64,000 nt of DNA from Bacteroidota bacterium (GTDB taxonomy: Bacteria; Bacteroidota; Bacteroidia; Chitinophagales; Chitinophagaceae), in NCBI GenBank assembly GCA_030706685.1, contig JAUZOA010000012.1, positions 1 through 64,000 of the forward strand, given 5' to 3'. A program made the translations under genes and the position numbers. Within the stretch, counting starts at the first letter, position 1. Each line of letters begins with the position of its first letter. Positions 1 to 64,000 of this stretch are shown piece after piece. The notes beneath the pieces were generated by a model. The model was not told where the DNA came from, made no database searches, and was given only the letters and a program-made list of their open reading frames with translations.

Positions 1-141
1 GTGGCCGATGCTACTACGGATGTTTTTATTGGCAGCGGTACGGTCATTGTAAATTCCAATGCCATCTGCAGGACACTAACGCTTGCACCGGGAGTAATTT
101 TTATTGTCAATCCCGGGTTTAGTATTACGGTGATGCATTAA
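1..141 (+). CDS. C-terminal end of a surface/secreted protein (partial)
   Basis: An open frame enters from the left edge and ends with TAA at 139-141. The 46 visible residues alternate hydrophobic and small polar residues (TLTLAPGVIFIVNPGFSITV), the rhythm of beta-helix or beta-sandwich tails of secreted Bacteroidota proteins. No domain can be named from so little. The upstream part is outside the window, so function is unknown. A longer ORF on the opposite strand over the same bases has no recognisable protein character. Confidence 0.55.
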   Translation: MADATTDVFIGSGTVIVNSNAICRTLTLAPGVIFIVNPGFSITVMH

Positions 142-197
142 GGATTGTTCGTTTCTTCCGGGTTTCTCTTTGCTTTGGATAAGAAAACCGGGAATGG

Positions 198-389
198 GTA
201 GTGTATCAGCTTGCCAGTTGATTAAACGGAGTGTTGTCTTGTCGAGGTACGAGACATCCCAGAGTCTGCCATCTATTGAATGTTTAAGCCTCTGAGATTC
301 CTCCGCAGCTAGTCCCGACAAAAGAGGGATCGGAATGACAACACTCCGCAAAATTGAAAACCTCTTGCAATTTGAAATTGATACACCAG
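198..389. repeat. Large imperfect palindrome, GTAGTGTAYCA-end family, copy 1
   Basis: Fills most of the gene-free stretch 142-500. Outer ends are GTAGTGTATCAGCTTG (198-213) and, inverted, CAATTTGAAATTGATACACC (369-388). A perfect 12-bp inner inverted repeat CGGAGTGTTGTC (227-238) / GACAACACTCCG (337-348) flanks a core with the dispersed-repeat look of TCATTCCGA...GAGGAATC. The same type of outer end recurs at 2832-2973, 2980-3083 and 24951-25047 around different cores. I see no gene in this stretch. Confidence 0.6.
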
Positions 390-500
390 ATGAAAATGAA
401 TGAGCGACACGACCGGTAAAAATTCTTACCTTCATCAGGCGGAATTTGAATCCCATCTTCTCTCTTGCTAAAGTGATCCATAAACTTAAAATCGGCCAAA

Positions 501-1172
501 ATGAAAATCGTATTTTCTATATTACTCACCGGCCTTTGTGCGGCAAATGCTTTTACACAAAAACAAACTGTAAGGAGTGAGATTCTTACAGGCAAAGACA
601 TAGCGGCTACTTTTGGTGACGCAGAGAAAAAAGATTTGGAATTAATCTATCCTATCTCCGGTGTTTATAAATACTCGGACAAATCAGGACAATTCTATAC
701 TATTCTTTCAGAAAGCAGCGACCCGGATGGTTCATCTGCTACTGCGATCAGAGCCGTCACTGCCAAATATGAAAATGGCCGGTTCATCAATATATGGGAA
801 GTAAATGATTTTGCCGATAAAAAGAAAGAAGAAAGTTCCATTATGTTCTGGCCAAAATATACAGAGTTCAGGGATTATGACAATGACTCCCGGGTGGACC
901 CGGTCATTGTTTATAGCACGGCTGGAAATAATGGCATCGGCAACATCAGGTTTGTGATTTATTATAAAGGGCAGAAAATATTACTCCGCCACCAGGACGA
1001 TCTTGAAAGACAAATTCAAATTGATAAAGCTTTCTATTCGCTGCCGGGAAAATTGCAAAAAAGCATAAAGAACAAAATGGAGCTAATGGTCAAAAATAAA
1101 CAGGCAATCTTTCCACATGACTGGCAAAATGCCATGGAAAATCAAAAGACAATAATTAAGGAATCCGATTAA
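501..1172 (+). CDS. Secreted protein of unknown function (M949_RS01915-like family)
   Basis: 223 aa with an N-terminal signal peptide (MKIVFSILLTGLCAANAFTQ). The pattern is YPISGVYKYSDKSGQFYTIL near residue 50, then an acidic DxDxDxRxDP stretch near 130, a YYKG-RHQ segment and a C-terminal IFPHDWQNAM. This matches my memory of a family named 'M949_RS01915 surface polysaccharide biosynthesis protein', whose function is not established. The acidic stretch could bind calcium, but that is inference. It ends three bases before the convergent serine hydrolase gene. Confidence 0.8.
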   Translation: MKIVFSILLTGLCAANAFTQKQTVRSEILTGKDIAATFGDAEKKDLELIYPISGVYKYSDKSGQFYTILSESSDPDGSSATAIRAVTAKYENGRFINIWEVNDFADKKKEESSIMFWPKYTEFRDYDNDSRVDPVIVYSTAGNNGIGNIRFVIYYKGQKILLRHQDDLERQIQIDKAFYSLPGKLQKSIKNKMELMVKNKQAIFPHDWQNAMENQKTIIKESD

Positions 1173-1175
1173 AAT

Positions 1176-2744
1176 CTAACTGGCAGTCCCCGACAAATTC
1201 ATTCTTTTCTCAGGATTGGTTTTTGTATTCTCCGCCAAACTATTCAGAAACGAAACAGTTAATTTATCACCGTCAAAGGTGCAGGTGATTTTATCCCCAT
1301 GTATAGCTTCTACAAAACGGGCATTCAGTTGAAGTGTATTTTCCCCGGACCATGTAGCCGTACCTGCTATTTTTGAAGGCACACTGAAGCGTCCAGTAAC
1401 CGGGTATGGATAAGTAATAGAGTCTTTATTGGTTATCCAGTTTTCCCAGCCAAATTGAATGCTGGTTTTACCTGAGGCTGTTTTGGTTGTCCAGGTGCAG
1501 CCATCTTTTGAAAATTCAAATTGCATTTCAACGACGCCATATTCATTAGTGTTCAATTTGAATTTCCTTTTATTATAGGTAGAAGACAAAGGCGATACAA
1601 CTGAACCTTTTGCTATGGGCAGAACTAAATTCTTTACATCTTTTTTCAACGCCGCCAATTCCGCTTGATCCTGGGCTAAGCTGCCGGCCTGCATAGCAGG
1701 CAAAAGATTTTCCCAGGCTGTGGTCATAGACTTTTGCATATCCCAGCTTTCACTGGTAACAGCTAATACCGCATCCTGCTCTGGCATGACTATGCAAAAC
1801 TGTCCGAAAGCGCCGTCACCCCTATAGAAACCGGGTTTGCAACGCCAGAACTGGTAGCCATAGCCCTGCGACCAATCGCCATTACCTTCCTGTGATTTTG
1901 TCTGATAACTTGTTGCTTCATTGATCCATGCTTCAGTCAATATCTCTTTACCATTCCATTTGCCTTTTTGTAAATAAAGTTGTCCAAATTTGGCAATGTC
2001 TTCTGTCTTCACCCTCAATCCATATCCTGCTGTATTTAATCCCTGCGGGGAAGTTTCCCAGTCATAGCCTTCTATATCGAGTGGTTGAAATAACCTGGGA
2101 GTTAAAAACTTTTCCAGTGTTTGACCGGTTATCTTATGTACAATAGCGCCAAGCATATAAGTGTTGCCGGTATTATACAAGAAATGGGTTCCGGGTTCAA
2201 AAGGTACAGGTTGTTCCAGGTAAGCTTTTGTCCATGTCTTATCCTGTGCATCCCTGAGTTTCGGCATCGTATCCTCAGCATGACCTGTGTTCATTGTCAA
2301 CAGGTGTTTTACTTTCATTTGCTTCAGGTTGTCACTTATTGAAGCCGGCAATTCATCGGGGAAAAAAGAAATAACAGGGTCATCCACTTTCAGCTTTCCA
2401 TCTATTACCAGCATACCGATAGCTGTGCTGGTAAAACTTTTTGAAAGAGAATATAAAGTATGCTTGTAAGCTGCATCAAATGGCTTCCACCACCCTTCTG
2501 CTACAACATGGCCGTGCCTCAGGAGCATGAAACTATGCCAGTCAATACCCGAAGCATTGATCGCTTTAATAAAATTCCGTATAGCTTTTGAAGAGATGCC
2601 TTGTGATTCCGGGCTTGCCCGTGGAAGGCTTATTGGCAGGTGGGTATCAAATAAATTGTTTATCGGTCTCAGCGCAGGCAGGAAAGTAAAACCCAAAGCG
2701 CCCATGCCGGTTGTCATAATAAAATGCCGTCTCCCTGTTTTCAT
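1176..2744 (-). CDS. Serine hydrolase, class C beta-lactamase/esterase fold
   Basis: 522 aa. A twin-arginine-like N-terminus (GRRHFIMTTGMGALGF) points to export. The catalytic SxxK is YSLSKSF (Ser99, Lys102), and the tyrosine motif is FLYNTGNTYMLG (Tyr190). A glycine-rich GDGAFGQ stretch stands where the KTG/HxG motif is expected. Family members cleave esters, amides or D-amino-acid peptides rather than giving antibiotic resistance. The last 150 residues form an extra beta-rich domain, longer than the usual 350-400 aa enzymes. The substrate cannot be told from sequence. Monocistronic; convergent with the upstream gene. Confidence 0.88.
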   Translation of the reverse strand: MKTGRRHFIMTTGMGALGFTFLPALRPINNLFDTHLPISLPRASPESQGISSKAIRNFIKAINASGIDWHSFMLLRHGHVVAEGWWKPFDAAYKHTLYSLSKSFTSTAIGMLVIDGKLKVDDPVISFFPDELPASISDNLKQMKVKHLLTMNTGHAEDTMPKLRDAQDKTWTKAYLEQPVPFEPGTHFLYNTGNTYMLGAIVHKITGQTLEKFLTPRLFQPLDIEGYDWETSPQGLNTAGYGLRVKTEDIAKFGQLYLQKGKWNGKEILTEAWINEATSYQTKSQEGNGDWSQGYGYQFWRCKPGFYRGDGAFGQFCIVMPEQDAVLAVTSESWDMQKSMTTAWENLLPAMQAGSLAQDQAELAALKKDVKNLVLPIAKGSVVSPLSSTYNKRKFKLNTNEYGVVEMQFEFSKDGCTWTTKTASGKTSIQFGWENWITNKDSITYPYPVTGRFSVPSKIAGTATWSGENTLQLNARFVEAIHGDKITCTFDGDKLTVSFLNSLAENTKTNPEKRMNLSGTAS

Positions 2745-2831
2745 TTTTTTGTGAAATGGTTTTAATGAAGGATCAGAATATTTATAAATGTAAGCAATAT
2801 AATTATTCGATCAACAAAGAGCCTTGTTTGG

Positions 2832-2973
2832 CCAGTGTCACAGTTTCAATATTTATATGGCCACGGAGTGCCACAGAGTTATAGAGTGTCACAGAGAAGC
2901 CATCCTATTTACTCTGTGGTTCCCTGTTTCTCTGTGGCTCTCTGCGGCCATATTTCAAGTTGATACACTACTC
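2832..2973. repeat. Palindromic repeat, GTAGTGTAYCA-end family, copy 2
   Basis: In the gene-free stretch 2745-3085. The right end reads, inverted, AGTAGTGTATCAACTTGAAA and the left end is a diverged CAGTGTCACAGTTTCAAT. The inner core is an imperfect inverted repeat of CCACAGAG/CTCTGTGG words (2861-2896 and 2911-2946). Copy 3 follows seven bases later. Confidence 0.6.
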
Positions 2974-2979
2974 TTGTTT

Positions 2980-3083
2980 GGTAATGGGTCAGTTTGCCGG
3001 TAAGACGGGAAGAAAAAATGATTGGGAAATCAAAACTTCCTGTCTTCCCATCTTCCGGGCTATTTTCAAACGGGGACACTACC
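2980..3083. repeat. Palindromic repeat, GTAGTGTAYCA-end family, copy 3
   Basis: The left arm begins GGTAATGGGTCAGTTTG and the right arm, inverted, begins GGTAGTGTCCCCGTTTG. Both arms continue into a GGGAAGA word (left near 3006, right near 3046). It lies directly after the stop codon of the DUF3570 gene and could act as its transcription terminator. Confidence 0.55.
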
Positions 3084-3085
3084 CC

Positions 3086-4288
3086 TTATTTGAATTTCAG
3101 GTTCAGTGAAATAATATCCGAATTCATCCCCGTTGTTTTCTGGTAATGACCATAACGCAATTCCAGTGCATTCAGGTGTTGAATTTTAAAGACTCCTCCC
3201 GGGGGCGCAATACGAAACCCGGCGCCATAAAAATTACTATTGAACTTTGAAAGATCATAATTGCTGGTATAATAAGTATCAGCAGCCGTATGCGCCTGGT
3301 AAGGAGCGAAATACTTAGCCGCGCTCTGCTGGTAGAAACGATAGAACGGCGTTATGGATAAGAAGGGAGTGACTTTTACTACCGTTTCCACCTGTACAGC
3401 GTCAGAATTGATATTCCAGTCATCATGGTAATGCCGGTACCATGTCCTGAATATAAATTTATCACCGATAAAATAATTCGCGCGGAGACCCAAAGGGATC
3501 TTTAGCCGGCTGGAAGGAAGGTTTTCTACATGCACCGAATTGTCTGTAAAATAAACACGGTGGAAAGGAAGTCCAAGGTAACCCTGCTGATATATTACTT
3601 CCGCGTCAAGCATTACCTGCAATCGTTGATTAACGATCTGCGACCAGGATACACTTCCTCCGAAAGAATTCCGGGGAGTAGTGGCATAATCATTTTCTCC
3701 TCTCCGGCCCCCGCCTCCCGTTCGTAGTTCTATGGGATAGATCAGGCTCACCTGGTCAAGATAAGCTTGTAGTTTGGCGCTGAACTCACCGCTTTTATTT
3801 CTTGTTTTTTGAGCAAAATTAATATTAGCCCCATAGGACTGATAATCGAATTCGGATGAAAACGAAACGCCTGCGCCTACTGTGGATCCTTTCTTTTCAT
3901 TTTCCATCGTCCATCCTACGGAAGGATAAAATCTTGTATCGGCATGGGAGGCAGAAGAAATGGTACGAGGATCGATCTTATCGGACGAAGCCGAAGTATA
4001 GTGATCTATCCCCACCTCGCCGGTAAAACTATGCTTCCGGTAACGCCGGTCATAAATACTCAGCTTCAGGTCAATCGCGTTGGAAATATCAGTAAGTTTT
4101 TCTGATCCGATACCGCCGGTTACAGCAGCATGGTTTCCATCCTGCGTATAATAACTCGAAACAAGATTCGCTTCTTCGAAACTCAGCTTGCGGGACTTAT
4201 ACGTGGAATCTGTTTTCGGTACCCCTTGTGATAAGGCCGCCAGCATACTGAAGTACATTCCTATTACGGAGAGAAATAATTTTTTCAT
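3086..4288 (-). CDS. DUF3570 outer-membrane-type protein
   Basis: 400 aa with a signal peptide (MKKLFLSVIGMYFSMLAALSQG). The rest is long alternating beta-strand sequence rich in Tyr and Arg, ending ISLNLKFK. This is the pattern of an outer-membrane beta-barrel, and the family is DUF3570. It lies downstream of a DUF4266 lipoprotein and a thioredoxin-like gene on the same strand. That grouping recurs in many bacteria and often includes an ApbE-type FMN transferase; none is present here. The role is unknown; an envelope redox or metal-related job is inference. Confidence 0.85.
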   Translation of the reverse strand: MKKLFLSVIGMYFSMLAALSQGVPKTDSTYKSRKLSFEEANLVSSYYTQDGNHAAVTGGIGSEKLTDISNAIDLKLSIYDRRYRKHSFTGEVGIDHYTSASSDKIDPRTISSASHADTRFYPSVGWTMENEKKGSTVGAGVSFSSEFDYQSYGANINFAQKTRNKSGEFSAKLQAYLDQVSLIYPIELRTGGGGRRGENDYATTPRNSFGGSVSWSQIVNQRLQVMLDAEVIYQQGYLGLPFHRVYFTDNSVHVENLPSSRLKIPLGLRANYFIGDKFIFRTWYRHYHDDWNINSDAVQVETVVKVTPFLSITPFYRFYQQSAAKYFAPYQAHTAADTYYTSNYDLSKFNSNFYGAGFRIAPPGGVFKIQHLNALELRYGHYQKTTGMNSDIISLNLKFK

Positions 4289-4311
4289 AATTCAATGGGT
4301 AAGGAGTTTCA

Positions 4312-4551
4312 TCAATTACATCCGCAGCCTCCACCGGTCTTGCCGCCATTGGCGCCAGAAGCTCCTTCACGATAAGATTGAAAATTCAATTCCGTCTTCT
4401 CCACTTTGCGATTGGAGAGCGACATTTCCGCGTCATTCAATTTATTCTTCTGGTATTCTTTTACCGGGGTGCAATAAGAAAGAAATAGAGTGAGCGCCAG
4501 TAAAGCAGGAATATAAATAGCGGGCTTATGCAGTGATGGGGTCTTTTTCAT
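4312..4551 (-). CDS. DUF4266 small lipoprotein with C-terminal GGCGCN
   Basis: 79 aa. The signal peptide ends in a lipobox-like LSYC followed by TPVKEYQKNKLND, the conserved DUF4266 stretch with an 'Y.k..L.d..M' pattern. The C-terminus is glycine-rich and ends GGGCGCN, with two cysteines that might bind metal or form a disulfide. It sits 23 bases upstream of the DUF3570 gene and 48 bases downstream of the thioredoxin-like gene, so the three are probably co-transcribed. Confidence 0.85.
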   Translation of the reverse strand: MKKTPSLHKPAIYIPALLALTLFLSYCTPVKEYQKNKLNDAEMSLSNRKVEKTELNFQSYREGASGANGGKTGGGCGCN

Positions 4552-4599
4552 GTAAGTCGTATATTTTTAGATGTGAGAATGGGTGCAATTTCAATCACA

Positions 4600-5040
4600 T
4601 CACCTGCCTGCATCAACGACTGCTCTTACCTGTTGGGTGAACTCAGCAGGAGAGACCTGGGGAAAGCCTTCCCATTTTTTTAAAACCTTACCATCAAAAT
4701 TCAGCAGGAGGGTCAAAGGAAATATCCCGTCTTTATTATACATATCAGCCAATTGATCATTTTTCTTTTGTTGCTCTTTGGAAAGCTCATGTTTTTTTAA
4801 TCTTGGGAAATCGGCATTGACGAGTATAAGATGATCGCTGGCGTATTGCGCGAAGGCGTTGTTTTCAAATATCTCTTTGTGTAAGCGGATGCAGGGACCG
4901 CACCAGTCAGATCCTGAAAAATTAAGCAGGATCAGTTTATGTTCTGACTGCGCGGACTGTTTGGCTTTTTCAAAATCAGTTTGCCAGTCAAAAGTCGAAA
5001 AAAGAAAAGTACTCAGTAGTGCGATCATTAGGGTCCTCAT
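4600..5040 (-). CDS. Exported thioredoxin-like protein
   Basis: 146 aa. An N-terminal signal peptide (MRTLMIALLSTFLFSTF) precedes a thioredoxin fold with active site WCGPC (Cys47, Cys50) and the cis-proline region GIFPLTLLLNFDG. Such proteins reduce or shuttle disulfides in the periplasm. It is the first gene of the thioredoxin/DUF4266/DUF3570 set, so its partner may be the two-cysteine tail of the DUF4266 lipoprotein (inference). The cognate electron donor is not in the window. Confidence 0.87.
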   Translation of the reverse strand: MRTLMIALLSTFLFSTFDWQTDFEKAKQSAQSEHKLILLNFSGSDWCGPCIRLHKEIFENNAFAQYASDHLILVNADFPRLKKHELSKEQQKKNDQLADMYNKDGIFPLTLLLNFDGKVLKKWEGFPQVSPAEFTQQVRAVVDAGR

Positions 5041-5381
5041 ATTAGCTTATTTTTATATTCAAAAACACCCGGGTTTCCTGTCTCTTGCGGTTACCACCTC
5101 ATTATAGATACCGTTTCAGGCAATTAGGTTGGGCAAAGAGTAAAAATCATTCATTCGGATCAAATGGGTTATGGGGACTATTTATGTAAAGGAAACACTT
5201 TTTTCAGAAAATAAATGAATGGCAAAGTTCACGGTTTCTTTTTTATATTAACGGGTGCGGGGTCACAAAGGATCAAAAACGTTTGTTAAAGCATGGAAAT
5301 TGTCAACAGGTAGTTTCGTGGGCTAAAACCCCGGATAAAAGGCTCTTCTTTTTAATCCCTGTAATATCTATCTTTCAGATC

Positions 5382-6236
5382 ATGCGGCATCTTATGATCA
5401 AAGGAATTGTAATTATACTGGTCACCGGATATTGTTTCGTTGGACGCATGTATGCGCAGGATTTCATGGGACCGGATACAGTGTCGGTGGAGTCAGGAAA
5501 ATTAACATTGAAAGCCCTTTTGTGGCGCCCGGCTGGCCATGGCCCATTTCCAACGGTTATCTTTTGTCATGGAAGCTATGGAGGCGCCGATACCACTGAT
5601 CCCCTGCAGCAGACGCATTTACTGGGGCCGGTATTTGCCAGGAAAGGTTATCTTTTTCTTATGCTCTTTCGCAGGGGAGTCGGTCTTTCACAAGGGCAGG
5701 GTGAAAACAGTTCAGAATTAATGTACCGGGCTTTTAAAGAAAAAGGGCAAGAGGGACGCAATAAAGTGCAGCTACAACAACTCGAGACAGATCAATTACA
5801 GGATATGATCGCAGGGCTTGGATTCCTGCGACAGCGGCAGGATGCAGACACTAATCGCATGGCAGTAGTGGGTCATTCGTTTGGCGGTTCACTTACTTTG
5901 CTGCTGGCAGAGCATGATCCGGGTTTAAAAGCAGTAATTGTCTTTTCAGCAGCGGGTTATAGTTGGAATCTTTCCCCGGAGCTTCGCAACAGCTTAATCA
6001 AAGCTGTTAAAAATATCAAAGCGCCCATAATGATCATTCATGCCCAAAACGATTACTCCGTCAACCCGGGTTATGCGCTGAACAGCCTGATGAACCGGCT
6101 TAGTAAACCTCATGTATTTAAAATCTATCCAAAGTTTGGCAACTCGGTTAGTGAAGGGCACAACATGATTTTTCTGAGTACCAAAACCTGGGAGGAAGAT
6201 GTTTTTAAATTTTTAAGTGAAAATCTACGGCATTGA
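5382..6236 (+). CDS. Secreted alpha/beta hydrolase (dienelactone-hydrolase/peptidase type)
   Basis: 284 aa from the ATG chosen at 5382. The frame is open to a TTG at 5283, but the sequence from 5382 (or the ATG at 5394) begins a clean signal peptide (IKGIVIILVTGYCFVGRMYA). The nucleophile elbow is GHSFGG, after an HG-type oxyanion segment (FCHGSYGG). The acid and histidine are plausibly in HAQNDYSVNPG and EGHNMIF. Dienelactone hydrolase or S9-like esterase/peptidase; substrate unknown. Monocistronic. Confidence 0.82.
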   Translation: MRHLMIKGIVIILVTGYCFVGRMYAQDFMGPDTVSVESGKLTLKALLWRPAGHGPFPTVIFCHGSYGGADTTDPLQQTHLLGPVFARKGYLFLMLFRRGVGLSQGQGENSSELMYRAFKEKGQEGRNKVQLQQLETDQLQDMIAGLGFLRQRQDADTNRMAVVGHSFGGSLTLLLAEHDPGLKAVIVFSAAGYSWNLSPELRNSLIKAVKNIKAPIMIIHAQNDYSVNPGYALNSLMNRLSKPHVFKIYPKFGNSVSEGHNMIFLSTKTWEEDVFKFLSENLRH

Positions 6237-6445
6237 ATAAAGGCCTTTGCCGTAGCCTGCGCTCCTGCTGATATAAAGTTATTTGCTATGGATCTGCCGG
6301 GTAATCGTGACATCTGTTATCTTATCATCTTCTGCCGGCAGCATGGCTTTGCTTAAAATAACAGAAAGGCCGTTATCCCCTTCAAAGGGCAGGAAGATAT
6401 TTCCTGTTTCACTTTTTTGGATACAGTTTAAAAACCGCCCTGGGC

Positions 6446-6500
6446 TATACTGAAGTTATACTGGAGTTATACTGGAATTATACTGGAGTTATACTGGATA
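6446..6500. repeat. 11-bp tandem repeat, five units
   Basis: Five consecutive copies of TATACTGGAGT-type units (first TATACTGAAGT, last TATACTGGATA), each 11 bases, in the gene-free stretch 6237-6621. The unit length is close to one helical turn. Nothing else recognisable is seen in this stretch. Confidence 0.85.
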
Positions 6501-6621
6501 TGCTCCGGGCATACTCCAGGTCATCTTCGGGGCATCTCCCTATGTATCCCCCATATAAGGCAGATAAGACTCATACGAAAAGTAAATAGAAAGCAATAAT
6601 AACAAGGAGTCATATTGCTAA

Positions 6622-7782
6622 TTACCCAATCTCCACCCTCTTCCCACTCTCCATTGCTTTATAAATCGCCTGTATAATCTTTACATCCCTCCTCCCCATT
6701 TCTCCCGGAACAATAGTAGGCCGTTTATTCTTGATCGCCTGCGCAAAATCATCCATCTGTTTTGCTTGTTGATTTACCTTGGGAAAATCCATATCACCGG
6801 CAGGCGTATCACCCCGCTGCCCTGCATAATTAAAGGCAGACGTTAATTCAAATACTCCTTTCTCCGCTTCCGCTTTCAAAAAATTCATACTATCCGAATA
6901 ACTGGCTTTGCCTTCCCCGATAATACCACCGGGGAATTCCAGTTGCCAGGTGATCGATTGCTCCACTTCCTTGAATTTTTCTTTATCGGTCTTGGGCCCC
7001 TCTTGCGCCGTCACCGCTATCGGATCCGCGCCCATGGTATAACAAAAGCCCTGTATGCAATAAATACCCAGGTCTTCGAGCGGGCCTCCGCCTGCCATCG
7101 CTTTTTTGAGACGCCATTGCGTAGGGTCGCCTATCGTGAAACCAAATCCCGCGCTCATCTTTTTTATATTGCCATATACTTTTTGCGAACCCAGCCTTGC
7201 CATCTCCAGGTTATAAGGCTCGAAATGCAAACGATAACCGACTGATAACATCTTGCCGGCCTCTTTGCAGGCTGCGATCATCCTGTCACAATCTTCAGCC
7301 TTTATCGCCATCGGTTTTTCGGTAATGACATGCTTGCCCGCTTTAGCAGCGCGTACCACATATTCGGCATGCATGGAATTGGGAAGCACCACATAAACAA
7401 TATCAATATCAGGATTGTCTTTGATACTGTCGAAGTTTTGATAGTTGTATACATTCTTATCAGGGATATCATATTTCTTCTTCCATATATCGATCTTGGA
7501 AGGAGTACCCGTTACAATTCCGGCGAGATAACAATCCTTTGTTTGTTGCAGGGCTGGCGCCAATTGTCCGCCTGCATAACCGCCAAGCCCGACAAGGGCA
7601 ATTCCCAGTTTGTTCGGGTCCTTTTTCCCCGCTCCTTTATTTTTTTCCTTACTGTCATCATCATTGCAGGATGAGAATAAATTCATACCGTTCATGGCGA
7701 GCGCTGCCATGCCTGCATTGAGTGAAAGATCACGAATAAATTTTCTTCTTGAATACTGGTTGGAAATTACTTTGCGGTTCAT
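6622..7782 (-). CDS. Gfo/Idh/MocA-family oxidoreductase, Tat-exported
   Basis: 386 aa. A twin-arginine signal (SRRKFIRDLSLNAGMAALAM) is followed by a lipobox-like FSSC (Cys39) with Asp residues after it, so it may be a Tat lipoprotein. The mature part has a Rossmann dinucleotide motif (ALVGLGGYAGGQLA) and the family's EKP motif (VITEKPMAI), with the lysine near the nicotinamide. It resembles glucose-fructose oxidoreductases, which act on sugars with tightly bound NADP in the periplasm. The sugar substrate is unknown. Monocistronic. Confidence 0.88.
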   Translation of the reverse strand: MNRKVISNQYSRRKFIRDLSLNAGMAALAMNGMNLFSSCNDDDSKEKNKGAGKKDPNKLGIALVGLGGYAGGQLAPALQQTKDCYLAGIVTGTPSKIDIWKKKYDIPDKNVYNYQNFDSIKDNPDIDIVYVVLPNSMHAEYVVRAAKAGKHVITEKPMAIKAEDCDRMIAACKEAGKMLSVGYRLHFEPYNLEMARLGSQKVYGNIKKMSAGFGFTIGDPTQWRLKKAMAGGGPLEDLGIYCIQGFCYTMGADPIAVTAQEGPKTDKEKFKEVEQSITWQLEFPGGIIGEGKASYSDSMNFLKAEAEKGVFELTSAFNYAGQRGDTPAGDMDFPKVNQQAKQMDDFAQAIKNKRPTIVPGEMGRRDVKIIQAIYKAMESGKRVEIG

Positions 7783-7978
7783 AGCGATTTGTTTGAGGAG
7801 GTTGACTAAGAAATTTTATATCGCCGGTAAGGCAGAGAGACAATAAGAAACCAATACTTCTCTTACCGTCTCTCCGTCTTCCCCGCACTACTAATTTCTT
7901 CTGCTTATTAGTCGCCCAGGGTTATTGTGTTTCCAGGCAAATCGCAACCTGAATGTAGGTAATTATTGGAAAACGGTA

Positions 7979-9028
7979 TTATTTTCTCAGCAACATCTTG
8001 TCTATCTTCGCTGCCGTTTTTTCAGGATGAGGTTCCTTCCAGTAAAAAGTTTCGTGGTAAGCTTTGATAAACGCGACCAACGGGGTAGCGATAAAAGCGC
8101 CCATCACCCCGAAGGCGGCGGACATGGCCAGCAACATAACGAGGATAGATACCGGATGTATCTTCATTGTTTTTGACCTTAGTCTTGGTATCACAAAATC
8201 GCCGATCAGTTCATCGAGTGCAAGATAAAAAGCAGCTACCCATAAAGCGGTCACCGGTGAAATGGAAAACGCGATCAGAATCGGCGGCACCGACATGATA
8301 TAAAACCCGATCTTAGGTATCAGCTCCGCAAAAAAAGTAACGCCCGCCCAAACCCATACACCCGGGATACCCATGAAGTAAAGAAAGAACCCTACGATCG
8401 TCGCCCTTAATGCTCCTGCCATGACATTGGACCACATCCAGCCGATCGTCATCCTCGAAGCATAGGCGAAGGCTTCGGCGGCTTTATCCTTTTTATCATC
8501 CCTGAAGCAGGAGAGATATAATTCCAGCAACGGTCTTGGATTAGTAAGCATATAAATCACGAGGCAAAAAAAGAAGATCACCATTAATAAGGTACTCATG
8601 ACGCCAAGCGAATATTGTCCTATGCGACCCACCAGGGAAGAAAGTTGCCCGCTAAAAGGAATCCCGGCTGCTGTTTGGCCATCGCCGGATGCATTGTCTC
8701 CCAGCCAGTCGTTGATGCGATGATTCAGGTTGCCGATATAATGAGGGAGAGTTTTGATCAGCAAATTGACCTGTGTCACCATCTTGGGTATAACCATCCA
8801 GCCTACCAGGCCAAATAATGTCAGTACGCCGAAGAATACCAGTAAAGAAGCGGCGGACCTGGACATCTTTTTTTCCTGCAACCAGGTAACGGGAGCATTC
8901 AGCACAATGGTTATCACAATAGCAAAGAACAATAGAAGGATGACATTTATGATCAGCTGGGCAAACCAGATAGCAATAAATATCCCGGTGGCTAAATAAA
9001 CAAGTCTTGAAATAGTTTTATACTCCAT
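7979..9028 (-). CDS. AI-2E family transporter (membrane permease)
   Basis: 349 aa with about seven to eight hydrophobic segments. The start at 9028 (MEYKTISRLVYLATG) is preferred over the ATG 13 codons upstream because it begins right before the first membrane segment. The family signature is in the last third (GAFIATPLVAFIKAY, and a preceding DEL.GDFVIPRLRSKTMKIHP). The family includes AI-2 exporters and Na+/H+ antiporters, so the cargo cannot be assigned. Monocistronic. Confidence 0.88.
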   Translation of the reverse strand: MEYKTISRLVYLATGIFIAIWFAQLIINVILLLFFAIVITIVLNAPVTWLQEKKMSRSAASLLVFFGVLTLFGLVGWMVIPKMVTQVNLLIKTLPHYIGNLNHRINDWLGDNASGDGQTAAGIPFSGQLSSLVGRIGQYSLGVMSTLLMVIFFFCLVIYMLTNPRPLLELYLSCFRDDKKDKAAEAFAYASRMTIGWMWSNVMAGALRATIVGFFLYFMGIPGVWVWAGVTFFAELIPKIGFYIMSVPPILIAFSISPVTALWVAAFYLALDELIGDFVIPRLRSKTMKIHPVSILVMLLAMSAAFGVMGAFIATPLVAFIKAYHETFYWKEPHPEKTAAKIDKMLLRK

Positions 9029-9127
9029 TTGGTTTATACGCTTGAAAGATAAAGGTATTATCTCCAACGATCAATTTGAAACTTTGTCCTGGATGACGGG
9101 AAATGGGGATCCCTCTTCTCAAAATTC

Positions 9128-9817
9128 TTATAGCTCCGCCCACATCCTTACCAAATTACTGTGCACCTGCATCAATAACAAATGTTCCGTGGCCCCTGCC
9201 CTATCAGCCCCTATTATATCATTCGCGCCTTTCAACTGGAAAAGCAATTCTCTTTGTTCCGCGTTTTTAACGGCGCATTGCATCCAGGTAACCGCTGCCA
9301 TCCGGTGGCCCGACACTACCTGGTTTACACCGTGCAACCGGGTAGTAGGGTAAATAATGGCATCGCCCTTTTCCAGTTTATATTGTACATAGCCGCCCGG
9401 AGAATGAATCACGAGTTCCCCTCCGTTATATTCAGCAGGATGATTCAGGAAAACAGTTATGCTGACATCCACCCTGATCATAAAATCTTCACCCATCAGC
9501 GGGCTATCGGTATGCCATCCATAATGCATGCCCGGTTCATATTTACTGATTATCGGTGGTAATATTTTTACCGGCATGACAGCATTCTGAACCGTTGTAT
9601 TCGATAAAATAGCACGGGCAACCAGTTGCTGCAATTCAGGATGAGCTTTATGAGCTTCTTTGGAAACCTGCAGGTTATTTTTTACCTGTTGCGCGGCCCC
9701 GGTAGCTGTTGACTTCCCATCCGTAAACTGCAGTAAAGGCAACAGGCTGTCTGCTTGCGCGAGCAATTCCGGCGTCAGCAACCCGGGGATGTGCAAAAGC
9801 ATTTGCGGCAATTGCAT
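9128..9817 (-). CDS. PKHD-type Fe(II)/2-oxoglutarate hydroxylase (YbiX/PiuC-like)
   Basis: 229 aa from the ATG at 9817 (MQLPQMLLHIPGLL), the usual family length; an ATG 14 codons upstream is open but gives an atypical N-terminus. The iron facial triad is HTD (His102, Asp104) with His162 in TRLHGV; Arg172 (SGHRMA) is the expected 2-oxoglutarate ligand. Relatives are linked to iron uptake in other bacteria; no iron-uptake gene adjoins it here. It is divergent from another 2-oxoglutarate oxygenase at 9939, sharing the 121-bp promoter gap. Confidence 0.9.
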   Translation of the reverse strand: MQLPQMLLHIPGLLTPELLAQADSLLPLLQFTDGKSTATGAAQQVKNNLQVSKEAHKAHPELQQLVARAILSNTTVQNAVMPVKILPPIISKYEPGMHYGWHTDSPLMGEDFMIRVDVSITVFLNHPAEYNGGELVIHSPGGYVQYKLEKGDAIIYPTTRLHGVNQVVSGHRMAAVTWMQCAVKNAEQRELLFQLKGANDIIGADRAGATEHLLLMQVHSNLVRMWAEL

Positions 9818-9938
9818 AAACGTTGTAGTTTTATTTGTATAGTTACAGCTATTCATCAAAAAAACAAATTTGTTTTACCAAGGTGATGAATTTTGAACCA
9901 TGATTCTTAGAGAAGCCGTTTAAACAGTTACTATAGTA

Positions 9939-11168
9939 ATGAGCATACTAAAATTCGCGTTGCTGAAGATCCCTGTCCCGGTCCATTCTATTCAAAAAGA
10001 AGTGGCGGCCCTGCAAGAAAACAACTGGCAACCGCATATCAACCGTTATCACTATGAAGGGGAATGGACCGTTTTGTCATTACGTTCGCCGGGCGGAGGC
10101 CCCAATACATTTGCCGAAGCAATAAACCAGGAAGAATATGCCGATACGTCCCTGATGGCTCTGTGCCCGTCCATCCGGCAATTACTCAACCAGTTGCACT
10201 GCGAAAAATTATCTGCCCGGCTTTTAAGCCTGCATCCCGGAGCAGTGATCAAAGAACATACAGATAAAGAATTATGTTTCGAAAAGGGAGAAGCCCGTTT
10301 ACATTTTCCCATCTTCACCCATTCACTCGTTGAATTCTTTATTGACGATACAAGAGTGCGGATGAACGAAGGAGAATGCTGGTATATCAATGCCAATCTT
10401 CCTCACCGGCTTGCCAATAAGGGAACCAGCGCCCGGGTACACCTTGTCATCGATTGCAAGGTAAACGACTGGCTGCGGCATATTTTTCAAAACGATTTTA
10501 TCCATAAGGATGAACTCAGCGATACAGAAATTACTTTACGGAATGAGCCTGCTATTACAAACACGATCCTGGAATTAAGAAGACAGGCAAACAGTACTTC
10601 CGATGAACTGGCCGACAAATTAGAGAAGCAATTACAGGAAGCAAGGAAGGGTTACCGGTTACCGGTTGCCGGTACGAATGAAGAAATAACAGCCACGATC
10701 ATTACATTCATCCGTTCGATTGGCATACCTGTACGGGAAGAGCCGCTTGAAGAAAATACTTTTTTACCCGGTATGCAGATAAGGAACGGTGAGTTGGTGA
10801 TAGACAAAAATAAATTGCTTTATCCCGGCGACCTGTTGCATGAAGCCGGACATATAGCTGTAATGTCTGCGAATGACAGACCCCGCCTGGATGAACAATT
10901 TATTAAAGAGAGCCAACACAGGGATGCCGAAGAGATGATGGCGATTGCCTGGTCGTATGCGGCCTGTATTCATTTAGCCATTGATCCTTTGATCGTTTTT
11001 CATGAAAACGGTTATAAAGGAGGCGGCAGCTATGTGGTGGAAAATTTCCGGGCAGGCAAATTCTTCGGAACGCCGATGCTGCAATGGCATGGTATGACGA
11101 TCGAGCCCAGGCACGCGGCATCCCCCGGACATGCTTTTCCCAAAATGATAAAATGGATAAGGGAATAA
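9939..11168 (+). CDS. Aspartyl/asparaginyl beta-hydroxylase domain fused to HEAGH metallopeptidase-like domain
   Basis: 409 aa, two parts. Residues about 30-175 match the Asp/Asn beta-hydroxylase fold: His107-Thr-Asp109, Arg120 in ARLHFPIF, His156 in LPHRLANKG and Arg166 in ARVHLVIDC. Residues about 240-409 hold HEAGH (301-305) after a hydrophobic strand, a gluzincin-like zinc site, with a possible third ligand among the glutamates of HRDAEEMMAIAW. The first part would hydroxylate a peptide or small molecule; whether the second cleaves anything is unknown. The two domains share one uninterrupted frame. Divergent from the PKHD hydroxylase gene. Confidence 0.82.
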   Translation: MSILKFALLKIPVPVHSIQKEVAALQENNWQPHINRYHYEGEWTVLSLRSPGGGPNTFAEAINQEEYADTSLMALCPSIRQLLNQLHCEKLSARLLSLHPGAVIKEHTDKELCFEKGEARLHFPIFTHSLVEFFIDDTRVRMNEGECWYINANLPHRLANKGTSARVHLVIDCKVNDWLRHIFQNDFIHKDELSDTEITLRNEPAITNTILELRRQANSTSDELADKLEKQLQEARKGYRLPVAGTNEEITATIITFIRSIGIPVREEPLEENTFLPGMQIRNGELVIDKNKLLYPGDLLHEAGHIAVMSANDRPRLDEQFIKESQHRDAEEMMAIAWSYAACIHLAIDPLIVFHENGYKGGGSYVVENFRAGKFFGTPMLQWHGMTIEPRHAASPGHAFPKMIKWIRE

Positions 11169-11458
11169 ACGTTGCTGCAGACGGTCTGATAATAAATTTA
11201 TGTTACAACGCTTGTTATTACAAAATAAAGTCCGAAGTTTACAACACTTATCCTCTCCCTCTGATTTGACTCCAACCAGGTAAAGCTCCTCTTATTTAGT
11301 AGTAATGTAGCAGAATTCCCTTCTGGTATAGTAAGTATTATATAGTAATGTCCTTTGAAAACAGGTCTTAGAGTACTAAGGCTCTTAATGCGTATAACTA
11401 ACTATGAAACTGTACACCTAACCTGATTTATTCATTTAAACTTTAAACCTGAAATCTT

Positions 11459-12001
11459 ATGGAAGGAGTCATAGGAGTTGTCACCTGCTTTGCAGCGGAT
11501 TTTGTCCCCAAAAATTGGGCAGCCTGTAACGGCCAGACAATATCCATCTCACAAAACCAGGCGTTGTTTGCCATACTGGGCACCACGTATGGGGGTAATG
11601 GCACTACCACTTTTAATTTACCGGATCTTCGCGGAAGAACGCCTGTTTCAGCCGGCCAGGCGCCGGGGCTTTCCAAATATGATCTTGGACAATTGACCGG
11701 TTTTGAATTTGCGACACTCACCGTTAACAATCTTCCCCCGCACAATCACAACGGGTCGGTAGCATTGCAATTGCCGGCTAATACAGATGATGGAATTGAT
11801 CCTACTGCGAATGGTGGTTATCCATCAAGGTTTGCGGGCGCTTATGCAACGGCGCCAACAGCCGGCGTTACCATGCTTAGCCCAACCTACAATGCAGTGA
11901 TTGCTGCTGCAGGCAGCAGCCAGGGAATTGATATCAGGTCACCCTACCTCGCTATCAATTATATCGTTTGCCTTTATGGGATTTTTCCCAGTCGCAATTA
12001 A
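11459..12001 (+). CDS. Phage tail collar-domain protein (MdpB/microcystin-dependent-protein-like), copy 1
   Basis: 180 aa. The family signature is complete: a W-x-x-CNGQTISISQNQALF segment, then ILGTTYGGNGTTTFNLPDLR and GRTPVSAGQAPG. It ends YIVCLYGIFPSRN, as do both paralogues downstream. No signal peptide. In phages this domain sits in tail fibres; in bacteria such stand-alone proteins occur without phage genes and their role is unknown. First gene of a six-gene operon. The 290 bases upstream hold no ORF and are the likely promoter region, though I find no exact TAnnTTTG box there. Confidence 0.88.
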   Translation: MEGVIGVVTCFAADFVPKNWAACNGQTISISQNQALFAILGTTYGGNGTTTFNLPDLRGRTPVSAGQAPGLSKYDLGQLTGFEFATLTVNNLPPHNHNGSVALQLPANTDDGIDPTANGGYPSRFAGAYATAPTAGVTMLSPTYNAVIAAAGSSQGIDIRSPYLAINYIVCLYGIFPSRN

Positions 12002-12043
12002 TTAAACTGAAATAAAATTAATTACCTATAAAAAAGATACTTT

Positions 12044-12601
12044 ATGTTCATTGATCCATACATGGCTAATGTGACCGTTTTTGCCGGCAATTTTGCGCCG
12101 CGCGGCTGGATGTTTTGTAATGGTCAGTTATTATCCATTTCACAGTACGACGCGCTCTACGCATTAATAGGTACTTTTTATGGCGGAGATGGCCAGACTA
12201 CATTTGCATTGCCTGATTTGCGGAGCCGTGTTGCTGTAAGTACTGGCCAGGGGCCCGGCATGTCAAGCTATCAGCTTGGACAAACAGGCGGTAATGAATC
12301 GGTAACCATTCTCAGCAATCAACTGGCCCAGCATACCCATGCCTTGATTTCTCTAACGGGTGCTCCGGCTGCATCAAGTGCTCCGGGTATTACTGATACC
12401 CCCGGAAATACTGTTGTTCCGGCGCAAATAAATGGAAGTCCCGCCGCTTACAGTACTGCTCCCTCGGCCACACTGGGCAATGGCACTATAACAGCTCCTA
12501 CTCCGGCAGTGGGTGGTTCATTACCGGTAAATGTTCTGTCTCCGGTTCTCGCGATGAATTATATCATTTGCGTTGAAGGAATTTTCCCTTCGCGTAATTA
12601 A
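12044..12601 (+). CDS. Phage tail collar-domain protein, copy 2
   Basis: 185 aa, 42 bases after copy 1. Signature FAPRGWMFCNGQLLSISQYD, then LIGTFYGGDGQTTFALPDLR and the ending YIICVEGIFPSRN. The N-terminus (MFIDPYMANVTVF) is a few residues longer than in its paralogues, and the middle region is Ala/Pro/Thr-rich. The variable centre and constant ends suggest that the three products share a fold, perhaps a mixed trimer or fibre tip, but differ in the exposed face (inference). Confidence 0.88.
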   Translation: MFIDPYMANVTVFAGNFAPRGWMFCNGQLLSISQYDALYALIGTFYGGDGQTTFALPDLRSRVAVSTGQGPGMSSYQLGQTGGNESVTILSNQLAQHTHALISLTGAPAASSAPGITDTPGNTVVPAQINGSPAAYSTAPSATLGNGTITAPTPAVGGSLPVNVLSPVLAMNYIICVEGIFPSRN

Positions 12602-12631
12602 TATCTTATTTAACCTATTAAAAAAAAAATT

Positions 12632-13168
12632 ATGGAAGGAGTTATAGGATATACAACAGCATTTGCCGGCAATTTTGCTCCGAAGGGCTGGGCGTTTTGC
12701 CAGGGACAGGTATTACCCATCAGCCAAAATACCGCCCTGTTTTCTATACTTGGAACTACCTATGGCGGTAATGGTACCAGCAATTTTGCCTTACCCGATC
12801 TAAGGGGAAGAGCGATAGTAAGTGCAGGCCAGGCCCCAGGCTTGTCATTTTATGATCTGGGTGAACAAGCGGGCACTGAAACTGCTGTATTAAATATGAA
12901 TCAAATGGCAATGCATGCACATACTGTTACAGGGACTCTTACACCGGGCGCCGGAGGGACTCCCAATACGGCATCGCCTCAGAATGCCGTATACGCGACA
13001 AGCAGCAGCTCGTTATACAATTTTACACAAAATGCTTCCCTGCAAGCCTACCAGGCCGCGATCAGCATGGGAAATTCAGGCAGCGGGCAGCCATTTTCAA
13101 CGCTTCACCCGGTACTGGGACTGAATTATATAATTTGTACGAGTGGCGTGTTCCCATCAAGGAATTAA
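12632..13168 (+). CDS. Phage tail collar-domain protein, copy 3
   Basis: 178 aa, 30 bases after copy 2. Signature FAPKGWAFCQGQVLPISQNT, ILGTTYGGNGTSNFALPDLR and ending YIICTSGVFPSRN. It is closer to copy 1 at the start (MEGVIGYTTAFAG versus MEGVIGVVTCFAA). The centre is Thr/Gly/Ala/Ser-rich. No signal peptide. Three adjacent full-length copies, none decayed, argue for a kept function rather than a phage remnant. Confidence 0.88.
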   Translation: MEGVIGYTTAFAGNFAPKGWAFCQGQVLPISQNTALFSILGTTYGGNGTSNFALPDLRGRAIVSAGQAPGLSFYDLGEQAGTETAVLNMNQMAMHAHTVTGTLTPGAGGTPNTASPQNAVYATSSSSLYNFTQNASLQAYQAAISMGNSGSGQPFSTLHPVLGLNYIICTSGVFPSRN

Positions 13169-13233
13169 TAACCGGATCAAAAGGATCAACCTGTAACCCG
13201 GACATGTAAATAGTTTAATCCTGCTTAATCAAT

Positions 13234-14358
13234 ATGCTTAACCGTATCGGCCTGCTGCTTCCCCGGTCTACTGATTACCCGTCTATGGGTTATGATATCC
13301 TGGATGGGTTACAATGCAACCTGAAACTTGCCGGTAATGAAACGATTCGGTTTTTCACAGAGAATATCGGCTTTGGAGAAGATAATGCATTGAATTACGC
13401 CAAGGCAGAGAAACTATTATTACAGGATAATGCAGAGATCCTTATTGCTTATTGCAACTCATCGAATGCGGAATCCCTATACCCTCTTGCTGGTGCATTG
13501 AATAAGCCTTTCATTATCCTTGATGCGGGTATGCAGTTGCCCCAGGCTGAGCCCTCCGCCTATTGTTATCATATTTCATTGCAGGGAGTTCATGCCTGCC
13601 ATATCGCCGGGTATATGGCCGGCACAGGAAACAGGAAAGTTTTAATGGCCACCTCATTTTACGATGGCGGTTACCGCGGACCCTGGAGTTATGATCGCGG
13701 GCTTTCTGAAGCCGGTGGATCCGTATGCGGTAATTATGTAAGCGGCTACAAGCTGGCAGAATTTACTATAGACCCCTATATAGGGTTACTGCATCAATCA
13801 GCAGCCGCGTCTGTAGCGGCCTGCTTCAGCAGTTACCTGGCCGAACTTTTTTTTAAAGCATTGCATGAGAAAAACAGTGAAGCCACGCCATTGCCTTTTT
13901 ATTGTTCTCCCTTTATGGCCGAAGAACAAATGCTGGCGAAATGTGATTTTCCCGGCGGCGATTTCCACGCGGTTGTTCCCTGGGCATTCTCCGTAAAAAA
14001 TAAAGAGCAGGAAAAGTTTGTTGACTGTATACAAACCGAAAAGAATAAAAAGGCCAATATCTTTCATTTGCTTGGATGGGAGGCGGGTATCATTGCTGCT
14101 GAAGCAATACAGCACGAATCTCCATCCCTGGAAGGCTTTTCGTATGACAGCCCAAGAGGAAATGTCGTTATACATCCTGCTACGCATTACACGTACGCGC
14201 CGCTTTATAAAGGGCGGATCATAGGAGATAAGAACGGCAAATGTATGTTCAATGTACAGGAAACAATACCCTCGGATGCAGCGATGCATACAGTCATTAT
14301 GAATGATAAACAGGGCGCAATGGTATCAGGATGGAGAAATAATTATTTATGTATCTGA
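13234..14358 (+). CDS. Type 1 periplasmic-binding-protein-like protein lacking a signal peptide
   Basis: 374 aa. The start MLNRIGLLLPRSTDYPSMGY goes straight into the first strand of a Leu/Ile/Val-binding (Peripla_BP_6 type) fold; KPFIILDAG, HACHIAGYMAG and the C-terminal GNVVIHPATHYTYAPLY also fit. No signal peptide or lipobox is visible, so unlike transport relatives it should stay in the cytoplasm. No ABC permease or ATPase is nearby. It lies 65 bases after the third collar gene and 3 bases before the formyltransferase gene, so it probably acts with them; ligand unknown. Confidence 0.75.
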   Translation: MLNRIGLLLPRSTDYPSMGYDILDGLQCNLKLAGNETIRFFTENIGFGEDNALNYAKAEKLLLQDNAEILIAYCNSSNAESLYPLAGALNKPFIILDAGMQLPQAEPSAYCYHISLQGVHACHIAGYMAGTGNRKVLMATSFYDGGYRGPWSYDRGLSEAGGSVCGNYVSGYKLAEFTIDPYIGLLHQSAAASVAACFSSYLAELFFKALHEKNSEATPLPFYCSPFMAEEQMLAKCDFPGGDFHAVVPWAFSVKNKEQEKFVDCIQTEKNKKANIFHLLGWEAGIIAAEAIQHESPSLEGFSYDSPRGNVVIHPATHYTYAPLYKGRIIGDKNGKCMFNVQETIPSDAAMHTVIMNDKQGAMVSGWRNNYLCI

Positions 14359-14361
14359 TTT

Positions 14362-15285
14362 ATGCGTATAGCTGTACTTTGCAATGATCGTGTGGCGCTG
14401 CCGGCGCTTGATTACTTAATAGGTTCCGGTTTAGTAGTAGCTGTAGCCATGCCCGACCGCATTCATGAAACGCAAATCGTTGTTAAGAATAAATGCGTGC
14501 AGGCCAATATCCCTTTTCAGTTATTCAATAAAAAAAATTTCGGAACAGCCATTGTCACGTGGCTGAATGAATATAAGGCGGATACCGTTCTTGTTAAAAC
14601 ATTCCCATTCCTTATACCCGCGGAAGCGCTTGCTATTCCTGAATATGGATTCATCAATTTTCATTATGCACCATTACCGGGATGGCGGGGCTCGAACCCT
14701 TTATTCTGGATGCTTCGCAATGGCGCCCGTGAAGGCGGTGTCACCGTGCATGAAATGACTGCGAACTATGATGAAGGCGCTATCTTATCCGAACAAATAC
14801 TCCCGATAGCTCACAATATCAATTTCGGAATTCTTTCTACACAATTAGCCTACGTAGGACTACAACTCACCATTGATCTCATCAACAAGCTTTCAACAGC
14901 CACCCTGCACCGAAAGGAGCAGGATCACTCAAAAGCAAAATGGTACAGTCATCCAAAGCCTTCGGATCTTTTTATTGACTGGCAAACCATGAAAGCAGAA
15001 GAAATAGCTGCATTGGTAAAAGCCTGCAATCCCTGGAATAAAGGCGCGGGAACAAGATGGAAAGGATGGCCATTCGGTATCACTTATGCTTCAGTAACGG
15101 ACAATGCTGCCGGAGAAAAAGCCAGTCCCGGCACTATTCTTTCCATTGATTCCGGCACAGGCTTCACTATTGCCAGTAAGGACGGAAAAGTCATTGTTGC
15201 GGAAGTCGTGTATTGCGAAGAAGGGTTTTATCCCGGTTATTGCCTGAGCGCTTTTGGATTGCAAAAGCATGATCAGCTTTCATAG
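14362..15285 (+). CDS. Formyltransferase-family protein (Fmt/ArnA-like)
   Basis: 307 aa. The N-terminal domain carries the catalytic triad of N10-formyl-tetrahydrofolate enzymes: Asn99 and His101 in INFHYAPLPGWRGSNP and Asp137 in NYDEGA, spaced as in ArnA (102/104/140). A C-terminal domain of about 100 residues follows. It is probably not the translational Met-tRNA formyltransferase, because it lacks the usual partner gene def and sits in the collar operon. A formyl transfer to an amino sugar or amine, perhaps on a surface glycan, is inference. Confidence 0.82.
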   Translation: MRIAVLCNDRVALPALDYLIGSGLVVAVAMPDRIHETQIVVKNKCVQANIPFQLFNKKNFGTAIVTWLNEYKADTVLVKTFPFLIPAEALAIPEYGFINFHYAPLPGWRGSNPLFWMLRNGAREGGVTVHEMTANYDEGAILSEQILPIAHNINFGILSTQLAYVGLQLTIDLINKLSTATLHRKEQDHSKAKWYSHPKPSDLFIDWQTMKAEEIAALVKACNPWNKGAGTRWKGWPFGITYASVTDNAAGEKASPGTILSIDSGTGFTIASKDGKVIVAEVVYCEEGFYPGYCLSAFGLQKHDQLS

Positions 15286-15326
15286 TTTATTTAATGGAAT
15301 ATTTTTTAAACCTTAATAATGTGAAA

Positions 15327-18245
15327 ATGAAAACAATTTTATCTTATCTGTTTTTTTGTTGGGCAATGGTGAGTTTTTCCCTGCCCGCATCGGCCCAGCA
15401 ATGGACATCTGCATTCCGCTTTGGAGGAACTTCGACAGGATTTACCGATGCAGCAAAAGCAGTGTGTACTGATGCATCCGGAAATGTATACATAACCGGT
15501 AGTTTTAACAGCACGATTAACTTTGGCAACGGAACCGCCTCTTTGACGGCTACGGCGCCGGGAACAGCAACAGAAGGCTTTGTTGCTAAATTCAATTCTG
15601 CAGGCCTGTGTCAATGGTCCATGCGTTTTGGCGGCGCTGCTACTGACCTCGGAGGCTTAGGTATTGTTACCGATGGGACTAATGTATATGTAACCGGGCA
15701 ATCGCAGTTTCCTTCAACGATAGGATCAACTGCCCTGGCAACGGTTGGTGGAAGTACAGATGGGGTCGTATTCGCTCTGAGTGCCTCTACCGGGGCTACT
15801 GTATGGGCCAAGGCCTTTGGCGGAGGGTCAACCAACGACCAGGGGCAAGCGATTTGCCTGGATGGTTCCGGTAATGTATACATATCCGGCGTATTTTCTA
15901 CCCGAACCAGCAATCCAACCGCCTCGTTTGGTACAACAGGTTCTTTTCCAAGAACGGTGCAGGGGAGTATGACACAGGCTACTTCTGATCTTTTCGTTGC
16001 GCAGATCAATGCATCAACAGGCGCTTTTAACTGGGTGAGTGCGGGAGGCGCGGCCTCGCAGGAAACGCCAACTCTTATCTTCGGCAATGATAATCTTACC
16101 GGCAGCGGTATTGCTTTTGATGCTTCCAATAATCAACTTATAGTTACCGGGTCGTTTGCAAACGCTAATGCAAGTTATTTCTCTAATGGTTCCGCCTCGC
16201 CATCCGTATCACTTACGAATGCCGGGCAAGCTGATATTTGTGTATTGAAACTGGATCTCTCCGGCAATTTCCTGAGCGGATTTTCTGCCGGTGGCACCAC
16301 CAATGATGAAGGTCTTGGCATTACTTATGATGCCAGCACAACGGCTACTTATATTACAGGTTATTTTAACAGCGCCAGCATCGCGGGCGCCATTAGTTTA
16401 ACCAATAGCGCAGGCGGATTTGATGAAATATTTTATACACGGTTCAATCCGTCCACGAATACATTTCCCTGGGCAAAGAATGCAAGCGGATCGGCGAGTG
16501 GCCAGGACGCAGGATTCGCTATTGCCAATAATGGAGCCGGTGGTATCTATGTTACAGGAAGACACCAGGGTACTGTATCTTTTCCAACCGCTTCTTCACC
16601 TCTCACTGACGTATCTTCAGGCGCCGACGATGTTTTCATGGTAAAAGTAGATGCAAGCAACGGTAATGCCCTTCTGCTTGGTTCAGGCAATGGAGCAACC
16701 GGCACTGATGTTGGCTTTGGGATAGCCACGGCTTCCGGGGGTAATATATGGACCGGGGGAACTTTTGCAGGCGGTACAATTACCTTTTCACCTTCTTCAC
16801 CAACCGTTTCTGTTACAGCAGGAACAGACCTGGAAATTTTTTTGGCAGAATACAATGATCCGCCACCAGGCATTACAACACAGCCATCGGCTTCAACAGC
16901 ATGTGCCGGTTTGCCGGTAAGCTTTACAGTAGCCGCCAGCGGTGGTTCAGGTTTTACTTATCAATGGCAGGAAAGCACGGATGCAGGATTCACTTCACCC
17001 ACAACGTTGTCAAATGGCGGGATTTATTCCAACTCCACTACCGCGACATTAAACATTTCAGATAATACAACAGTTAATGGAAGATTTTATCGTGCCATAG
17101 TCAGAAATGCCGGAGGCGGCTCTGCAACAAGTAATGGCGTTTTGCTGACAGCAACAACCCCAACACTCCCTGCCGCTAATACTTCAGAAACACATACTGC
17201 CGGCACTAACAATAATATCGCTTATGCCGCATCCTGTGCTATTATTTCAAAGGTTGTTCCGTCGGGTGCAACTCCAGTAAGCGGAAATATAACCAGCAAT
17301 GTATGGCGTGAAAGCTCCGTACTGACTTTTGGCAGTCAGCCCTATGTTCAAAGGCATTACCAGGTAACACCTGCCGCCGGTTCTACCGCGACAGTAACAC
17401 TTTATTTTTCACAGGCAGAGTTTGATAATTTCAATGCAGCGCCGGGCAGTACGCTTAATTTGCCAACCGGCCCTGCGGACGCTGCAGGAAAGGCCAATCT
17501 TCGGATATCTAAATTCAATAGCAGCAGTGGTGATGGCACGGGGTTACCGGGATCTTATTCTTCCGGCGCCAGTCTTATTGATCCTCCTGATGCGAATATT
17601 ATATGGAATGCGTCGTTCAACAGATGGGAAGTCACTTTTGATGTGACTGGCTTTAGCGGATTTTTTGTTCAGACCTCGTTATTTGTTTTACCCGTCAACC
17701 TCATTTCTTTCTCAGCGCAACGGGTAACCAATGATATCCAGGTGAAATGGCAAACCGCAGGGGAAACTGATAACGATCATTTTGAATTGGAAAGAAGTTT
17801 CGACGGCATAACATTCACTTTTATGGGTCAGCGTGCAGGAGTCAACGGGACAGGTATTAAGAATTATGAATGGACCGACGCAGGCGCCACTCTATCAAAC
17901 CATTCAAAAATATTCTACCGGCTAAAGATAGTGGGTTTGTCCGGATCGGTCGAATACAGTAATACCGTTGTTGTTTACTTAAACAAGAGCAATATTCTTG
18001 TAACCGGGGTCATGCCCAATCCATTTAGTGACAAAATCAATATAAACCTGGATATGCCGGCAAGCGGTCAACTGGTAGTGAAGCTTACAGATATGACCGG
18101 CAGAATAGTATACAGGGAATATGTGCAGGCGCCCAAAGGATTCAGCACACATACTATTAAAGGATTGGAGAAATTTACAAACGGGCTATATTTTCTATCT
18201 GCAGAGTTTGAAGGGCAGGTATTTAGTTATAAGCTAAAAAAATAG
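15327..18245 (+). CDS. Large T9SS-sorted surface protein with beta-propeller-like repeats and Ig-like domain
   Basis: 972 aa from the ATG at 15327, where a signal peptide begins (MKTILSYLFFCWAMVSFSLP). Residues about 30-510 contain repeated units of the kind 'D.SGNVYITG.F..T..FG' (SBBP-like propeller repeats, e.g. TDASGNVYITGSF and LDGSGNVYISGVF). An Ig-like segment follows near 515-610, then two beta domains. The last 85 residues are a type IX secretion sorting domain (GVMPNPFSDKININL to the end FSYKLKK). It should be secreted and attached to the cell surface. Last gene of the collar operon, 41 bases after the formyltransferase. Confidence 0.87.
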   Translation: MKTILSYLFFCWAMVSFSLPASAQQWTSAFRFGGTSTGFTDAAKAVCTDASGNVYITGSFNSTINFGNGTASLTATAPGTATEGFVAKFNSAGLCQWSMRFGGAATDLGGLGIVTDGTNVYVTGQSQFPSTIGSTALATVGGSTDGVVFALSASTGATVWAKAFGGGSTNDQGQAICLDGSGNVYISGVFSTRTSNPTASFGTTGSFPRTVQGSMTQATSDLFVAQINASTGAFNWVSAGGAASQETPTLIFGNDNLTGSGIAFDASNNQLIVTGSFANANASYFSNGSASPSVSLTNAGQADICVLKLDLSGNFLSGFSAGGTTNDEGLGITYDASTTATYITGYFNSASIAGAISLTNSAGGFDEIFYTRFNPSTNTFPWAKNASGSASGQDAGFAIANNGAGGIYVTGRHQGTVSFPTASSPLTDVSSGADDVFMVKVDASNGNALLLGSGNGATGTDVGFGIATASGGNIWTGGTFAGGTITFSPSSPTVSVTAGTDLEIFLAEYNDPPPGITTQPSASTACAGLPVSFTVAASGGSGFTYQWQESTDAGFTSPTTLSNGGIYSNSTTATLNISDNTTVNGRFYRAIVRNAGGGSATSNGVLLTATTPTLPAANTSETHTAGTNNNIAYAASCAIISKVVPSGATPVSGNITSNVWRESSVLTFGSQPYVQRHYQVTPAAGSTATVTLYFSQAEFDNFNAAPGSTLNLPTGPADAAGKANLRISKFNSSSGDGTGLPGSYSSGASLIDPPDANIIWNASFNRWEVTFDVTGFSGFFVQTSLFVLPVNLISFSAQRVTNDIQVKWQTAGETDNDHFELERSFDGITFTFMGQRAGVNGTGIKNYEWTDAGATLSNHSKIFYRLKIVGLSGSVEYSNTVVVYLNKSNILVTGVMPNPFSDKININLDMPASGQLVVKLTDMTGRIVYREYVQAPKGFSTHTIKGLEKFTNGLYFLSAEFEGQVFSYKLKK

Positions 18246-18278
18246 AAATTGAGATGACACCTTAAAGCTATAAAAGAA

Positions 18279-18358
18279 AATTTCCCGCAAAGCTGCAGCG
18301 ATGCAAAGAATAAAGAACGATCTTCAAACATTGCGTCGCTGCACCTTTGCGGGAAATT
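18279..18358. terminator. Long inverted repeat between convergent genes
   Basis: Arms 18279-18305 (AATTTCCCGCAAAGCTGCAG then CGATGCAA) and 18331-18358 pair over about 27 bases with two mismatches, around a 25-base loop. It sits between two convergent genes, so it may end both transcripts. The GCGACGCAA/CCGCAAAG words are typical dispersed palindromic-repeat words; a single half-copy of the same type appears near 36313-36341. Confidence 0.6.
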
Positions 18359-18410
18359 AATCTTTCTGCGACAGCACTTGCAATTATTTTCAGCATTGGT
18401 TAAAAAATGA

Positions 18411-19601
18411 TCATTGCCCTTTCAATTGCTTCGCCGGTGAATAATCTCCTGCATGGGTGCCCCAGCTTATATTAACGAGGTCGCGAACAGTCGTTGAATC
18501 CCCGGGCTTCAATGTTTCAAGATAATCTTTATACTTAACCGTTCTGCCCATACTCTGAACGACAACATTATTATTCTTCATGATGTACACAATAGTATAA
18601 CCGAAAAACTGGCGGGCTATTGAATCTTTATGCTGGATCGCCCCCTCATAAGGACTGCCACCATTACCGGCAATCACCTGGTAGGCTTTAGATGAATCGG
18701 GTTGTTTACGGTTATATTGGTGACTATGCGCCGATAAAATCGCTTCCACTTTATTCGAATCCATCACCGGCCATATACTTTTTACGACAGATGTATCCAT
18801 AGTGTCATCACCATCCGCTTCATATAATCCTTTATTCACTATTGCCGGTTTATGTCCAAGTAAAAAAATATGCTTTACCGCCGTATCCTTCCTGGCTGCG
18901 ATAATATCCGCGTTGATCCATGCAGCCGGCGCCATACCGATAACGCCAGCCGTGTCATAGGTATCCGTATTGATCAAAATAAAATGAGTATTGCCATAGG
19001 TGAAGGAATAGGTCATCCGGTTGTCCAGGCTGTCGGGGCCACCAACATGATTCAAGGGAATTTTGGCGGGTACAAACGAGTTCATTTCTTTGATCCATAC
19101 GGTTATTGCCTGGGAATTGGGCAGTTCCACATGGTTGCCCTTTTTGTCTTTGCCGGAATACAGCATCTCATGATTGCCGGGTATAGCAATCATTTGTATC
19201 CCCGAAGCCGGCAAAGGGGAGAATGTTGTATCAGCATACTGTTTTCTCCATGCTTTAAGCTCATCCTGCAATGTTTTTGTTTTCTGAGTCAGACCCAGCA
19301 CTTCATCCCCCAAAAAGAAGAAAAATACCGGTTTCGGATTCAACCCGCTTACTTCGGTGAAGGTTCGTTGCAGTTCAGGCACATTAGCAGTAGACGCATT
19401 GGTATTAGAGTCGTTGATGTCTTTGCCATCCACCCTGTTGCATCCCATAAAGACAAAACTGAATTGCACTGAATCAGGATTGACAATGATGCCCTGTGTA
19501 ACTATCCCGCTTGCCATGTCGGTTTTTGCCGGGGTATCATTGCAGACCGTCAAAGCAACAAATAAGACAACCGCTACCACAACAGATAATTTTAATCGCA
19601 T
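18411..19601 (-). CDS. Exported metallophosphoesterase
   Basis: 396 aa from the ATG at 19601, where a hydrophobic signal begins (MRLKLSVVVAVVLFVALTVC). The calcineurin-type metal-binding motifs are FVFMGCNRVDGKD (in place of the usual DxH), GNHEM and the C-terminal SAHSHQYN. The departure at the first motif may change metal use. Family members hydrolyse phosphomonoesters or diesters. It is 59 bases downstream of the monohaem lipoprotein gene on the same strand, a likely two-gene operon. Confidence 0.85.
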   Translation of the reverse strand: MRLKLSVVVAVVLFVALTVCNDTPAKTDMASGIVTQGIIVNPDSVQFSFVFMGCNRVDGKDINDSNTNASTANVPELQRTFTEVSGLNPKPVFFFFLGDEVLGLTQKTKTLQDELKAWRKQYADTTFSPLPASGIQMIAIPGNHEMLYSGKDKKGNHVELPNSQAITVWIKEMNSFVPAKIPLNHVGGPDSLDNRMTYSFTYGNTHFILINTDTYDTAGVIGMAPAAWINADIIAARKDTAVKHIFLLGHKPAIVNKGLYEADGDDTMDTSVVKSIWPVMDSNKVEAILSAHSHQYNRKQPDSSKAYQVIAGNGGSPYEGAIQHKDSIARQFFGYTIVYIMKNNNVVVQSMGRTVKYKDYLETLKPGDSTTVRDLVNISWGTHAGDYSPAKQLKGQ

Positions 19602-19660
19602 ATTATTTAATTGATTTTTTAGTGATAGACGCCTGTGATACGCCGGCGTCTTTCTCTTTA

Positions 19661-21082
19661 TTATTGCGCATTCAATGCAATCATATAACTGAAATCGGTA
19701 AAGATAGTATTTCCTCCTACGGCTACTGTAGCGCCGCCATGACAACTAATACAGCTGGCATTGGTCAGCATAAACGTTTCCAAAGTCGTATTACCCAGCA
19801 TAGCCGGTACATTCGGCGTATTGATAATGCCGGGGTCTCCAATCGTCCATTGGCTGCCGATCAGTTTGTAATTGGTCCATACGGTTCCTTTGAGTTTGTC
19901 ACGCCACAGCCGGTTCACCTGTTGCGTACGATAATAGATCGGGTATACTCTTTGGGCCTGTGTACCAAAGACCTTGTTATTACCGGCTTCTCCAAAAACA
20001 GAAACCGCGTAACGCTTTGCATAAGGAGCAGATGGATCAAATTTGTAATTATTATTATCGCCGGGAAGGAACGCGGCAGGGATACCTGGCATTAAACCAA
20101 GCGTGCTGGGATAATAAAATGACCAGGGGATTGTTGGGTGCTGGTCCATCTGCGCCTCCTGTATATTGTCCGGCGTATTATCAATATGTTCAAATGTGCT
20201 CCATATCCACTTCGTAAATTTGCCGGTCTTGCGGATGATGTGCATCCCTACGAGGCCTACTTTAGCTTTTATGGTGAAAGCCTTACCGGTTACGCTATTG
20301 CTGTCTGAAATAAAAATGATGGCATCTCTTGTATAATACCTGGACGGGTCATCTCCTTTGGAGGTATCCAAAATCCTCCACGAGGTTTTTATTTCCATAG
20401 AACCGGCGGAATTGTCTTTTGCGCTGCTGGCAGGCAATTGGAACTGTTTGTTGTTTTTTAAATAAAAAGCATTAATCCCGCTTTTTGTTTCCAGGTTATT
20501 GGTGATAATAAAATTAGTTTCAACAGGATTTGCTTTTATATCAAATACAGCAAAGTTCAGGTTCCGGTCAATCAGCGGCTTGGTATCCGCTTCCTGGAAA
20601 CCGCTCAAAGAATCCCGGTGATGATGGTTGCTTTTCGAAGTGAGATGAAAAAATTTCAGCTTACTATTTTTAGCATCTTTCAATTGGAGTATCATCTGAT
20701 CGCTGCCACCAAAAATTTCCGCGAAATCTGTATAATACTCCCATACCCGCAAAGCATCGGGATGATCGCCGATGCTTCCACTCATAGGGTTGCCCGCCGA
20801 ATCGGCCGGCCAGTTAAGCGCTACAAAAGTCTGCCAGCTAAAAATATCAAATGGAGGCTGTAAGTCGGGATCAAGATGGGCAGTGTAGCCGGCCTGGAAG
20901 GGTAAGTTTACATCATAAGGGAGCTGGGGGCAAAAATCATTGGGATGTGTGGTATCGGGGCAAAAGCTATTGGCTATAGGGTTCTCTCCCGGGCCGCCAG
21001 CCACATTTTTTGATTGCTTTACCTCGTTGCAGGCGAATATTATTGCGGCCAGCAACAGGCTGACGACGATGAATTTTTTCAT
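19661..21082 (-). CDS. Lipoprotein with a single CxxCH haem site
   Basis: 473 aa. The signal peptide ends in a lipobox-like IIFAC (Cys18). Near the C-terminus lies one c-type haem motif, CISCH (Cys444-His448). No full cytochrome c domain surrounds it; the rest is Trp/Tyr-rich and resembles a sugar- or cyanide-independent enzyme scaffold I cannot name. Upstream of the metallophosphoesterase on the same strand. It may be a periplasmic redox protein; the partner is not in view. Confidence 0.75.
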   Translation of the reverse strand: MKKFIVVSLLLAAIIFACNEVKQSKNVAGGPGENPIANSFCPDTTHPNDFCPQLPYDVNLPFQAGYTAHLDPDLQPPFDIFSWQTFVALNWPADSAGNPMSGSIGDHPDALRVWEYYTDFAEIFGGSDQMILQLKDAKNSKLKFFHLTSKSNHHHRDSLSGFQEADTKPLIDRNLNFAVFDIKANPVETNFIITNNLETKSGINAFYLKNNKQFQLPASSAKDNSAGSMEIKTSWRILDTSKGDDPSRYYTRDAIIFISDSNSVTGKAFTIKAKVGLVGMHIIRKTGKFTKWIWSTFEHIDNTPDNIQEAQMDQHPTIPWSFYYPSTLGLMPGIPAAFLPGDNNNYKFDPSAPYAKRYAVSVFGEAGNNKVFGTQAQRVYPIYYRTQQVNRLWRDKLKGTVWTNYKLIGSQWTIGDPGIINTPNVPAMLGNTTLETFMLTNASCISCHGGATVAVGGNTIFTDFSYMIALNAQ

Positions 21083-21327
21083 GTTGGTTAAGGTTTAACG
21101 TTTAAATACAAAATGAAAATGCACTGGCTAACGACACAGGCTAACGTACTCACAAGAGAAAATGAAATTCATGTAGGGTAAAAGATGCCGCGAAACTGAA
21201 CGTCAGCCTAAATGTAAGAAATTATTACCGAAACACTTTTCAGGAAGCAGGTAAGTAGGGTCAATTTGCAGATAGCCAGGATCTGCCTATTGGTAAAACT
21301 ATTTACTGTTTGGAAATTTCCTGTTGA

Positions 21328-21356
21328 TTGAATGTTTACCATATTATTTAACTTTA
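21328..21356 (+). promoter_or_regulatory. Bacteroidota-type promoter for the sulfotransferase gene
   Basis: TTG (21328-21330), 18-base spacer, TAACTTTA (21349-21356), one base off the TTG-N17-23-TAnnTTTG consensus. It lies 53 bases upstream of the ATG at 21410. Confidence 0.5.
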
Positions 21357-21409
21357 GAGGCCTGCCGTTTCTTTTGAGCGTTTCTTTTATCCAGTATTAA
21401 AAAAACAAT

Positions 21410-22396
21410 ATGAATGTCACCATACCGGTAGCTTTACAGAACTGGATACCTTATCAACTTTTTTTTGAAGAAGGAAAGGCTTTTGCCAGGTGGCTCTTTA
21501 TAGGCAATGAAAATTTTACGGAACCTTTTTTTGATGAAACCATTGCAAAATGCAAATGGACCGGCCACAATAGCCAGTCGTTGAAATGTATCAGCGACAT
21601 GGAGATTTTGCCTGAATGGTCGAAGGATATTGAAAGCGTTGAACCTTCCGCATTTATTTTTCATGTCTCAAGATGCGGCTCAACCCTCGCCTCTCAATTA
21701 CTGGCATTGAATCCTGCCCATATTGTTCTTTCAGAAGTGCCTTTTTTCGATGAATTACTCCGGTGGAAAAACAAAACTCCCGGGGCCAACGAAGAAGAGT
21801 TATTACGATTATTGCAATCAGCTATTACCTTCTATGCAGCTAAACGAAATGCGGACGCGGATCATCTATTCATAAAAACAGATAGCTGGCACATATTTTT
21901 TTACCCGCTGATCAGGAAATTGTACCCACGCACGCCTTTTATTTTACTATACCGAAGGCCGGATGAAGTGATCAGGTCGCAGCAAAAGAGAAGAGGTATG
22001 CAATCGGTACCCGGGCTGATAGAACCCGCGCTGTTTGGTTTTGATAAGAATGAGATACAAAATATTCCTTTAGATGAATATATGACCAAAGTGCTGGAAA
22101 AATATTTCGGAGCCTTTCTCCAGATACTTGGAAAAGATGCACTCGCATTCCCCATCAATTATAAACAAGGAGCCGTTGAAATGGTTAAAACAATTGCCAC
22201 CGTAACAAGCGCTTCTATCAGTGATAATGATATGGCAAAAATAAAACAGAGAGCTGCCTATCATGCTAAATACCCGGACCAGGCTTTTACGGAAGAGCCC
22301 ATTCAAACTACTATACCTCTTTATTGTAAAAAGGCATTTGAACTGTATGAAGCAGTGGAAAAGATAAGGAAGAGTATGCCGGGATATGCTGAATGA
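21410..22396 (+). CDS. Sulfotransferase-family protein
   Basis: 328 aa. The PAPS 5'-phosphosulfate loop is in HVSRCGSTLASQLL (residues about 84-97) and the 3'-phosphate-binding segment in LLYRRPDEVIRSQ. Enzymes of this type move sulfate from PAPS to hydroxyls of glycans, lipids or small molecules. The gene faces an APS-kinase-like gene, and the two overlap tail to tail by 86 bases, so donor synthesis and use may be linked. The acceptor is unknown. Confidence 0.85.
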   Translation: MNVTIPVALQNWIPYQLFFEEGKAFARWLFIGNENFTEPFFDETIAKCKWTGHNSQSLKCISDMEILPEWSKDIESVEPSAFIFHVSRCGSTLASQLLALNPAHIVLSEVPFFDELLRWKNKTPGANEEELLRLLQSAITFYAAKRNADADHLFIKTDSWHIFFYPLIRKLYPRTPFILLYRRPDEVIRSQQKRRGMQSVPGLIEPALFGFDKNEIQNIPLDEYMTKVLEKYFGAFLQILGKDALAFPINYKQGAVEMVKTIATVTSASISDNDMAKIKQRAAYHAKYPDQAFTEEPIQTTIPLYCKKAFELYEAVEKIRKSMPGYAE

Positions 22397-22901
22397 TAAA
22401 TTGATACAACTTTTGAGTAGATTGACCAACGGTTTCATTACCGGTATCTATAACGAGATCAGGAGAAAAGGGAGTTTCATAAATGTCATTTATACCGGTA
22501 AGATTAAAAATTTTATCCGGGTGGTCATCCGGCAACAAGGATCTCTTATAAAGTCCCTTTGTATCTCTTTTTGAAAGAATGCCTATATCGCATTTAATCC
22601 ATGCAGTCCTTGCCAAATATTTCTCCTTTAGCTCAAGCCGGACGAATTCAAATGGATTGATGGCAGCGATGATGGCGATCTTGCCCATGCATACGAAAGA
22701 ATGAGCGACTGCTCCCAGCCTTCGGATATTCTCACACCTGTCTTCCCTGGAGAAACCAAGATCTTTGCAAAGGGTCTTCCTGTATATATCCCCATCGATC
22801 ACTTCGACTTGCCGGTTGTCATTCTCCAATAATTGCTTTACCAGCCCGGCTAATGTGGTTTTGCCCGATCCTGAAAGCCCGGTTAACTGAATTATCATAG
22901 A
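22311..22901 (-). CDS. Adenylylsulfate (APS) kinase-like protein
   Basis: 196 aa from the ATG at 22901 (MIIQLTGLSGSGKTTLAG); an extension open to 23108 lacks family character. P-loop GLSGSGKT (7-14), then DGDIYRKTLCKDLGFSRED and ENIRR, the APS kinase signature, and KGLYKRS with LTGINDIYETP. The conserved serine of the ISP segment is Asn here (AAINPFEF). It would make PAPS from APS. The 3' end overlaps the sulfotransferase gene on the other strand by 86 bases. Could also be a relative acting on another nucleotide substrate. Confidence 0.75.
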   Translation of the reverse strand, partial: SMIIQLTGLSGSGKTTLAGLVKQLLENDNRQVEVIDGDIYRKTLCKDLGFSREDRCENIRRLGAVAHSFVCMGKIAIIAAINPFEFVRLELKEKYLARTAWIKCDIGILSKRDTKGLYKRSLLPDDHPDKIFNLTGINDIYETPFSPDLVIDTGNETVGQSTQKLYQFIIQHIPAYSSLSFPLLHTVQMPFYNKEV

Positions 22902-23104
22902 AAAATTTATGTTAGGAGCTAAAGCCCTGCCCGGTGAGGGTTTAATAACTCCTGCCTTAAGGTTTACGAGTATGGATAGAACAGGATAGTATGGACTTGC
23001 CTGCCCGGGCCGGGAAACGAATTTTTCCTTCAAACACGCGATCTTCACAAAATAAAACCCGTGTTTATCTATCCAATCCGGGTCATCCCTGTTCCCCTCC
23101 CTCC

Positions 23105-24415
23105 TCAATTGATAATCTCGCCTTCAAGATCATAATCATACGCTTTGGTAATTTTCACATGTACAAATTCGCCGATGGGTAATTTCGTAGCAGAATGAAT
23201 GATCACTTCATTATCCACTTCTACGCTGTCGAACTCGGTTCTTCCAAGATATCTTCCGGCTTCTTTTTTATCGATAATAACCTTATAAACCTTATTTACT
23301 TTTTCAGCATTCTTCTCATAACTTATCTCCTGCTGTACTTCCATGATCTCCTGTGCCCTTCTCTCCTTTTCCTCCGGCGACAGGTCATCTCTTAATGCAA
23401 AGCCACTGGTGCCTTCTTCATGCGAATAGGTAAAGATGCCGACACGATCAAATCGCTGAGCCTGCAAAAATGCCTTCAGCTCTTCCATATCATCTTCGGT
23501 TTCCCCGGGAAAACCTGCAATCAATGTTGTTCGCAAACAAATACCGGGGACCTTTTCCCTTACAGCCAAAAGTAATTCTTCCATTTCTTCCCGCGTAATC
23601 TGCCGCTTCATCGCCTTGAGCATATTATTGGCAGCATGCTGCAAAGGCATATCGAGATAGTTGCAGATATTTTCTCTTTCGCGCATTACATCCAGTATCT
23701 CCAGCGGAAATTTAGACGGGTAGGCATAATGCAGGCGTATCCATTCCAGGCCTTTTATATCAGCGAGACGATGCAGGAGATCAGGTAACATTCTTTTTTT
23801 ATAAATATCCAGGCCGTAATAAGTGAGTTCCTGCGCGATCAGCATTATTTCCTTGACCCCTTTTTTTACTAATCCCTCAGCTTCTTTTACCAGTTCCTCT
23901 ATTGGCTTGCTGATATGCTGGCCACGCATTAATGGGATAGCACAGAAGGCACAGGTTCGGTTGCAGCCTTCGGATATTTTCAGGTAAGCATAATGTCGCG
24001 GAGTTGCCAGCAGTCTTTCCCCCACTAATTCCGTCTTATAATCCGCTTCAAACTGTTTCAATATCAATGGAAGCTCCATCGTACCAAAATAGGCATCCAC
24101 TTCGGGTATCTCCGCTTCGAGGTTATTCTTATAGCGTTCACTGAGGCACCCGGTGACGTACACTTTATCCAGCTTGCCTTTTCTTTTCAATTCCACCTGC
24201 TCAAGAATGGTATTGACACTTTCTTCCTTCGCTTTTTCAATAAATCCGCAGGTATTTACCACTACTATATTATGGTCGTGCTTCTTATTTTCATGCACCA
24301 CGTCAATATCATTGGCCAGCAACTGGCCGCTCAGTACTTCACTGTCTACCATATTCTTGCTGCACCCGAGGGTGATGATATTGACCCTGTCTTTTTTTAG
24401 CGTTTTTGTTTTCAT
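23105..24415 (-). CDS. rimO: Ribosomal protein S12 methylthiotransferase RimO
   Basis: 436 aa, full length. The N-terminal MTTase domain has the three cluster cysteines (TLGCSKN, VNTCGF, VTGCLSE). The radical SAM CxxxCxxC is CNRTCAFC, followed by the TRAM domain ending VKITKAYDYDLEGEIIN. The enzyme adds a methylthio group to an aspartate of S12. RimO rather than MiaB is supported by the TLGCSKNMVDSE opening. Monocistronic; a TACCTTTG box lies 45 bases upstream. Confidence 0.95.
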   Translation of the reverse strand: MKTKTLKKDRVNIITLGCSKNMVDSEVLSGQLLANDIDVVHENKKHDHNIVVVNTCGFIEKAKEESVNTILEQVELKRKGKLDKVYVTGCLSERYKNNLEAEIPEVDAYFGTMELPLILKQFEADYKTELVGERLLATPRHYAYLKISEGCNRTCAFCAIPLMRGQHISKPIEELVKEAEGLVKKGVKEIMLIAQELTYYGLDIYKKRMLPDLLHRLADIKGLEWIRLHYAYPSKFPLEILDVMRERENICNYLDMPLQHAANNMLKAMKRQITREEMEELLLAVREKVPGICLRTTLIAGFPGETEDDMEELKAFLQAQRFDRVGIFTYSHEEGTSGFALRDDLSPEEKERRAQEIMEVQQEISYEKNAEKVNKVYKVIIDKKEAGRYLGRTEFDSVEVDNEVIIHSATKLPIGEFVHVKITKAYDYDLEGEIIN

Positions 24416-24459
24416 GTCTGTCCCCGCCGGGGCGGAAGTAACTGATCATTTAAAGCTGG

Positions 24460-24467
24460 CAAAGGTA
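24460..24467 (-). promoter_or_regulatory. TAnnTTTG -7 box upstream of rimO
   Basis: TACCTTTG on the minus strand. It lies 45 bases before the rimO start; the -33 TTG is not well placed, so only the -7 half is supported. Confidence 0.45.
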
Positions 24468-24548
24468 CTTATTAATGGCTGAAACACGCCGATGCAAAGC
24501 AGCATTTACTTTCGTCATTGATTTTTCCTATCTTTTAAAAAAAATAGT

Positions 24549-24920
24549 ATGAAAACCCTGCTTTTAGTAATCGCATTTGCACTTTTTGCTTACGCAGCTT
24601 CTGCACAAAAAGATTCCGCGAGGATAACAAAGCCTGTGACGATAAATAAGAATGTCAGCTCAAAAATTGCCGGGCCGGCCAGCCCGCAGGTAAATTCAGT
24701 AGGAACAACTATGAACCAGATAGACCTAAAGCTAAAGGAACTGGAAGCGCTTATTGACAAACTAAAAAGCCAGAAAGATGCTTTATCGGATATGAGCCAG
24801 GATGATCAATTGAGACTTCAACAGTTTATGGACAGGAGATCTAAAATGGAAACCACACTTTCCAATATCATGAAAAAATTCTCCGAAACCGCATCTTCCA
24901 TCACCCAGAATATAAAATAA
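24549..24920 (+). CDS. Small exported coiled-coil protein
   Basis: 123 aa. A signal peptide (MKTLLLVIAFALFAYAASAQ) is followed by a mostly helical mature part with heptad-like repeats, for example MNQIDLKLKELEALIDKLKS. No known domain is recognised. It is probably periplasmic and oligomeric. A palindromic repeat follows its stop codon. Confidence 0.7.
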   Translation: MKTLLLVIAFALFAYAASAQKDSARITKPVTINKNVSSKIAGPASPQVNSVGTTMNQIDLKLKELEALIDKLKSQKDALSDMSQDDQLRLQQFMDRRSKMETTLSNIMKKFSETASSITQNIK

Positions 24921-24950
24921 GCTATTCTTTTTCGAAAAACTCAGCTCCGG

Positions 24951-25047
24951 GTAATGTACCAGTTGGAAAATATGTTTCACGCAACGCAACGGAGCAATGT
25001 TCGCTGCGTCGCCAGACCGCTGCGAGAAACCAAACTGGTACACTACT
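24951..25047. repeat. Palindromic repeat, GTAGTGTAYCA-end family, copy 4
   Basis: Left end GTAATGTACCAGTTGG and right end, inverted, GTAGTGTACCAGTTTGG. The core holds CGCAACG/GCGTCGC words with partial self-complementarity. Fills most of the gap between 24920 and 25112. Confidence 0.6.
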
Positions 25048-25111
25048 CAGCCCCGGCCATGCCCGGAGCAACGTCATAGCAGGAATTGGTGTCATTCGGT
25101 AAACAATTGGC

Positions 25112-25399
25112 ATGAAAAAGCTATTCTTTTTACTAGTCATTTCCACGACATTGTTCGCGGCTTGTCATAAACAAAATAGCTGTACACAAGTGACAATCAC
25201 CCAATCCGGTATGCCGTGTTCCCAGTGGGGCATCCGGGTAAACAACCATACTTATCCCTCCAATTCGATACCCGTTTCTTTTCAACGGGAAGGCCTTGTA
25301 GTTTGCACCGAATACGAGTTATATGAAGATCCCAGAGCTTGTGCCTGTTGCGGCGGCACCTGGGCAAAAATTAATTCTATGAGGAACCGGGATGAATAA
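25112..25399 (+). CDS. Small cysteine-rich lipoprotein
   Basis: 95 aa. The signal peptide ends in lipobox FAAC (Cys18). The mature part has seven further cysteines, including ACACCGG near the C-terminus, suggesting disulfides or metal binding. No named family is recognised. It ends two bases before the convergent ftsY gene. Confidence 0.65.
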   Translation: MKKLFFLLVISTTLFAACHKQNSCTQVTITQSGMPCSQWGIRVNNHTYPSNSIPVSFQREGLVVCTEYELYEDPRACACCGGTWAKINSMRNRDE

Positions 25400-25401
25400 T
25401 A

Positions 25402-26367
25402 CTATGGTTTTTCCAGATTAAACAAGCTGTCAACGAATTCATGTTTGTCGAATACCAGGAGATCTTCCATCTTCTCTCCCACCCCGATAAACTTTACAGG
25501 GATTTTAAATTGGTTGGCGATCGCCAGTACCACGCCGCCTTTGGCTGTACCGTCTAATTTTGTAATCGCCAGCGCGGTTACATCCGTAGCTGCAGTGAAT
25601 TGTTTGGCCTGCTCCAGCGCATTCTGCCCCGTTGACCCATCTAATACCAGCAGCACTTCATGTGGCGCCCCGGGTACCACTTTCTGAATTACCCTTTTGA
25701 TCTTGCTGAGCTCTTCCATCAGGTGGGCTTTATTGTGCAAGCGGCCAGCCGTATCTATTAATACAATATCGCTTTGTTTGGAGACAGCGCTCGTAACTGT
25801 ATCAAAAGCCACAGCGGCAGGGTCTGAGCCCATATCCTGTTTTACGATTTGGACGCCTGCTCTTTCACTCCATATTGTCAACTGGTCCACAGCGGCGGCA
25901 CGAAAAGTATCCGCAGCGCCAAGCAAAACGCTCTTGCCCGCTGCTTTAAAATTATAAGCCAGTTTACCAATAGTAGTTGTCTTTCCCACACCATTGACAC
26001 CTACGACTAAAATGATATAAGGTTTATAAGGCAACTCGGAATGAAAGGCATAAGAATTTGATTCCTCTGCATCTACCAGCATTGCTTCAATTTCCTCCTG
26101 CAGCATCTTATTCAATTCTGATGCATTGAGGTATTTATCTTTCGAGACCCTTTTCTCTATTCTGCTGATGATCTTTACAGTTGTATCAATGCCTACATCG
26201 GCGCCTACCAATGCTTCTTCCAGTTGATCCAATACTTCTTCATCTACCGTACTCTTGCCGGCAATAGCCTTGGTTATTTTGGCAAAGAAACCTTCCTTGG
26301 TTTTTTGCAGGCCCTGGTCAAGACTTTGCTTTTCTTTTTTTCCGAATAGTTTGTTGAATAATCCCAT
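25402..26367 (-). CDS. ftsY: Signal recognition particle receptor FtsY
   Basis: 321 aa from the ATG at 26367 (MGLFNKLFGKKEKQ); the upstream extension is not family-like. The NG GTPase domain is complete: GVNGVGKTTTIGKL (P-loop), DTAGRLHNK, TKLDGTAKGG. It docks ribosome-SRP complexes at the membrane for insertion of membrane proteins. The A domain is short, as in many Bacteroidota. It is the last gene of the rpmB-rpmG-DUF4295-ftsY cluster, separated from DUF4295 by a terminator-like hairpin. Confidence 0.95.
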   Translation of the reverse strand: MGLFNKLFGKKEKQSLDQGLQKTKEGFFAKITKAIAGKSTVDEEVLDQLEEALVGADVGIDTTVKIISRIEKRVSKDKYLNASELNKMLQEEIEAMLVDAEESNSYAFHSELPYKPYIILVVGVNGVGKTTTIGKLAYNFKAAGKSVLLGAADTFRAAAVDQLTIWSERAGVQIVKQDMGSDPAAVAFDTVTSAVSKQSDIVLIDTAGRLHNKAHLMEELSKIKRVIQKVVPGAPHEVLLVLDGSTGQNALEQAKQFTAATDVTALAITKLDGTAKGGVVLAIANQFKIPVKFIGVGEKMEDLLVFDKHEFVDSLFNLEKP

Positions 26368-26404
26368 ACTTATCTCTGCCCCAGGCGGAGAATTATTAAA
26401 CTTC

Positions 26405-26452
26405 TCCCCTAAAAAGAAGTTCAAAATTTAATAATGAATGTTCAAAGCCCTT
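26405..26452. repeat. Inverted repeat CCCCTAAAA/TTTTAGGGG upstream of ftsY
   Basis: CCCCTAAAA (26406-26414 region) pairs with TTTTAGGGG (26450 region) around an AT-rich loop. Short palindromes of this word are common in the phylum. Confidence 0.35.
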
Positions 26453-26467
26453 TTAGGGGTTGGGGCC

Positions 26468-26498
26468 AAAAAAAGCTGCCCCGAAATCGTGACAGCTT
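26468..26498 (-). terminator. Terminator-like hairpin between DUF4295 gene and ftsY
   Basis: On the minus strand the stem is AAGCTG (26498-26493) pairing with CAGCTT (26478-26473), followed by a T-run (26474-26468). It could stop part of the ribosomal-gene transcript before ftsY. Confidence 0.5.
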
Positions 26499-26539
26499 AC
26501 AATATCTAATTATCGCCTTCAATAGGGACGAGAAATAAT

Positions 26540-26710
26540 TTATTTCTGGGCAAGGAATTCTTTTACCTTGTCCTTATGAACTATTTGTTCTTTGAAAGTA
26601 TAAGCGCCTGATTTGGGACTGCGAATAGCCTTGATCACTTTTGTATAGTTCTTGGAATCGGCTGCCTGTTTAGGGTCTTTCTTGATCGCGGTTTTAGCTG
26701 CTTTTGCCAT
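26540..26710 (-). CDS. DUF4295 small basic ribosome-associated protein (bL38 candidate)
   Basis: 56 aa, too short for the usual ORF cut-off. The translation starts MAKAAKTAIKKDPKQAADSK and ends KDKVKEFLAQK; it is very basic. Size, charge and position after rpmG match DUF4295, which is restricted to Bacteroidota. I recall that the Flavobacterium johnsoniae ribosome structure contains an extra protein named bL38, and DUF4295 is my candidate for it. It lies 69 bases downstream of rpmG. Confidence 0.85.
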   Translation of the reverse strand: MAKAAKTAIKKDPKQAADSKNYTKVIKAIRSPKSGAYTFKEQIVHKDKVKEFLAQK

Positions 26711-26779
26711 GACTTATATTTTGGAATTTGGAAATCGGGAAATTTTGGAATCACAACTTCCCAATTGAACTTTTCAAAA

Positions 26780-26962
26780 TTATTTTATCTCTTTATGCAT
26801 CGTCATCTTCTTCAGGATCGGGTTGTATTTTTTCAACTCCAATCTTTCAGGATTATTCTTTTTATTCTTTACCGTAATATAACGGCTGGTACCAGGCTTA
26901 CCGCTGGTCTTGTGCTCCGTGCATTCTAAAATTACCTGCACCCTGTTTCCTTTCTTTGCCAT
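26780..26962 (-). CDS. rpmG: 50S ribosomal protein L33
   Basis: 60 aa, full length ([20 protein letters not shown] opening, ending [10 protein letters not shown]). It contains the L33 signature [20 protein letters not shown] in the middle. The zinc-binding cysteines of the C+ form are absent except Cys14, so this is a C- form. Located 71 bases downstream of rpmB. Confidence 0.96.
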
Positions 26963-27033
26963 GTTAGACGTTTATGGTATTGAGTTTATAGTTTATCATT
27001 ACCTAAAAAAGATAAACCATAAGTTATAAACAA

Positions 27034-27270
27034 TTAAATATGCTGTCCTTTTGCCCTCAGTTCTTTTACCACAACAAAAAGTCCTCTTTTGTTAATGGTG
27101 CGCATTGCATCTGTCGTCAGCTTGAGGGTGATCCATTTATCTTCTTCGGCCAGGTAAAAACGCTTTTTCTGCAGGTTGGGCAGAAACCGACGCTTGGTCT
27201 TGATATTGGAGTGAGACACTTTATTCCCACCCACCGGAACTTTACCTGTAACCTGACATACTCTTGCCAT
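27034..27270 (-). CDS. rpmB: 50S ribosomal protein L28
   Basis: 78 aa from the ATG at 27270 ([20 protein letters not shown]), the family's normal start; an open extension of eight codons is not conserved. The signature [18 protein letters not shown] is present. First gene of the ribosomal operon, with a TACCTTTG box about 47 bases upstream. Confidence 0.96.
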
Positions 27271-27316
27271 AATGATTCGCTGTTTTAATGCCATCCCAAA
27301 ATATCAGGACGGGGCG

Positions 27317-27324
27317 CAAAGGTA
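27317..27324 (-). promoter_or_regulatory. TAnnTTTG -7 box of the rpmB operon
   Basis: TACCTTTG followed by GCGCCCCG on the minus strand, 47 bases upstream of rpmB. The -33 element is weak (T-rich only). Confidence 0.5.
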
Positions 27325-27445
27325 GGGATTCAGGATGAAAAATAAGAAATGAGGAATGGGAAATTTAAAAGGATGCCGTTCTTTTTCCATCCCGCTCAAA
27401 GAGCCAGCCCATTATTCCTCCCTGGAAACTAAGGCTTTGGGGCTC

Positions 27446-28138
27446 CTAACTCTTCAATCCGGCGATCAGGTTCACCACCAGCGCCACTACAAAGGTGTTG
27501 AGCCCGAACGAAAGCAATCCATGAACCAGGGCCAGCCTCCGGATTCGCCTTGATGTGATTTCCACATCGGATACCTGGAAAGTCATACCGATGACAAAAG
27601 AAAAATAGGCAAAATCGAGAAAATCGGGTTTCTTTTCCCTGGGAAATTCGAGCCCGCCCGCATGGGTATGCGGTTCGGCGGGGTCATCGCTATAATAAAG
27701 GTGTGTATAGTGAAAACAGAAGGTGGTGTGCACCACCACCCAGGAAAATAACATACTGAGAACGGCCACCGGTACATAGATGATCTTGGGAGAATCTCCG
27801 ACATACTTCGAAAGTATCAACATCAGTACCGCGAACATACAGGCAAAACAGGAAACGAGGATAATGGCGAAGACAACAATCCTGCTCCCGTCTTCCTCGC
27901 GCGCACGCTGTCTCATCTGTATCGCCGAACGGGTAAAGAAAACCATCCAGCTGGTAAGGATGAATGAAAAAGCAAATGCGTTCCATATAATCATTGCCTT
28001 CACTAACCAACTTGATCCGCCACGGAAGATTACCAGGAATGCCAGCAGGGCGAGGCCAAGACTGATAAGTATCCGGTGCCTGAGACGCATTTTCAGGAAA
28101 ACATCGTTGAAGCCTTTATTAGCTGGTTCCCCGGGCAT
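27446..28138 (-). CDS. DUF1345 integral membrane protein
   Basis: 230 aa with five or more membrane segments. The family signature is present: VVHTTFCFHYTHLYYSD followed by GLEFPREKKPDFLDFAYFSF. DUF1345 proteins are uncharacterised and occur in many bacteria. Monocistronic. Confidence 0.88.
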   Translation of the reverse strand: MPGEPANKGFNDVFLKMRLRHRILISLGLALLAFLVIFRGGSSWLVKAMIIWNAFAFSFILTSWMVFFTRSAIQMRQRAREEDGSRIVVFAIILVSCFACMFAVLMLILSKYVGDSPKIIYVPVAVLSMLFSWVVVHTTFCFHYTHLYYSDDPAEPHTHAGGLEFPREKKPDFLDFAYFSFVIGMTFQVSDVEITSRRIRRLALVHGLLSFGLNTFVVALVVNLIAGLKS

Positions 28139-28611
28139 TGTTTATTGTTTTGATAAATTATAAAACATTTCAAGATAAGAATTATAAAACATTTGCAGCT
28201 TTATATCCCGCCGGGCAGTCTATTTTGGGGTTTTGGAAAGAAGGCGTCTCAAAAGGTCAGAAAGGAAAAATTTCTTTCCGGATATACGGGCTAAGACCCA
28301 ATGCCTGAAAACCATTTTTTTATTTTTTGTCCTGCTTAAGGCAGGATCGTTGCAAAAATAAATATCCTTTGAGACAGCTTCGCTCAATTTTTGAACGTTT
28401 CTTAGCATTGCAAATAATTCCCGCCAATCATTTTTTCCGGATCCTCTTTGACCCGGGTGACTGGCCGTAATCCTGTTACCCTTTTACCCGTCACAAGATG
28501 AACACTAACCTTAAAGTGGTATTTTTTTATAAGAAAACAGCAATTCCGTCTCTATAAAATCCCACGAAAGTGTGATAATTCGTATACCCTATATGGAATA
28601 ATATTGCCCTG

Positions 28612-28673
28612 GTTTTTCATAGGATATTGGACTTCGAGACGGGGGTGAATTTTCATTCGGCCCCCTTTTTTTT
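28612..28673 (+). ncRNA. Possible small RNA ending at a strong terminator
   Basis: A near-consensus -7 box TAATATTG (28599-28606) lies about 60 bases before the terminator at 28641-28673. No ORF leads into that terminator on this strand, so an unannotated short transcript is a reasonable guess. The 5' end is inferred, and no known RNA family is recognised. The rest of the gene-free stretch 28139-28863 holds short imperfect inverted repeats (GTCTCAAAAGG near 28246 with CCTTTGAGAC near 28366) and nothing else I can name. Confidence 0.25.
28641..28673 (+). terminator. Rho-independent terminator
   Basis: GGGGG-T-GAAT pairs with ATTC-GG-CCCCC around a TTTC loop (28641-28665), followed by eight T (28666-28673). 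Confidence 0.8.
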
Positions 28674-28730
28674 CTGGTGATTTGTATAACCGTTACTCTA
28701 AGAAAAAAGCATGGTTAGATTTACTGTGCT

Positions 28731-28757
28731 ATGCCCCGGTAATACCGGGGCATTTTT
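28731..28757 (+). terminator. Rho-independent terminator
   Basis: ATGCCCCGG, loop TAATA, CCGGGGCAT (28731-28753), then a T-run. Nearly symmetric. It lies upstream of the gene at 28870, so it ends a different plus-strand transcript. Confidence 0.75.
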
Positions 28758-28837
28758 CTTTTCACCAGGAGAAAGTCAATCCCGCCTTCAACGTTGTCGA
28801 AAAAATAGCTTTTGCCGGTTCAAAACCAGTGTCAAAA

Positions 28838-28866
28838 TTGAGATATAATGGTATTAGCTAATTTTG
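28838..28866 (+). promoter_or_regulatory. Consensus Bacteroidota promoter
   Basis: TTG (28838-28840), 18-base spacer, TAATTTTG (28859-28866), an exact match to TTG-N17-23-TAnnTTTG. The ATG at 28870 begins three bases later, implying a leaderless message. Confidence 0.65.
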
Positions 28867-28869
28867 ACT

Positions 28870-29511
28870 ATGCGACATTCAAAATACCTGCTTTTTATCT
28901 CGCTTACAGCGATTGGCTGCAAACCGGTTGCTTATTTCAATACGCCCAATGATGTCTTTAAAAAAGAAGCTGTCGTTCACTTGCTGAACGGGACAGTGAA
29001 AAAAGGTGAAATATCTATCCAGTTTGAAACCGGCTATGGTACTTCAAATTTTATCAGCCTGAAAAATGGCGCTGCCGAAGAAAAGATTGCAATTGACAGT
29101 GTCATCTCCTACTCAGTCGGCGATGAGCATTATTATCTCAAGAAGGTCGACATAGATCTTAATGGTTCCGAAAAACTCCTTTTTGTGAAAATGCTGACGA
29201 AAGAAAACTCCCGTATTAAATTGTATGAGTTATTTGAGCAAAAGAAGCAGTCTACCGATGGCCAGGATCATTTTTCGTATTTTATTTCCTTACCCACTCA
29301 TGACAGGCTGCAGACCTGGAATACCGGCAGCCGCAACCTGGTCCCTAATTTTGATGAAAAGATGAGTAAGATTGTTGAAGACTGCCCGGCCCTGGCGAAT
29401 AAAATTAGACAGAATAGCAAGGGGTATTTTATAACCGGGCTTATGCTATCGAATCAGAAGAAGGTGGAAGTGCTTCTGCGAATTATAAATGAGTATGATG
29501 ATTGCCATTAG
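28870..29511 (+). CDS. Lipoprotein of unknown function
   Basis: 213 aa from the ATG at 28870 (MRHSKYLLFISLTAIGCK); the frame is also open from a TTG two codons earlier. The lipobox is TAIGC (Cys18). The mature protein mixes strands and helices (VVHLLNGTVKKGEISIQFET) and looks like a small beta-domain with a helical tail. Not recognised. The promoter box sits directly before the start. Confidence 0.7.
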   Translation: MRHSKYLLFISLTAIGCKPVAYFNTPNDVFKKEAVVHLLNGTVKKGEISIQFETGYGTSNFISLKNGAAEEKIAIDSVISYSVGDEHYYLKKVDIDLNGSEKLLFVKMLTKENSRIKLYELFEQKKQSTDGQDHFSYFISLPTHDRLQTWNTGSRNLVPNFDEKMSKIVEDCPALANKIRQNSKGYFITGLMLSNQKKVEVLLRIINEYDDCH

Positions 29512-29581
29512 GCTTGTATACCCCTGTCTTTTAGATTCCGGATACAACAATTTAAGTATTGTAACCATGTAACTTTATCCC

Positions 29582-29953
29582 ATGAATATAATCGGTAATC
29601 TAATATGGCTGATTTTCGGAGGTTTGTTTGCTGCAATTGGATACGTTATCGGCGGACTCGCCTTGTGCCTGACTATTATTGGAATACCATGGGGCATACA
29701 ATGTTTCAAAATAGCCGGTCTGGTTCTCTGGCCATTTGGCAAAAGAGTTGTAAGCGATACACAAAATATGGGGTGCCTGAACACCTTATGCAATATCATC
29801 TGGATAATTTTTGGTGGCTGGTACACCGCTTTGGTACATATTGTAATGGGAATATTTCTTTGCATAACCATTATCGGGATTCCATGGGGCCGCCAGCATT
29901 TTAAATTAATTGAAATTTCTTTGATGCCGTTTGGCAAGCGGGTCGTTCCCTGA
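29582..29953 (+). CDS. YccF-domain inner membrane protein
   Basis: 123 aa with two copies of the YccF unit: IGNLIWLIFGGLFAAIGYVI with LTIIGIPWG, repeated as CNIIWIIFGGWYTALVHIVM with ITIIGIPWG. Each copy ends with a WPFGKRVV/MPFGKRVV segment. The family is small, membrane-bound and of unknown function. Monocistronic. Confidence 0.9.
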   Translation: MNIIGNLIWLIFGGLFAAIGYVIGGLALCLTIIGIPWGIQCFKIAGLVLWPFGKRVVSDTQNMGCLNTLCNIIWIIFGGWYTALVHIVMGIFLCITIIGIPWGRQHFKLIEISLMPFGKRVVP

Positions 29954-29955
29954 GA

Positions 29956-30013
29956 GTTGTCAACCTTGGAAAAGTCTCTACAAGACTGTTGGTGAACTTC
30001 TAAGGTTGACAAC
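29956..30013. repeat. GTTGTCAACCTT inverted repeat, copy 1
   Basis: Perfect 12-bp arms GTTGTCAACCTT (29956-29967) and AAGGTTGACAAC (30002-30013), with AAGTCTCTACAAGACT between. It lies between two convergent genes and may end both. Related copies occur near 33709-33771 and 39229-39266. Confidence 0.65.
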
Positions 30014-30023
30014 CCTTGGGAGC

Positions 30024-32066
30024 TTACTTCGTCACAAAGCTCAACCCCTTTTCAAACTTACTGATCCATTCGCTTTTTACACCGCCCTGGCTATTGAAAC
30101 CACCATTCAAAGAAATGTCGTAGCCAAACCCAGCGCCGATAGCGCCATCAACCAATTGACCGCTGGCGCCGCCGCGCATACCTATATCGGAAAACTGGTT
30201 GTTATTATCAAAGACTATATAAAACTGCTGCGTGATCTCACCGCTCGCAACACCCCAAAAACTTCCATCAATGCCTGCTCCCACATACAAGGTTGAAGTA
30301 CCTGTTTTGAATTCTTTACTAGCGCCTGCATTGATAACATTGTATACGTCAGCTTCTATATTAAACGCGTCACAATCGAGCTTGAGTTTGGCATATTTCA
30401 GGGAGAGATTCAATTTCAGCCAATCAGGACATGTAATCTCAAACTGGTGATTGGACTGAATAATGCCATCGGCCTGTGCCGTAGTCATTTTTGTATAACA
30501 CTCTGGCGGCGAACCTTCCATCACGGCTGCCTGTATGGCCGATATAAGAAATGAAAAATATTGCTCAACCGCTGTATATACTAATTTTTTATTCCCGGCA
30601 TCCGGCGCCAGTTGCACAATACTGATCATAGCATTAATATATTCTTTCCATCTTCCCTGCACCAGTTTTAATCTTGCTGATACAAATTTGTTATAATCCC
30701 TTACATAATTATCCGCGATAGGTTTTTTCATGTCGCAGCATTTTTTTTGGTAGGCCAGCGCAAGATCAGCGCCGGCACCCGGTACCAGCGGAGCCTGCGG
30801 GCAAGCTATTTCAGACAATTTTTTATAATAGTCATTTGTCATCTGCTTTAACTCACTGATATCTTCATCGGTAAATAATTTGAGAAGAGGTATATAGGTA
30901 TTGCCGAGATCCACTACCAGTTCATCAACAAGAGTGCTGTAAATACCGGAGATTTTTTTCCCTTCCGCCTTTCGTTGTTCTTCGGTCAGGTTGCCTGCAT
31001 TCATCCAGTACATAAATTCATCCCGTAGCGATTGCATGAAACCGGCATGTTCGTCAAAATATTTCTTTGTATCGTCAGTGGATAAAGGCAGATCGGGAAC
31101 AACGAACTGGCTGAGATGAATTTCATCAAAAAAATTCTTGTTGTCCCGCCCTTCCCTTTTCATTTTTCTCATACGAAGTTCTGCAAGGTTGACCTGGTTC
31201 CTTCTGCCACTCTTGCCCAATTGTGCTAAGGAAGAACGACGCTGCGCTATTTCCATCTCTTTTGAGAAATATTGAGCAGCTTTATCATAATTATTTTCAA
31301 ACATACTGATAAGCGCCATCGAATGATTGGCTTCGGGATGCATATCATCCGCCGCAAGGCATTGGCTAAGATATTGGCCTGCTTTGGCCAGGTCGCCCAT
31401 ACCGAGATAAGCCTGCCCGATATTATTCAATACGGTTGTACTATTGGGTTTTTGCACGAGGCAATATTGAAGAATAGGAACGGCACGGTTTTCCATCCCG
31501 GTCATATTGAATAAAGCGCCAAGATTATTCCATCTTATAATATTATCCGGGTCTTTTTGAGCCAACTTTAATCCAAGTAATAAAGCGGTTTCTGGTTTAT
31601 TACTGTACCAACTGGCTATTGCCGCATTTTGTATTTCCTTTTCCGGTTTGCCGGCTACTAATGATTCCGCCTGCTGAACGGTTTGCGGGTCAAGAACTTT
31701 TTTTAACGCAAGTTCCATCTTAGCTGTTTGCGATAATAGCTCTTGCCGGGAAGGCGGAACGGAAGGCAGTGAAGACAATCGTGTTATGTCTTTTACAGGC
31801 GCCACTACCGGGGTAGTCGGCAACACAGATTCATCAATAACAAGGTTTGCATTCTTTGCTGATTTCTTTAATTTCTCTTCAGCGGCCTTCAGCATTTGAG
31901 TTTTGAAAGCTTGTTGTTCTGCCGGGGTCATCGCGGCGAGTTTTTGCATATCTGCCATCGTCATTTTAGCAGGGTCTGTGGGTAAAGAATTGCCCACCGT
32001 TTTTGACTGGCCCTGCGTGATGACCGCCAAAAAATAAAAGAACGTCGTTATGATCAACTTTTGCAT
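30024..32066 (-). CDS. Exported TPR-repeat protein
   Basis: 680 aa. A signal peptide (MQKLIITTFFYFLAVITQGQ) precedes a Lys/Ala-rich helical region. Tetratricopeptide repeats run from about 170 to 290 (e.g. VLNNIGQAYLGMGDLAKAGQ). The rest is helical, with a Gly/Ser-rich beta C-terminus (GIDGSFWGVASGEITQQF). TPRs suggest it binds a protein partner in the periplasm. No named family. Divergent from the TIGR03118 gene. Confidence 0.75.
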   Translation of the reverse strand: MQKLIITTFFYFLAVITQGQSKTVGNSLPTDPAKMTMADMQKLAAMTPAEQQAFKTQMLKAAEEKLKKSAKNANLVIDESVLPTTPVVAPVKDITRLSSLPSVPPSRQELLSQTAKMELALKKVLDPQTVQQAESLVAGKPEKEIQNAAIASWYSNKPETALLLGLKLAQKDPDNIIRWNNLGALFNMTGMENRAVPILQYCLVQKPNSTTVLNNIGQAYLGMGDLAKAGQYLSQCLAADDMHPEANHSMALISMFENNYDKAAQYFSKEMEIAQRRSSLAQLGKSGRRNQVNLAELRMRKMKREGRDNKNFFDEIHLSQFVVPDLPLSTDDTKKYFDEHAGFMQSLRDEFMYWMNAGNLTEEQRKAEGKKISGIYSTLVDELVVDLGNTYIPLLKLFTDEDISELKQMTNDYYKKLSEIACPQAPLVPGAGADLALAYQKKCCDMKKPIADNYVRDYNKFVSARLKLVQGRWKEYINAMISIVQLAPDAGNKKLVYTAVEQYFSFLISAIQAAVMEGSPPECYTKMTTAQADGIIQSNHQFEITCPDWLKLNLSLKYAKLKLDCDAFNIEADVYNVINAGASKEFKTGTSTLYVGAGIDGSFWGVASGEITQQFYIVFDNNNQFSDIGMRGGASGQLVDGAIGAGFGYDISLNGGFNSQGGVKSEWISKFEKGLSFVTK

Positions 32067-32417
32067 AGAAATGGTTTAGGCCGGCAAATTGAAGGGATTA
32101 TAACTGTTAGCAAAGAAGCAAAGGAATGAACTGAACCATAGCCGGTATGGGTTGGGGAAAATAACAGGGATGTTTCTTTCATCCGGCATGAGCCACTTAA
32201 AAAATTTGCTTGCATCCGGTAACGCAGCATTTATATTGTTTTAAAATGAAAAATTCCGTCAGTGGCAACTATTCCGGAACTACCCACGATCAGAATACAT
32301 CCACAGTAATTCCACCCGGACGTTAATCCGACCAATAAGTCTTATAGCAAAATGCAGGAATAAAAATTCAAAATATTTCTGAGGGATGTCTATTTGTTAA
32401 CCTAAAATCAATTCAAT

Positions 32418-33677
32418 ATGAGAAAGATTTTTACCAGCGCTATTCATTGCGGCTGGGCGATTGCCTGTTTGCTGTTCATTACCACCAGCTGCCAAAAAAA
32501 CATTGAAAAAGCGGCTAATAAGCCTGATACGGCAGGAGATATAGCTGCTACGGATGCATCTGCGGCGAGAGAGGGCGGATCTAATCAATTAAAAGATTTG
32601 GTACAGGTCAACCTGGTAGGAAGTGATAATGAATTTCAACCAGTAAGGGTCGATCCCAGGCTTATCAATGCCTGGGGAATGGCATTTGCGCCATCAGGAC
32701 CCGACTGGGTATCTGCTAATGGTGCCGGGCTAAGCGTGATTTATAATACATCTGGTAATGATGTAAGGCCGCCCGTTACAATCCCAACACACGACTCAGT
32801 GGCCGGGGGACATCCAACAGGTGTTGTATTTAATGCCGGTACAGGCTTCAAACTTCCCAATGGCAACGCGGCCCGGTTTATTTTTGTCGGAGATGATGGA
32901 ATCATTTCTGCCTGGAATGCAGGAAACGCTGCGGTAAAGATGCTGGACAAATCGGCTAATTCATCTTATACCGGCCTTGCCATAGCCGCAGATGGCACTG
33001 ATACTTTTATATATGCCGCCAACTTCCGTACACACAAAATTGATGTGTTTGACAGGAATTGGGTCCAGGTATTTACAAAACCTTTCAGGGGTTTACATTT
33101 TCCCAGGGGGTATGCACCCTTCAATATTCAGAATGTCGGTGGCAAATTATTTGTGATGTATGCCAAAGTTGGAGATAATGGGGACGAAGAAACAGGACAT
33201 GGCAAGGGATTCGTGGATATATTCCGGCCGAACGGAACATTGGTCAAACGATTTACTACAGGAGGCGAACTGAATGCACCCTGGGGGGTAGCAATGGCGC
33301 CGGATGGCTTCCTTAGTTTCATTCAACACGGGCATGGCCATGAAGGACATGGAGATAATGACAATAACAGGTCTGCCAATAGCAACCGTGATGGCCATGG
33401 TGACGGAGATGGTCATGGCGATGGAGATAATCACAATGATCTGCATAATGTTATCCTGATTGGGAATTTTGGTGATGGACGGATTAATGCTTATAACAGC
33501 GATGGTGAGTTTATTGATCATCTTCGTGTTAATGATGGTCACCCGGTTCATATAGACGGACTGTGGGCTATTTCATTTGCGCCGGCTACTGCTACCACGA
33601 TTGATCCTAACTGGTTGTTCTTTGCCGCAGGTCCGCACGACGAAACACATGGTTTGTTTGGTTATATTAAAAAATAA
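32418..33677 (+). CDS. TIGR03118-family lipoprotein with His/Asp-rich insertion
   Basis: 419 aa. Lipobox FITTSC (Cys25). The mature part matches TIGR03118: DPRLINAWGMAFAPSGPDWV, VSANGAGLS, GHPTGVVFN, and later LNAPWGVAMAPDGF and VHIDGLWAISFAP, probably a beta-propeller. Residues about 304-344 are a low-complexity insertion of His, Gly, Asp and Asn (HGHGHEGHGDNDN type), which could bind metal ions. Function unknown. The 350-base divergent gap upstream (32067-32417) shows no clear promoter box. Confidence 0.85.
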   Translation: MRKIFTSAIHCGWAIACLLFITTSCQKNIEKAANKPDTAGDIAATDASAAREGGSNQLKDLVQVNLVGSDNEFQPVRVDPRLINAWGMAFAPSGPDWVSANGAGLSVIYNTSGNDVRPPVTIPTHDSVAGGHPTGVVFNAGTGFKLPNGNAARFIFVGDDGIISAWNAGNAAVKMLDKSANSSYTGLAIAADGTDTFIYAANFRTHKIDVFDRNWVQVFTKPFRGLHFPRGYAPFNIQNVGGKLFVMYAKVGDNGDEETGHGKGFVDIFRPNGTLVKRFTTGGELNAPWGVAMAPDGFLSFIQHGHGHEGHGDNDNNRSANSNRDGHGDGDGHGDGDNHNDLHNVILIGNFGDGRINAYNSDGEFIDHLRVNDGHPVHIDGLWAISFAPATATTIDPNWLFFAAGPHDETHGLFGYIKK

Positions 33678-33708
33678 AAATTGCCGTTACGGGTACGATT
33701 GCTGTGGA

Positions 33709-33771
33709 TAAAAGGGTTGCCAGTCTTTAAAAGTGTCTTACCCAACCAGTGATGATGTCCAAAAGGTTGGC
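33709..33771. repeat. GTTGTCAACCTT-type inverted repeat, copy 2 (diverged)
   Basis: GGGTTGCCAGTCTTTAAAAG on the left and AAAGGTTGGCAATCCC on the right, with the same internal order as copy 1 (a GTCT word, then a GTGTCTT word). It lies just after the stop codon of the TIGR03118 gene. Confidence 0.45.
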
Positions 33772-33840
33772 AATCCCTTTTTCGGAGCTGAATGATTCGG
33801 CCATTGAAGAGGCACGACAGAAATGATAACAACTTTTGAA

Positions 33841-33940
33841 CTGTGAAACACTTTCCCAAAAAACAAAGAGCCTGGTTGAACAGGCTCTTTATCGTACAAA
33901 TCGATTCGGCTAAAATTGTTGACCCGCTAATATATTATCG
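33841..33940. repeat. Hairpin module, copy A
   Basis: Starts CTGTGAAACACTTT and contains a perfect 10-bp hairpin AAAGAGCCTG-GTTGAA-CAGGCTCTTT (33865-33890), then TACAAATCGATTCGG and AAATTGTTGAC. Copy B at 34084-34180 has the same order. Both lie in the gene-free stretch 33678-34354, which otherwise shows nothing recognisable. Confidence 0.55.
33865..33890. terminator. Bidirectional terminator-like hairpin in module A
   Basis: Perfect 10-bp stem with A-rich left and T-rich right flanks, loop GTTGAA. Confidence 0.6.
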
Positions 33941-34083
33941 TTTCACTTACAGGCTGGACCGAGTTATCAACAATATTTACCAAATAAGGGGAATTCCCTA
34001 TTGATTCTTCATAATAATGATTAAATGTTAGAATGACACTATCCATGGTTGGCGATGCTCCTATACCATAGCAAGTTCTTTAC

Positions 34084-34180
34084 CTGTGAAACAGGTTACA
34101 AAAAAGCCTGCGTTTCCGCAGGCTCCTTTTTTACAAATCGATTTGGGCAAAAATTGTTAACGGGCAAAAGATATTGTCTA
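34084..34180. repeat. Hairpin module, copy B
   Basis: Starts CTGTGAAACAGGTT and contains hairpin AGCCTGCG-TTTC-CGCAGGCT, then TACAAATCGATTTGGGC and AAATTGTTAACG. Same layout as copy A with several differences, so this is an old duplication. Confidence 0.55.
34105..34132 (+). terminator. Rho-independent terminator in module B
   Basis: 8-bp stem AGCCTGCG/CGCAGGCT (34105-34112, 34117-34124), then CCTTTTTT. Confidence 0.65.
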
Positions 34181-34354
34181 TAATGACATGAAGTGTTCTG
34201 AGCCCATCTGATTTTTATCAAATAATAGCTGCTAACTGATTTTTCCTAAGGAGTTTTACGATAAATAATGTGATAGTCTTTTTAGCCGGTAGGCTAAACC
34301 TATAAGGTTTGCATTTATAAGGCATGTGTGAATCAGAAAAAGATCTTATAAGTT

Positions 34355-36223
34355 TCACCTCATTTCATATACATTATCCTTTGGGTTGCTATCAGGTGTA
34401 TGTGGATCACCGAGTACCAGTTTGTTTACCTGTTTTGCAGCTTTGACCGTGATCGTCGTACTGCTGTTTCCCTTTTCCCAGGCAGCTATACTTTGATGCA
34501 TTTTTTCCCGGGTACCATCATTATAATAGATAGTAAGATCAACCGGAACAGGTTTACTTCCCTTAGCAGTAATGATCACAACTAATTTATTGCCTTTCTT
34601 TTTTACTGAACTGATGGCCAGGTCGGGTATGCCATTATCAAAAAACCATTTTTTCCAGAACCAGTTAAGGTCTTTACCGGCTCCCTGGTTCATGCTATAA
34701 AAAAAATCATTAGGTAAAGGATGTTTCCCCTGCCAGCCCGAAATATAATTATGGAGCGCCTGAGTAAAAAGTTCATTACCCAGGTAATCTTTAATATACA
34801 GGTAGCCCATCGCGGGCTTTGGATAACTGTTGGTAAAATAGCTGCGGTTTATTTCCGTACTGGGCGTGATAATGGGAAGATCAGTCTCCTTACCTGCATT
34901 GGAAGCAGTGGCCGCTATACCGTATTCGTCCACAAGACTGCTGTCTATTACCGGCGAGATCAGCCACTCGCCGATGGTAGCCCATCCTTCATCCATCCAG
35001 GCATATTTTGTTTCATTAATGCCCATATAAAAAGGAAACATCGTATGAAAGATTTCATGATCGGTCAGTTCGATACTTTCAGCACGATTCTCAAGAGGGT
35101 TATCATTTACCATCATAGGGTATTCCATCTGGTCAAGGCCATCAAAAACAGTTTCATGCGGGTAAGGATAGGGCCACGCAGGAAAAATATAGCTCATGGC
35201 TTCCACCGTTTTTCTTGCATCTGCGGCTACTTTGAAATAATCCTTGTGTTTGGGATTGAAAACGGCATCCGTTCTTGTCCTTCTCTTCGTAGCAGGGTCT
35301 ACCACCAGGCTGGAAGATTGCCATACATAATGATCGCTGACAGCAAATACAAAATCAGTGACATCATCCGCATCAAAATGCCAGGTATTTTGCAGTTTAC
35401 CTGTGGCCGTGATATTCCCTTTCTTAAGATCACTGCTGTCAATGATATTCATGATGGCATCATTTATTCCGGCTTGTTGCAATCGTTGGTAATAAATGGG
35501 TGATAACACATCGCTCCCATTCTTCAGGTCGCCTGTAGCCCATACTACAAAGTTGGCCGGAACCGTGATAGCCGCGGAGAAATGACAAAAATCATTATAG
35601 AATTCAAGATTGCCATTATAGGGGTATTGATTCCATCCGTCAATATCGTCATAAACAGCAATCCTCGGAAAGAAATAAGCGACAAAATCAGCGCCGGGTT
35701 CTATCTCGCCTGTGCGAATATGCGAACCCTTGTTGAGCGTATAATGATAGGTGATGCTGAATTGGATCTTTTGCCCCTGCATCAGCGGGGTAATCCTTGT
35801 CGACATATTTGTATTATCAATCCTCAACCGGGATATATCAGCAGGCTCCCCATTGATGGATAATTGGTCAATGACGACACCATCGCTAAGATCCGCGATA
35901 TCCACGTTAGATTGTCTTGGCGCGTTTTTTTTATAAAGATTGGGATATAGTTTGAACCAGATTTGTTTTAATGTATCCGGGCTGTTATTAGTATAATTGA
36001 TATTGGCAGTACCGCTTAATACACGGGTGGCAGGATAGAAATGAATATCGAGATCATAATAAGCTATGTTTTGCCAGTAATTCTTACCCGGTCTTCCATC
36101 AGTGGACCGGGTGCCTTTATCATAAGCAGCCTGGATATTTCTGGGGGTTGGTAATAAATTTTGTGCCTGAATTGTAATACTAAATAACAGCAGATTGAGA
36201 AATAAGAATAAGATGGTGCGCAT
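34355..36223 (-). CDS. M1-family zinc aminopeptidase-like protein, copy 1
   Basis: 622 aa. Signal peptide (MRTILFLFLNLLLFSITIQA). The zinc site is HEIFH (389-393) with Glu412, an exact HExxH-x18-E. The substrate-binding GAMEN motif is replaced by DQMEY (residues about 364-368). It starts with the same block as its neighbour (GTRS..GRPGKNYWQN). Exported M1 enzymes trim amino acids from peptides. Paralogue of the gene at 36347, with 123 bases between; same strand. Confidence 0.9.
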   Translation of the reverse strand: MRTILFLFLNLLLFSITIQAQNLLPTPRNIQAAYDKGTRSTDGRPGKNYWQNIAYYDLDIHFYPATRVLSGTANINYTNNSPDTLKQIWFKLYPNLYKKNAPRQSNVDIADLSDGVVIDQLSINGEPADISRLRIDNTNMSTRITPLMQGQKIQFSITYHYTLNKGSHIRTGEIEPGADFVAYFFPRIAVYDDIDGWNQYPYNGNLEFYNDFCHFSAAITVPANFVVWATGDLKNGSDVLSPIYYQRLQQAGINDAIMNIIDSSDLKKGNITATGKLQNTWHFDADDVTDFVFAVSDHYVWQSSSLVVDPATKRRTRTDAVFNPKHKDYFKVAADARKTVEAMSYIFPAWPYPYPHETVFDGLDQMEYPMMVNDNPLENRAESIELTDHEIFHTMFPFYMGINETKYAWMDEGWATIGEWLISPVIDSSLVDEYGIAATASNAGKETDLPIITPSTEINRSYFTNSYPKPAMGYLYIKDYLGNELFTQALHNYISGWQGKHPLPNDFFYSMNQGAGKDLNWFWKKWFFDNGIPDLAISSVKKKGNKLVVIITAKGSKPVPVDLTIYYNDGTREKMHQSIAAWEKGNSSTTITVKAAKQVNKLVLGDPHTPDSNPKDNVYEMR

Positions 36224-36346
36224 AGAAATGATTATGTGGAAGGAAAGTTAGGAATTAAGTTTCACCCCGCCTATGGCAAGGCAGGCTCAAAAAGAGTAAC
36301 ATTATTCGAAAAATCTTTGCGTCGCTGTGCCGTTGCGTGAAATTCC

Positions 36347-38239
36347 TTAAAACCCTTTGCGATCAGCCGGCGTGCTGTTATTACTGGGGTCAGCATCCAT
36401 GAAAATTCCGCCGTCTAATTTTACCGATTCAATCTTCTTTGCAGTCTTAATGACTACCATAGTTTGCTTCGGATCTTTTTCCCAGGCAGAAGGGGTAAGA
36501 TGTTTAGTATCGATGCTACCATCAGTATATTTAATAACTACATCTACCGGCGCAAAGAAGCCACCGATATTTTTGATAGAAATGTTATAGCGTTTGTGTG
36601 ATTTTTTTATGTCATCCAGGGCATAATCAATATATCCATTGCCAAAGAACCAGTTGTTCCAGAACCAGTTCAGGTTCTTACCGGCGACATCACTATAAGT
36701 ATTGAAGAAATCCCAGGGAAGAGGGTGTTTGCCGTTCCAGCGTCGCATATATTCCTGCAGGCATTTTTTAAACAATTCATCACCCAGCAAATCTTTCATA
36801 GCCAGGTAGCCTAAAGAAGCTTTTCCGTATTCGTTGTTACCAAAACCACCGCCGGTTAATGCATCGCCGGGCAAAACAATGGGTAGCTGTTCATCGGAAG
36901 AAGGGTTATTGATCCATCCGCCTACACGAAATTGCTTATAAAATCCTTCCGCTTTTTCCACCCCCAGGTCTTCCCGCCCGATTAATATCTCAAAAGTGGT
37001 GGCCCATCCTTCATCCATAAAACCATAGCGGGTTTCATTGATCCCCATATAGAATGGCATATAGGTATGCGCGATCTCATGTTCGGCTACAAAACGGGAG
37101 AATGTAGTGTCTCCATAAGTTTCATCATTTGCCATCATGGGATATTCCATTCCGGCATAACCCTGGAACACGGTTGTTTTTTCATAAGGATAAGGAACAC
37201 CCGGCCAATTATGCGATAGCCAATCAAGAGAATGTCTTGCATACTGCGCTACATGGTGATAATCGGCAGCCGTGTCATTATAAGCTGCCTGCGCACTGGC
37301 CCTTCTTTTAGTGGCATCATCTACGATTACACTGGTACCATCCCAGTTAAAATGATCGCTGAGACCAAAAGCCATATCCGGGATATTCGTTGCCCGGAAC
37401 TGCCAGCTATTGACTGCATTTTGCGTTGTTACGTTTTTGGCGGCAAGGTCCTCTTTGGTAACAATGCGTATGGTTTGATCGGAAGTAAGCGATTCCCTGA
37501 ATCGTTTTAAGAAAGTTGGCTGCAATAATTTTTCAGGCTCCTGCAAGGTTCCTGTGCCCCAAACGATATAATTCTTCGGGGCATTTATCGTAACAGTATA
37601 ATCATTGAAATCGCTGTAAAACTCATGCGACTCCATAAAATTCATACGATCCCATCCATTATAATCATCGTATACTGCTACCCTGGGATAGAAATAAGCT
37701 AAGAAATAAGTAGTGGAATCAATCATTCCTTCACGGCCGCTCTCCAGTGATATTTGATAATGCCAGTCAAAAGAAAGTTGTACGGAGTCATGTGGCGCCA
37801 ATGGCTGCGGAAGACGTGCGCCAACATTTGTAAATACAAAGGGATCATCCCGGAACGTTCTTGTTTGCCCGTTCACAGCAAATTTGTCGATATGAACCCC
37901 TGAAGTAAGATAATCAGGCGACGCTCCATTGTTGCGCGGCGCTCCTTGTTTATGAATATTGAGAAAAAGTTTTATTGAAGGATTCCGGATGGTATCCGGG
38001 CTGTTATTAAAATATGTGATCGTTTCACTGCCTTTGATGTTCCGGTCAGGCGGCATGGCACTAATATCAATTGTATATCGCCCATGATTCTGCCAGTAAT
38101 TTTTGCCGGGTTTCCCATCCGGCGAGCGGGTGCCTTTTTTAAAAGCATTCTGTATATCACGCGGCATAAACAGATCCTGTGCTTTTACCCATTGAAAACA
38201 AATGATGGCAATGCTGAATAAAAAAAATATCCGGCGCAT
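36347..38239 (-). CDS. M1-family zinc aminopeptidase-like protein, copy 2
   Basis: 630 aa from the ATG at 38239 (MRRIFFLFSIAIICFQWVKA, a signal peptide); an open extension of nine codons is not needed. Zinc site HEIAH (387-391) with Glu410. The GAMEN position is AGMEY. Upstream of copy 1 on the same strand, so the pair may be co-transcribed. Both copies look active; substrate preference unknown. Confidence 0.9.
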   Translation of the reverse strand: MRRIFFLFSIAIICFQWVKAQDLFMPRDIQNAFKKGTRSPDGKPGKNYWQNHGRYTIDISAMPPDRNIKGSETITYFNNSPDTIRNPSIKLFLNIHKQGAPRNNGASPDYLTSGVHIDKFAVNGQTRTFRDDPFVFTNVGARLPQPLAPHDSVQLSFDWHYQISLESGREGMIDSTTYFLAYFYPRVAVYDDYNGWDRMNFMESHEFYSDFNDYTVTINAPKNYIVWGTGTLQEPEKLLQPTFLKRFRESLTSDQTIRIVTKEDLAAKNVTTQNAVNSWQFRATNIPDMAFGLSDHFNWDGTSVIVDDATKRRASAQAAYNDTAADYHHVAQYARHSLDWLSHNWPGVPYPYEKTTVFQGYAGMEYPMMANDETYGDTTFSRFVAEHEIAHTYMPFYMGINETRYGFMDEGWATTFEILIGREDLGVEKAEGFYKQFRVGGWINNPSSDEQLPIVLPGDALTGGGFGNNEYGKASLGYLAMKDLLGDELFKKCLQEYMRRWNGKHPLPWDFFNTYSDVAGKNLNWFWNNWFFGNGYIDYALDDIKKSHKRYNISIKNIGGFFAPVDVVIKYTDGSIDTKHLTPSAWEKDPKQTMVVIKTAKKIESVKLDGGIFMDADPSNNSTPADRKGF

Positions 38240-38408
38240 AGTAGTAGTGATTTTATGAAAGATCAAACTAATTTGGCCATTCGCCGGCTTTCTTTTGACA
38301 AAAGGTTGGAGGAAAGGATAATTGACAAAACAGGCCTGTCCTATAAGGTCTCTTCTCCTGGAAAATCAGTTATTTGATCAGCAAATCTTACGGGTTATAT
38401 CTGTTTTT

Positions 38409-38912
38409 TTAAGGATAACATTTTAAACGATTATACACCACGCAAAATCCTGCCCTGTTGACCAGCCAGTATCCGGCAGCCTCAAGCAAATAGGCATACC
38501 ACTTCTTTTTTTCGCAACCGGATATTTTCACGGCGACGGCTCCCGTCATAAAAAGATGATCGATAAATCGTGTCAGGTGATATCCATCCGTCAGGAATAC
38601 CAGCCATGTACGGCTGCCCGGAAATTTTGCTCCCTCTTTAGGGTCGCCATTCTTGTATTTATTGGCGCCGCTTAATGAAGGTTTCCAGAATTGATCATTG
38701 GAATGGGGAAACACTTTTTTAAACCCGTCATACTGGTACATCAATGCCTGGTTTAACCCGTCGGCTGCCCCAGAAAGAAACATCATTGACCCGGTAATGG
38801 CATAATTTGTAATTCTTTTCTTCCGTAGCTTTTTTAATTCTTCGTCAGGGTTTTGACAATAACTGGCAATAGCAGCCGCCAGCAATAGCAGTACGAAAAG
38901 TGCCTGTCTCAT
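38409..38912 (-). CDS. Hypothetical exported protein
   Basis: 167 aa. A signal peptide (MRQALFVLLLLAAAIASYCQ) is followed by a charged KKLRKKR stretch and two or three hydrophobic segments. It contains FLTDGYHLTRFIDHLFMTG. Not recognised. The composition resembles small membrane proteins found beside DUF2279 genes, but that link is weak. Monocistronic. Confidence 0.65.
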   Translation of the reverse strand: MRQALFVLLLLAAAIASYCQNPDEELKKLRKKRITNYAITGSMMFLSGAADGLNQALMYQYDGFKKVFPHSNDQFWKPSLSGANKYKNGDPKEGAKFPGSRTWLVFLTDGYHLTRFIDHLFMTGAVAVKISGCEKKKWYAYLLEAAGYWLVNRAGFCVVYNRLKCYP

Positions 38913-39031
38913 AGTATAGCATTTTATTTAAACTGAAATGGTTTAACCTCATATATTGAATAACTACCGGGCAGGAATGGTTTGGCGATACACGCGGTAT
39001 TGGATATCTGCTATAGACAAAATCATCTTAG

Positions 39032-39076
39032 CCGGTTCAATAACCGGACTACCAACTATTGTTTTTGCAATAGTTG
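39032..39076. repeat. Two adjacent short hairpins
   Basis: CCGGTT-CAAT-AACCGG (39032-39047) and CAACTATTG-TTTTTG-CAATAGTTG (39053-39076, perfect 9-bp stem), in the gene-free stretch 38913-39385. No T-run follows, so termination is doubtful. A 60-codon ORF across them has no protein character. Confidence 0.45.
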
Positions 39077-39228
39077 CCCTATGCCAAGGTTTGACGAAAA
39101 TTGAAGTATTCTTTTACAGGTGTGTTCAAAAGGATTAAGGATCGCAGAATGTCTGAGGCGGTCTCTAAGATAACGCAATACTAAGATATAGATTAAAAAA
39201 AGATTAAAATATTTTTTAAAGAGTTATC

Positions 39229-39266
39229 AACCTTACTAGTCTTGCAAGAGACATAATAGTTGACAA
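39229..39266. repeat. GTTGTCAACCTT-type inverted repeat, copy 3
   Basis: GTTATCAACCTTACTAG at the left and AGTTGACAACT at the right, with GTCTTGCAAGAGAC between. The inverse complement aligns with copy 1 (29956-30013) over the arms and the internal CAAGACT/GTCTCT words. Confidence 0.5.
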
Positions 39267-39291
39267 CTCTGCCTGCAAAGGCTGGCAACTC

Positions 39292-39322
39292 TTGCCCAAT
39301 TCCCTGTTTTCAAATAACTTCG
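39292..39322 (+). promoter_or_regulatory. Bacteroidota-type promoter of lpdA
   Basis: TTG (39292-39294), 20-base spacer, TAACTTCG (39315-39322), one base off consensus, 63 bases before the lpdA start. Confidence 0.5.
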
Positions 39323-39385
39323 CACCTCATTATTGAAAAACCCGACCGAAACAGGTCTATTTACTTATCAATTAATCAACTAAAC

Positions 39386-40789
39386 ATGGCATACGATGTA
39401 GTCGTGATCGGCAGCGGCCCCGGTGGTTATGTGGCAGCTATCCGCGCATCACAGTTAGGATTTAAGACAGCGATCATTGAAAAAGAAAGCCTCGGCGGTA
39501 TCTGCCTGAACTGGGGTTGCATTCCTACCAAGGCATTATTGAAAAGCGCCCAGGTAAATGAATATATCAAACATGCCAGGGACTTCGGTATTGAAGCCAG
39601 CGGCAAACCCGATTTCCCGGCTGTGATTAAAAGAAGCCGCGGCGTAGCAGATAAAATGAGCCGTGGCGTCCAGTTCCTGATGAAAAAAAATAAGATTGAC
39701 GTGGTAATGGGTGTTGGCAAAATCACCGGGAAAGGGAAAATAGAAGTAACCGGTACCGATGGCAAAAAGCAAACTGTGGAAGCCAAACATATTATCCTGG
39801 CCACCGGCGCCAGGAGCCGTGAATTGCCCAGCATGAAAATAGATGGCAAAAAGATCATCGGCTACCGCGAAGCCATGAATCTTCCTTCTCAGCCAAAATC
39901 ACTGATCGTTGTGGGCAGCGGGGCAATTGGAGTTGAATTCGGGTATTTTTATAATAGCATGGGAACAAAAGTGACCATTGTTGAATTTTTGCCAAGAGTA
40001 GTTCCTGTAGAAGATGAAGAAATATCCAAAGAATTGGAGAAAAACCTGAAGAAACAGGGTATTGATATCATGACAAGCAGTGAAGTAACCTCTGTGGATA
40101 CTTCCGTCAATGGTGTAAAAGCGAAAATAAAAACCCCCGATGGTGAAAAGATACTGGAAGCCGATATTTTACTAAGCGCTGTCGGCATATCTGCCAACAT
40201 CGAAGGAATTGGCCTGGAAGAAATGGGTATCAAAACCGACAAAGGACGAATACTGGTTGACAAATATTACCAGACCAATATTCCCGGCATTTATGCTATC
40301 GGTGACTGCGCTCCCGGCCAGGCATTAGCGCATGTGGCGAGTAAGGAAGGGATCATTTGCGCAGAAGCGATCGGCTTCAATGAGAAAAAATTCAATCATA
40401 AACCAGAACCATTGGATTATAACAACGTACCGGGTTGTACCTATTGTGTTCCCGAAATCGCTTCTGTGGGTTATACGGAAAAACAGGCAAGAGATGCAGG
40501 TTATGAAGTGAAAGTGGGCAAGTTCCCCCTCAGCGCCAGCGGCAAAGCTTCTGCAGCCGGGCATTTGGAAGGTTTCATCAAAGTGGTCTTTGATGCCAAA
40601 TACGGTGAATGGCTGGGTACCCACATGATCGGCTACAATGTAACCGAGATAATCATTGAAACAGTAGTGGGCAGAAAATTAGAAACCACCTATCATGAAG
40701 TACTGAACAGCATACATCCTCACCCAACCATCAGCGAAAGTGTGAAAGATGCGATAGAGGTGGCGTATGGGGAGGCGATTCATTTGTAG
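39386..40789 (+). CDS. lpdA: Dihydrolipoyl dehydrogenase
   Basis: 467 aa from the ATG at 39386 (MAYDVVVIGSGPGGYVAAIR); the open frame upstream is not family sequence. FAD-binding GxGxxG (9-14), redox pair GGICLNWGC (Cys40, Cys45), NAD motif VVGSGAIGVEFG and the C-terminal His-Glu pair in HPHPTISE. It reoxidises dihydrolipoamide of 2-oxoacid dehydrogenases or the glycine cleavage system. Monocistronic; the E1/E2 genes are not in the window. Confidence 0.96.
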   Translation: MAYDVVVIGSGPGGYVAAIRASQLGFKTAIIEKESLGGICLNWGCIPTKALLKSAQVNEYIKHARDFGIEASGKPDFPAVIKRSRGVADKMSRGVQFLMKKNKIDVVMGVGKITGKGKIEVTGTDGKKQTVEAKHIILATGARSRELPSMKIDGKKIIGYREAMNLPSQPKSLIVVGSGAIGVEFGYFYNSMGTKVTIVEFLPRVVPVEDEEISKELEKNLKKQGIDIMTSSEVTSVDTSVNGVKAKIKTPDGEKILEADILLSAVGISANIEGIGLEEMGIKTDKGRILVDKYYQTNIPGIYAIGDCAPGQALAHVASKEGIICAEAIGFNEKKFNHKPEPLDYNNVPGCTYCVPEIASVGYTEKQARDAGYEVKVGKFPLSASGKASAAGHLEGFIKVVFDAKYGEWLGTHMIGYNVTEIIIETVVGRKLETTYHEVLNSIHPHPTISESVKDAIEVAYGEAIHL

Positions 40790-40794
40790 TGATA

Positions 40795-40843
40795 ATCGTT
40801 CAAGGGTTATAAACGATTTAAACCTTTATAACCCTTAAACGAT
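40795..40843. terminator. 19-bp inverted repeat between lpdA and pcm
   Basis: Arms ATCGTTCAAGGGTTATAAA (40795-40813) and TTTATAACCCTTAAACGAT (40825-40843), one mismatch, 11-base loop. Between two convergent genes, so probably a bidirectional terminator. Confidence 0.7.
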
Positions 40844-40850
40844 AAACACT

Positions 40851-41519
40851 TCACCCCTTTTTCCCTCCTACCATTGGCACAAAAGAGAAATTATCGAAAA
40901 CTTCTTCTTTTAATTTATCGTTCCCCAGTTTTGTAATACGCCGCATTTGTTGTACCTCTCCGGATCCAAGAGGGATAACCATCATCCCGCCAGTTTTTAA
41001 TTGTTGTATCAGTTTCTGTGGTATCTCCGGCGCTGCGGCAGTGATCAATACTTTATCAAAAGGCGCATAAGTAGGTAAGCCTTCATAGCCATCACCGTAA
41101 AAGAATTTAATGGAAGGATATTTTTTAAGAAAAGCAAAATTCCTGTTTCCTTCAAACAGCTTCTTTTGCCTTTCTATTGTATAAACCTGCGCCCCCATTA
41201 GCGCCAATACGACGGCCTGGTAAGCGCTACCGGTTCCTATTTCCAGTATTTTTTCAAAGGGTTTCACTTCCAGCAACTGCGTTTGATAGGCGACCGTGTA
41301 GGGCTGTGATATGGTTTGTCCCTCCCCGATCGGGAAAGAACGGTCCTCGTAAGCTACTTCATCAAATGCAGAATCAAGGAAAAAATGGCGGGGAATATTC
41401 CCAATAGCATCCAATACCTTTTCATCGGTAATACCTTTGCCCCTGACTGTATCCACGAGTTTTTTTCTTAGCCCTTTATGACGGTATGTATCTTCTACTG
41501 GTCTCATAAGATGGCGCAA
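40851..41519 (-). CDS. pcm: Protein-L-isoaspartate O-methyltransferase
   Basis: 222 aa, full length. Signature ISQPYTVAYQTQLL and SAM motif ILEIGTGSAYQAVVLA, then VLITAAAPEIPQKL. The enzyme methylates damaged isoaspartyl residues to start repair. The start at MRHLMRPVEDTYRHKG is as usual for the phylum. Monocistronic; convergent with lpdA. Confidence 0.94.
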   Translation of the reverse strand: MRHLMRPVEDTYRHKGLRKKLVDTVRGKGITDEKVLDAIGNIPRHFFLDSAFDEVAYEDRSFPIGEGQTISQPYTVAYQTQLLEVKPFEKILEIGTGSAYQAVVLALMGAQVYTIERQKKLFEGNRNFAFLKKYPSIKFFYGDGYEGLPTYAPFDKVLITAAAPEIPQKLIQQLKTGGMMVIPLGSGEVQQMRRITKLGNDKLKEEVFDNFSFVPMVGGKKG

Positions 41520-41635
41520 GATAGGCTAAGAGGACAAAGAGAAAAAGCGAGAATCATATGGTTTTCTGAAAATCATTTTTATTCGTCACCATTCTCTCTC
41601 ATACTGAAAAAACCACCATTGGAAATGCAAAAAAA

Positions 41636-43360
41636 TCACAGCTTCATATCCTTAATGATCGCTTTTATCTTTTCATCCAACTGTTTATTCACTTTATCAA
41701 AATCAGCGGCACTATGCAGCTTTGTATTCACACTGAAATAGAATTTGATCTTGGGTTCTGTTCCCGAAGGACGGGCAGATATTTTACTTCCATCCGCCAG
41801 TATGAATTGCAGCACATTCGATTTCGGCAATTTGATCGCCCAGTCTTCTCCTGTTTTCAGGTTCTTACCTTTCTGCAACTGGTAATCCAGCAATTGCGTT
41901 ACATCTGATCCATTGATCACCTTTGGAGGATTGGCCCGGTAACTTTCCATCATCGCGGCTATCTGCTGCTGTCCATCCATTCCTTTTTTGGTAATGGAAA
42001 TCAGGTCTTCCTTATAAAAACCATATTCAACATACAGGTCGAGCAGCTTATCGAACAATGCCCTCCCCTTTTCTTTTTCATAAGCCGCCATTTCGCACAG
42101 GATGGCTACAGCACTTACAGCATCTTTATCCCGGATCTTATCGCCGATCATGAGACCGAAACTTTCTTCCCCGCCAATCACATAATTTTCTTTCCCTTCT
42201 TTCTCTCTTATCAATTCCGCGATCCATTTAAAACCAGTCAGCACGTTGTAACAGTTCACCCCATTCTTTTCCGCAATACGGTTGATCATACCGGTAGTGA
42301 CGATCGTGGTAATCACCATATCATTCGGCCTCGCAATACCTTTTGTTTTTCTTGCTTCGATGATATAATTAAAAGCCAGTACCGCTGTCTGGTTGCCATT
42401 CATCAGCACCCATTCCCCGTGATTATTTTTTATACCAATACCTACCCTGTCGGCATCCGGATCTGTACCAAGTAAAATACCCGCGTCGAGTTCCTTTGCT
42501 TTTTTCAACCCAATACTCATCGTTTCCTTCTCTTCAGGATTGGGATATATCACCGTGGGAAAATTTCCGTCCGGCTTACTTTGCTCCTCTACTATATTAA
42601 CATTAGTAAAGCCAAAACGCTTCAGTACTTCCGGTACCAGCATGATACCTGTACCATGAATCGGGGTGTAGACTATTTTCAGGTCCTTATGTTTCGCTAT
42701 CACATCGGGGTACACGCTCAGTCCCTTCACCATCTTGATATATTCTTCATCCACCTCTTTACCAATGATCGTCACATTTTCTTCGCCACCAGTCCACTTT
42801 ACATCGTTCACGCTGCCGATCTTTTCTACTTCCCGGATCACGTTCTTATCATGCGGCGGCACTAATTGTCCGCCATCGTTCCAATAAGCTTTATAACCAT
42901 TATATTCTTTGGGATTATGCGAAGCCGTACAAACTACCCCGCCCTGGCAACCCAGGTAACGAATAGCAAACGATAATTCCGGTGTGGGCCGCAAAGCTTC
43001 GAATAAAAAAACCCTGATCCCATTCGCACCAAATACATTGGCCGTAGTCTCTGCGAAGAACCGGCTGTTATTACGGCTGTCGTGAGCGATCGCTACTTTC
43101 ACCTGTTCATCCGGGAAAGATTGTTTCAGGTAATTAGCATAACCCTGCGTCGCCATTCCCACCGTATATTTATTCATCCGGTTAGTACCTGCTCCCATGA
43201 TACCGCGAAGACCACCGGTACCAAACTCCAGGTTGCGGTAAAAGGCATCCGTTAATTCATCCGGCTTTTCTTTTTTCAAACGGGTTATCTCGTCTTTGGT
43301 CGCCTGGTCAAACCCACCGTTGAGCCAGGTATTTATTTTTTCCTGTATTGCTGCATCCAT
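41636..43360 (-). CDS. Phospho-sugar mutase (phosphoglucomutase/phosphomannomutase family)
   Basis: 574 aa, the long type common in Bacteroidota. The active serine is in TASHNPKEYNGYKAYW, the metal loop is GTDPDADRVGI, the sugar-binding loop is GGEESFG and the phosphate-binding loop RPSGTEPKIKFY. It interconverts hexose 1- and 6-phosphates for glycan and glycogen synthesis. Monocistronic. A near-consensus box TAACTTTC lies about 33 bases upstream. Confidence 0.93.
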   Translation of the reverse strand: MDAAIQEKINTWLNGGFDQATKDEITRLKKEKPDELTDAFYRNLEFGTGGLRGIMGAGTNRMNKYTVGMATQGYANYLKQSFPDEQVKVAIAHDSRNNSRFFAETTANVFGANGIRVFLFEALRPTPELSFAIRYLGCQGGVVCTASHNPKEYNGYKAYWNDGGQLVPPHDKNVIREVEKIGSVNDVKWTGGEENVTIIGKEVDEEYIKMVKGLSVYPDVIAKHKDLKIVYTPIHGTGIMLVPEVLKRFGFTNVNIVEEQSKPDGNFPTVIYPNPEEKETMSIGLKKAKELDAGILLGTDPDADRVGIGIKNNHGEWVLMNGNQTAVLAFNYIIEARKTKGIARPNDMVITTIVTTGMINRIAEKNGVNCYNVLTGFKWIAELIREKEGKENYVIGGEESFGLMIGDKIRDKDAVSAVAILCEMAAYEKEKGRALFDKLLDLYVEYGFYKEDLISITKKGMDGQQQIAAMMESYRANPPKVINGSDVTQLLDYQLQKGKNLKTGEDWAIKLPKSNVLQFILADGSKISARPSGTEPKIKFYFSVNTKLHSAADFDKVNKQLDEKIKAIIKDMKL

Positions 43361-43440
43361 AAAACGAAAAGTTAACGTTATATAAACGAGGCGAAAGTTA
43401 TTGAATTTTACTTTTAAAAACTGAAAAGATTAAGTAATCG

Positions 43441-43448
43441 TATTTTTG
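43441..43448 (+). promoter_or_regulatory. TAnnTTTG -7 box upstream of the DUF2279 gene
   Basis: TATTTTTG four bases before the ATG at 43453. The -33 position has CTG instead of TTG. Suggests a leaderless or very short-leader message. Confidence 0.45.
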
Positions 43449-43452
43449 TTTT

Positions 43453-44487
43453 ATGGGGTTACCGGCATCGTTACTACCATCGTCTGTAGTATCATCCTCT
43501 TCAGCGTTCCTTACAAAACTCAGCATTTTCCTATGCGCTGTTTTATTTCACATTTCTTTATTGGCGCAAGATTCAGCGTCTATAACAGTTACCCCGGGAC
43601 CCGGAATCAAACCTCAACCACTGAATATTCATCAGCCTGTTAACCACCAACGATTCTGGCTTGTCACGGGTGTAAACGTTGCCGGCTATGGCGGCTCACT
43701 TATTATATTAAATAAGGCCTGGTATAAAAACTACCCAAGAAGTAGTTTTCATACATTCAACGATGACGGAGAATGGTTGCAGGTAGACAAAGCAGGTCAC
43801 GCCTGGACAGCCTATAATGCCGGCAAAGTTTCGGCTGCTATGTGGAAATGGGCGGGTCTACCTCAAAAAAAAGCCGTATGGATCGGCGGGCTAAGCAGTA
43901 TTTTCTATTTAACAGCTATTGAGTTCCTCGATGGTCATTCCGCCCAATGGGGATGGAGCTGGGGTGATATGGCTGCCAATACCGTTGGTTCGGGACTTTT
44001 TATAGGGCAACAGGCTTTATGGAAGGAAGAGCGCATTCAATATAAATTCTCCTTTCATAGAAAAAACTATGGCGATCCCGTTCTTGAACAACGATCCGAT
44101 GATCTTTTCGGAAAAACATGGTACGAAAGAATGCTGAAAGATTACAATGCCCAAACCTATTGGTTCAGCATCAACCTGCACTCTTTTTTATCCCATAACA
44201 GCAACTGGCCGGCCTGGTTGAATATAGCAGCCGGTTATGGCGCCGATGGAATGTATGGAGGTTTCGAAAACAAATGGCTCGACAATACCGGCAATGAAAT
44301 AGATCGTTCGGATATCTCGAGGAAACGCCAGTTTTATATCGCCCCGGATATTGACTTCACAAAAATCCGGACTAATAAGAAGTGGCTAAGGACTGTCTTT
44401 ACTTTTTTAAATGCTTTCAAATGTCCCGCCCCGGCATTAATGATTGACAGCAAAGGGAAATTCAGTGCTTATGCGTTATATTTTTGA
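43453..44487 (+). CDS. DUF2279 (YfiM-like) membrane-associated protein
   Basis: 344 aa. An N-terminal hydrophobic segment (LSIFLCAVLFHISLLAQ) is followed by the family core: FHTFNDDGEWLQVDKAGHAW, YNAGKVSAA, EFLDGHSAQWGWSWGDMAAN. Family members are outer-membrane lipoprotein-like and of unknown role. The last 130 residues (lipid- or barrel-like strands ending YALYF) suggest outer-membrane insertion. Divergent from the phosphomutase. Confidence 0.87.
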   Translation: MGLPASLLPSSVVSSSSAFLTKLSIFLCAVLFHISLLAQDSASITVTPGPGIKPQPLNIHQPVNHQRFWLVTGVNVAGYGGSLIILNKAWYKNYPRSSFHTFNDDGEWLQVDKAGHAWTAYNAGKVSAAMWKWAGLPQKKAVWIGGLSSIFYLTAIEFLDGHSAQWGWSWGDMAANTVGSGLFIGQQALWKEERIQYKFSFHRKNYGDPVLEQRSDDLFGKTWYERMLKDYNAQTYWFSINLHSFLSHNSNWPAWLNIAAGYGADGMYGGFENKWLDNTGNEIDRSDISRKRQFYIAPDIDFTKIRTNKKWLRTVFTFLNAFKCPAPALMIDSKGKFSAYALYF

Positions 44488-44546
44488 TTTCACACGAAAA
44501 TTGTTGCGACTTAGCGGGATTTCTCGTTTTCGCATGAAACATTAAA

Positions 44547-46361
44547 CTAGTCCAGTTTCCATTCAGCTAGCTTAATAATAGCATCTAAATTCACCGGGAT
44601 CTCCGCATGCATATACACCTGGACAAGCTCGCCCCCATTACTATATTTTTTTACGTAAGCCGAAGCCTCTCCATTTTCATTTTCACCCAGCACTATATCT
44701 ACTTTTCTTTTATCGATTCCAAAAGTGGAAACCCACCTCTCCGGTAATCCACAGTATTTCCCTTTTTCGTTGACAAAACCAGGGAACAAACCTCCAAAAG
44801 CACGGGTGTCGGTAGGGCCATAGTCAAGACTGAGCACGGAATCAATACGGCGATCAGCCAAAGCAGTAATTTCCTGCCCTGCTTCATCTGTCTCATAAAA
44901 AAGAGGGTTGTTGCCCAATAAGATTATTCTTCCCCCATGATCAAGAAATTGCCTGATCAAAGAACTTTTACCATCCCTAATAGTGGCCTTTGTAAAAATA
45001 TCTGTTGCATACACGATAGTCTTGCCCGCAGGCGATGCGGCCGATAAAACGTTGAGCAATGTGTCGGTATTAATGACTTTAAACCCATTGTTGCGAAGAT
45101 AATTCCTGATCCTTACATCGGCGCCGTTATGAAAATAGGCATTTACTTTTTTAGCATCATAATATACATAGCTTTCCTTCGTCACCTTTTGAACAGGCAA
45201 ATGGCCTTTCAGGGCATACAAATGACCATCATCAGACCCTATATACAGTAAGCTATCATCCAGTACCGGCGAAGAAAGAATAATCCCATTCGTGGCAAAT
45301 TGAGAAATCCGTTTGCCTGTTTTCAGATCCAAACAAAATAACTGCCCGTCGAAACAGCCTTCATAGATTTTGTCATTATTAATAAGCGGTGAGGACCAGA
45401 TGGCCTGGGTTCCCTGGAATTTCCAGATCTCTTTGCCGGTATTCAGACTCACCGCTTGCACAAATGCTTTATCTGAAGTACCCGTTATCACAAACGTATC
45501 TTTAACAGCCACAGTAGAAATAATCCAGGAGATAACATGATTGACCGTCCACAGTTGCTTTCCATCATTGGCATCCAAACAATATAAGTATCCATCCCGG
45601 GCTCCAAAGATTATTTTACCCTGGGTAATGACCGGCGCTGCCAGGATGGCCTTCCTGTCAAACCCAAATGGAACGGGGTCAACCGGCTGACCGACGACCT
45701 TAAAGGTCCATTTTACCTTACCCTTCATATCAAGACAATAAAAAACTCCTTCCGAATCCCCTATAAAAATCATGTCATTGGAGATAGCCGCCGTACTTCT
45801 TACTAACCCGGTCGTTTTGAATTTCCAAACGATCTTTCCGTCTTTTGCATTGACCGCATACAAGTAACCATCATCGCTGCCGATATATAATTTGTTTTGA
45901 TATAAAACAGGCGATGAATAATAATAATCGAACCGCCAGGGATAGGAAAGCTTTTCCCCAAGTTTCATTTTCCAGTTCAATTGCCCGCTCAGTTCATTTA
46001 AGCAGTATAGTGTTTGCCCGTTATCTGAGAAATAAATTTTACCCTCCTGGCAGGCTGCCGAAGAGTGAATAGCCTTAGCGGTATGGTATTGCCATTTTAT
46101 TGCCGCGGTCTTTTTATCAATGGCGAAAAATGTTCCCCCGGCCGTCCCAAAATAAACCGTCTTATTATCAATCAACGGCGTTGAACGAACAGGGGCGCCT
46201 GCATCAAACTGCCAGGCTTTTGTATCATATACCTGGTCATAAGAAGTATGGCTGTAAGTCTGATGCGTTATATTATCACGGAACATTTTTGGCGTGCTTG
46301 ACTGGGATGAACACCGGGTGAAAACAAAAAAGATGATCACCGAAAAAATTATTTTTCGCAT
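44547..46361 (-). CDS. PQQ-type beta-propeller protein with C-terminal glutamine-amidotransferase-like domain
   Basis: 604 aa from the ATG at 46361 (MRKIIFSVIIFFVFTRCSSQ, a signal peptide with possible lipid cysteine at 17). Residues about 50-400 carry seven or more repeats of the type 'G..DGYLYAVNAKDGKIVWKF', as in BamB or PQQ-binding propellers. The final 200 residues (VNAYFHNGADVRIRNYL, FLDHGGRIILLGNNP) resemble a ThuA/GATase1 fold. The gene follows an orphan LytTR response regulator by 32 bases and may be under its control. Confidence 0.8.
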   Translation of the reverse strand: MRKIIFSVIIFFVFTRCSSQSSTPKMFRDNITHQTYSHTSYDQVYDTKAWQFDAGAPVRSTPLIDNKTVYFGTAGGTFFAIDKKTAAIKWQYHTAKAIHSSAACQEGKIYFSDNGQTLYCLNELSGQLNWKMKLGEKLSYPWRFDYYYSSPVLYQNKLYIGSDDGYLYAVNAKDGKIVWKFKTTGLVRSTAAISNDMIFIGDSEGVFYCLDMKGKVKWTFKVVGQPVDPVPFGFDRKAILAAPVITQGKIIFGARDGYLYCLDANDGKQLWTVNHVISWIISTVAVKDTFVITGTSDKAFVQAVSLNTGKEIWKFQGTQAIWSSPLINNDKIYEGCFDGQLFCLDLKTGKRISQFATNGIILSSPVLDDSLLYIGSDDGHLYALKGHLPVQKVTKESYVYYDAKKVNAYFHNGADVRIRNYLRNNGFKVINTDTLLNVLSAASPAGKTIVYATDIFTKATIRDGKSSLIRQFLDHGGRIILLGNNPLFYETDEAGQEITALADRRIDSVLSLDYGPTDTRAFGGLFPGFVNEKGKYCGLPERWVSTFGIDKRKVDIVLGENENGEASAYVKKYSNGGELVQVYMHAEIPVNLDAIIKLAEWKLD

Positions 46362-46393
46362 ACAGAAATGAATAAATATAAATGATGATGATG

Positions 46394-47143
46394 TCAGAGT
46401 TCGCTGATCCACTTTCTGAAAAAAGGCGCCATTTCCTGGCTGATCACGATATGGTGATTCAAACCCGGCAGTAACAGGTCAACCTGCAATTTCACCCTGT
46501 CATAGGTCTTATACCCTTTTATAAATTCTACATTGACGATATACTGGCGGTTGGCCCTGAAAAAAAGACCTGCATCCAATTCAAGCTCCAGCTCTCCCAG
46601 TTTCTTATCCACTATATACTTTTTGCCTTCTTTATCCATAGCAAATACCAGTTTATCCTCTGTATAAATAAGCACAATGTCTTCGTTCTTCAGGGCTATA
46701 TTTTCAATGCCTTTCTTTACCATCAATCTCGATCTCTTTTTCGGGCCGAAGTTCCTGACAAAAGAATGATAACTGTTAAAGTGGCTTTCCAACGCCTTAT
46801 ATTTCACCAGGGCTTTTTCGACATCACTATCATCAACAGGCTTTAAGAGATATCCAATGCCATTATGTTCAAACGCGTTGATGATAAATTCATCATAGGC
46901 CGTAATAAAAACGACCGGGCAGGGAACAGTAATCTTATTGAAAATGTCAAAGGATAAACCATCCGGTAATTGTACATCGGAAAAAATAAGATCCGGCGCC
47001 TCGCTTACTGAAAGGTATTCAATACTCTCCCTGACGGTACCGAACGTGCGGCTCAATTCTGTCTCAACAGGGACCCGCCGCAATATCTTTTTGAATTCTT
47101 CGGCTATTAATCTTTCATCTTCGATAAGGATCGTTTTGATCAT
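46394..47143 (-). CDS. LytTR-family response regulator
   Basis: 249 aa. The receiver domain has acidic pocket Glu8-Asp9 and phospho-acceptor Asp56 (FSDVQLP), with the conserved Lys in GYLLKPV. The C-terminal LytTR DNA-binding domain includes FFRANRQYIVNVEFIKGY. No histidine kinase gene is adjacent on either side. It lies upstream of the propeller protein gene on the same strand, its most likely neighbour target. Confidence 0.9.
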   Translation of the reverse strand: MIKTILIEDERLIAEEFKKILRRVPVETELSRTFGTVRESIEYLSVSEAPDLIFSDVQLPDGLSFDIFNKITVPCPVVFITAYDEFIINAFEHNGIGYLLKPVDDSDVEKALVKYKALESHFNSYHSFVRNFGPKKRSRLMVKKGIENIALKNEDIVLIYTEDKLVFAMDKEGKKYIVDKKLGELELELDAGLFFRANRQYIVNVEFIKGYKTYDRVKLQVDLLLPGLNHHIVISQEMAPFFRKWISEL

Positions 47144-47267
47144 GGGTAATCACATTTTTCATTCAACAGCACAATAGGTACTGCTGCAAAAATAGTTATA
47201 CTCCGGTCAAAACGTTTGTCATAAGCTGCTTGCTTGCTGAACGCAGAAGAATGAAGATGAACGGTAA

Positions 47268-48179
47268 TTATTCAGGGCCGTTTATCCCGGAAAACCTTGA
47301 AGGCGCCACACCAAATTGACGCTTGAACGCTTTACTGAACGTAAATACATCCGGGAAATTACAATGTGAAGCAATGTCAGTTATGGATAAGCATCCGGCC
47401 AGGACAAGCTCTTTAGCCAGCCCCAGACGCTTATTTAATAAATATTGGTACGGGGATATTCCAAAAGCCTGTTTGAAAGAACGGAAAAAATGAAACTCAG
47501 ACATATTGCAATAAGCCGCCACCTGGTTTATTTCATCAATATGGATAAAATCATCATTCATATATCGCCTGGCAATCGTAAGCCGTCGCAATATTTCTTT
47601 TCTTGTTTCCGGCTTTACCGACCGGATACCATTCAGCGCCAGGTAATTTCCATATTCATGAAAAATGATCTTTTCAACCAGGTCAAGAAACCATTCCTTG
47701 TCAACAAGCTCATGCGCCTGGCCGCTGGAAACGGCCGTTACAAGATCATTCAGCTTATTACTAAATGTAGCAGCCCCAACAGGATAAACTGCTTCAAAGA
47801 ATTCAGGCGTTTTAAAATATCCTGCCAGATAATTATCAAAATCCGGGTTGTTTTGCGTAGTCATTACTGTAAAAGCCTCGGCCACTGTAGCAGGGCAAAT
47901 ATCAATACAGATACTCTTTACTGTCTTTTTTGAATCAAAATAAGCATTGACATCGGGTTGCTGGCAGGCGAGCAGGAAATTACCTTCATTCACGGCATGC
48001 TCTTTATTTCCTACTTTATAATAAATGCAACGATTGACTACGTATTTGAGACTGAAACTGCGAAAAGCATTACTGGTAAACCAGTCGTTAAGTTCTGAAT
48101 AATATACCACATCCGCGCCCGGGGGTTTATTAAGGGTCAGTTTGTTTTCCTCTGTGATGGTATGAAAGAAAGATCCCAT
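47268..48179 (-). CDS. AraC-family transcriptional regulator
   Basis: 303 aa. The C-terminal 100 residues hold the two AraC helix-turn-helix motifs (IDEINQVAAYCNMSEFHFFR and ITDIASHCNFPDVFTFSKAF). The N-terminal 180 residues are an unrecognised sensing domain. Monocistronic; ligand and targets unknown. Confidence 0.9.
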   Translation of the reverse strand: MGSFFHTITEENKLTLNKPPGADVVYYSELNDWFTSNAFRSFSLKYVVNRCIYYKVGNKEHAVNEGNFLLACQQPDVNAYFDSKKTVKSICIDICPATVAEAFTVMTTQNNPDFDNYLAGYFKTPEFFEAVYPVGAATFSNKLNDLVTAVSSGQAHELVDKEWFLDLVEKIIFHEYGNYLALNGIRSVKPETRKEILRRLTIARRYMNDDFIHIDEINQVAAYCNMSEFHFFRSFKQAFGISPYQYLLNKRLGLAKELVLAGCLSITDIASHCNFPDVFTFSKAFKRQFGVAPSRFSGINGPE

Positions 48180-48299
48180 ATCTGCAAGCTATACTTATTA
48201 TGAGGAAAGACAATCCCGTTCGTATAGCTGATGCACCGCAGGAATAAAATTAGCAGGATTTGACAAATGCTTTAGTCACACCGGGGTGGGTCATGTATT

Positions 48300-48797
48300 T
48301 TATTTGAGATAAGCGCCCAATACTTTATCCTGGCTTACTTCTACATAAATGTGTTCCTGTAAAGTTGTAGCAATAGAAAGTCCCACATAATCGGGATGAA
48401 CGGGAAAAGAATTGTGGCTACGGCCAACCAGTACCAACGCCTGTATTTTTTTAGGCTGGAAATCAAGAAAGGGCTTTAGTGCATATAACAATGTTTTACC
48501 GCTGTTGGCCACGTCGTCTGCGATGATGATCACCCGGTCGTTGAAATCCATTGTCCTGTTAAGTGTAACTTCTTTGGGATCCCGTTTATCCAGGGATATC
48601 CCGATAAGCTCTGTTTGCAGGGAAGATGTTTCAGCCAGTATTTGCTGAATACATTTAGCGACTACGCTTCCGCTTTCCCGGATACCTGCCAGGATGATAC
48701 TTTTCTCATCCAGGTTGTCTTCTATTATTTCGAGGGCCATCCGGCGGAGTTTTTTTTCAGCCACTGACTGATCGAGTATATATTTTTTTGCATCCAT
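48300..48797 (-). CDS. Phosphoribosyltransferase (PyrR-like)
   Basis: 165 aa. The PRPP-binding loop is VIIIADDVANSGKTLLYAL, followed by ALVLVGRSHNSFPVHPDYVG. The type-I PRTase fold fits PyrR, but the rest of a pyr operon is absent. It could be an uracil or xanthine PRTase. It starts 12 bases downstream of the FkbM methyltransferase on the same strand. Confidence 0.85.
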   Translation of the reverse strand: MDAKKYILDQSVAEKKLRRMALEIIEDNLDEKSIILAGIRESGSVVAKCIQQILAETSSLQTELIGISLDKRDPKEVTLNRTMDFNDRVIIIADDVANSGKTLLYALKPFLDFQPKKIQALVLVGRSHNSFPVHPDYVGLSIATTLQEHIYVEVSQDKVLGAYLK

Positions 48798-48808
48798 AGT
48801 ATTAATGC

Positions 48809-49732
48809 CTATGTTTTTTGTTTGCGATAAACGATATTATCTGATTCAATATCGGAATTTTCAATATAATCGTTGGCTGATTCATCCAAAATAAACAATT
48901 CCCCGCTATCGCCAATCCTGTATGCTGAGTAACCCAAAGATCGTAATAAGTTATCAGCTTCCCGGTGACTGGCATTATTCCTTTTGGCCGAAAGAAATTC
49001 CATGACAACGACCGGGCTCATTTTATCAAGATAATATTTTAATCCTCTTATGACCCTGATCTCAGCGCCTTCAACATCAATTTTGATAATTGTCACCATT
49101 TCGGCATATCTCTCCAATAGTTTGTCCCCGGGCTTTGCGGTAATCAAAATTTTATTATGAGGCGTAGTAGTAAACCATGGCTCTCCCTCAAACTGTTCCG
49201 GCTCCGTTGTGCTATACTCAGTATACGATCCCGGGAACTCCACGAATTCAACGACCTCATCCTGGTCCGATAAGGCTATGTTGAATGCTTCAATGTTAGG
49301 ACATTTTGAAATATTACTCTTCAGTAAAAGGAAAGAGGCAGGGGAAGCTTCAACACTCATCACCTTTCCTTTTTTGCCTACGCAAAAAGATGCCAGCAAC
49401 GAATAAAACCCGATATGTGAACCAATATCAGCAAAAAAATTCCCCTCTTTCAGATTTTTAAGAATAAACCTCGTTAGCCGGATCTCAGACGGGTGTGTTT
49501 TGCATCCGAGTAAAAACAGGTCCGTAGAGGCGGGAAGAGCAATTGTCGCTTTGGCTCCCCAAAAAAGACGAGTACGCCATCTTAATTCTTTTCCCGTAAT
49601 CCTGTAAATAATTAGTCTGAAAATAACGGAAAAAATATATTTGAATGGCGTATAGAACAACCGCCTGGATTTTGATGCCCGGGATATATTTTCCAACCTG
49701 GAAAGTTTAGTAAGCAACCCCCTCAAATCCAT
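48809..49732 (-). CDS. FkbM-family methyltransferase
   Basis: 307 aa. SAM motif ADIGSHIGFYSLLASF with the acidic VEASPASF, and the FkbM signature IIKIDVEGAEIRVIRGL. The N-terminus is basic and helical. Such enzymes O-methylate sugars in glycans or antibiotics. Upstream of the phosphoribosyltransferase; substrate unknown. Confidence 0.88.
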   Translation of the reverse strand: MDLRGLLTKLSRLENISRASKSRRLFYTPFKYIFSVIFRLIIYRITGKELRWRTRLFWGAKATIALPASTDLFLLGCKTHPSEIRLTRFILKNLKEGNFFADIGSHIGFYSLLASFCVGKKGKVMSVEASPASFLLLKSNISKCPNIEAFNIALSDQDEVVEFVEFPGSYTEYSTTEPEQFEGEPWFTTTPHNKILITAKPGDKLLERYAEMVTIIKIDVEGAEIRVIRGLKYYLDKMSPVVVMEFLSAKRNNASHREADNLLRSLGYSAYRIGDSGELFILDESANDYIENSDIESDNIVYRKQKT

Positions 49733-49798
49733 ATACAGTTTTGTATTTTCAGCAAATCAATTTACAAGGCGTAAATTAGCGATTGTAATTCCGAAGCC

Positions 49799-51121
49799 AT
49801 GCAGATTGTACAACAAATTTTATTCGTCCTCCTGGGCGGAACAGCTACCTGGTTCTTTGTTAAAAAAGTAAAAGAGATCCGCCGCAATATCAACCTGGGA
49901 CGTGATGAATCATTCAGCGATAATAAACCTCAGCGATGGAAAAACCTGCTACTCCTGGCTTTGGGGCAAAAAAAAATGTTCCGCAACCCATTAGTGGCCG
50001 TACTCCATTTCTTTGTATATGCAGGTTTTATCATCATCAATATCGAAGTGCTGGAAATAGTGCTCGATGGCATACTCGGAACACATCGCCTGTTTGCCGG
50101 GATGCCCGGCCCGCTGTATATATTTCTCATCAATGCCTTTGAGGTGCTCGCAGTCCTCGTGATCCTCGGCTGCGCCGTTTTTCTTATCCGCAGAAACATC
50201 ATTAAGTTAAAAAGATTTATCAGCAAGGACCTCGATGGATGGCCAAGAAGCGATGCCAATTATATACTGATAACCGAGATCATTTTAATGCTGCTATTCC
50301 TGACCCTGGATGCCAGTGATACATTGCTGCAAACAAGAGGCGCTGAACATTATTCACAGCATTTAACCGGCGATTTTATTTTTTCGCAATACCTGCATCC
50401 CCTGTTGAACAATATGGGCAACCACGGACTAATGACCATTGAAAGAATTTGCTGGTGGTTTCATATCGCCGGTATTTTTGCTTTCCTGAATTACCTGCCT
50501 TATTCAAAACACCTGCACATCATTCTTGCATTCCCCAATACCTATTATGCAAGACTTGAGCCTTTGGGCGAAATGGAAAACATGCCTTCTGTACAAAAAG
50601 AAGTACTGTATGCCATGCAACCGGAATTGGCTCCAGCCGGTGAAGCAGAACCTGCGAAGAAATTTGGCGCAAAAGATATTGCCGATCTCAGTTGGAAAAA
50701 TTTGATGGATGCCTACAGTTGCACAGAATGCGGAAGATGCACGGCCGCCTGTCCGGCTAATATTACGGGCAAGTTGCTGTCACCCCGGAAAATCATGATG
50801 GACACAAGAGACCGGATGGAAGAGATCGGTAAGAACATGAACAGCCATGGTGAATATAAAGACGACGGCAAAAGCTTATTGCATGATTATATTTCTGTAG
50901 AAGAATTGCGTGCCTGCACCACCTGCAATGCCTGTGTGCAAGAGTGCCCTGTCAGCATAAATCCACTGGATATCATTTTGCAATTACGCCGTTACCTGGT
51001 GATGGAAGAAAGCAACAGCCCGCAGGAATGGGCGGCTATGTTTGGCAACGTAGAGAATAATTTTGCTCCCTGGAAATTCAGCCCCGATGAAAGGGACAAA
51101 TGGACCAGCGAAATCAACTGA
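49799..51121 (+). CDS. Membrane (Fe-S)-binding oxidoreductase subunit
   Basis: 440 aa. The first 230 residues have about five membrane segments (NarI/DsrM-like) with His in HFFVYAGF and WWFHIAGIF that could hold haem. The C-terminal part carries two [4Fe-4S] motifs: Cys308/311/314/318 (SCTECGRCTAACP) and Cys373/376/379/383 (ACTTCNACVQECP). In related bacteria the next gene usually encodes a heterodisulfide-reductase-B-like (CCG-domain) partner; here the convergent hydrogenase-like operon follows instead. Probably a quinone-linked electron carrier. Confidence 0.87.
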   Translation: MQIVQQILFVLLGGTATWFFVKKVKEIRRNINLGRDESFSDNKPQRWKNLLLLALGQKKMFRNPLVAVLHFFVYAGFIIINIEVLEIVLDGILGTHRLFAGMPGPLYIFLINAFEVLAVLVILGCAVFLIRRNIIKLKRFISKDLDGWPRSDANYILITEIILMLLFLTLDASDTLLQTRGAEHYSQHLTGDFIFSQYLHPLLNNMGNHGLMTIERICWWFHIAGIFAFLNYLPYSKHLHIILAFPNTYYARLEPLGEMENMPSVQKEVLYAMQPELAPAGEAEPAKKFGAKDIADLSWKNLMDAYSCTECGRCTAACPANITGKLLSPRKIMMDTRDRMEEIGKNMNSHGEYKDDGKSLLHDYISVEELRACTTCNACVQECPVSINPLDIILQLRRYLVMEESNSPQEWAAMFGNVENNFAPWKFSPDERDKWTSEIN

Positions 51122-51189
51122 CAATTGAATCCCAAAGTCCCTATCCTGTTTATCTGAATTTCTTTCGGGATATCCCCTCCGGACATCAT

Positions 51190-51942
51190 TTACTTTCTTT
51201 TTTTTATCAATTCAAGTAAGCCGTTGATAAAGGTCAGCGGGTGAATCGGGTTGCCGGGCACATACAAATCAATTGCATATTTTGATAAAAAACTCCTGTT
51301 TAAAGCAAGGCTTCCCTCAAATATTCCGCCACTGATGGCATCGGTCCCGGCAAGGATGATGATTTTGGGTTCCGGTATGGCGTCATAACATAGTTGCAGG
51401 GGCTCGGCCATATTTTCAGTTATAGGGCCTGTTATTACAATGCCATCCGCATGACGCGGTGAAGCTACAAATTCAATCCCAAAACGACCCATATCAAAGT
51501 TTACATTGCCACAGGCATTTAGTTCAAGTTCGCAGCTATTATCGCCACCGGCCGATACCTCTCTCAGCTTTAATGAGCCGCTGAAATATTCAGAAATTTC
51601 TTTTCTTATCAGTTCAGGGTTCAGTTGAACAGGTTCATAACGCTTTTCCCTTATGATAAGATTATTACGGTCGTTTGTCGCGATCTTATAATCGGTCGTA
51701 AATTTTATTTTATGAGGAAAAGCAAAAGCGCATTCACCGCAAAACGTACATTTTCCTAAATCGATACAAACCGGGTTAGCCGAGATGGCATTTGTCGGGC
51801 ATATTTCCATCAGTTCATTTTCATTAATTTTTTCTGTACTGATAACAGGTTTGCCCCTGAAAATGCCGGGAACTTTTGCTTTCGTTACATCAGGAATGTA
51901 TTGTTTCCCCTGGTGTAAGAGTATTTTCAGATTGTCTAACAT
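51190..51942 (-). CDS. Hydrogenase/complex I small subunit (NuoB-like) with N-terminal ferredoxin domain
   Basis: 250 aa. The ferredoxin part (residues 40-80) has Cys65/68/71 and Cys48, enough for one [4Fe-4S] cluster; the other cluster's ligands are missing (Phe75 replaces its last cysteine). The NuoB-like part (120-250) keeps FVASPRHADGIVITGPIT and the fold, but aligned N2-cluster ligands are Asp134, Cys137, Ala202 and Asn231 (PGNP for PGCP). So only one of four remains. Electron transfer to the large subunit by the usual route seems impossible. Last gene of the operon, 16 bases after the large-subunit gene. Confidence 0.85.
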   Translation of the reverse strand: MLDNLKILLHQGKQYIPDVTKAKVPGIFRGKPVISTEKINENELMEICPTNAISANPVCIDLGKCTFCGECAFAFPHKIKFTTDYKIATNDRNNLIIREKRYEPVQLNPELIRKEISEYFSGSLKLREVSAGGDNSCELELNACGNVNFDMGRFGIEFVASPRHADGIVITGPITENMAEPLQLCYDAIPEPKIIILAGTDAISGGIFEGSLALNRSFLSKYAIDLYVPGNPIHPLTFINGLLELIKKRK

Positions 51943-51958
51943 TTTTAATCAGTTTTAT

Positions 51959-53458
51959 TTACAAATCGTGACCACAATAAGACAAGTCAAAACTTTTATT
52001 GCAAATCGGAAAATCAGAGATTTCATTGTTCCGCACTGACAACGCCACAGCCAGCCAATTGTGGAAGGAAGGATCTTTGACCTTATAGTGAATTAATTCC
52101 CCCGTGTCACCTGTAATAGCGCAATGACAAATTTCGCCTCTCCATCCTTCTACCAAAGAAATGGCAAATGATCCGCGGGATAAACCCGCTAATTGGCCAG
52201 GCCGATGCACATTTTTTGACAGGCTTTGAATAAGCTCCCTTATGTATTCAATGGACTGGTTGATCTCTTTTTTTCGCATACGCCCCCTTGAATGAACATC
52301 GCCATGATTTTTTATCAACGGCTGATGTTGCAATTCGGGGTATAAATCATGAGGATGAGAAGAACGGATATCCCTGTTAATCGCGCTCATCCTGGCAGAC
52401 ATACCTACTGTTCCAATTATTGCTGCCTGTTCGGTGGTAATAACGCCGGTTTTTTCAAATCGGGCCAATGCGCTGGGCAAACTGAATAGTTCTTCCGATA
52501 TCTCTTCAAAATCCCGTTCGTACTCATCAAATAACCGCGTTAATTCCTCCGCTAGTTCATGGGTAAACGGGAAATTTGTTTTACCCGGACGCATTAATCC
52601 CTTTGCCAGCCGGTTACCACACCAAATCTGAAAGTAGTTTATTACCGGGGTCCTTAATCTTCCATAAACAGCGCTCCCTAATTGATAAGCTATATCAGTA
52701 CACATTGCGCTTAAGTCGCCTGTGTGTACAGCGACCCTCTCCAATTCCAAAGCCAGCGTCCTGCCTAATTGTAAATCTCTTCCCGGTTGAAAATTGCACA
52801 AGCTTTCCCAAAGGTTTACAAACGCTACAGTATGCCCGGCTACTGAATCTCCCGCGATATTTTCTGCCAATGTAACCCGTTGAAGCAATTTTTCCTTTTG
52901 GATAAATAATTGCTCAATGCCCCTGTGCTGGTAACCCAATTGTATTTCAAGATGAAGTATTTGTTCCCCGTTACAAATGAAACGAAAATGCCCGGGTTCA
53001 ATGATCCCGGCATGTATGGGCCCCACGCCTACTTCATGCAATTCTTCACTTTCAATTTTAAAAAATGGGTAACCCGCAATCGTACTGTCTTTAGCAGCGC
53101 GGTTAAATGGAAAACGAACCGGTTTGAGCCAGGGATGATCGACGTAATTTATGCCGAAGTTTTCATGTATCTCCCTTTCAAATTTTTCAAATACAAGCTT
53201 GTGTTTTGAAAAAGAAGGCAATGACTGTTTGACATCTACCACTGATGATGAGATATTTATCGAATGTTGTTCGTCATCGGCAATACAGCAAATAAGCCTG
53301 ATCTTACCCCCATGCGGGAATCCGAAATAGTTTACACAATGAGATGCCCCTCCTTTTAATAAAGAGAAAACATTTTGCTCCAGGAACAAAGAGTACTCCA
53401 GTTCCGGGATGGAATGGACAGGAATGGCCTGGTTATTTCTTATGCTTATATAATTCAT
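51959..53458 (-). CDS. Hydrogenase/complex I large subunit (HyfG/NuoCD-like) without NiFe ligands
   Basis: 499 aa from the ATG at 53458, one base after the upstream stop; an open extension to 53503 overlaps that gene and is not needed. The N-terminal 110 residues are NuoC-like; the rest is NuoD/HyfG-like (HLEIQLGYQHRGIEQLF). The first CxxC is replaced by Ala202/Ser205 in ENIAGDSVAGH, and the C-terminal DPCxxC by Ser493/Gly496 in SFDLSYCGHDL. No Ni-Fe site can form. Related complexes without these cysteines are known as Ehr. Confidence 0.85.
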   Translation of the reverse strand: MNYISIRNNQAIPVHSIPELEYSLFLEQNVFSLLKGGASHCVNYFGFPHGGKIRLICCIADDEQHSINISSSVVDVKQSLPSFSKHKLVFEKFEREIHENFGINYVDHPWLKPVRFPFNRAAKDSTIAGYPFFKIESEELHEVGVGPIHAGIIEPGHFRFICNGEQILHLEIQLGYQHRGIEQLFIQKEKLLQRVTLAENIAGDSVAGHTVAFVNLWESLCNFQPGRDLQLGRTLALELERVAVHTGDLSAMCTDIAYQLGSAVYGRLRTPVINYFQIWCGNRLAKGLMRPGKTNFPFTHELAEELTRLFDEYERDFEEISEELFSLPSALARFEKTGVITTEQAAIIGTVGMSARMSAINRDIRSSHPHDLYPELQHQPLIKNHGDVHSRGRMRKKEINQSIEYIRELIQSLSKNVHRPGQLAGLSRGSFAISLVEGWRGEICHCAITGDTGELIHYKVKDPSFHNWLAVALSVRNNEISDFPICNKSFDLSYCGHDL

Positions 53459-53459
53459 A

Positions 53460-54887
53460 TCAATGAGGCAGGTTTTTAATGGCTCCCTGGATAAGGTTGA
53501 CAAATTCCTGTGGCGGGTTCAGCCCCAGGTAAACAACTAATCCAAGTAAAATAAATTGAGACATGGACTCGGCCGGGTTTATCTTTTCAATACCATCTTC
53601 CTTAAAATCAATAGCCGGGGAAAATAAAAGTTTGAAAACATTTTTTCCAAAAGCCCAGATGATAACTGTCAACAACAGCATTACGATAACCAGCACCGCC
53701 AGGTAATTGGATTCAAATAAAGAGCGGAAGATCATAAACTCGCTGATGAATAAGCCCGATGGCGGCATGGCAGTGGCGGAAAAGAAAGCCAGTAGTATTA
53801 CGATTGAACCCGTAAGATTATATTTAAAATAGTTGCCCACATCATAAATACTTTTGCTTTTGTAAATACGGTATACCTGACCCATCTGAAAGAAAAGACT
53901 GGATTTAACAAAAGCATGAAACACAACATGCAAAATGGCTGCATAATAACCTATTCCCCCGGCGACAATTCCCAGCATAACGATCCCCATGTGTTCTATG
54001 CTGGAATAAGCAAACATTCTTTTTATGTTTTTCACTTTTGTCATATAAACAGTTGCCACAAAAATGGAGAGGATGGCTGCCACCAGGATGACATGACTGG
54101 CCCAGCTATGAACGGGTGAATTGGCAATAACCGCATAAAACCGGAAAATAGCCACAAACCCAACGTTCATCAAAACGCTGGAAAGTAAAGCCCCGGCCGG
54201 GGATGGCGCTTTGTCTTTCGCATCAATACCGGCCGTGTACATAGGAACCAATCCCAGTTTAGCCGTAAAGCCGGTGAATATAAAAATGAAAGCCAGCCGC
54301 AACCAAAATAAGTTCAGTTCAGGCGCTTTCTTTAGTAATACGGCAAACGAAAGATCGTCTGCGCCGGCTTTCTGCAATGTGAAGCTTAAAAATAATATTC
54401 CGATAAACACAAGTGTAATACTGATGGCGCAAACAAAAACATATTTCCAGGTGCCTTCCAGCGAACGGTTATTCCTGCGGTGATAAATGAGAGCGGAAGC
54501 GCTAAGCGTTGTTAATTCAACAAAAATCCAGGTAACAGCAATATGGTTGGAAAGATAAGCGGCGCTGATAGCTGTCAACAATGCCACCGTAGCAGCAAAA
54601 TAGATGGCCCTGTGCCGCGGGTTATCTTTGTTTTTCGAAAGAAAAATATTGCTGTGGTACATAGCAGGAATACTGATAATGGTCAAAGTGATCAGCAGCA
54701 GGACAGCCAATGAATCGGCAGTAAAATAATTCAGTTCAGTGCGGTTGAGATGCAAATACTCATATACAGTAAAGCTGATCTGCAAAAGCAGGAAAAGGCA
54801 AACAAGCAGATCATTCAACATCTTCTTCCTGTTAAAAAATAACAAGCCACTTATGGCAAATGCACCGGCTAAATATATCCCTGTCAT
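53460..54887 (-). CDS. HyfF/NuoN-like antiporter subunit
   Basis: 475 aa with about 14 membrane segments. The proton-pathway residues are present: Glu124 (WIFVELTTLSA) and Lys210 (FTAKLGLVPMYTAG). It also has the central FAYSSIEHMGIVMLG motif of the antiporter fold. It lies 17 bases after the HyfE-like gene and one base before the large subunit gene. It should move protons or sodium in the membrane arm. Confidence 0.88.
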   Translation of the reverse strand: MTGIYLAGAFAISGLLFFNRKKMLNDLLVCLFLLLQISFTVYEYLHLNRTELNYFTADSLAVLLLITLTIISIPAMYHSNIFLSKNKDNPRHRAIYFAATVALLTAISAAYLSNHIAVTWIFVELTTLSASALIYHRRNNRSLEGTWKYVFVCAISITLVFIGILFLSFTLQKAGADDLSFAVLLKKAPELNLFWLRLAFIFIFTGFTAKLGLVPMYTAGIDAKDKAPSPAGALLSSVLMNVGFVAIFRFYAVIANSPVHSWASHVILVAAILSIFVATVYMTKVKNIKRMFAYSSIEHMGIVMLGIVAGGIGYYAAILHVVFHAFVKSSLFFQMGQVYRIYKSKSIYDVGNYFKYNLTGSIVILLAFFSATAMPPSGLFISEFMIFRSLFESNYLAVLVIVMLLLTVIIWAFGKNVFKLLFSPAIDFKEDGIEKINPAESMSQFILLGLVVYLGLNPPQEFVNLIQGAIKNLPH

Positions 54888-54904
54888 CTTTTTATGGTTG
54901 GTTG

Positions 54905-55534
54905 TTAATCCTTTAAATTTCTTAGCTGATCTACATCAACATCTTTTAATACATCCCCGATCCTGTTTACGAAAATTCCTAACAAAAAAACACTGGCAAA
55001 AATATCCAGCAGGATACCCAGGTTTACGAGCATGGGCATTTCGTTACCTACGGCCAGTGATAAAATAAAAACTCCGTTCTCGATGACCAGGTAGCCCATC
55101 ACATGAGTAATAATTTTATTCCTGGTTACGATGATGTACAAGCCCGTAAATAATGTTGAAAGCGCCACGACAAAATATATCTTGCTTATTCGTGAATCGG
55201 CAATAGCATTGGACAAAATAAAAGTGGTAATGATGATAACAGTAATGATGATGAGCGAAATAAAATTGGGCAAAAAAGGTTCCGCGTCACGGGTAATCCT
55301 GTTTCGCTTCATCACATAATTCAAAAACAGCGGTATAGCAAGCGTTTTAAAAACAACAGTTTCCAGGAGAACAAAAGCAAGGTTGACCGCGTTGATCTGG
55401 ATAAGTTCAATAAAAGCAATACCGAATAACAATATCCCCTGGAATGCCAGTATTTTAATATAAGTAAGCAGGCGGTGCGCTATACCGAGATAAAGCAGTG
55501 TTATCGTAAAAGTAATCAGCAATACATTCGTCAT
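54905..55534 (-). CDS. HyfE-like membrane subunit (NuoK-containing)
   Basis: 209 aa with six to seven membrane segments. The C-terminal half (YLVIENGVFILSLAVGNEMP) matches the NuoK-like part of HyfE, including the conserved glutamate in IENG. 24 bases after the HyfC-like gene. It links the antiporter subunits to the peripheral arm. Confidence 0.82.
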   Translation of the reverse strand: MTNVLLITFTITLLYLGIAHRLLTYIKILAFQGILLFGIAFIELIQINAVNLAFVLLETVVFKTLAIPLFLNYVMKRNRITRDAEPFLPNFISLIIITVIIITTFILSNAIADSRISKIYFVVALSTLFTGLYIIVTRNKIITHVMGYLVIENGVFILSLAVGNEMPMLVNLGILLDIFASVFLLGIFVNRIGDVLKDVDVDQLRNLKD

Positions 55535-55558
55535 GATATTATTTATTTAACTTTCCCG

Positions 55559-56464
55559 TTAATTAAATTGCCCTAAAACCAGTAATACTCCCAGGAAAAT
55601 CAGTAATGAGACCGAAGACAAGGCCAGGATATACTGGGCATTATGATTCATCCGGAACCTTGCGGTAAAAGATTCAAGCAATCCAATGGCTATGGCAAAC
55701 AGTACCTGGATACCAAAGAAAATAGGAATAGTAATGTACAAGGGAAAACTACCCATGAATAGGTTGGCAATTAATGCACCATACATGGCAAATTTCAGGT
55801 TAGTGCCATATACTATCAATCCCAGGTCAAACCCGCTGTTATCGAGGATCATTACTTCATGAACCATGGTGAGTTCCAGGTGAGTTTTAGGATCATCGAT
55901 AGGCATACGGCTGTTTTCAACCATCGTAATCATCGCCAAAACAAATGTCGCCAATACGCCAAGTATATAAGAAATATAAGAGCCGAAATGCAGCGAAGCA
56001 AAAATTTCCTGGAAAGAAGTGTGACCAGTAAGAAGTGCCAAAGAGCCCATCAGGATAAAAAAGGCAGGCTCAGCAAACATGGAAAACAAAGCTTCCCGGC
56101 TCGCACCCATTCCCTCAAAACTGCTGCCGGTATCCAATGCGGAGATAATGCTGAAGAATTTTCCTACTCCCAGCAAATAGGCAAAAAACACAAAATCTCC
56201 TTCGAAAGAGATAAATCCCCTGTATTCGCCAAGAGGAATGACCATAATGGCCATAAGGATGGAAGCAAAATATATACTTGGGGCAACCTGGAAAACAAAG
56301 CTGGTCGTTTTACTGTATACCGCTCCTTTTTTAAACAGCCGGATTACATCCTTCACCGGCTGAAGAATACCCGGACCCCGGCGGCCCGAAGTAATACTCT
56401 TGACCCGGATAATAATACCTGTAAAAAAAAGACTCGCGAGAATAATTAAAATGAAACTTATCAT
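55559..56464 (-). CDS. HyfC/NuoH-like membrane subunit
   Basis: 301 aa with about eight membrane segments. Signature segments are SGRRGPGILQPVKDVIRLFK and ENSRMPIDDPKTHLELTMVH (with E after), which in complex I and group 4 hydrogenases line the quinone or coupling channel next to the large subunit. It is one base after the HyfB-like gene. Conserved charges are intact, unlike the peripheral redox sites. Confidence 0.88.
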   Translation of the reverse strand: MISFILIILASLFFTGIIIRVKSITSGRRGPGILQPVKDVIRLFKKGAVYSKTTSFVFQVAPSIYFASILMAIMVIPLGEYRGFISFEGDFVFFAYLLGVGKFFSIISALDTGSSFEGMGASREALFSMFAEPAFFILMGSLALLTGHTSFQEIFASLHFGSYISYILGVLATFVLAMITMVENSRMPIDDPKTHLELTMVHEVMILDNSGFDLGLIVYGTNLKFAMYGALIANLFMGSFPLYITIPIFFGIQVLFAIAIGLLESFTARFRMNHNAQYILALSSVSLLIFLGVLLVLGQFN

Positions 56465-56465
56465 T

Positions 56466-58493
56466 TTACAGCTTATTTAAAAAATTCAACAATGATTTTA
56501 TGTATTCAAATGCAAAGGGAATCCCCAGCACAAGTGTTATAAAAACTAATCCATAAAGTATATAAAACTGCATGTTCCCGTTTTGTAAAAAAGTAAACCG
56601 GTTAAAGAATTTTTTTAACTGCTGCAAAGGGTAATCAATCAGCCACTCTTCCGTTTTATCATACGGATGGGTTTCCTGCCCGCCTGCTGCCGGGAATACT
56701 CCCTGTATTTCTTTTTTCTTCTTGCGAATGGAAAGAACGGGCTCTGCTAACTTGCGATAGGCACGGATAAACGAACTGGCAGTATACTGCATTTTTTCAG
56801 TAGCCCCGGTATACCCGCAGCCCCATGTAGCATTGACAGGCTGAGGTTTTCTCATAGTGACCCGGCTTTTTATCAAATAGATCAGCCCGGCCAATAACAG
56901 GAAACCGGCTGAACAAATTCCTATCATGAATAAGGCTTCCGCAGCGGGTAATTTACCGGGTTGAAAATTATTACCGGGATTGTAAATGAATAAACCAATG
57001 GGCTTTGAAAGGGCCATCATAAAGCCTTTGGGGAACAAACCGATGGCTGCTATCAAAACCACTACTGCATACATGGGTATTAATTTTCCCCAAACAGCTT
57101 CGCCAGGCAGGTGATGAAAATTATGACGGGGTATGCCGAGAAAAATAGTACCCGTGGCCTTGGTAAAACAAAGAAGGGCGAGGCCTCCTATAAGAGCCAA
57201 CCCGAAAAGGCCAAAAACAATAAATGAAACTAAAGTCTTATCCCCCCCATGAAGACCTGTAAACATTCCATTATAAATAAGGAATTCAGAAATAAACCCA
57301 TTGAATGGCGGAAGACCGCAAATAGCCAGCGAACCAATAAGAAAGAGTATGGCGGTATGTGGCATTCGTTTACTTAATCCTCCAAGTTTTTCTATATCCA
57401 TAGTGTGGGTAGCCTGGTATACATTGCCCGCCCCATAAAATAAAAGCGATTTAAAAAGCGAATGATTTAATGTGTGCAGCAGCGCTCCGGCAAATCCAAG
57501 AACAATCAGCAGGTTGTTCCCCTGCCCCATTCCTATACATCCAAGACCGATCCCCATACCGATGATCCCGATATTTTCGATACTATGATAGGCCAGTAAT
57601 CTTTTCAGGTTGTGCTGGACAATGGCAAGCATCACCCCATAAATCCCGGATAGTAAAGAAATAATTAAAATAACATACCCGATTACCAGGTAATCGCTCC
57701 TGATCAGCAGGAGCATCCGCAGTATACCATAAATACCGATTTTGATAATTACTCCCGACATGATGCCGGATATATGTGAAGGCGCCGCCGGGTGCGCATA
57801 AGGCAACCAGGTATGAAAAGGGACAAACCCCGCTTTAATGGCAAAGCCAACGAAGAAACACATAAATAAAGCAATGCCGGTAAGCAAGGAATTAGAGGCT
57901 GAGAAAAGAGCGATGGCTTTAAAATCATAAGAGTTCATCTTCAACGCTACCCAGATAAAACCCAGGGTAAGAAACATGATGCAGACATGTGATTGGATCA
58001 AAAAATTTATTCCTGCATTTATTGTCTCCATTTTCCGGTGTTCAAAAATGATGAGTATAAAAGAAGTCAGTGCCATCACCTCCCAGGCAATAAGAAATGC
58101 AATACTGTTTTGAAGCACACAAATGCCAAGTAAGCCCGCCTGCAGAAGCATAAAACTGATGCAATGCAGCGACAGGTTAGCCCTTTGTGACCTGTAGGGT
58201 TTCATATACTGCAACCCGTAAAAAGCCCCGGTGATAAAAGTGAAGTTGATCACTAAAATAAACCAGCCCGATAGCGCATCAAACCGTACCGGTATCTTGC
58301 CCGTTACCAATGACCCGCGAAATAAATACTCTGAATCTTGCCCTGCCAGCGCCTTAAGCGCCGGTATACTGCTGAGCAATGCAACAATGACAACCCCCAT
58401 TACAGTAATTATTCCTTTCCATTGCACGTTTACAAACGGAATAAACGCAACCGTGAAAAAAACAATTACTATAAATGCCGCAATAATTGTCAT
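56466..58493 (-). CDS. HyfB/NuoL-like antiporter subunit, copy 2
   Basis: 675 aa, about 14-16 membrane segments plus a C-terminal soluble tail. Proton-pathway residues are Glu138 (AWEVMALTSF), Lys220 (AIKAGFVPFHTWLP) and Lys251 (IIKIGIYGI). The HyfB-specific WGCGY segment occurs near residue 580. Its start overlaps the stop of the preceding gene by one base (TGATG), so translation is coupled. Paralogue of the gene upstream. Confidence 0.88.
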   Translation of the reverse strand: MTIIAAFIVIVFFTVAFIPFVNVQWKGIITVMGVVIVALLSSIPALKALAGQDSEYLFRGSLVTGKIPVRFDALSGWFILVINFTFITGAFYGLQYMKPYRSQRANLSLHCISFMLLQAGLLGICVLQNSIAFLIAWEVMALTSFILIIFEHRKMETINAGINFLIQSHVCIMFLTLGFIWVALKMNSYDFKAIALFSASNSLLTGIALFMCFFVGFAIKAGFVPFHTWLPYAHPAAPSHISGIMSGVIIKIGIYGILRMLLLIRSDYLVIGYVILIISLLSGIYGVMLAIVQHNLKRLLAYHSIENIGIIGMGIGLGCIGMGQGNNLLIVLGFAGALLHTLNHSLFKSLLFYGAGNVYQATHTMDIEKLGGLSKRMPHTAILFLIGSLAICGLPPFNGFISEFLIYNGMFTGLHGGDKTLVSFIVFGLFGLALIGGLALLCFTKATGTIFLGIPRHNFHHLPGEAVWGKLIPMYAVVVLIAAIGLFPKGFMMALSKPIGLFIYNPGNNFQPGKLPAAEALFMIGICSAGFLLLAGLIYLIKSRVTMRKPQPVNATWGCGYTGATEKMQYTASSFIRAYRKLAEPVLSIRKKKKEIQGVFPAAGGQETHPYDKTEEWLIDYPLQQLKKFFNRFTFLQNGNMQFYILYGLVFITLVLGIPFAFEYIKSLLNFLNKL

Positions 58494-60493
58494 CAGATGA
58501 ATTTAAAAATCGTACCCAAGAATATCAGCACAATAAAAAAAATGCCATACAGGATATACATCTGGATTTTGCCGTTTTGGATGAACTGGAAATAATTCAG
58601 GGAGTAAAGAAGCCTGTCAACAATGCCATCAAAAATCCTCGTTACAAAAAAATCATTGTAATGAGATGAATGCCTTCTTTCTGCCGGGAATATTTCATTG
58701 GCGGAAATCTCTTTATACTTCTTTTTTTCAAGGATAAGAAAACTCAGCAACTTTCCCAATGATTTTGAATAGGATTTACCGGTGTACTGCATCTTTGATG
58801 TAGGCACTATATACCCGCATCCCCAGGTTGGGCCCGTCGCTTCCGGGTGTTTACGTGAAATGCTTTTCCTGATAAGGTAGATCAAAACAAGTAACACCAT
58901 AAACAACATAGCGAACTTTCCAATGGCAGATATACCGTTAAGCAATGGAAAGGGAACGGGCGCCCTTCCCCCCGGAGCTACCGGAATAAATTCAAGCACA
59001 ATGTTATTTACGATGGAAAAATAAAACCGGGGAAACAGGCTGATAGAAAGCATGATGATCACCACGAGATATTGCGGCAACCGCATATCCCAGGCAACTT
59101 CCCGGGGTTGCTGTTGCAAATGAGTTCTGGGTGCACCAAGAAATATCGTCCCAAAGCTCTTGGTAAAAGTAAGCATCGAAATTCCCCCTGCCAGGGCTAG
59201 CCCTGCCAGCGAAAATATCAACAAGGTTATCAATGTTATGCCCGTTGACTTAATACCCAGTAACAGGCCGCTATATAAAAGGAATTCTGAAACAAACCCG
59301 TTAAAAGGAGGCAGTCCCCCGATAGCCATGCCCCCAATAAGGAAAAACAAAGCTGTTTGTGGCATAGTATTCACCAGCCCCCCAAGTTTTTCCATATCGC
59401 GGGTATGCGTCTGCTGGTACACAGAACCGGCATTAAAGAAAAGAAGAGATTTATAGAGTGAATGGTTTAAAGTATGTAACAGGGCTCCTGCAAATCCCAA
59501 AACCGCCAACAAAGTATTTCCATTCCCCATTCCTAATAATCCAAGCCCGATACCTATCCCGATAATCCCGATATTTTCAATAGTACAATAGGCGAGCATT
59601 TTTTTAACATCCCGGTGTACTGCTGCATTCAAAATGCCATACAGGCATGTAAGCACAGAAAGAGTAATGATGATTTCACCAATAACGGTATAATCCTGCT
59701 TAAGAAAAAAAATGATCCTGAATATTCCATAGATACCCAGCTTAACAATAACGCCCGACATAATTCCAGAAATATGCGAAGGCGCTGCCGGGTGCGCCTG
59801 TGGCAACCATGAATGTAAAGGGATAAAACCGGCTTTAATGCCAAAGCCGGCAAAAAATAAAAGGAACAACCATAGATTTTGATTGGAAAAGAAGAATTTT
59901 TCAATGGATGAAAACTCAAATGAGCCTTCTGAAAAATAAACCCAGATAAATGCAGCAGCCAGGAAAAGAACCCCGATATGCATTTGTACCAGGTAATTGA
60001 TCCCTGCCTGCAAGGTGGCTTTATTGGAATGATCAAAGATGACAAGAAGAAAAGAGGAAAGGGACATCAATTCCCATACCACCAGGAACGCCAGCCCGTT
60101 TTGCATCATACACACCCAGAGCATAGATGATTGAAAAAGTAAAAACAAGATCCAGTGCATGGAAAGATCAGTCCTTCGCCCCTTATACGATTTCATATAC
60201 CCGATCCCATAAAAAGCGCCATGAATACAGGTTAAATTGATGATGAGGATAAACCAGGAAGACAGGCTGTCTATATGAAAGGTGATATTGCCAAATACAA
60301 GAGTCCCGTTGATAACAACATCCACTGTATCCCCGGTTAATGCTTTAACAGCAGGAATAGACGTTATCGCGGCAATCAGTACTACAAAAATAAAATTGAC
60401 ATTCGCCCTTATTGAAGACGGCAGGAATGGGATTGCAATCATTCCGGTGACGGGTAATAATAAGGCAAAAGAAAGCAACAAAGAGTCCGTCAT
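58493..60493 (-). CDS. HyfB/NuoL-like antiporter subunit, copy 1
   Basis: 666 aa with about 14-16 membrane segments. Glu141 (VVWELMSLSSF), Lys220 (GIKAGFIPLHSWLP) and Lys251 (IVKLGIYGI) match copy 2 position for position. The WGCGY motif (PTWGCGYIVPTSKMQYTG) is also present. First membrane subunit of the operon, 96 bases after a small gene; that gap shows a TAACTTTA-like box but no firm promoter. Confidence 0.88.
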   Translation of the reverse strand: MTDSLLLSFALLLPVTGMIAIPFLPSSIRANVNFIFVVLIAAITSIPAVKALTGDTVDVVINGTLVFGNITFHIDSLSSWFILIINLTCIHGAFYGIGYMKSYKGRRTDLSMHWILFLLFQSSMLWVCMMQNGLAFLVVWELMSLSSFLLVIFDHSNKATLQAGINYLVQMHIGVLFLAAAFIWVYFSEGSFEFSSIEKFFFSNQNLWLFLLFFAGFGIKAGFIPLHSWLPQAHPAAPSHISGIMSGVIVKLGIYGIFRIIFFLKQDYTVIGEIIITLSVLTCLYGILNAAVHRDVKKMLAYCTIENIGIIGIGIGLGLLGMGNGNTLLAVLGFAGALLHTLNHSLYKSLLFFNAGSVYQQTHTRDMEKLGGLVNTMPQTALFFLIGGMAIGGLPPFNGFVSEFLLYSGLLLGIKSTGITLITLLIFSLAGLALAGGISMLTFTKSFGTIFLGAPRTHLQQQPREVAWDMRLPQYLVVIIMLSISLFPRFYFSIVNNIVLEFIPVAPGGRAPVPFPLLNGISAIGKFAMLFMVLLVLIYLIRKSISRKHPEATGPTWGCGYIVPTSKMQYTGKSYSKSLGKLLSFLILEKKKYKEISANEIFPAERRHSSHYNDFFVTRIFDGIVDRLLYSLNYFQFIQNGKIQMYILYGIFFIVLIFLGTIFKFI

Positions 60494-60589
60494 AGATATC
60501 TGGTATAAAAATTACGTTCATCCGCCCGGCAGTCACCCATTGTCAACCTCTATAAAGTTATGTATATCTTTCAATTCCTCTTCCTCCTG

Positions 60590-60886
60590 TTATTCCACTT
60601 TCTCCCGGTTAGCATTCATTTGTCTTAAATAATTCAGGCCATGCCGGATATTACGTTTCCTGGGTGAATCGATATTTTGCTCTGAAAGTTTTTTTAACTC
60701 GCTTTGCAATATGTGCAGGTAAATAATAACCAGGTACCTGAAAAGATCATTTTCGGGAAATTGTTCAACAGAACGGTTGATGATCTGCTCGACTTCATAC
60801 TCATCAACTGCTTTTTCCAACTCATGAAGAACCGTCTCTTTGTATTCTTCAATCATCATAAATTTGCGTTTCAATTCATATATCAA
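60590..60886 (-). CDS. Small helical protein, operon member (98 aa)
   Basis: 98 aa, largely helical and charged (VLHELEKAVDEYEVEQIINR). No signal peptide, cysteine or named domain. It overlaps the next upstream gene by 11 bases, so it is translated with it. An alternative ATG at 60859 (MMIEEYKETVL) is also plausible. Probably an accessory or assembly factor for the membrane complex (inference from position only). Confidence 0.7.
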   Translation of the reverse strand: MIYELKRKFMMIEEYKETVLHELEKAVDEYEVEQIINRSVEQFPENDLFRYLVIIYLHILQSELKKLSEQNIDSPRKRNIRHGLNYLRQMNANREKVE

Positions 60887-61181
60887 TAGTCTTCATCCAG
60901 CTTTTCCAATAGGGCATCTTCAAAAGAGTGTCCACGAAACCTGCGGCGTACCGGTAGTTAGTATGATCAGCATTGCCCTGGCTTGTTTCTAACGCGTTAG
61001 TTAACCAGGCCGAAAGTTTTTTCAGGTACAGGATGATGTTTTCGTCTGTCAAATCATGGTCAAGCAACTTCCTGACATTACTTATTATTATCTTTTCACA
61101 ATCTAAATACCCTTCCACATGCTTTAGCCGGCCGGTGATTTCGGTTGTCTCCAGATCAAAATCAATGAACATATATTCCAA
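60876..61181 (-). CDS. Small helical protein, operon member (101 aa)
   Basis: 101 aa, helical, with one cysteine (DCEKIIISNVRKLLDHDLTD). Not recognised. It ends inside the start of the 98-aa gene and begins 14 bases after the methyltransferase gene. Soluble; possibly a partner of the 98-aa protein. Confidence 0.7.
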   Translation of the reverse strand: MEYMFIDFDLETTEITGRLKHVEGYLDCEKIIISNVRKLLDHDLTDENIILYLKKLSAWLTNALETSQGNADHTNYRYAAGFVDTLLKMPYWKSWMKTIDI

Positions 61182-61195
61182 TCTCCTTTATTAAA

Positions 61196-61855
61196 TTATA
61201 TTTTAACCCAAAATTTCAGCACATTACTCATTTCCTCGCCCACGATATGATACCCCGGCGGAATTTCGTCTTCAAGGCTATGATAAGTCACCAGCCGGGT
61301 GCCGTCCGGCATTTGCTCCAGTTGTTTGTATAAATAACGGCAGTAATAATTATACAGTTCGCCGGAATAATCGATGCTGTCATCAATTTTGTCCGTACCG
61401 GCTAAATTCTCATAAAACGCATTGAAAAAATAGAAATGGTGATAATTCTTAAAATCTAACTGGGTGAAATTCCCGTGAATAAAAGAAACGTTTTCCAGGT
61501 GAAGCAGTTCCTTTGCGGTTTCTGCATGCCTGATCAGGCTTTTCCTTTGTTCAATACCATAATAAAATGCCCCAGGTTTATAATAGGATGCACCCAGGCA
61601 AAACTTTCCGACACCGCTGCCGATATCCAAAATTCTTACATTGTCTTCAGCAGCTAAAAAATCGGCTGCTTTTTGCGCAACGTGTAATGGCGTCCAGTGC
61701 CGGTGGGTTAATCCCTGTATGGGCAAAGGATAAAGCTGGTCAAAATGTTCATCTGAAGCAAACCACTTTTCTGCCAGCATTCCTTTTCCGGGCAAAGACA
61801 CAAGATTTTTCCTGTATATTCCCCTGTCGTTATTTTGCATATTTATCTTTGCCAT
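61196..61855 (-). CDS. SAM-dependent methyltransferase, operon member
   Basis: 219 aa (a second ATG at 61840 would give 214). SAM-binding motif ILDIGSGVGKFCLGA, acidic YYGIEQRKSLI, and a later FYFFNAFYENL motif IV. It overlaps the GcvH-like gene upstream by 11-26 bases, so the two are coupled. Its target could be the complex itself or the GcvH-like protein; nothing in the sequence decides this. Confidence 0.85.
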   Translation of the reverse strand: MAKINMQNNDRGIYRKNLVSLPGKGMLAEKWFASDEHFDQLYPLPIQGLTHRHWTPLHVAQKAADFLAAEDNVRILDIGSGVGKFCLGASYYKPGAFYYGIEQRKSLIRHAETAKELLHLENVSFIHGNFTQLDFKNYHHFYFFNAFYENLAGTDKIDDSIDYSGELYNYYCRYLYKQLEQMPDGTRLVTYHSLEDEIPPGYHIVGEEMSNVLKFWVKI

Positions 61856-62237
61856 TCATCTGGTATTGTTTGGGCAGCAGAAGGTCTTTTCGCTCATAAG
61901 GCTGTGACGGAACAATCTTTGCAATCCAACCACTGCTTTCAGCGTAGCGCAACAAATTATTTGAATTGCCCGGTAGTAATGTATCATTCACCTGTACTAC
62001 TTTCCCGTCAACCGGCATATGCGCTTCCACCTGGTAATCGTTATACAGGATCGTGGCAATCACATCACCCCGCTTCTTAAAGCCGGAGGGTTCATTAAAC
62101 GTTACCTGGTGAATTTCTTTGAACCCCAGAAGCTTAAAACTGCAAACTCCTACAAAAGCAACAGTACCCTGGAAATCAATCCACTCATGGTCGTTGGTGT
62201 AATAGAGGTCTTTTTTTGATAATTTTTCGTTATTCAT
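61830..62237 (-). CDS. GcvH-like protein without lipoyl lysine
   Basis: 135 aa. The glycine-cleavage H-protein fold is clear: YYTNDHEWIDFQGTVAFVGV at the start and HMPVDGKVVQVNDTL for the second half of the hammerhead. At the position of the lipoylated lysine (ESVKA in true GcvH) the sequence reads NDYQV, with Asp67 aligned to that lysine. So it cannot carry lipoate in the known way. First gene of the hydrogenase-like operon; its start is four bases after a TAGCTTTG box. Confidence 0.85.
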   Translation of the reverse strand: MNNEKLSKKDLYYTNDHEWIDFQGTVAFVGVCSFKLLGFKEIHQVTFNEPSGFKKRGDVIATILYNDYQVEAHMPVDGKVVQVNDTLLPGNSNNLLRYAESSGWIAKIVPSQPYERKDLLLPKQYQMNGKDKYAK

Positions 62238-62241
62238 GCTG

Positions 62242-62249
62242 CAAAGCTA
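62242..62249 (-). promoter_or_regulatory. TAnnTTTG -7 box of the hydrogenase-like operon
   Basis: TAGCTTTG on the minus strand, four bases before the ATG at 62237. The -33 position is only T-rich (TTTACC). Suggests a leaderless message and dependence on an activator. Confidence 0.5.
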
Positions 62250-62278
62250 TTCCGCCTTTAACCGCGGCACGGTAAATC

Positions 62279-62309
62279 TTATCAATTGAAAAAGTGAATT
62301 TTATCAATT
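62279..62309. promoter_or_regulatory. Candidate operator: direct repeat TTATCAATT x2
   Basis: TTATCAATT at 62279-62287 and 62301-62309, start-to-start distance 22 bases (two helical turns), between the divergent hydrogenase-like operon and the Crp/Fnr gene. Plausible binding site for that regulator; not a textbook FNR box. Confidence 0.4.
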
Positions 62310-62319
62310 TTTTAAAGAC

Positions 62320-62327
62320 TAAATTTG
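62320..62327 (+). promoter_or_regulatory. TAnnTTTG -7 box of the Crp/Fnr gene
   Basis: TAAATTTG eight bases before the ATG at 62336; GTG instead of TTG lies 23 bases upstream. Confidence 0.5.
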
Positions 62328-62335
62328 CGGCTGGA

Positions 62336-63043
62336 ATGAGTATAAAGGGCATTTTTCCTATCGATAAATGGGATTTTAAAAGCGAATCCATATTGACGGA
62401 TTTACCATCCGATGACTTTGAGTTGCTGACAGCTAATAAAACAGAACAGGTTTATAAAAAAGGAGAAATCATTTTCAGGGAGGGGGCTTACCCGTCTGGT
62501 ATATTTTATATTATAGAAGGCAAAGTAAAAAAATACAAATTAGATAAAGACGGAGGAGAACATATTATTTATGTAGCTAACACCGGCGAACTATTCGGTT
62601 ATCATGCCATACTTGCAGAGGACCGTTACCCCGACTCAGCCGCTGCAATAGAAGAAAGCAGGGTCGCGTTTGTGCCAAAAGAAGATTTTTTAGAAACATT
62701 GGAACAGTCAGAAGTATTAAGCAAGCGGTTACTAAAAACACTGAGCCATGAATTTGCCGTATTGGCCAATAGCCTGACAATGTTTGCCCAAAAATCTGTC
62801 AGGGAAAGATTGGCTCTTCAATTAATCGTGCTTCGTGAAAAATACAAAGTGAATTTCCACCCCGGTATGTCCGTTGAGATTAATATGAGTCGCAATGACC
62901 TGGCCAGCCTGGTAGGAACGGGAAGGGAAAATGTCGTAAGAATCCTGACCGAATTTAAAGAAGAAGGTATCCTGGAAACAAAAGGCAGGAAAATAATTGT
63001 GCATGATATTAATAAGCTTATTGCTATTACAAATTATAAATAA
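62336..63043 (+). CDS. Crp/Fnr-family transcriptional regulator
   Basis: 235 aa from the ATG at 62336 (MSIKGIFPIDKWDF); a GTG at 62294 is open but would overlap the promoter region. Cyclic-nucleotide-type sensor domain (YKKGEIIFREGAYPSGIFYI) and a C-terminal winged helix with the FNR-type recognition helix SRNDLASLVGTGRENVVRIL. The protein has no cysteine at all, so it cannot sense oxygen by an Fe-S cluster. It is divergent from the hydrogenase-like operon and likely controls it. Confidence 0.88.
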   Translation: MSIKGIFPIDKWDFKSESILTDLPSDDFELLTANKTEQVYKKGEIIFREGAYPSGIFYIIEGKVKKYKLDKDGGEHIIYVANTGELFGYHAILAEDRYPDSAAAIEESRVAFVPKEDFLETLEQSEVLSKRLLKTLSHEFAVLANSLTMFAQKSVRERLALQLIVLREKYKVNFHPGMSVEINMSRNDLASLVGTGRENVVRILTEFKEEGILETKGRKIIVHDINKLIAITNYK

Positions 63044-63062
63044 ACTTTCATAGTAACGTTTC

Positions 63063-63392
63063 ATGAATATCGCTTCTTTCCTTTTCGAAACACTTGACTG
63101 GTCATTGGTTCCAAAGACAGAACATAAAGGCGAGACCGGCATGGCTTACTGGCAAACCAAAATGGTAAACAATATCCGTGTAAGAATGGTGGAATATTCA
63201 GCAGGCTACAAAGCGGACCACTGGTGCAGTAAGGGTCATATTCTTTATTGTATGGAAGGGGAAATGAATACCGAACTGGAAGATGGACGCGTATTTCAAC
63301 TCCGCAAAGGCATGTGTTATTTTGTGGGTGATAATAACGAAGCCCATCAAAGCTCCACTCCGACAGGCTGCAAGTTATTTATTGTCGACTAG
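63063..63392 (+). CDS. DHCW-motif cupin protein
   Basis: 109 aa, one small cupin barrel. Metal-binding segment ADHWCSKGHILYCMEGEMNT and second motif FVGDNNEAHQSS. Called 'DHCW motif cupin' in annotations; its function is not known. It follows the Crp/Fnr gene by 19 bases, so it is probably co-transcribed. Confidence 0.85.
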   Translation: MNIASFLFETLDWSLVPKTEHKGETGMAYWQTKMVNNIRVRMVEYSAGYKADHWCSKGHILYCMEGEMNTELEDGRVFQLRKGMCYFVGDNNEAHQSSTPTGCKLFIVD

Positions 63393-63395
63393 TGT

Positions 63396-63896
63396 CTATA
63401 CCCGCTCGTCCGCGCTCGGCCCATACATACCCGGCACAGCCACATTCAATAACCGGAGATAAACAGATAGCTGGCCCCGGTGATGAATCAAATGGCTGAA
63501 TGTCCATCCGCGGATAGCCGCTTTCTTCGGAAGCTGGGACATCACCTGCCCCGCATTTCTCACCGTCCAGGTTTTAGTAAAATCATCATCGCTCATAGAA
63601 GATAAATCTTCTATGGCTTTATCCAGGTAAGTTTGAAATATTTCTAACAGCTCCCGGGTTGAAGCAGCCGTACGGGGTTTAAATTTATAATCTTTAGCAA
63701 AATCAAAATCATCAATATGTATGATATCGGAGGCCCAATGAGGAATTTCAGCAATATGTGTGGCGAGCCGCCCGATCGTCATTGATTTTTCATGTGGCTT
63801 CCATTCTTTCTGATCCAGGGGAACGCGTTCCAGCATTTTCTTTGTTAAAGAACTCTCATGTTTTAACTCAGCGATAAGCGCGTCTTTGATTGCCAT
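63396..63896 (-). CDS. DinB-family protein
   Basis: 166 aa, four-helix DinB/YfiT-like fold. Metal-binding histidines are in THIAEIPHW and in SHLIHHRGQLSVYLRL. Members include thiol transferases and proteins of unknown role. It lies 30 bases downstream of the partial gene at the right edge and convergent with the cupin gene. Confidence 0.88.
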   Translation of the reverse strand: MAIKDALIAELKHESSLTKKMLERVPLDQKEWKPHEKSMTIGRLATHIAEIPHWASDIIHIDDFDFAKDYKFKPRTAASTRELLEIFQTYLDKAIEDLSSMSDDDFTKTWTVRNAGQVMSQLPKKAAIRGWTFSHLIHHRGQLSVYLRLLNVAVPGMYGPSADERV

Positions 63897-63926
63897 GATA
63901 ATTTTTGTTTATAATTTTAAAAATAG

Positions 63927-64000
63927 TCATTTATTTTTATCGGTATCTGTTATATGCATGATCTTCTCCTCCAATGGATGTGTTTCCTCTTCCGGGTGTT
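63927..64000 (-). CDS. C-terminal end of an unknown protein (partial)
   Basis: An open minus-strand frame enters from the right edge and ends with TGA at 63929-63927. The visible 23 residues (HPEEETHPLEEKIMHITDTD then KNK) are acidic and helical. It precedes the DinB gene by 30 bases, consistent with one operon. Identity unknown. Confidence 0.4.
   Translation of the reverse strand, partial: HPEEETHPLEEKIMHITDTDKNK

Follow-up and report, generated by a model that had tools for sequence, protein, structure and literature searches.

The window analyzed here is a 64,000-nt stretch of a Bacteroidota bacterium (Chitinophagaceae), positions 1 to 64,000 of contig JAUZOA010000012.1 in assembly GCA_030706685.1. 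An open reading frame (ORF) check of the window recovered 11 contiguous ORFs at 51190 to 62237, all on the minus strand, as an earlier note on this DNA had claimed, and the gene families named in that note agreed with the family matches. Judged by its sequence, the operon includes an Ehr-type complex (a relative of group 4 hydrogenases and complex I that lacks NiFe ligands) predicted to comprise seven subunits. These were a small subunit (HyfI/NuoB-like, 250 amino acids [aa], 51190 to 51942), identified by sequence and fold model as carrying a fused N-terminal ferredoxin domain; a large subunit without NiFe cysteines (HyfG/NuoCD-like, 499 aa, 51959 to 53458; alignment and family match); and, as ORFs with family matches, a HyfF-like antiporter-type subunit (475 aa, 53460 to 54887), a HyfE-like subunit (209 aa, 54905 to 55534), a HyfC/NuoH-like subunit (301 aa, 55559 to 56464), and two HyfB-like antiporter-type subunits (subunit 2, 675 aa, 56466 to 58493; subunit 1, 666 aa, 58493 to 60493). 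The large subunit probably starts at the ATG at 53458 (499 aa), which matches the start of the genome's second copy, rather than at the TTG at 53503.

The other four ORFs encode small protein sp2 (89 aa, 60590 to 60859), small protein sp1 (60876 to 61172; about 98 aa from its probable start, the ATG at 61172), and, by family match, a class I methyltransferase (219 aa, 61196 to 61855) and a GcvH-like protein (135 aa, 61830 to 62237). A family search of sp1 and sp2 returned no matches over the cutoff. On the plus strand, a CRP/FNR-family regulator is encoded divergently (62336 to 63043; start picked by comparison with relatives). Promoter comparison placed two CRP/FNR-type boxes, 22 bp apart and assigned to neither strand, in the divergent promoter (62273 to 62306): TGA-N6-TCA at 62295 to 62306 and a degenerate TGA-N6-TTA at 62273 to 62284. 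Of the 10 promoters compared, 6 had a strict box pair with equal spacing, and three of these 6 belong to near relatives (L184 to L186). FNR carries cysteines for its oxygen-sensing [4Fe-4S] cluster; the divergent CRP/FNR-family protein contains no cysteines and so lacks this feature of FNR.

Metal sites of the peripheral arm

Alignment placed D134, C137, D201, and N231 of the small subunit at the proximal-cluster cysteine positions of HycG, MbhJ, and NuoB. Cysteines 1, 3, and 4 of that cluster are replaced by D134 (codon at 51541 to 51543), D201 (51340 to 51342), and N231 (51250 to 51252), all on the minus strand, and C137 remains, which bears out the earlier claim that three of the four ligands are missing. 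The AlphaFold2 model of this subunit (pLDDT, 92.4) had 7z0s_G (HycG) and 6cfw_J (MbhJ) as its closest solved folds. Replacement by Asp/x/Asp/Asn, with few exceptions, was found at 46 of 86 scorable loci: position 134 was D in 44 of these lost-state rows, E in 1, and A in 1; position 201 was D in 42, E in 3, and H in 1; and position 231 was N in 44, A in 1, and S in 1. Position 137 was variable (C in 35/46). D134, D201, and N231 were each present in 29/29 rows of a second sample, which overlaps the first in part and includes two rows from genomes already counted. All 46 lost-state loci fall in a single clade (SH-aLRT, 99), made up almost wholly of Bacteroidota, in a tree that took in Geobacter locus L126 and left out NiFe hydrogenase rows. 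The basal line of the clade, L033, keeps the cluster and lacks both large-subunit cysteines described below (C253 and C444). Because it is conserved across a clade, the cluster replacement is not due to chance.

The ferredoxin domain carries one [4Fe-4S] ligand set (C48, C65, C68, and C71; codons within 51730 to 51801, minus strand; by alignment), which was kept in 46/46 scorable lost-state rows and in 29/29 rows of the second sample; the ligand set of the second cluster of this domain is incomplete in the window protein. The earlier note overlooked the C48/C65/C68/C71 set. Its wording that the complex seems to have lost its redox chemistry goes too far: redox function is cut, and its loss is unproven, because this one ligand set is kept.

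In the large subunit, alignment to the solved Escherichia coli HycE showed A202, S205, S493, and G496 at the NiFe-cysteine positions, so that all four cysteines are replaced, as claimed earlier. S493 and G496 were identical in 86/86 large-subunit rows; therefore, the full NiFe cysteine set is present in no row. Residue roles were taken from PMC9474812 and mapped by alignment to HycE, with the HycE numbering used here taken as 12 above that of the paper, an inferred offset that agrees with Cys531, Asp529, Arg478, and Glu437 there. Among the 46 lost rows, the canopy Arg (R440) and the proton-path residue E398 were each present in 46/46; of the other proton-path residues, H245 was present in 43/46, and position 356 was R in 42 and K in 4. 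Position 253, two residues N-terminal of D255 (codon at 52700 to 52702, minus strand; by alignment), was C in 45/46 lost rows versus 1/40 intact rows and in 30/30 rows of the second sample. Position 444, which lies four residues past the canopy Arg and adjoins H445 (codon at 52127 to 52129, minus strand; by alignment), was C in 44/46 lost rows versus 3/40 intact rows and in 28/29 rows of the second sample. Both cysteines were present in 43/46 lost rows versus 0/40 intact rows; on these alignments, the C253/C444 pair goes with proximal-cluster loss.

Membrane arm, selection, and accessory genes

The charged residues for proton movement were claimed earlier to be kept, and E141, K220, and K251 of the first HyfB-like subunit were indeed invariant in the 85 HyfB rows assignable to a group. 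Among lost rows, HyfB residues E141, K220, K251, E306, H340, and K348 were present in 48/48, and the E-channel acids of HyfC (E124, E132, E183, E197, and E203) in 34/34. K occupied HyfC position 193 in 28/34 lost rows, with R in another 3, versus K in 1/32 intact rows. Metal-site loss with an intact ion-moving arm, the state noted earlier for this DNA, is thus conserved throughout the clade; as aligned, the lost electron relay and the kept ion arm are a trait of the whole clade and not a quirk of a single genome. Ratios of dN/dS between the window and the second genomic copy were 0.025 to 0.094 in five of six subunits, with synonymous sites close to saturation and the small-subunit comparison spanning the first 115 codons only. 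Against L052, dN/dS was 0.045 for the whole small subunit and 0.057 for the large subunit (425 codons). Five genes of the second copy are complete, and all five are open.

The earlier note had set conservation of the accessory genes with the complex in other genomes as its own test, and here the accessory part fails. Of the lost-state loci, 28 include 1.5 kb or more of DNA upstream of hyfB; genes for a GcvH-like protein, a methyltransferase, and sp1 preceded the complex at 2 of these, namely, in the window and in one Ferruginibacter metagenome-assembled genome (L053), which have the gene order crp/gcvH-like/methyltransferase/sp1/complex in common. The sp1 homolog in L053 has 36% identity; no sp2 homolog was found among the loci compared. 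Neither the methyltransferase nor sp1 was found in the 16 other complex-bearing genomes of the phylum sample, and methyltransferase homologs occurred in 9/394 other genomes of that sample, none of them Ehr genomes. The accessory genes therefore do not define the complex. Aligned with the true GcvH of L145, the GcvH-like proteins of the window and L053 have Asp in place of a Lys that is presumably the lipoyl site; the lipoyl-lysine of the glycine cleavage H protein is absent from the GcvH-like protein.

Relation to known complexes

According to PMC10284858 and PMC6349859, Ehr complexes are group 4 hydrogenase relatives whose large subunit lacks the NiFe-binding residues. By alignment, the window large subunit lacks these ligands, and antiporter-like and HyfC/NuoH-like subunits are encoded together in the window operon. 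The proximal [4Fe-4S] ligands of the small subunit, which are not known to be formally defining for Ehr complexes, are incomplete in the window and present in full in the remaining 40/86 Ehr rows. The nearest isolate outside the clade among those compared is Geobacter argillaceus (L126; 42% identity), which we take to be the Geobacter Ehr named in the literature and which fell outside the window clade in the tree without NiFe hydrogenase rows. Both have the order hyfB-C-E-F-large-small and a large subunit without NiFe ligands, but the four cluster cysteines are kept in all 40 intact rows, L126 included, whereas the window clade has D/x/D/N with C253/C444. Clade members that are apparently isolates include Arcticibacter eurypsychrophilus MJ9-5 and an Ancylomarina sp.

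Among solved homologs, the membrane hydrogenase of E. coli formate hydrogenlyase-1 (HycCDEFG; 7z0s) ranked first for the large subunit and HyfC and second for HyfB. It was also the best fold match of the small subunit, and it has the canopy Arg and proton path in common with the window complex. The window complex lacks both the NiFe cysteines found in HycE and the proximal cluster found in HycG; the two NiFe-binding CxxC motifs of group 4 [NiFe] hydrogenases are missing from its large subunit. Homologs of NuoB, NuoD, NuoH, and the antiporter-type subunits occur in both complex I and the window complex; the NuoB cluster N2 ligands are missing from the window small subunit, and no match to the NADH module (NuoE/F/G) was found among the 11 operon proteins. 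Likeness to Mrp among the operon proteins was confined to a general antiporter-type family match. DAB2 is described in PMC13144422 as a redox-free, complex-I-like, proton motive force (PMF)-coupled CO2 hydratase; the DAB2/MpsAB inorganic-carbon systems and the window complex both have an antiporter-type membrane subunit. The C-x-D and Cys/His letters of the large subunit recall the DabA2 Zn(Cys2His)/Asp set in PMC13144422, a likeness of letters only, and unlike those of DabA2 they sit in a NuoD-like protein. A profile search of the window genome found neither SulP nor DabA (PF10070), and membership in DAB/MpsAB was rejected on the absence of DabA.

Candidate functions of the cluster-less complex

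The complex as a whole is best explained, tentatively, as a machine that couples ion flow to non-redox work, perhaps on inorganic carbon. That the electron route is cut and the ion gradient is coupled to non-redox chemistry is, taken together, probable. Electrons could no longer reach the old active-site cavity fast enough by the usual route, and the vacated cluster site would be filled by a redox-inert site, either a hard metal ion or two acids joined by a hydrogen bond. Proton exchange between the old cavity and the membrane arm would persist, so that the ion gradient would be coupled to chemistry there of a non-redox kind, whether acid-base or transport. The kept [4Fe-4S] cluster may have a structural or sensor role, although retention of its ligands in every scorable lost-state row would be odd in a redox-free machine and counts against one. 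The earlier suggestion that something other than electron transfer is coupled to ion movement thus stands in part: the metal sites are gone and the arm is intact, but one [4Fe-4S] set remains.

Dissolved inorganic carbon (CO2/HCO3-) would be the best candidate substrate, in an action like that of DAB2/MpsAB without membership, but this last step is doubtful. SulP genes adjoin Ehr operons at L033, L037 (= L125), L039, L041, L042, and L045, as well as at L047, L081, L092, L093, and L124, and lie past the CRP gene at L184 to L186; the L081 locus also has a carbonic-anhydrase-like gene, under the Pfam cutoff. In 6/7 lost-state genomes with SulP, the distance from at least one SulP to a Pro_CA match was about 1.2 kb or less, and in the Ferruginibacter genome DabA too is beside SulP/Pro_CA. 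SulP was rarer in genomes with the complex (9/31) than in those without it (49/70; Fisher P = 1.8e-4) in one set of relatives, a correlation only, drawn from related and possibly incomplete draft genomes and from a sample centered on a complex-bearing genome. The SulP substrate could be sulfate instead of bicarbonate, and the window locus has no SulP. Nor does the C253/D255/C444 motif follow SulP cleanly, because the clade loci with SulP directly downstream (L081, L092, and L093) have G at 255, with one of C253/C444 absent in each of L092 and L093, whereas the L184 to L186 genomes, with SulP nearby, keep C253, D255, and C444. A beta-carbonic anhydrase over the cutoff in 11/22 clade genomes searched, the window genome included, also counts against the inorganic-carbon reading, since these genomes need not require a further CO2 system. 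Very improbable is a PMF-driven carbonic anhydrase made from the old hydrogenase/quinone site, in which C253, C444, and H445 would bind zinc and D255 would form the Asp/Arg pair with canopy R440, with vectorial CO2 hydration driven by the complex I-type arm. Cyanobacterial NDH-1 complexes include CO2 pumps, and this reading, if true, would add a further independent origin beside those and DAB.

Retention of C48, C65, C68, and C71 and the association of C253/C444 with cluster loss would both suit a redox pump with a new route, from ferredoxin through the kept [4Fe-4S] cluster and a new center to some acceptor, the center being a metal at the Asp/Asp/Asn site or a C253/C444 dithiol/disulfide. 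This is unlikely: with C137 variable, the old site is unlikely to hold a thiolate-bound cluster, the genes flanking the operon, most of them without annotation, included no identified electron donor, and at the usual complex I spacings the gap would be too long for fast electron transfer. Full conservation of the HyfB and HyfF key residues, an HTH/PTS-EIIA protein in many intact-cluster Ehr operons, and a KdpA gene adjoining L033 are consistent with an Mrp-like Na+/H+ antiporter for pH and sodium homeostasis, with the peripheral arm a mere scaffold or gate. Such an antiporter is likewise unlikely, given that R440 and E398 in the cavity never vary among lost rows and that C253, C444, and HyfC 193 shift together between states, beyond the needs of a scaffold.

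The four accessory proteins (GcvH-like, methyltransferase, sp1, and sp2) might be parts or dedicated partners that set the chemistry of the complex, as the order shared with Ferruginibacter would suggest, but their scarcity at lost-state loci, the distribution of the methyltransferase and sp1 among Ehr and other genomes, and the missing lysine make this improbable. That the locus is a decaying, non-functional hydrogenase relic fits the loss of every NiFe ligand and of three of the four proximal-cluster ligands and is extremely improbable, since the replacements are conserved clade-wide, dN/dS is low, and all five complete genes of the second copy have uninterrupted reading frames.

How peripheral-arm chemistry is coupled to ion movement has long been a question for complex I. 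The non-redox, ion-coupled reading would bear on it as a widespread natural variant in which the coupling path is kept without the last cluster, separating chemistry and ion movement by evolution. Such a variant would also reveal what non-redox work a peripheral arm of this kind can perform.

Metal sites of the Ehr complex in the window

Eleven ORFs on the minus strand, from 62237 down to 51190, were predicted to encode, in order, a GcvH-like protein, a methyltransferase, two small proteins, two HyfB-like proteins, a HyfC/NuoH-like, a HyfE-like, and a HyfF-like protein, and the large (HyfG/NuoCD-like) and small (HyfI/NuoB-like, with a fused ferredoxin domain) subunits. For the large subunit, ATG 53458 is the probable start codon, based on the start in a second copy of the complex in the same genome. 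This copy (locus L021) fills a 7-kb contig that ends inside the small subunit and is 73 to 92% identical to the window complex by subunit (large subunit, 78%). Other relatives in the genome were a complex I region (L022) and another NuoD-like gene (L049). Convergent with the operon, at 49799-51121 on the plus strand, an ORF encodes a 440-aa protein in which hydrophobic stretches accompany two iron-sulfur motifs of the CxxCxxC type (HdrC-like on visual inspection); no homolog of it was found among the compared loci.

Residue roles were mapped through alignment to solved Escherichia coli HycE and the residue numbers in PMC9474812. The NiFe cysteine positions of the window large subunit are occupied by A202, S205, S493, and G496, in agreement with the earlier note, which had described all four cysteines as missing; S493 and G496 were invariant in all 86 rows among the loci listed. 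Ehr complexes without NiFe ligands are already known, and the absence of these ligands is their mark in PMC10284858 and PMC6349859. The loss of proximal-cluster ligands claimed from the window sequence extended well beyond it: of 86 scorable small subunits among the loci listed, 40 had all four ligands intact and 46 had them replaced. In these 46 lost rows, position 1 was Asp (44), Glu (1), or Ala (1); position 2 (C137) was Cys in 35 and mixed in the others; position 3 was Asp (42), Glu (3), or His (1); and position 4 was Asn (44), Ala (1), or Ser (1). A second sample, consisting of relatives of clade member G448, had D134, D201, and N231 in 29/29 small subunits, including two genomes already sampled (L154 and L165 are from the genomes of L058 and L062). 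Within that sample, G536 (33% match) was scored as lacking the complex, and G479 and G541 (partial matches) were scored as having it. An AlphaFold2 model of the small subunit alone (pLDDT, 92.4) matched the folds of HycG, MbhJ, and NuoB.

Ferredoxin-domain residues C48, C65, C68, and C71, presumably the ligand set of one cluster given the cysteine pairing of 2[4Fe-4S] ferredoxins, were present in 46/46 lost and 39/40 intact rows among the loci listed. The ligand set of the other ferredoxin cluster was incomplete in the window and seemingly whole, by eye, in one lost row (L087). Rebuilding of the proximal cluster by cysteines elsewhere appears unlikely from the alignments, because C137 is variable and the candidate cysteines, C253 and C444, lie in the large subunit beside old active-site residues.

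Distribution and conservation of the lost-cluster clade

Matches at an E value of 1e-30 or better were found in 17 of 395 phylum genomes, with the window genome counted in. In a search of 59 relatives (that genome included), the top hit from any other genome was at the NuoD-type level (E = 5.6e-27, 25% identity). The scan of named genomes used the best 80 of at least 574 confirmed matches, and since only best matches were kept, frequencies within this set differ from those in nature. All six core gene kinds (hyfB, hyfC, hyfE, hyfF, large, and small) occurred at 68 of the 98 loci listed; a contig end cuts most of the remaining 30, and one core gene was not found at L056, L096, L102, L106, L118, and L122, on contigs seemingly long enough. 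Loci carried one or two HyfB genes. Viral contigs scanned with the small subunit yielded eight pattern-matching stretches, none encoding a relative. L125, the same locus as L037, was excluded from the tree and counts, L037 was excluded from neighbor clustering, 11 rows whose small subunit was truncated or absent were set apart as "na," and the near-identical pairs L043/L044 and L078/L103 were retained.

A tree of 97 large subunits among the loci listed (quick search, midpoint root) placed all 46 lost rows in one clade (SH-aLRT, 99), together with one intact row, L033, and the 11 rows whose small subunit could not be scored. With unscorable rows omitted, the lost and intact states required two changes on this tree; the starred branches of the tree force just one change for the intact group. 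Loss of the cluster likely happened once, or possibly twice. Named lost rows were labeled Bacteroidota, apart from L086 (a short contig labeled Phycisphaerae) and L088 (labeled only as a bacterium). Among the open-access papers listed by the literature searches, we recognized no description of an Ehr complex lacking the proximal cluster, nor of a conserved, clade-wide loss of this cluster in a relative of complex I.

Large-subunit residues changed with the loss. Among the loci listed, C253 was present in 45/46 lost versus 1/40 intact rows, C444 in 44/46 versus 3/40, and both in 43/46 versus 0/40; L033, with its cluster intact, has neither. H40, R290, R362, and E479 also separate lost from intact rows and are already present in L033. 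HyfC position 193 was Lys in 28 and Arg in 3 of 34 lost rows, versus Lys in 1 of 32 intact rows among the loci listed, and HyfF H78 likewise separates the two states. C444 lies four residues after the canopy Arg (R440), and C253 lies two residues before D255, which we take to be the counterpart of a quinone-site Asp of complex I. One idea is that the resulting C-x-D and C-H motifs could form a zinc site.

Other residues were retained across both states among the loci listed. R440 and E398 were invariant (86/86 rows), R356 was Arg or Lys (86/86), and H245 was His in 43/46 lost and 39/40 intact rows. Retention of the charged residues of the ion-pumping arm, proposed earlier from E141, K220, and K251 of the first HyfB-like protein, held across the loci listed: HyfB E141, K220, K251, E306, H340, and K348 were invariant in 85/85 grouped rows, HyfC E124, E132, E183, E197, and E203 in 66/66, and HyfF E124, E144, K148, K210, R290, and K328 in 76/76. 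Between the two copies in the window genome, dN/dS was 0.025 to 0.094 in five of six subunits (the small subunit represented by only 115 codons), with synonymous sites saturated for the large subunit. Against L052, dN/dS was 0.057 for the large subunit (425 codons) and 0.045 for the small subunit over its full length; all of these ratios are rough because synonymous distances were high throughout. The complex was taken to be under maintenance.

Accessory genes and regulators

The accessory genes, whose co-occurrence with the complex the earlier note set as a check, did not prove to be general companions of the clade's Ehr operons. The arrangement of crp, gcvH-like, methyltransferase, and first small-protein genes before hyfB was found only in the window and L053 (a Ferruginibacter metagenome-assembled genome), 2 of 28 listed lost-state loci with ≥1.5 kb upstream, and neither the methyltransferase nor the first small protein was found in the other 16 phylum-sample genomes with an Ehr complex. 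L058 had only crp of this set before hyfB. The methyltransferase occurred in 9 of 394 other phylum genomes, none of them among the Ehr genomes with a match. In four of the nine (L139, L142, L143, and, further away, L145), its gene had a CRP regulator of the kind seen in the window nearby, and in two (L141 and L142), it adjoined SulP. At L145:1686-6623, PEPCK, GcvH, GcvT, and GcvH-like genes separate the CRP regulator from the methyltransferase gene. The GcvH-like protein has Asp where true GcvH has Lys.

In the window, L053, L058, L184, L185, and L186, the CRP/FNR-type regulator gene and the complex are arranged divergently; nine relatives were 44 to 84% identical to that of the window, and one was remote at 20%. 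Six of 10 regulator promoters (L058, L184 to L186, L139, and L143) contained a pair of TGA-N6-TCA boxes at a spacing of exactly 22 bp, those of L058 and L184 to L186 coming from similar regulators and the chance estimate for paired boxes being crude. The window (62273-62306) and L053 shared the 22-bp spacing, with a strict box paired with a degenerate one (second box of L053 by eye), and L142 and L145 had one strict box each. Many intact-cluster operons (L034 to L045, L097, L115, L121, L123 to L126 [L126 is Geobacter argillaceus], and others) encoded an HTH_17 plus PTS_EIIA_2 protein either ahead of hyfB or divergently from it; this protein formed one cluster of 18 loci among those listed.

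SulP and the proposed function

In the raw listing of loci, SulP was beside, within, or one gene off the Ehr operon at L033, L037 (= L125), L039, L041, L042, L045, L047, L081, L092, L093, and L124. SulP lay past the CRP gene at L184 to L186 and was remote at L131; at L047:6939-9137, the gene for a SulP-STAS-EIIA fusion separates the large-subunit gene from that of the small subunit. A family of 435 to 454 aa with no Pfam match accompanied SulP beside Ehr operons at L033:1797-3101, L081:8794-10140, and L093:13996-15357. The proposed absence of the new motif from members with adjacent SulP was true for L081, L092, and L093 and was contradicted by the L184 to L186 genomes.

The SulP, carbonic anhydrase, and DabA counts for lost-state genomes used a chosen subset of 20 loci, to which the window genome and G066 were added for SulP and carbonic anhydrase; the SulP count omitted G156 (intact cluster), and the carbonic anhydrase search omitted L082. 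SulP was found in 7/22 lost-cluster genomes versus 347/395 phylum genomes, a raw contrast of mixed taxa and completeness. Taxonomy as the cause of this depletion was checked in one sample of 101 relatives, where SulP occurred in 9/31 genomes with the complex versus 49/70 without it (Fisher P = 1.8e-4, uncorrected for kinship). In the window family, 12 of 13 other genomes in the phylum sample had a SulP match (one weak); in the window genome, neither SulP nor DabA was found, and one beta-carbonic anhydrase was present. The beta-carbonic anhydrase count gave no support either way, and no clear depletion or enrichment of DabA was found (29/395 phylum versus 3/20 clade genomes). In six of the seven lost-state genomes with SulP, a SulP gene and a Pro_CA match lay no more than ~1.2 kb apart, and the Ferruginibacter genome carried DabA, Pro_CA, SulP, and Pro_CA on one stretch. 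Because of this proximity, bicarbonate is favored as the substrate of SulP in those genomes, with sulfate possible.

Given usual cluster spacings, the cavity of the clade's complexes should lie beyond electron reach once the proximal cluster is gone, and the proton route between cavity and membrane is retained; from these two features we infer a machine that is ion coupled and does no redox chemistry. What speaks most strongly against a purely non-redox reading is the kept [4Fe-4S] site of the ferredoxin domain. Ion coupling of this non-redox kind occurs in nature in DAB2, according to PMC13144422. For the proposed ion-coupled machine of this clade, inorganic carbon is the candidate substrate best supported by association.
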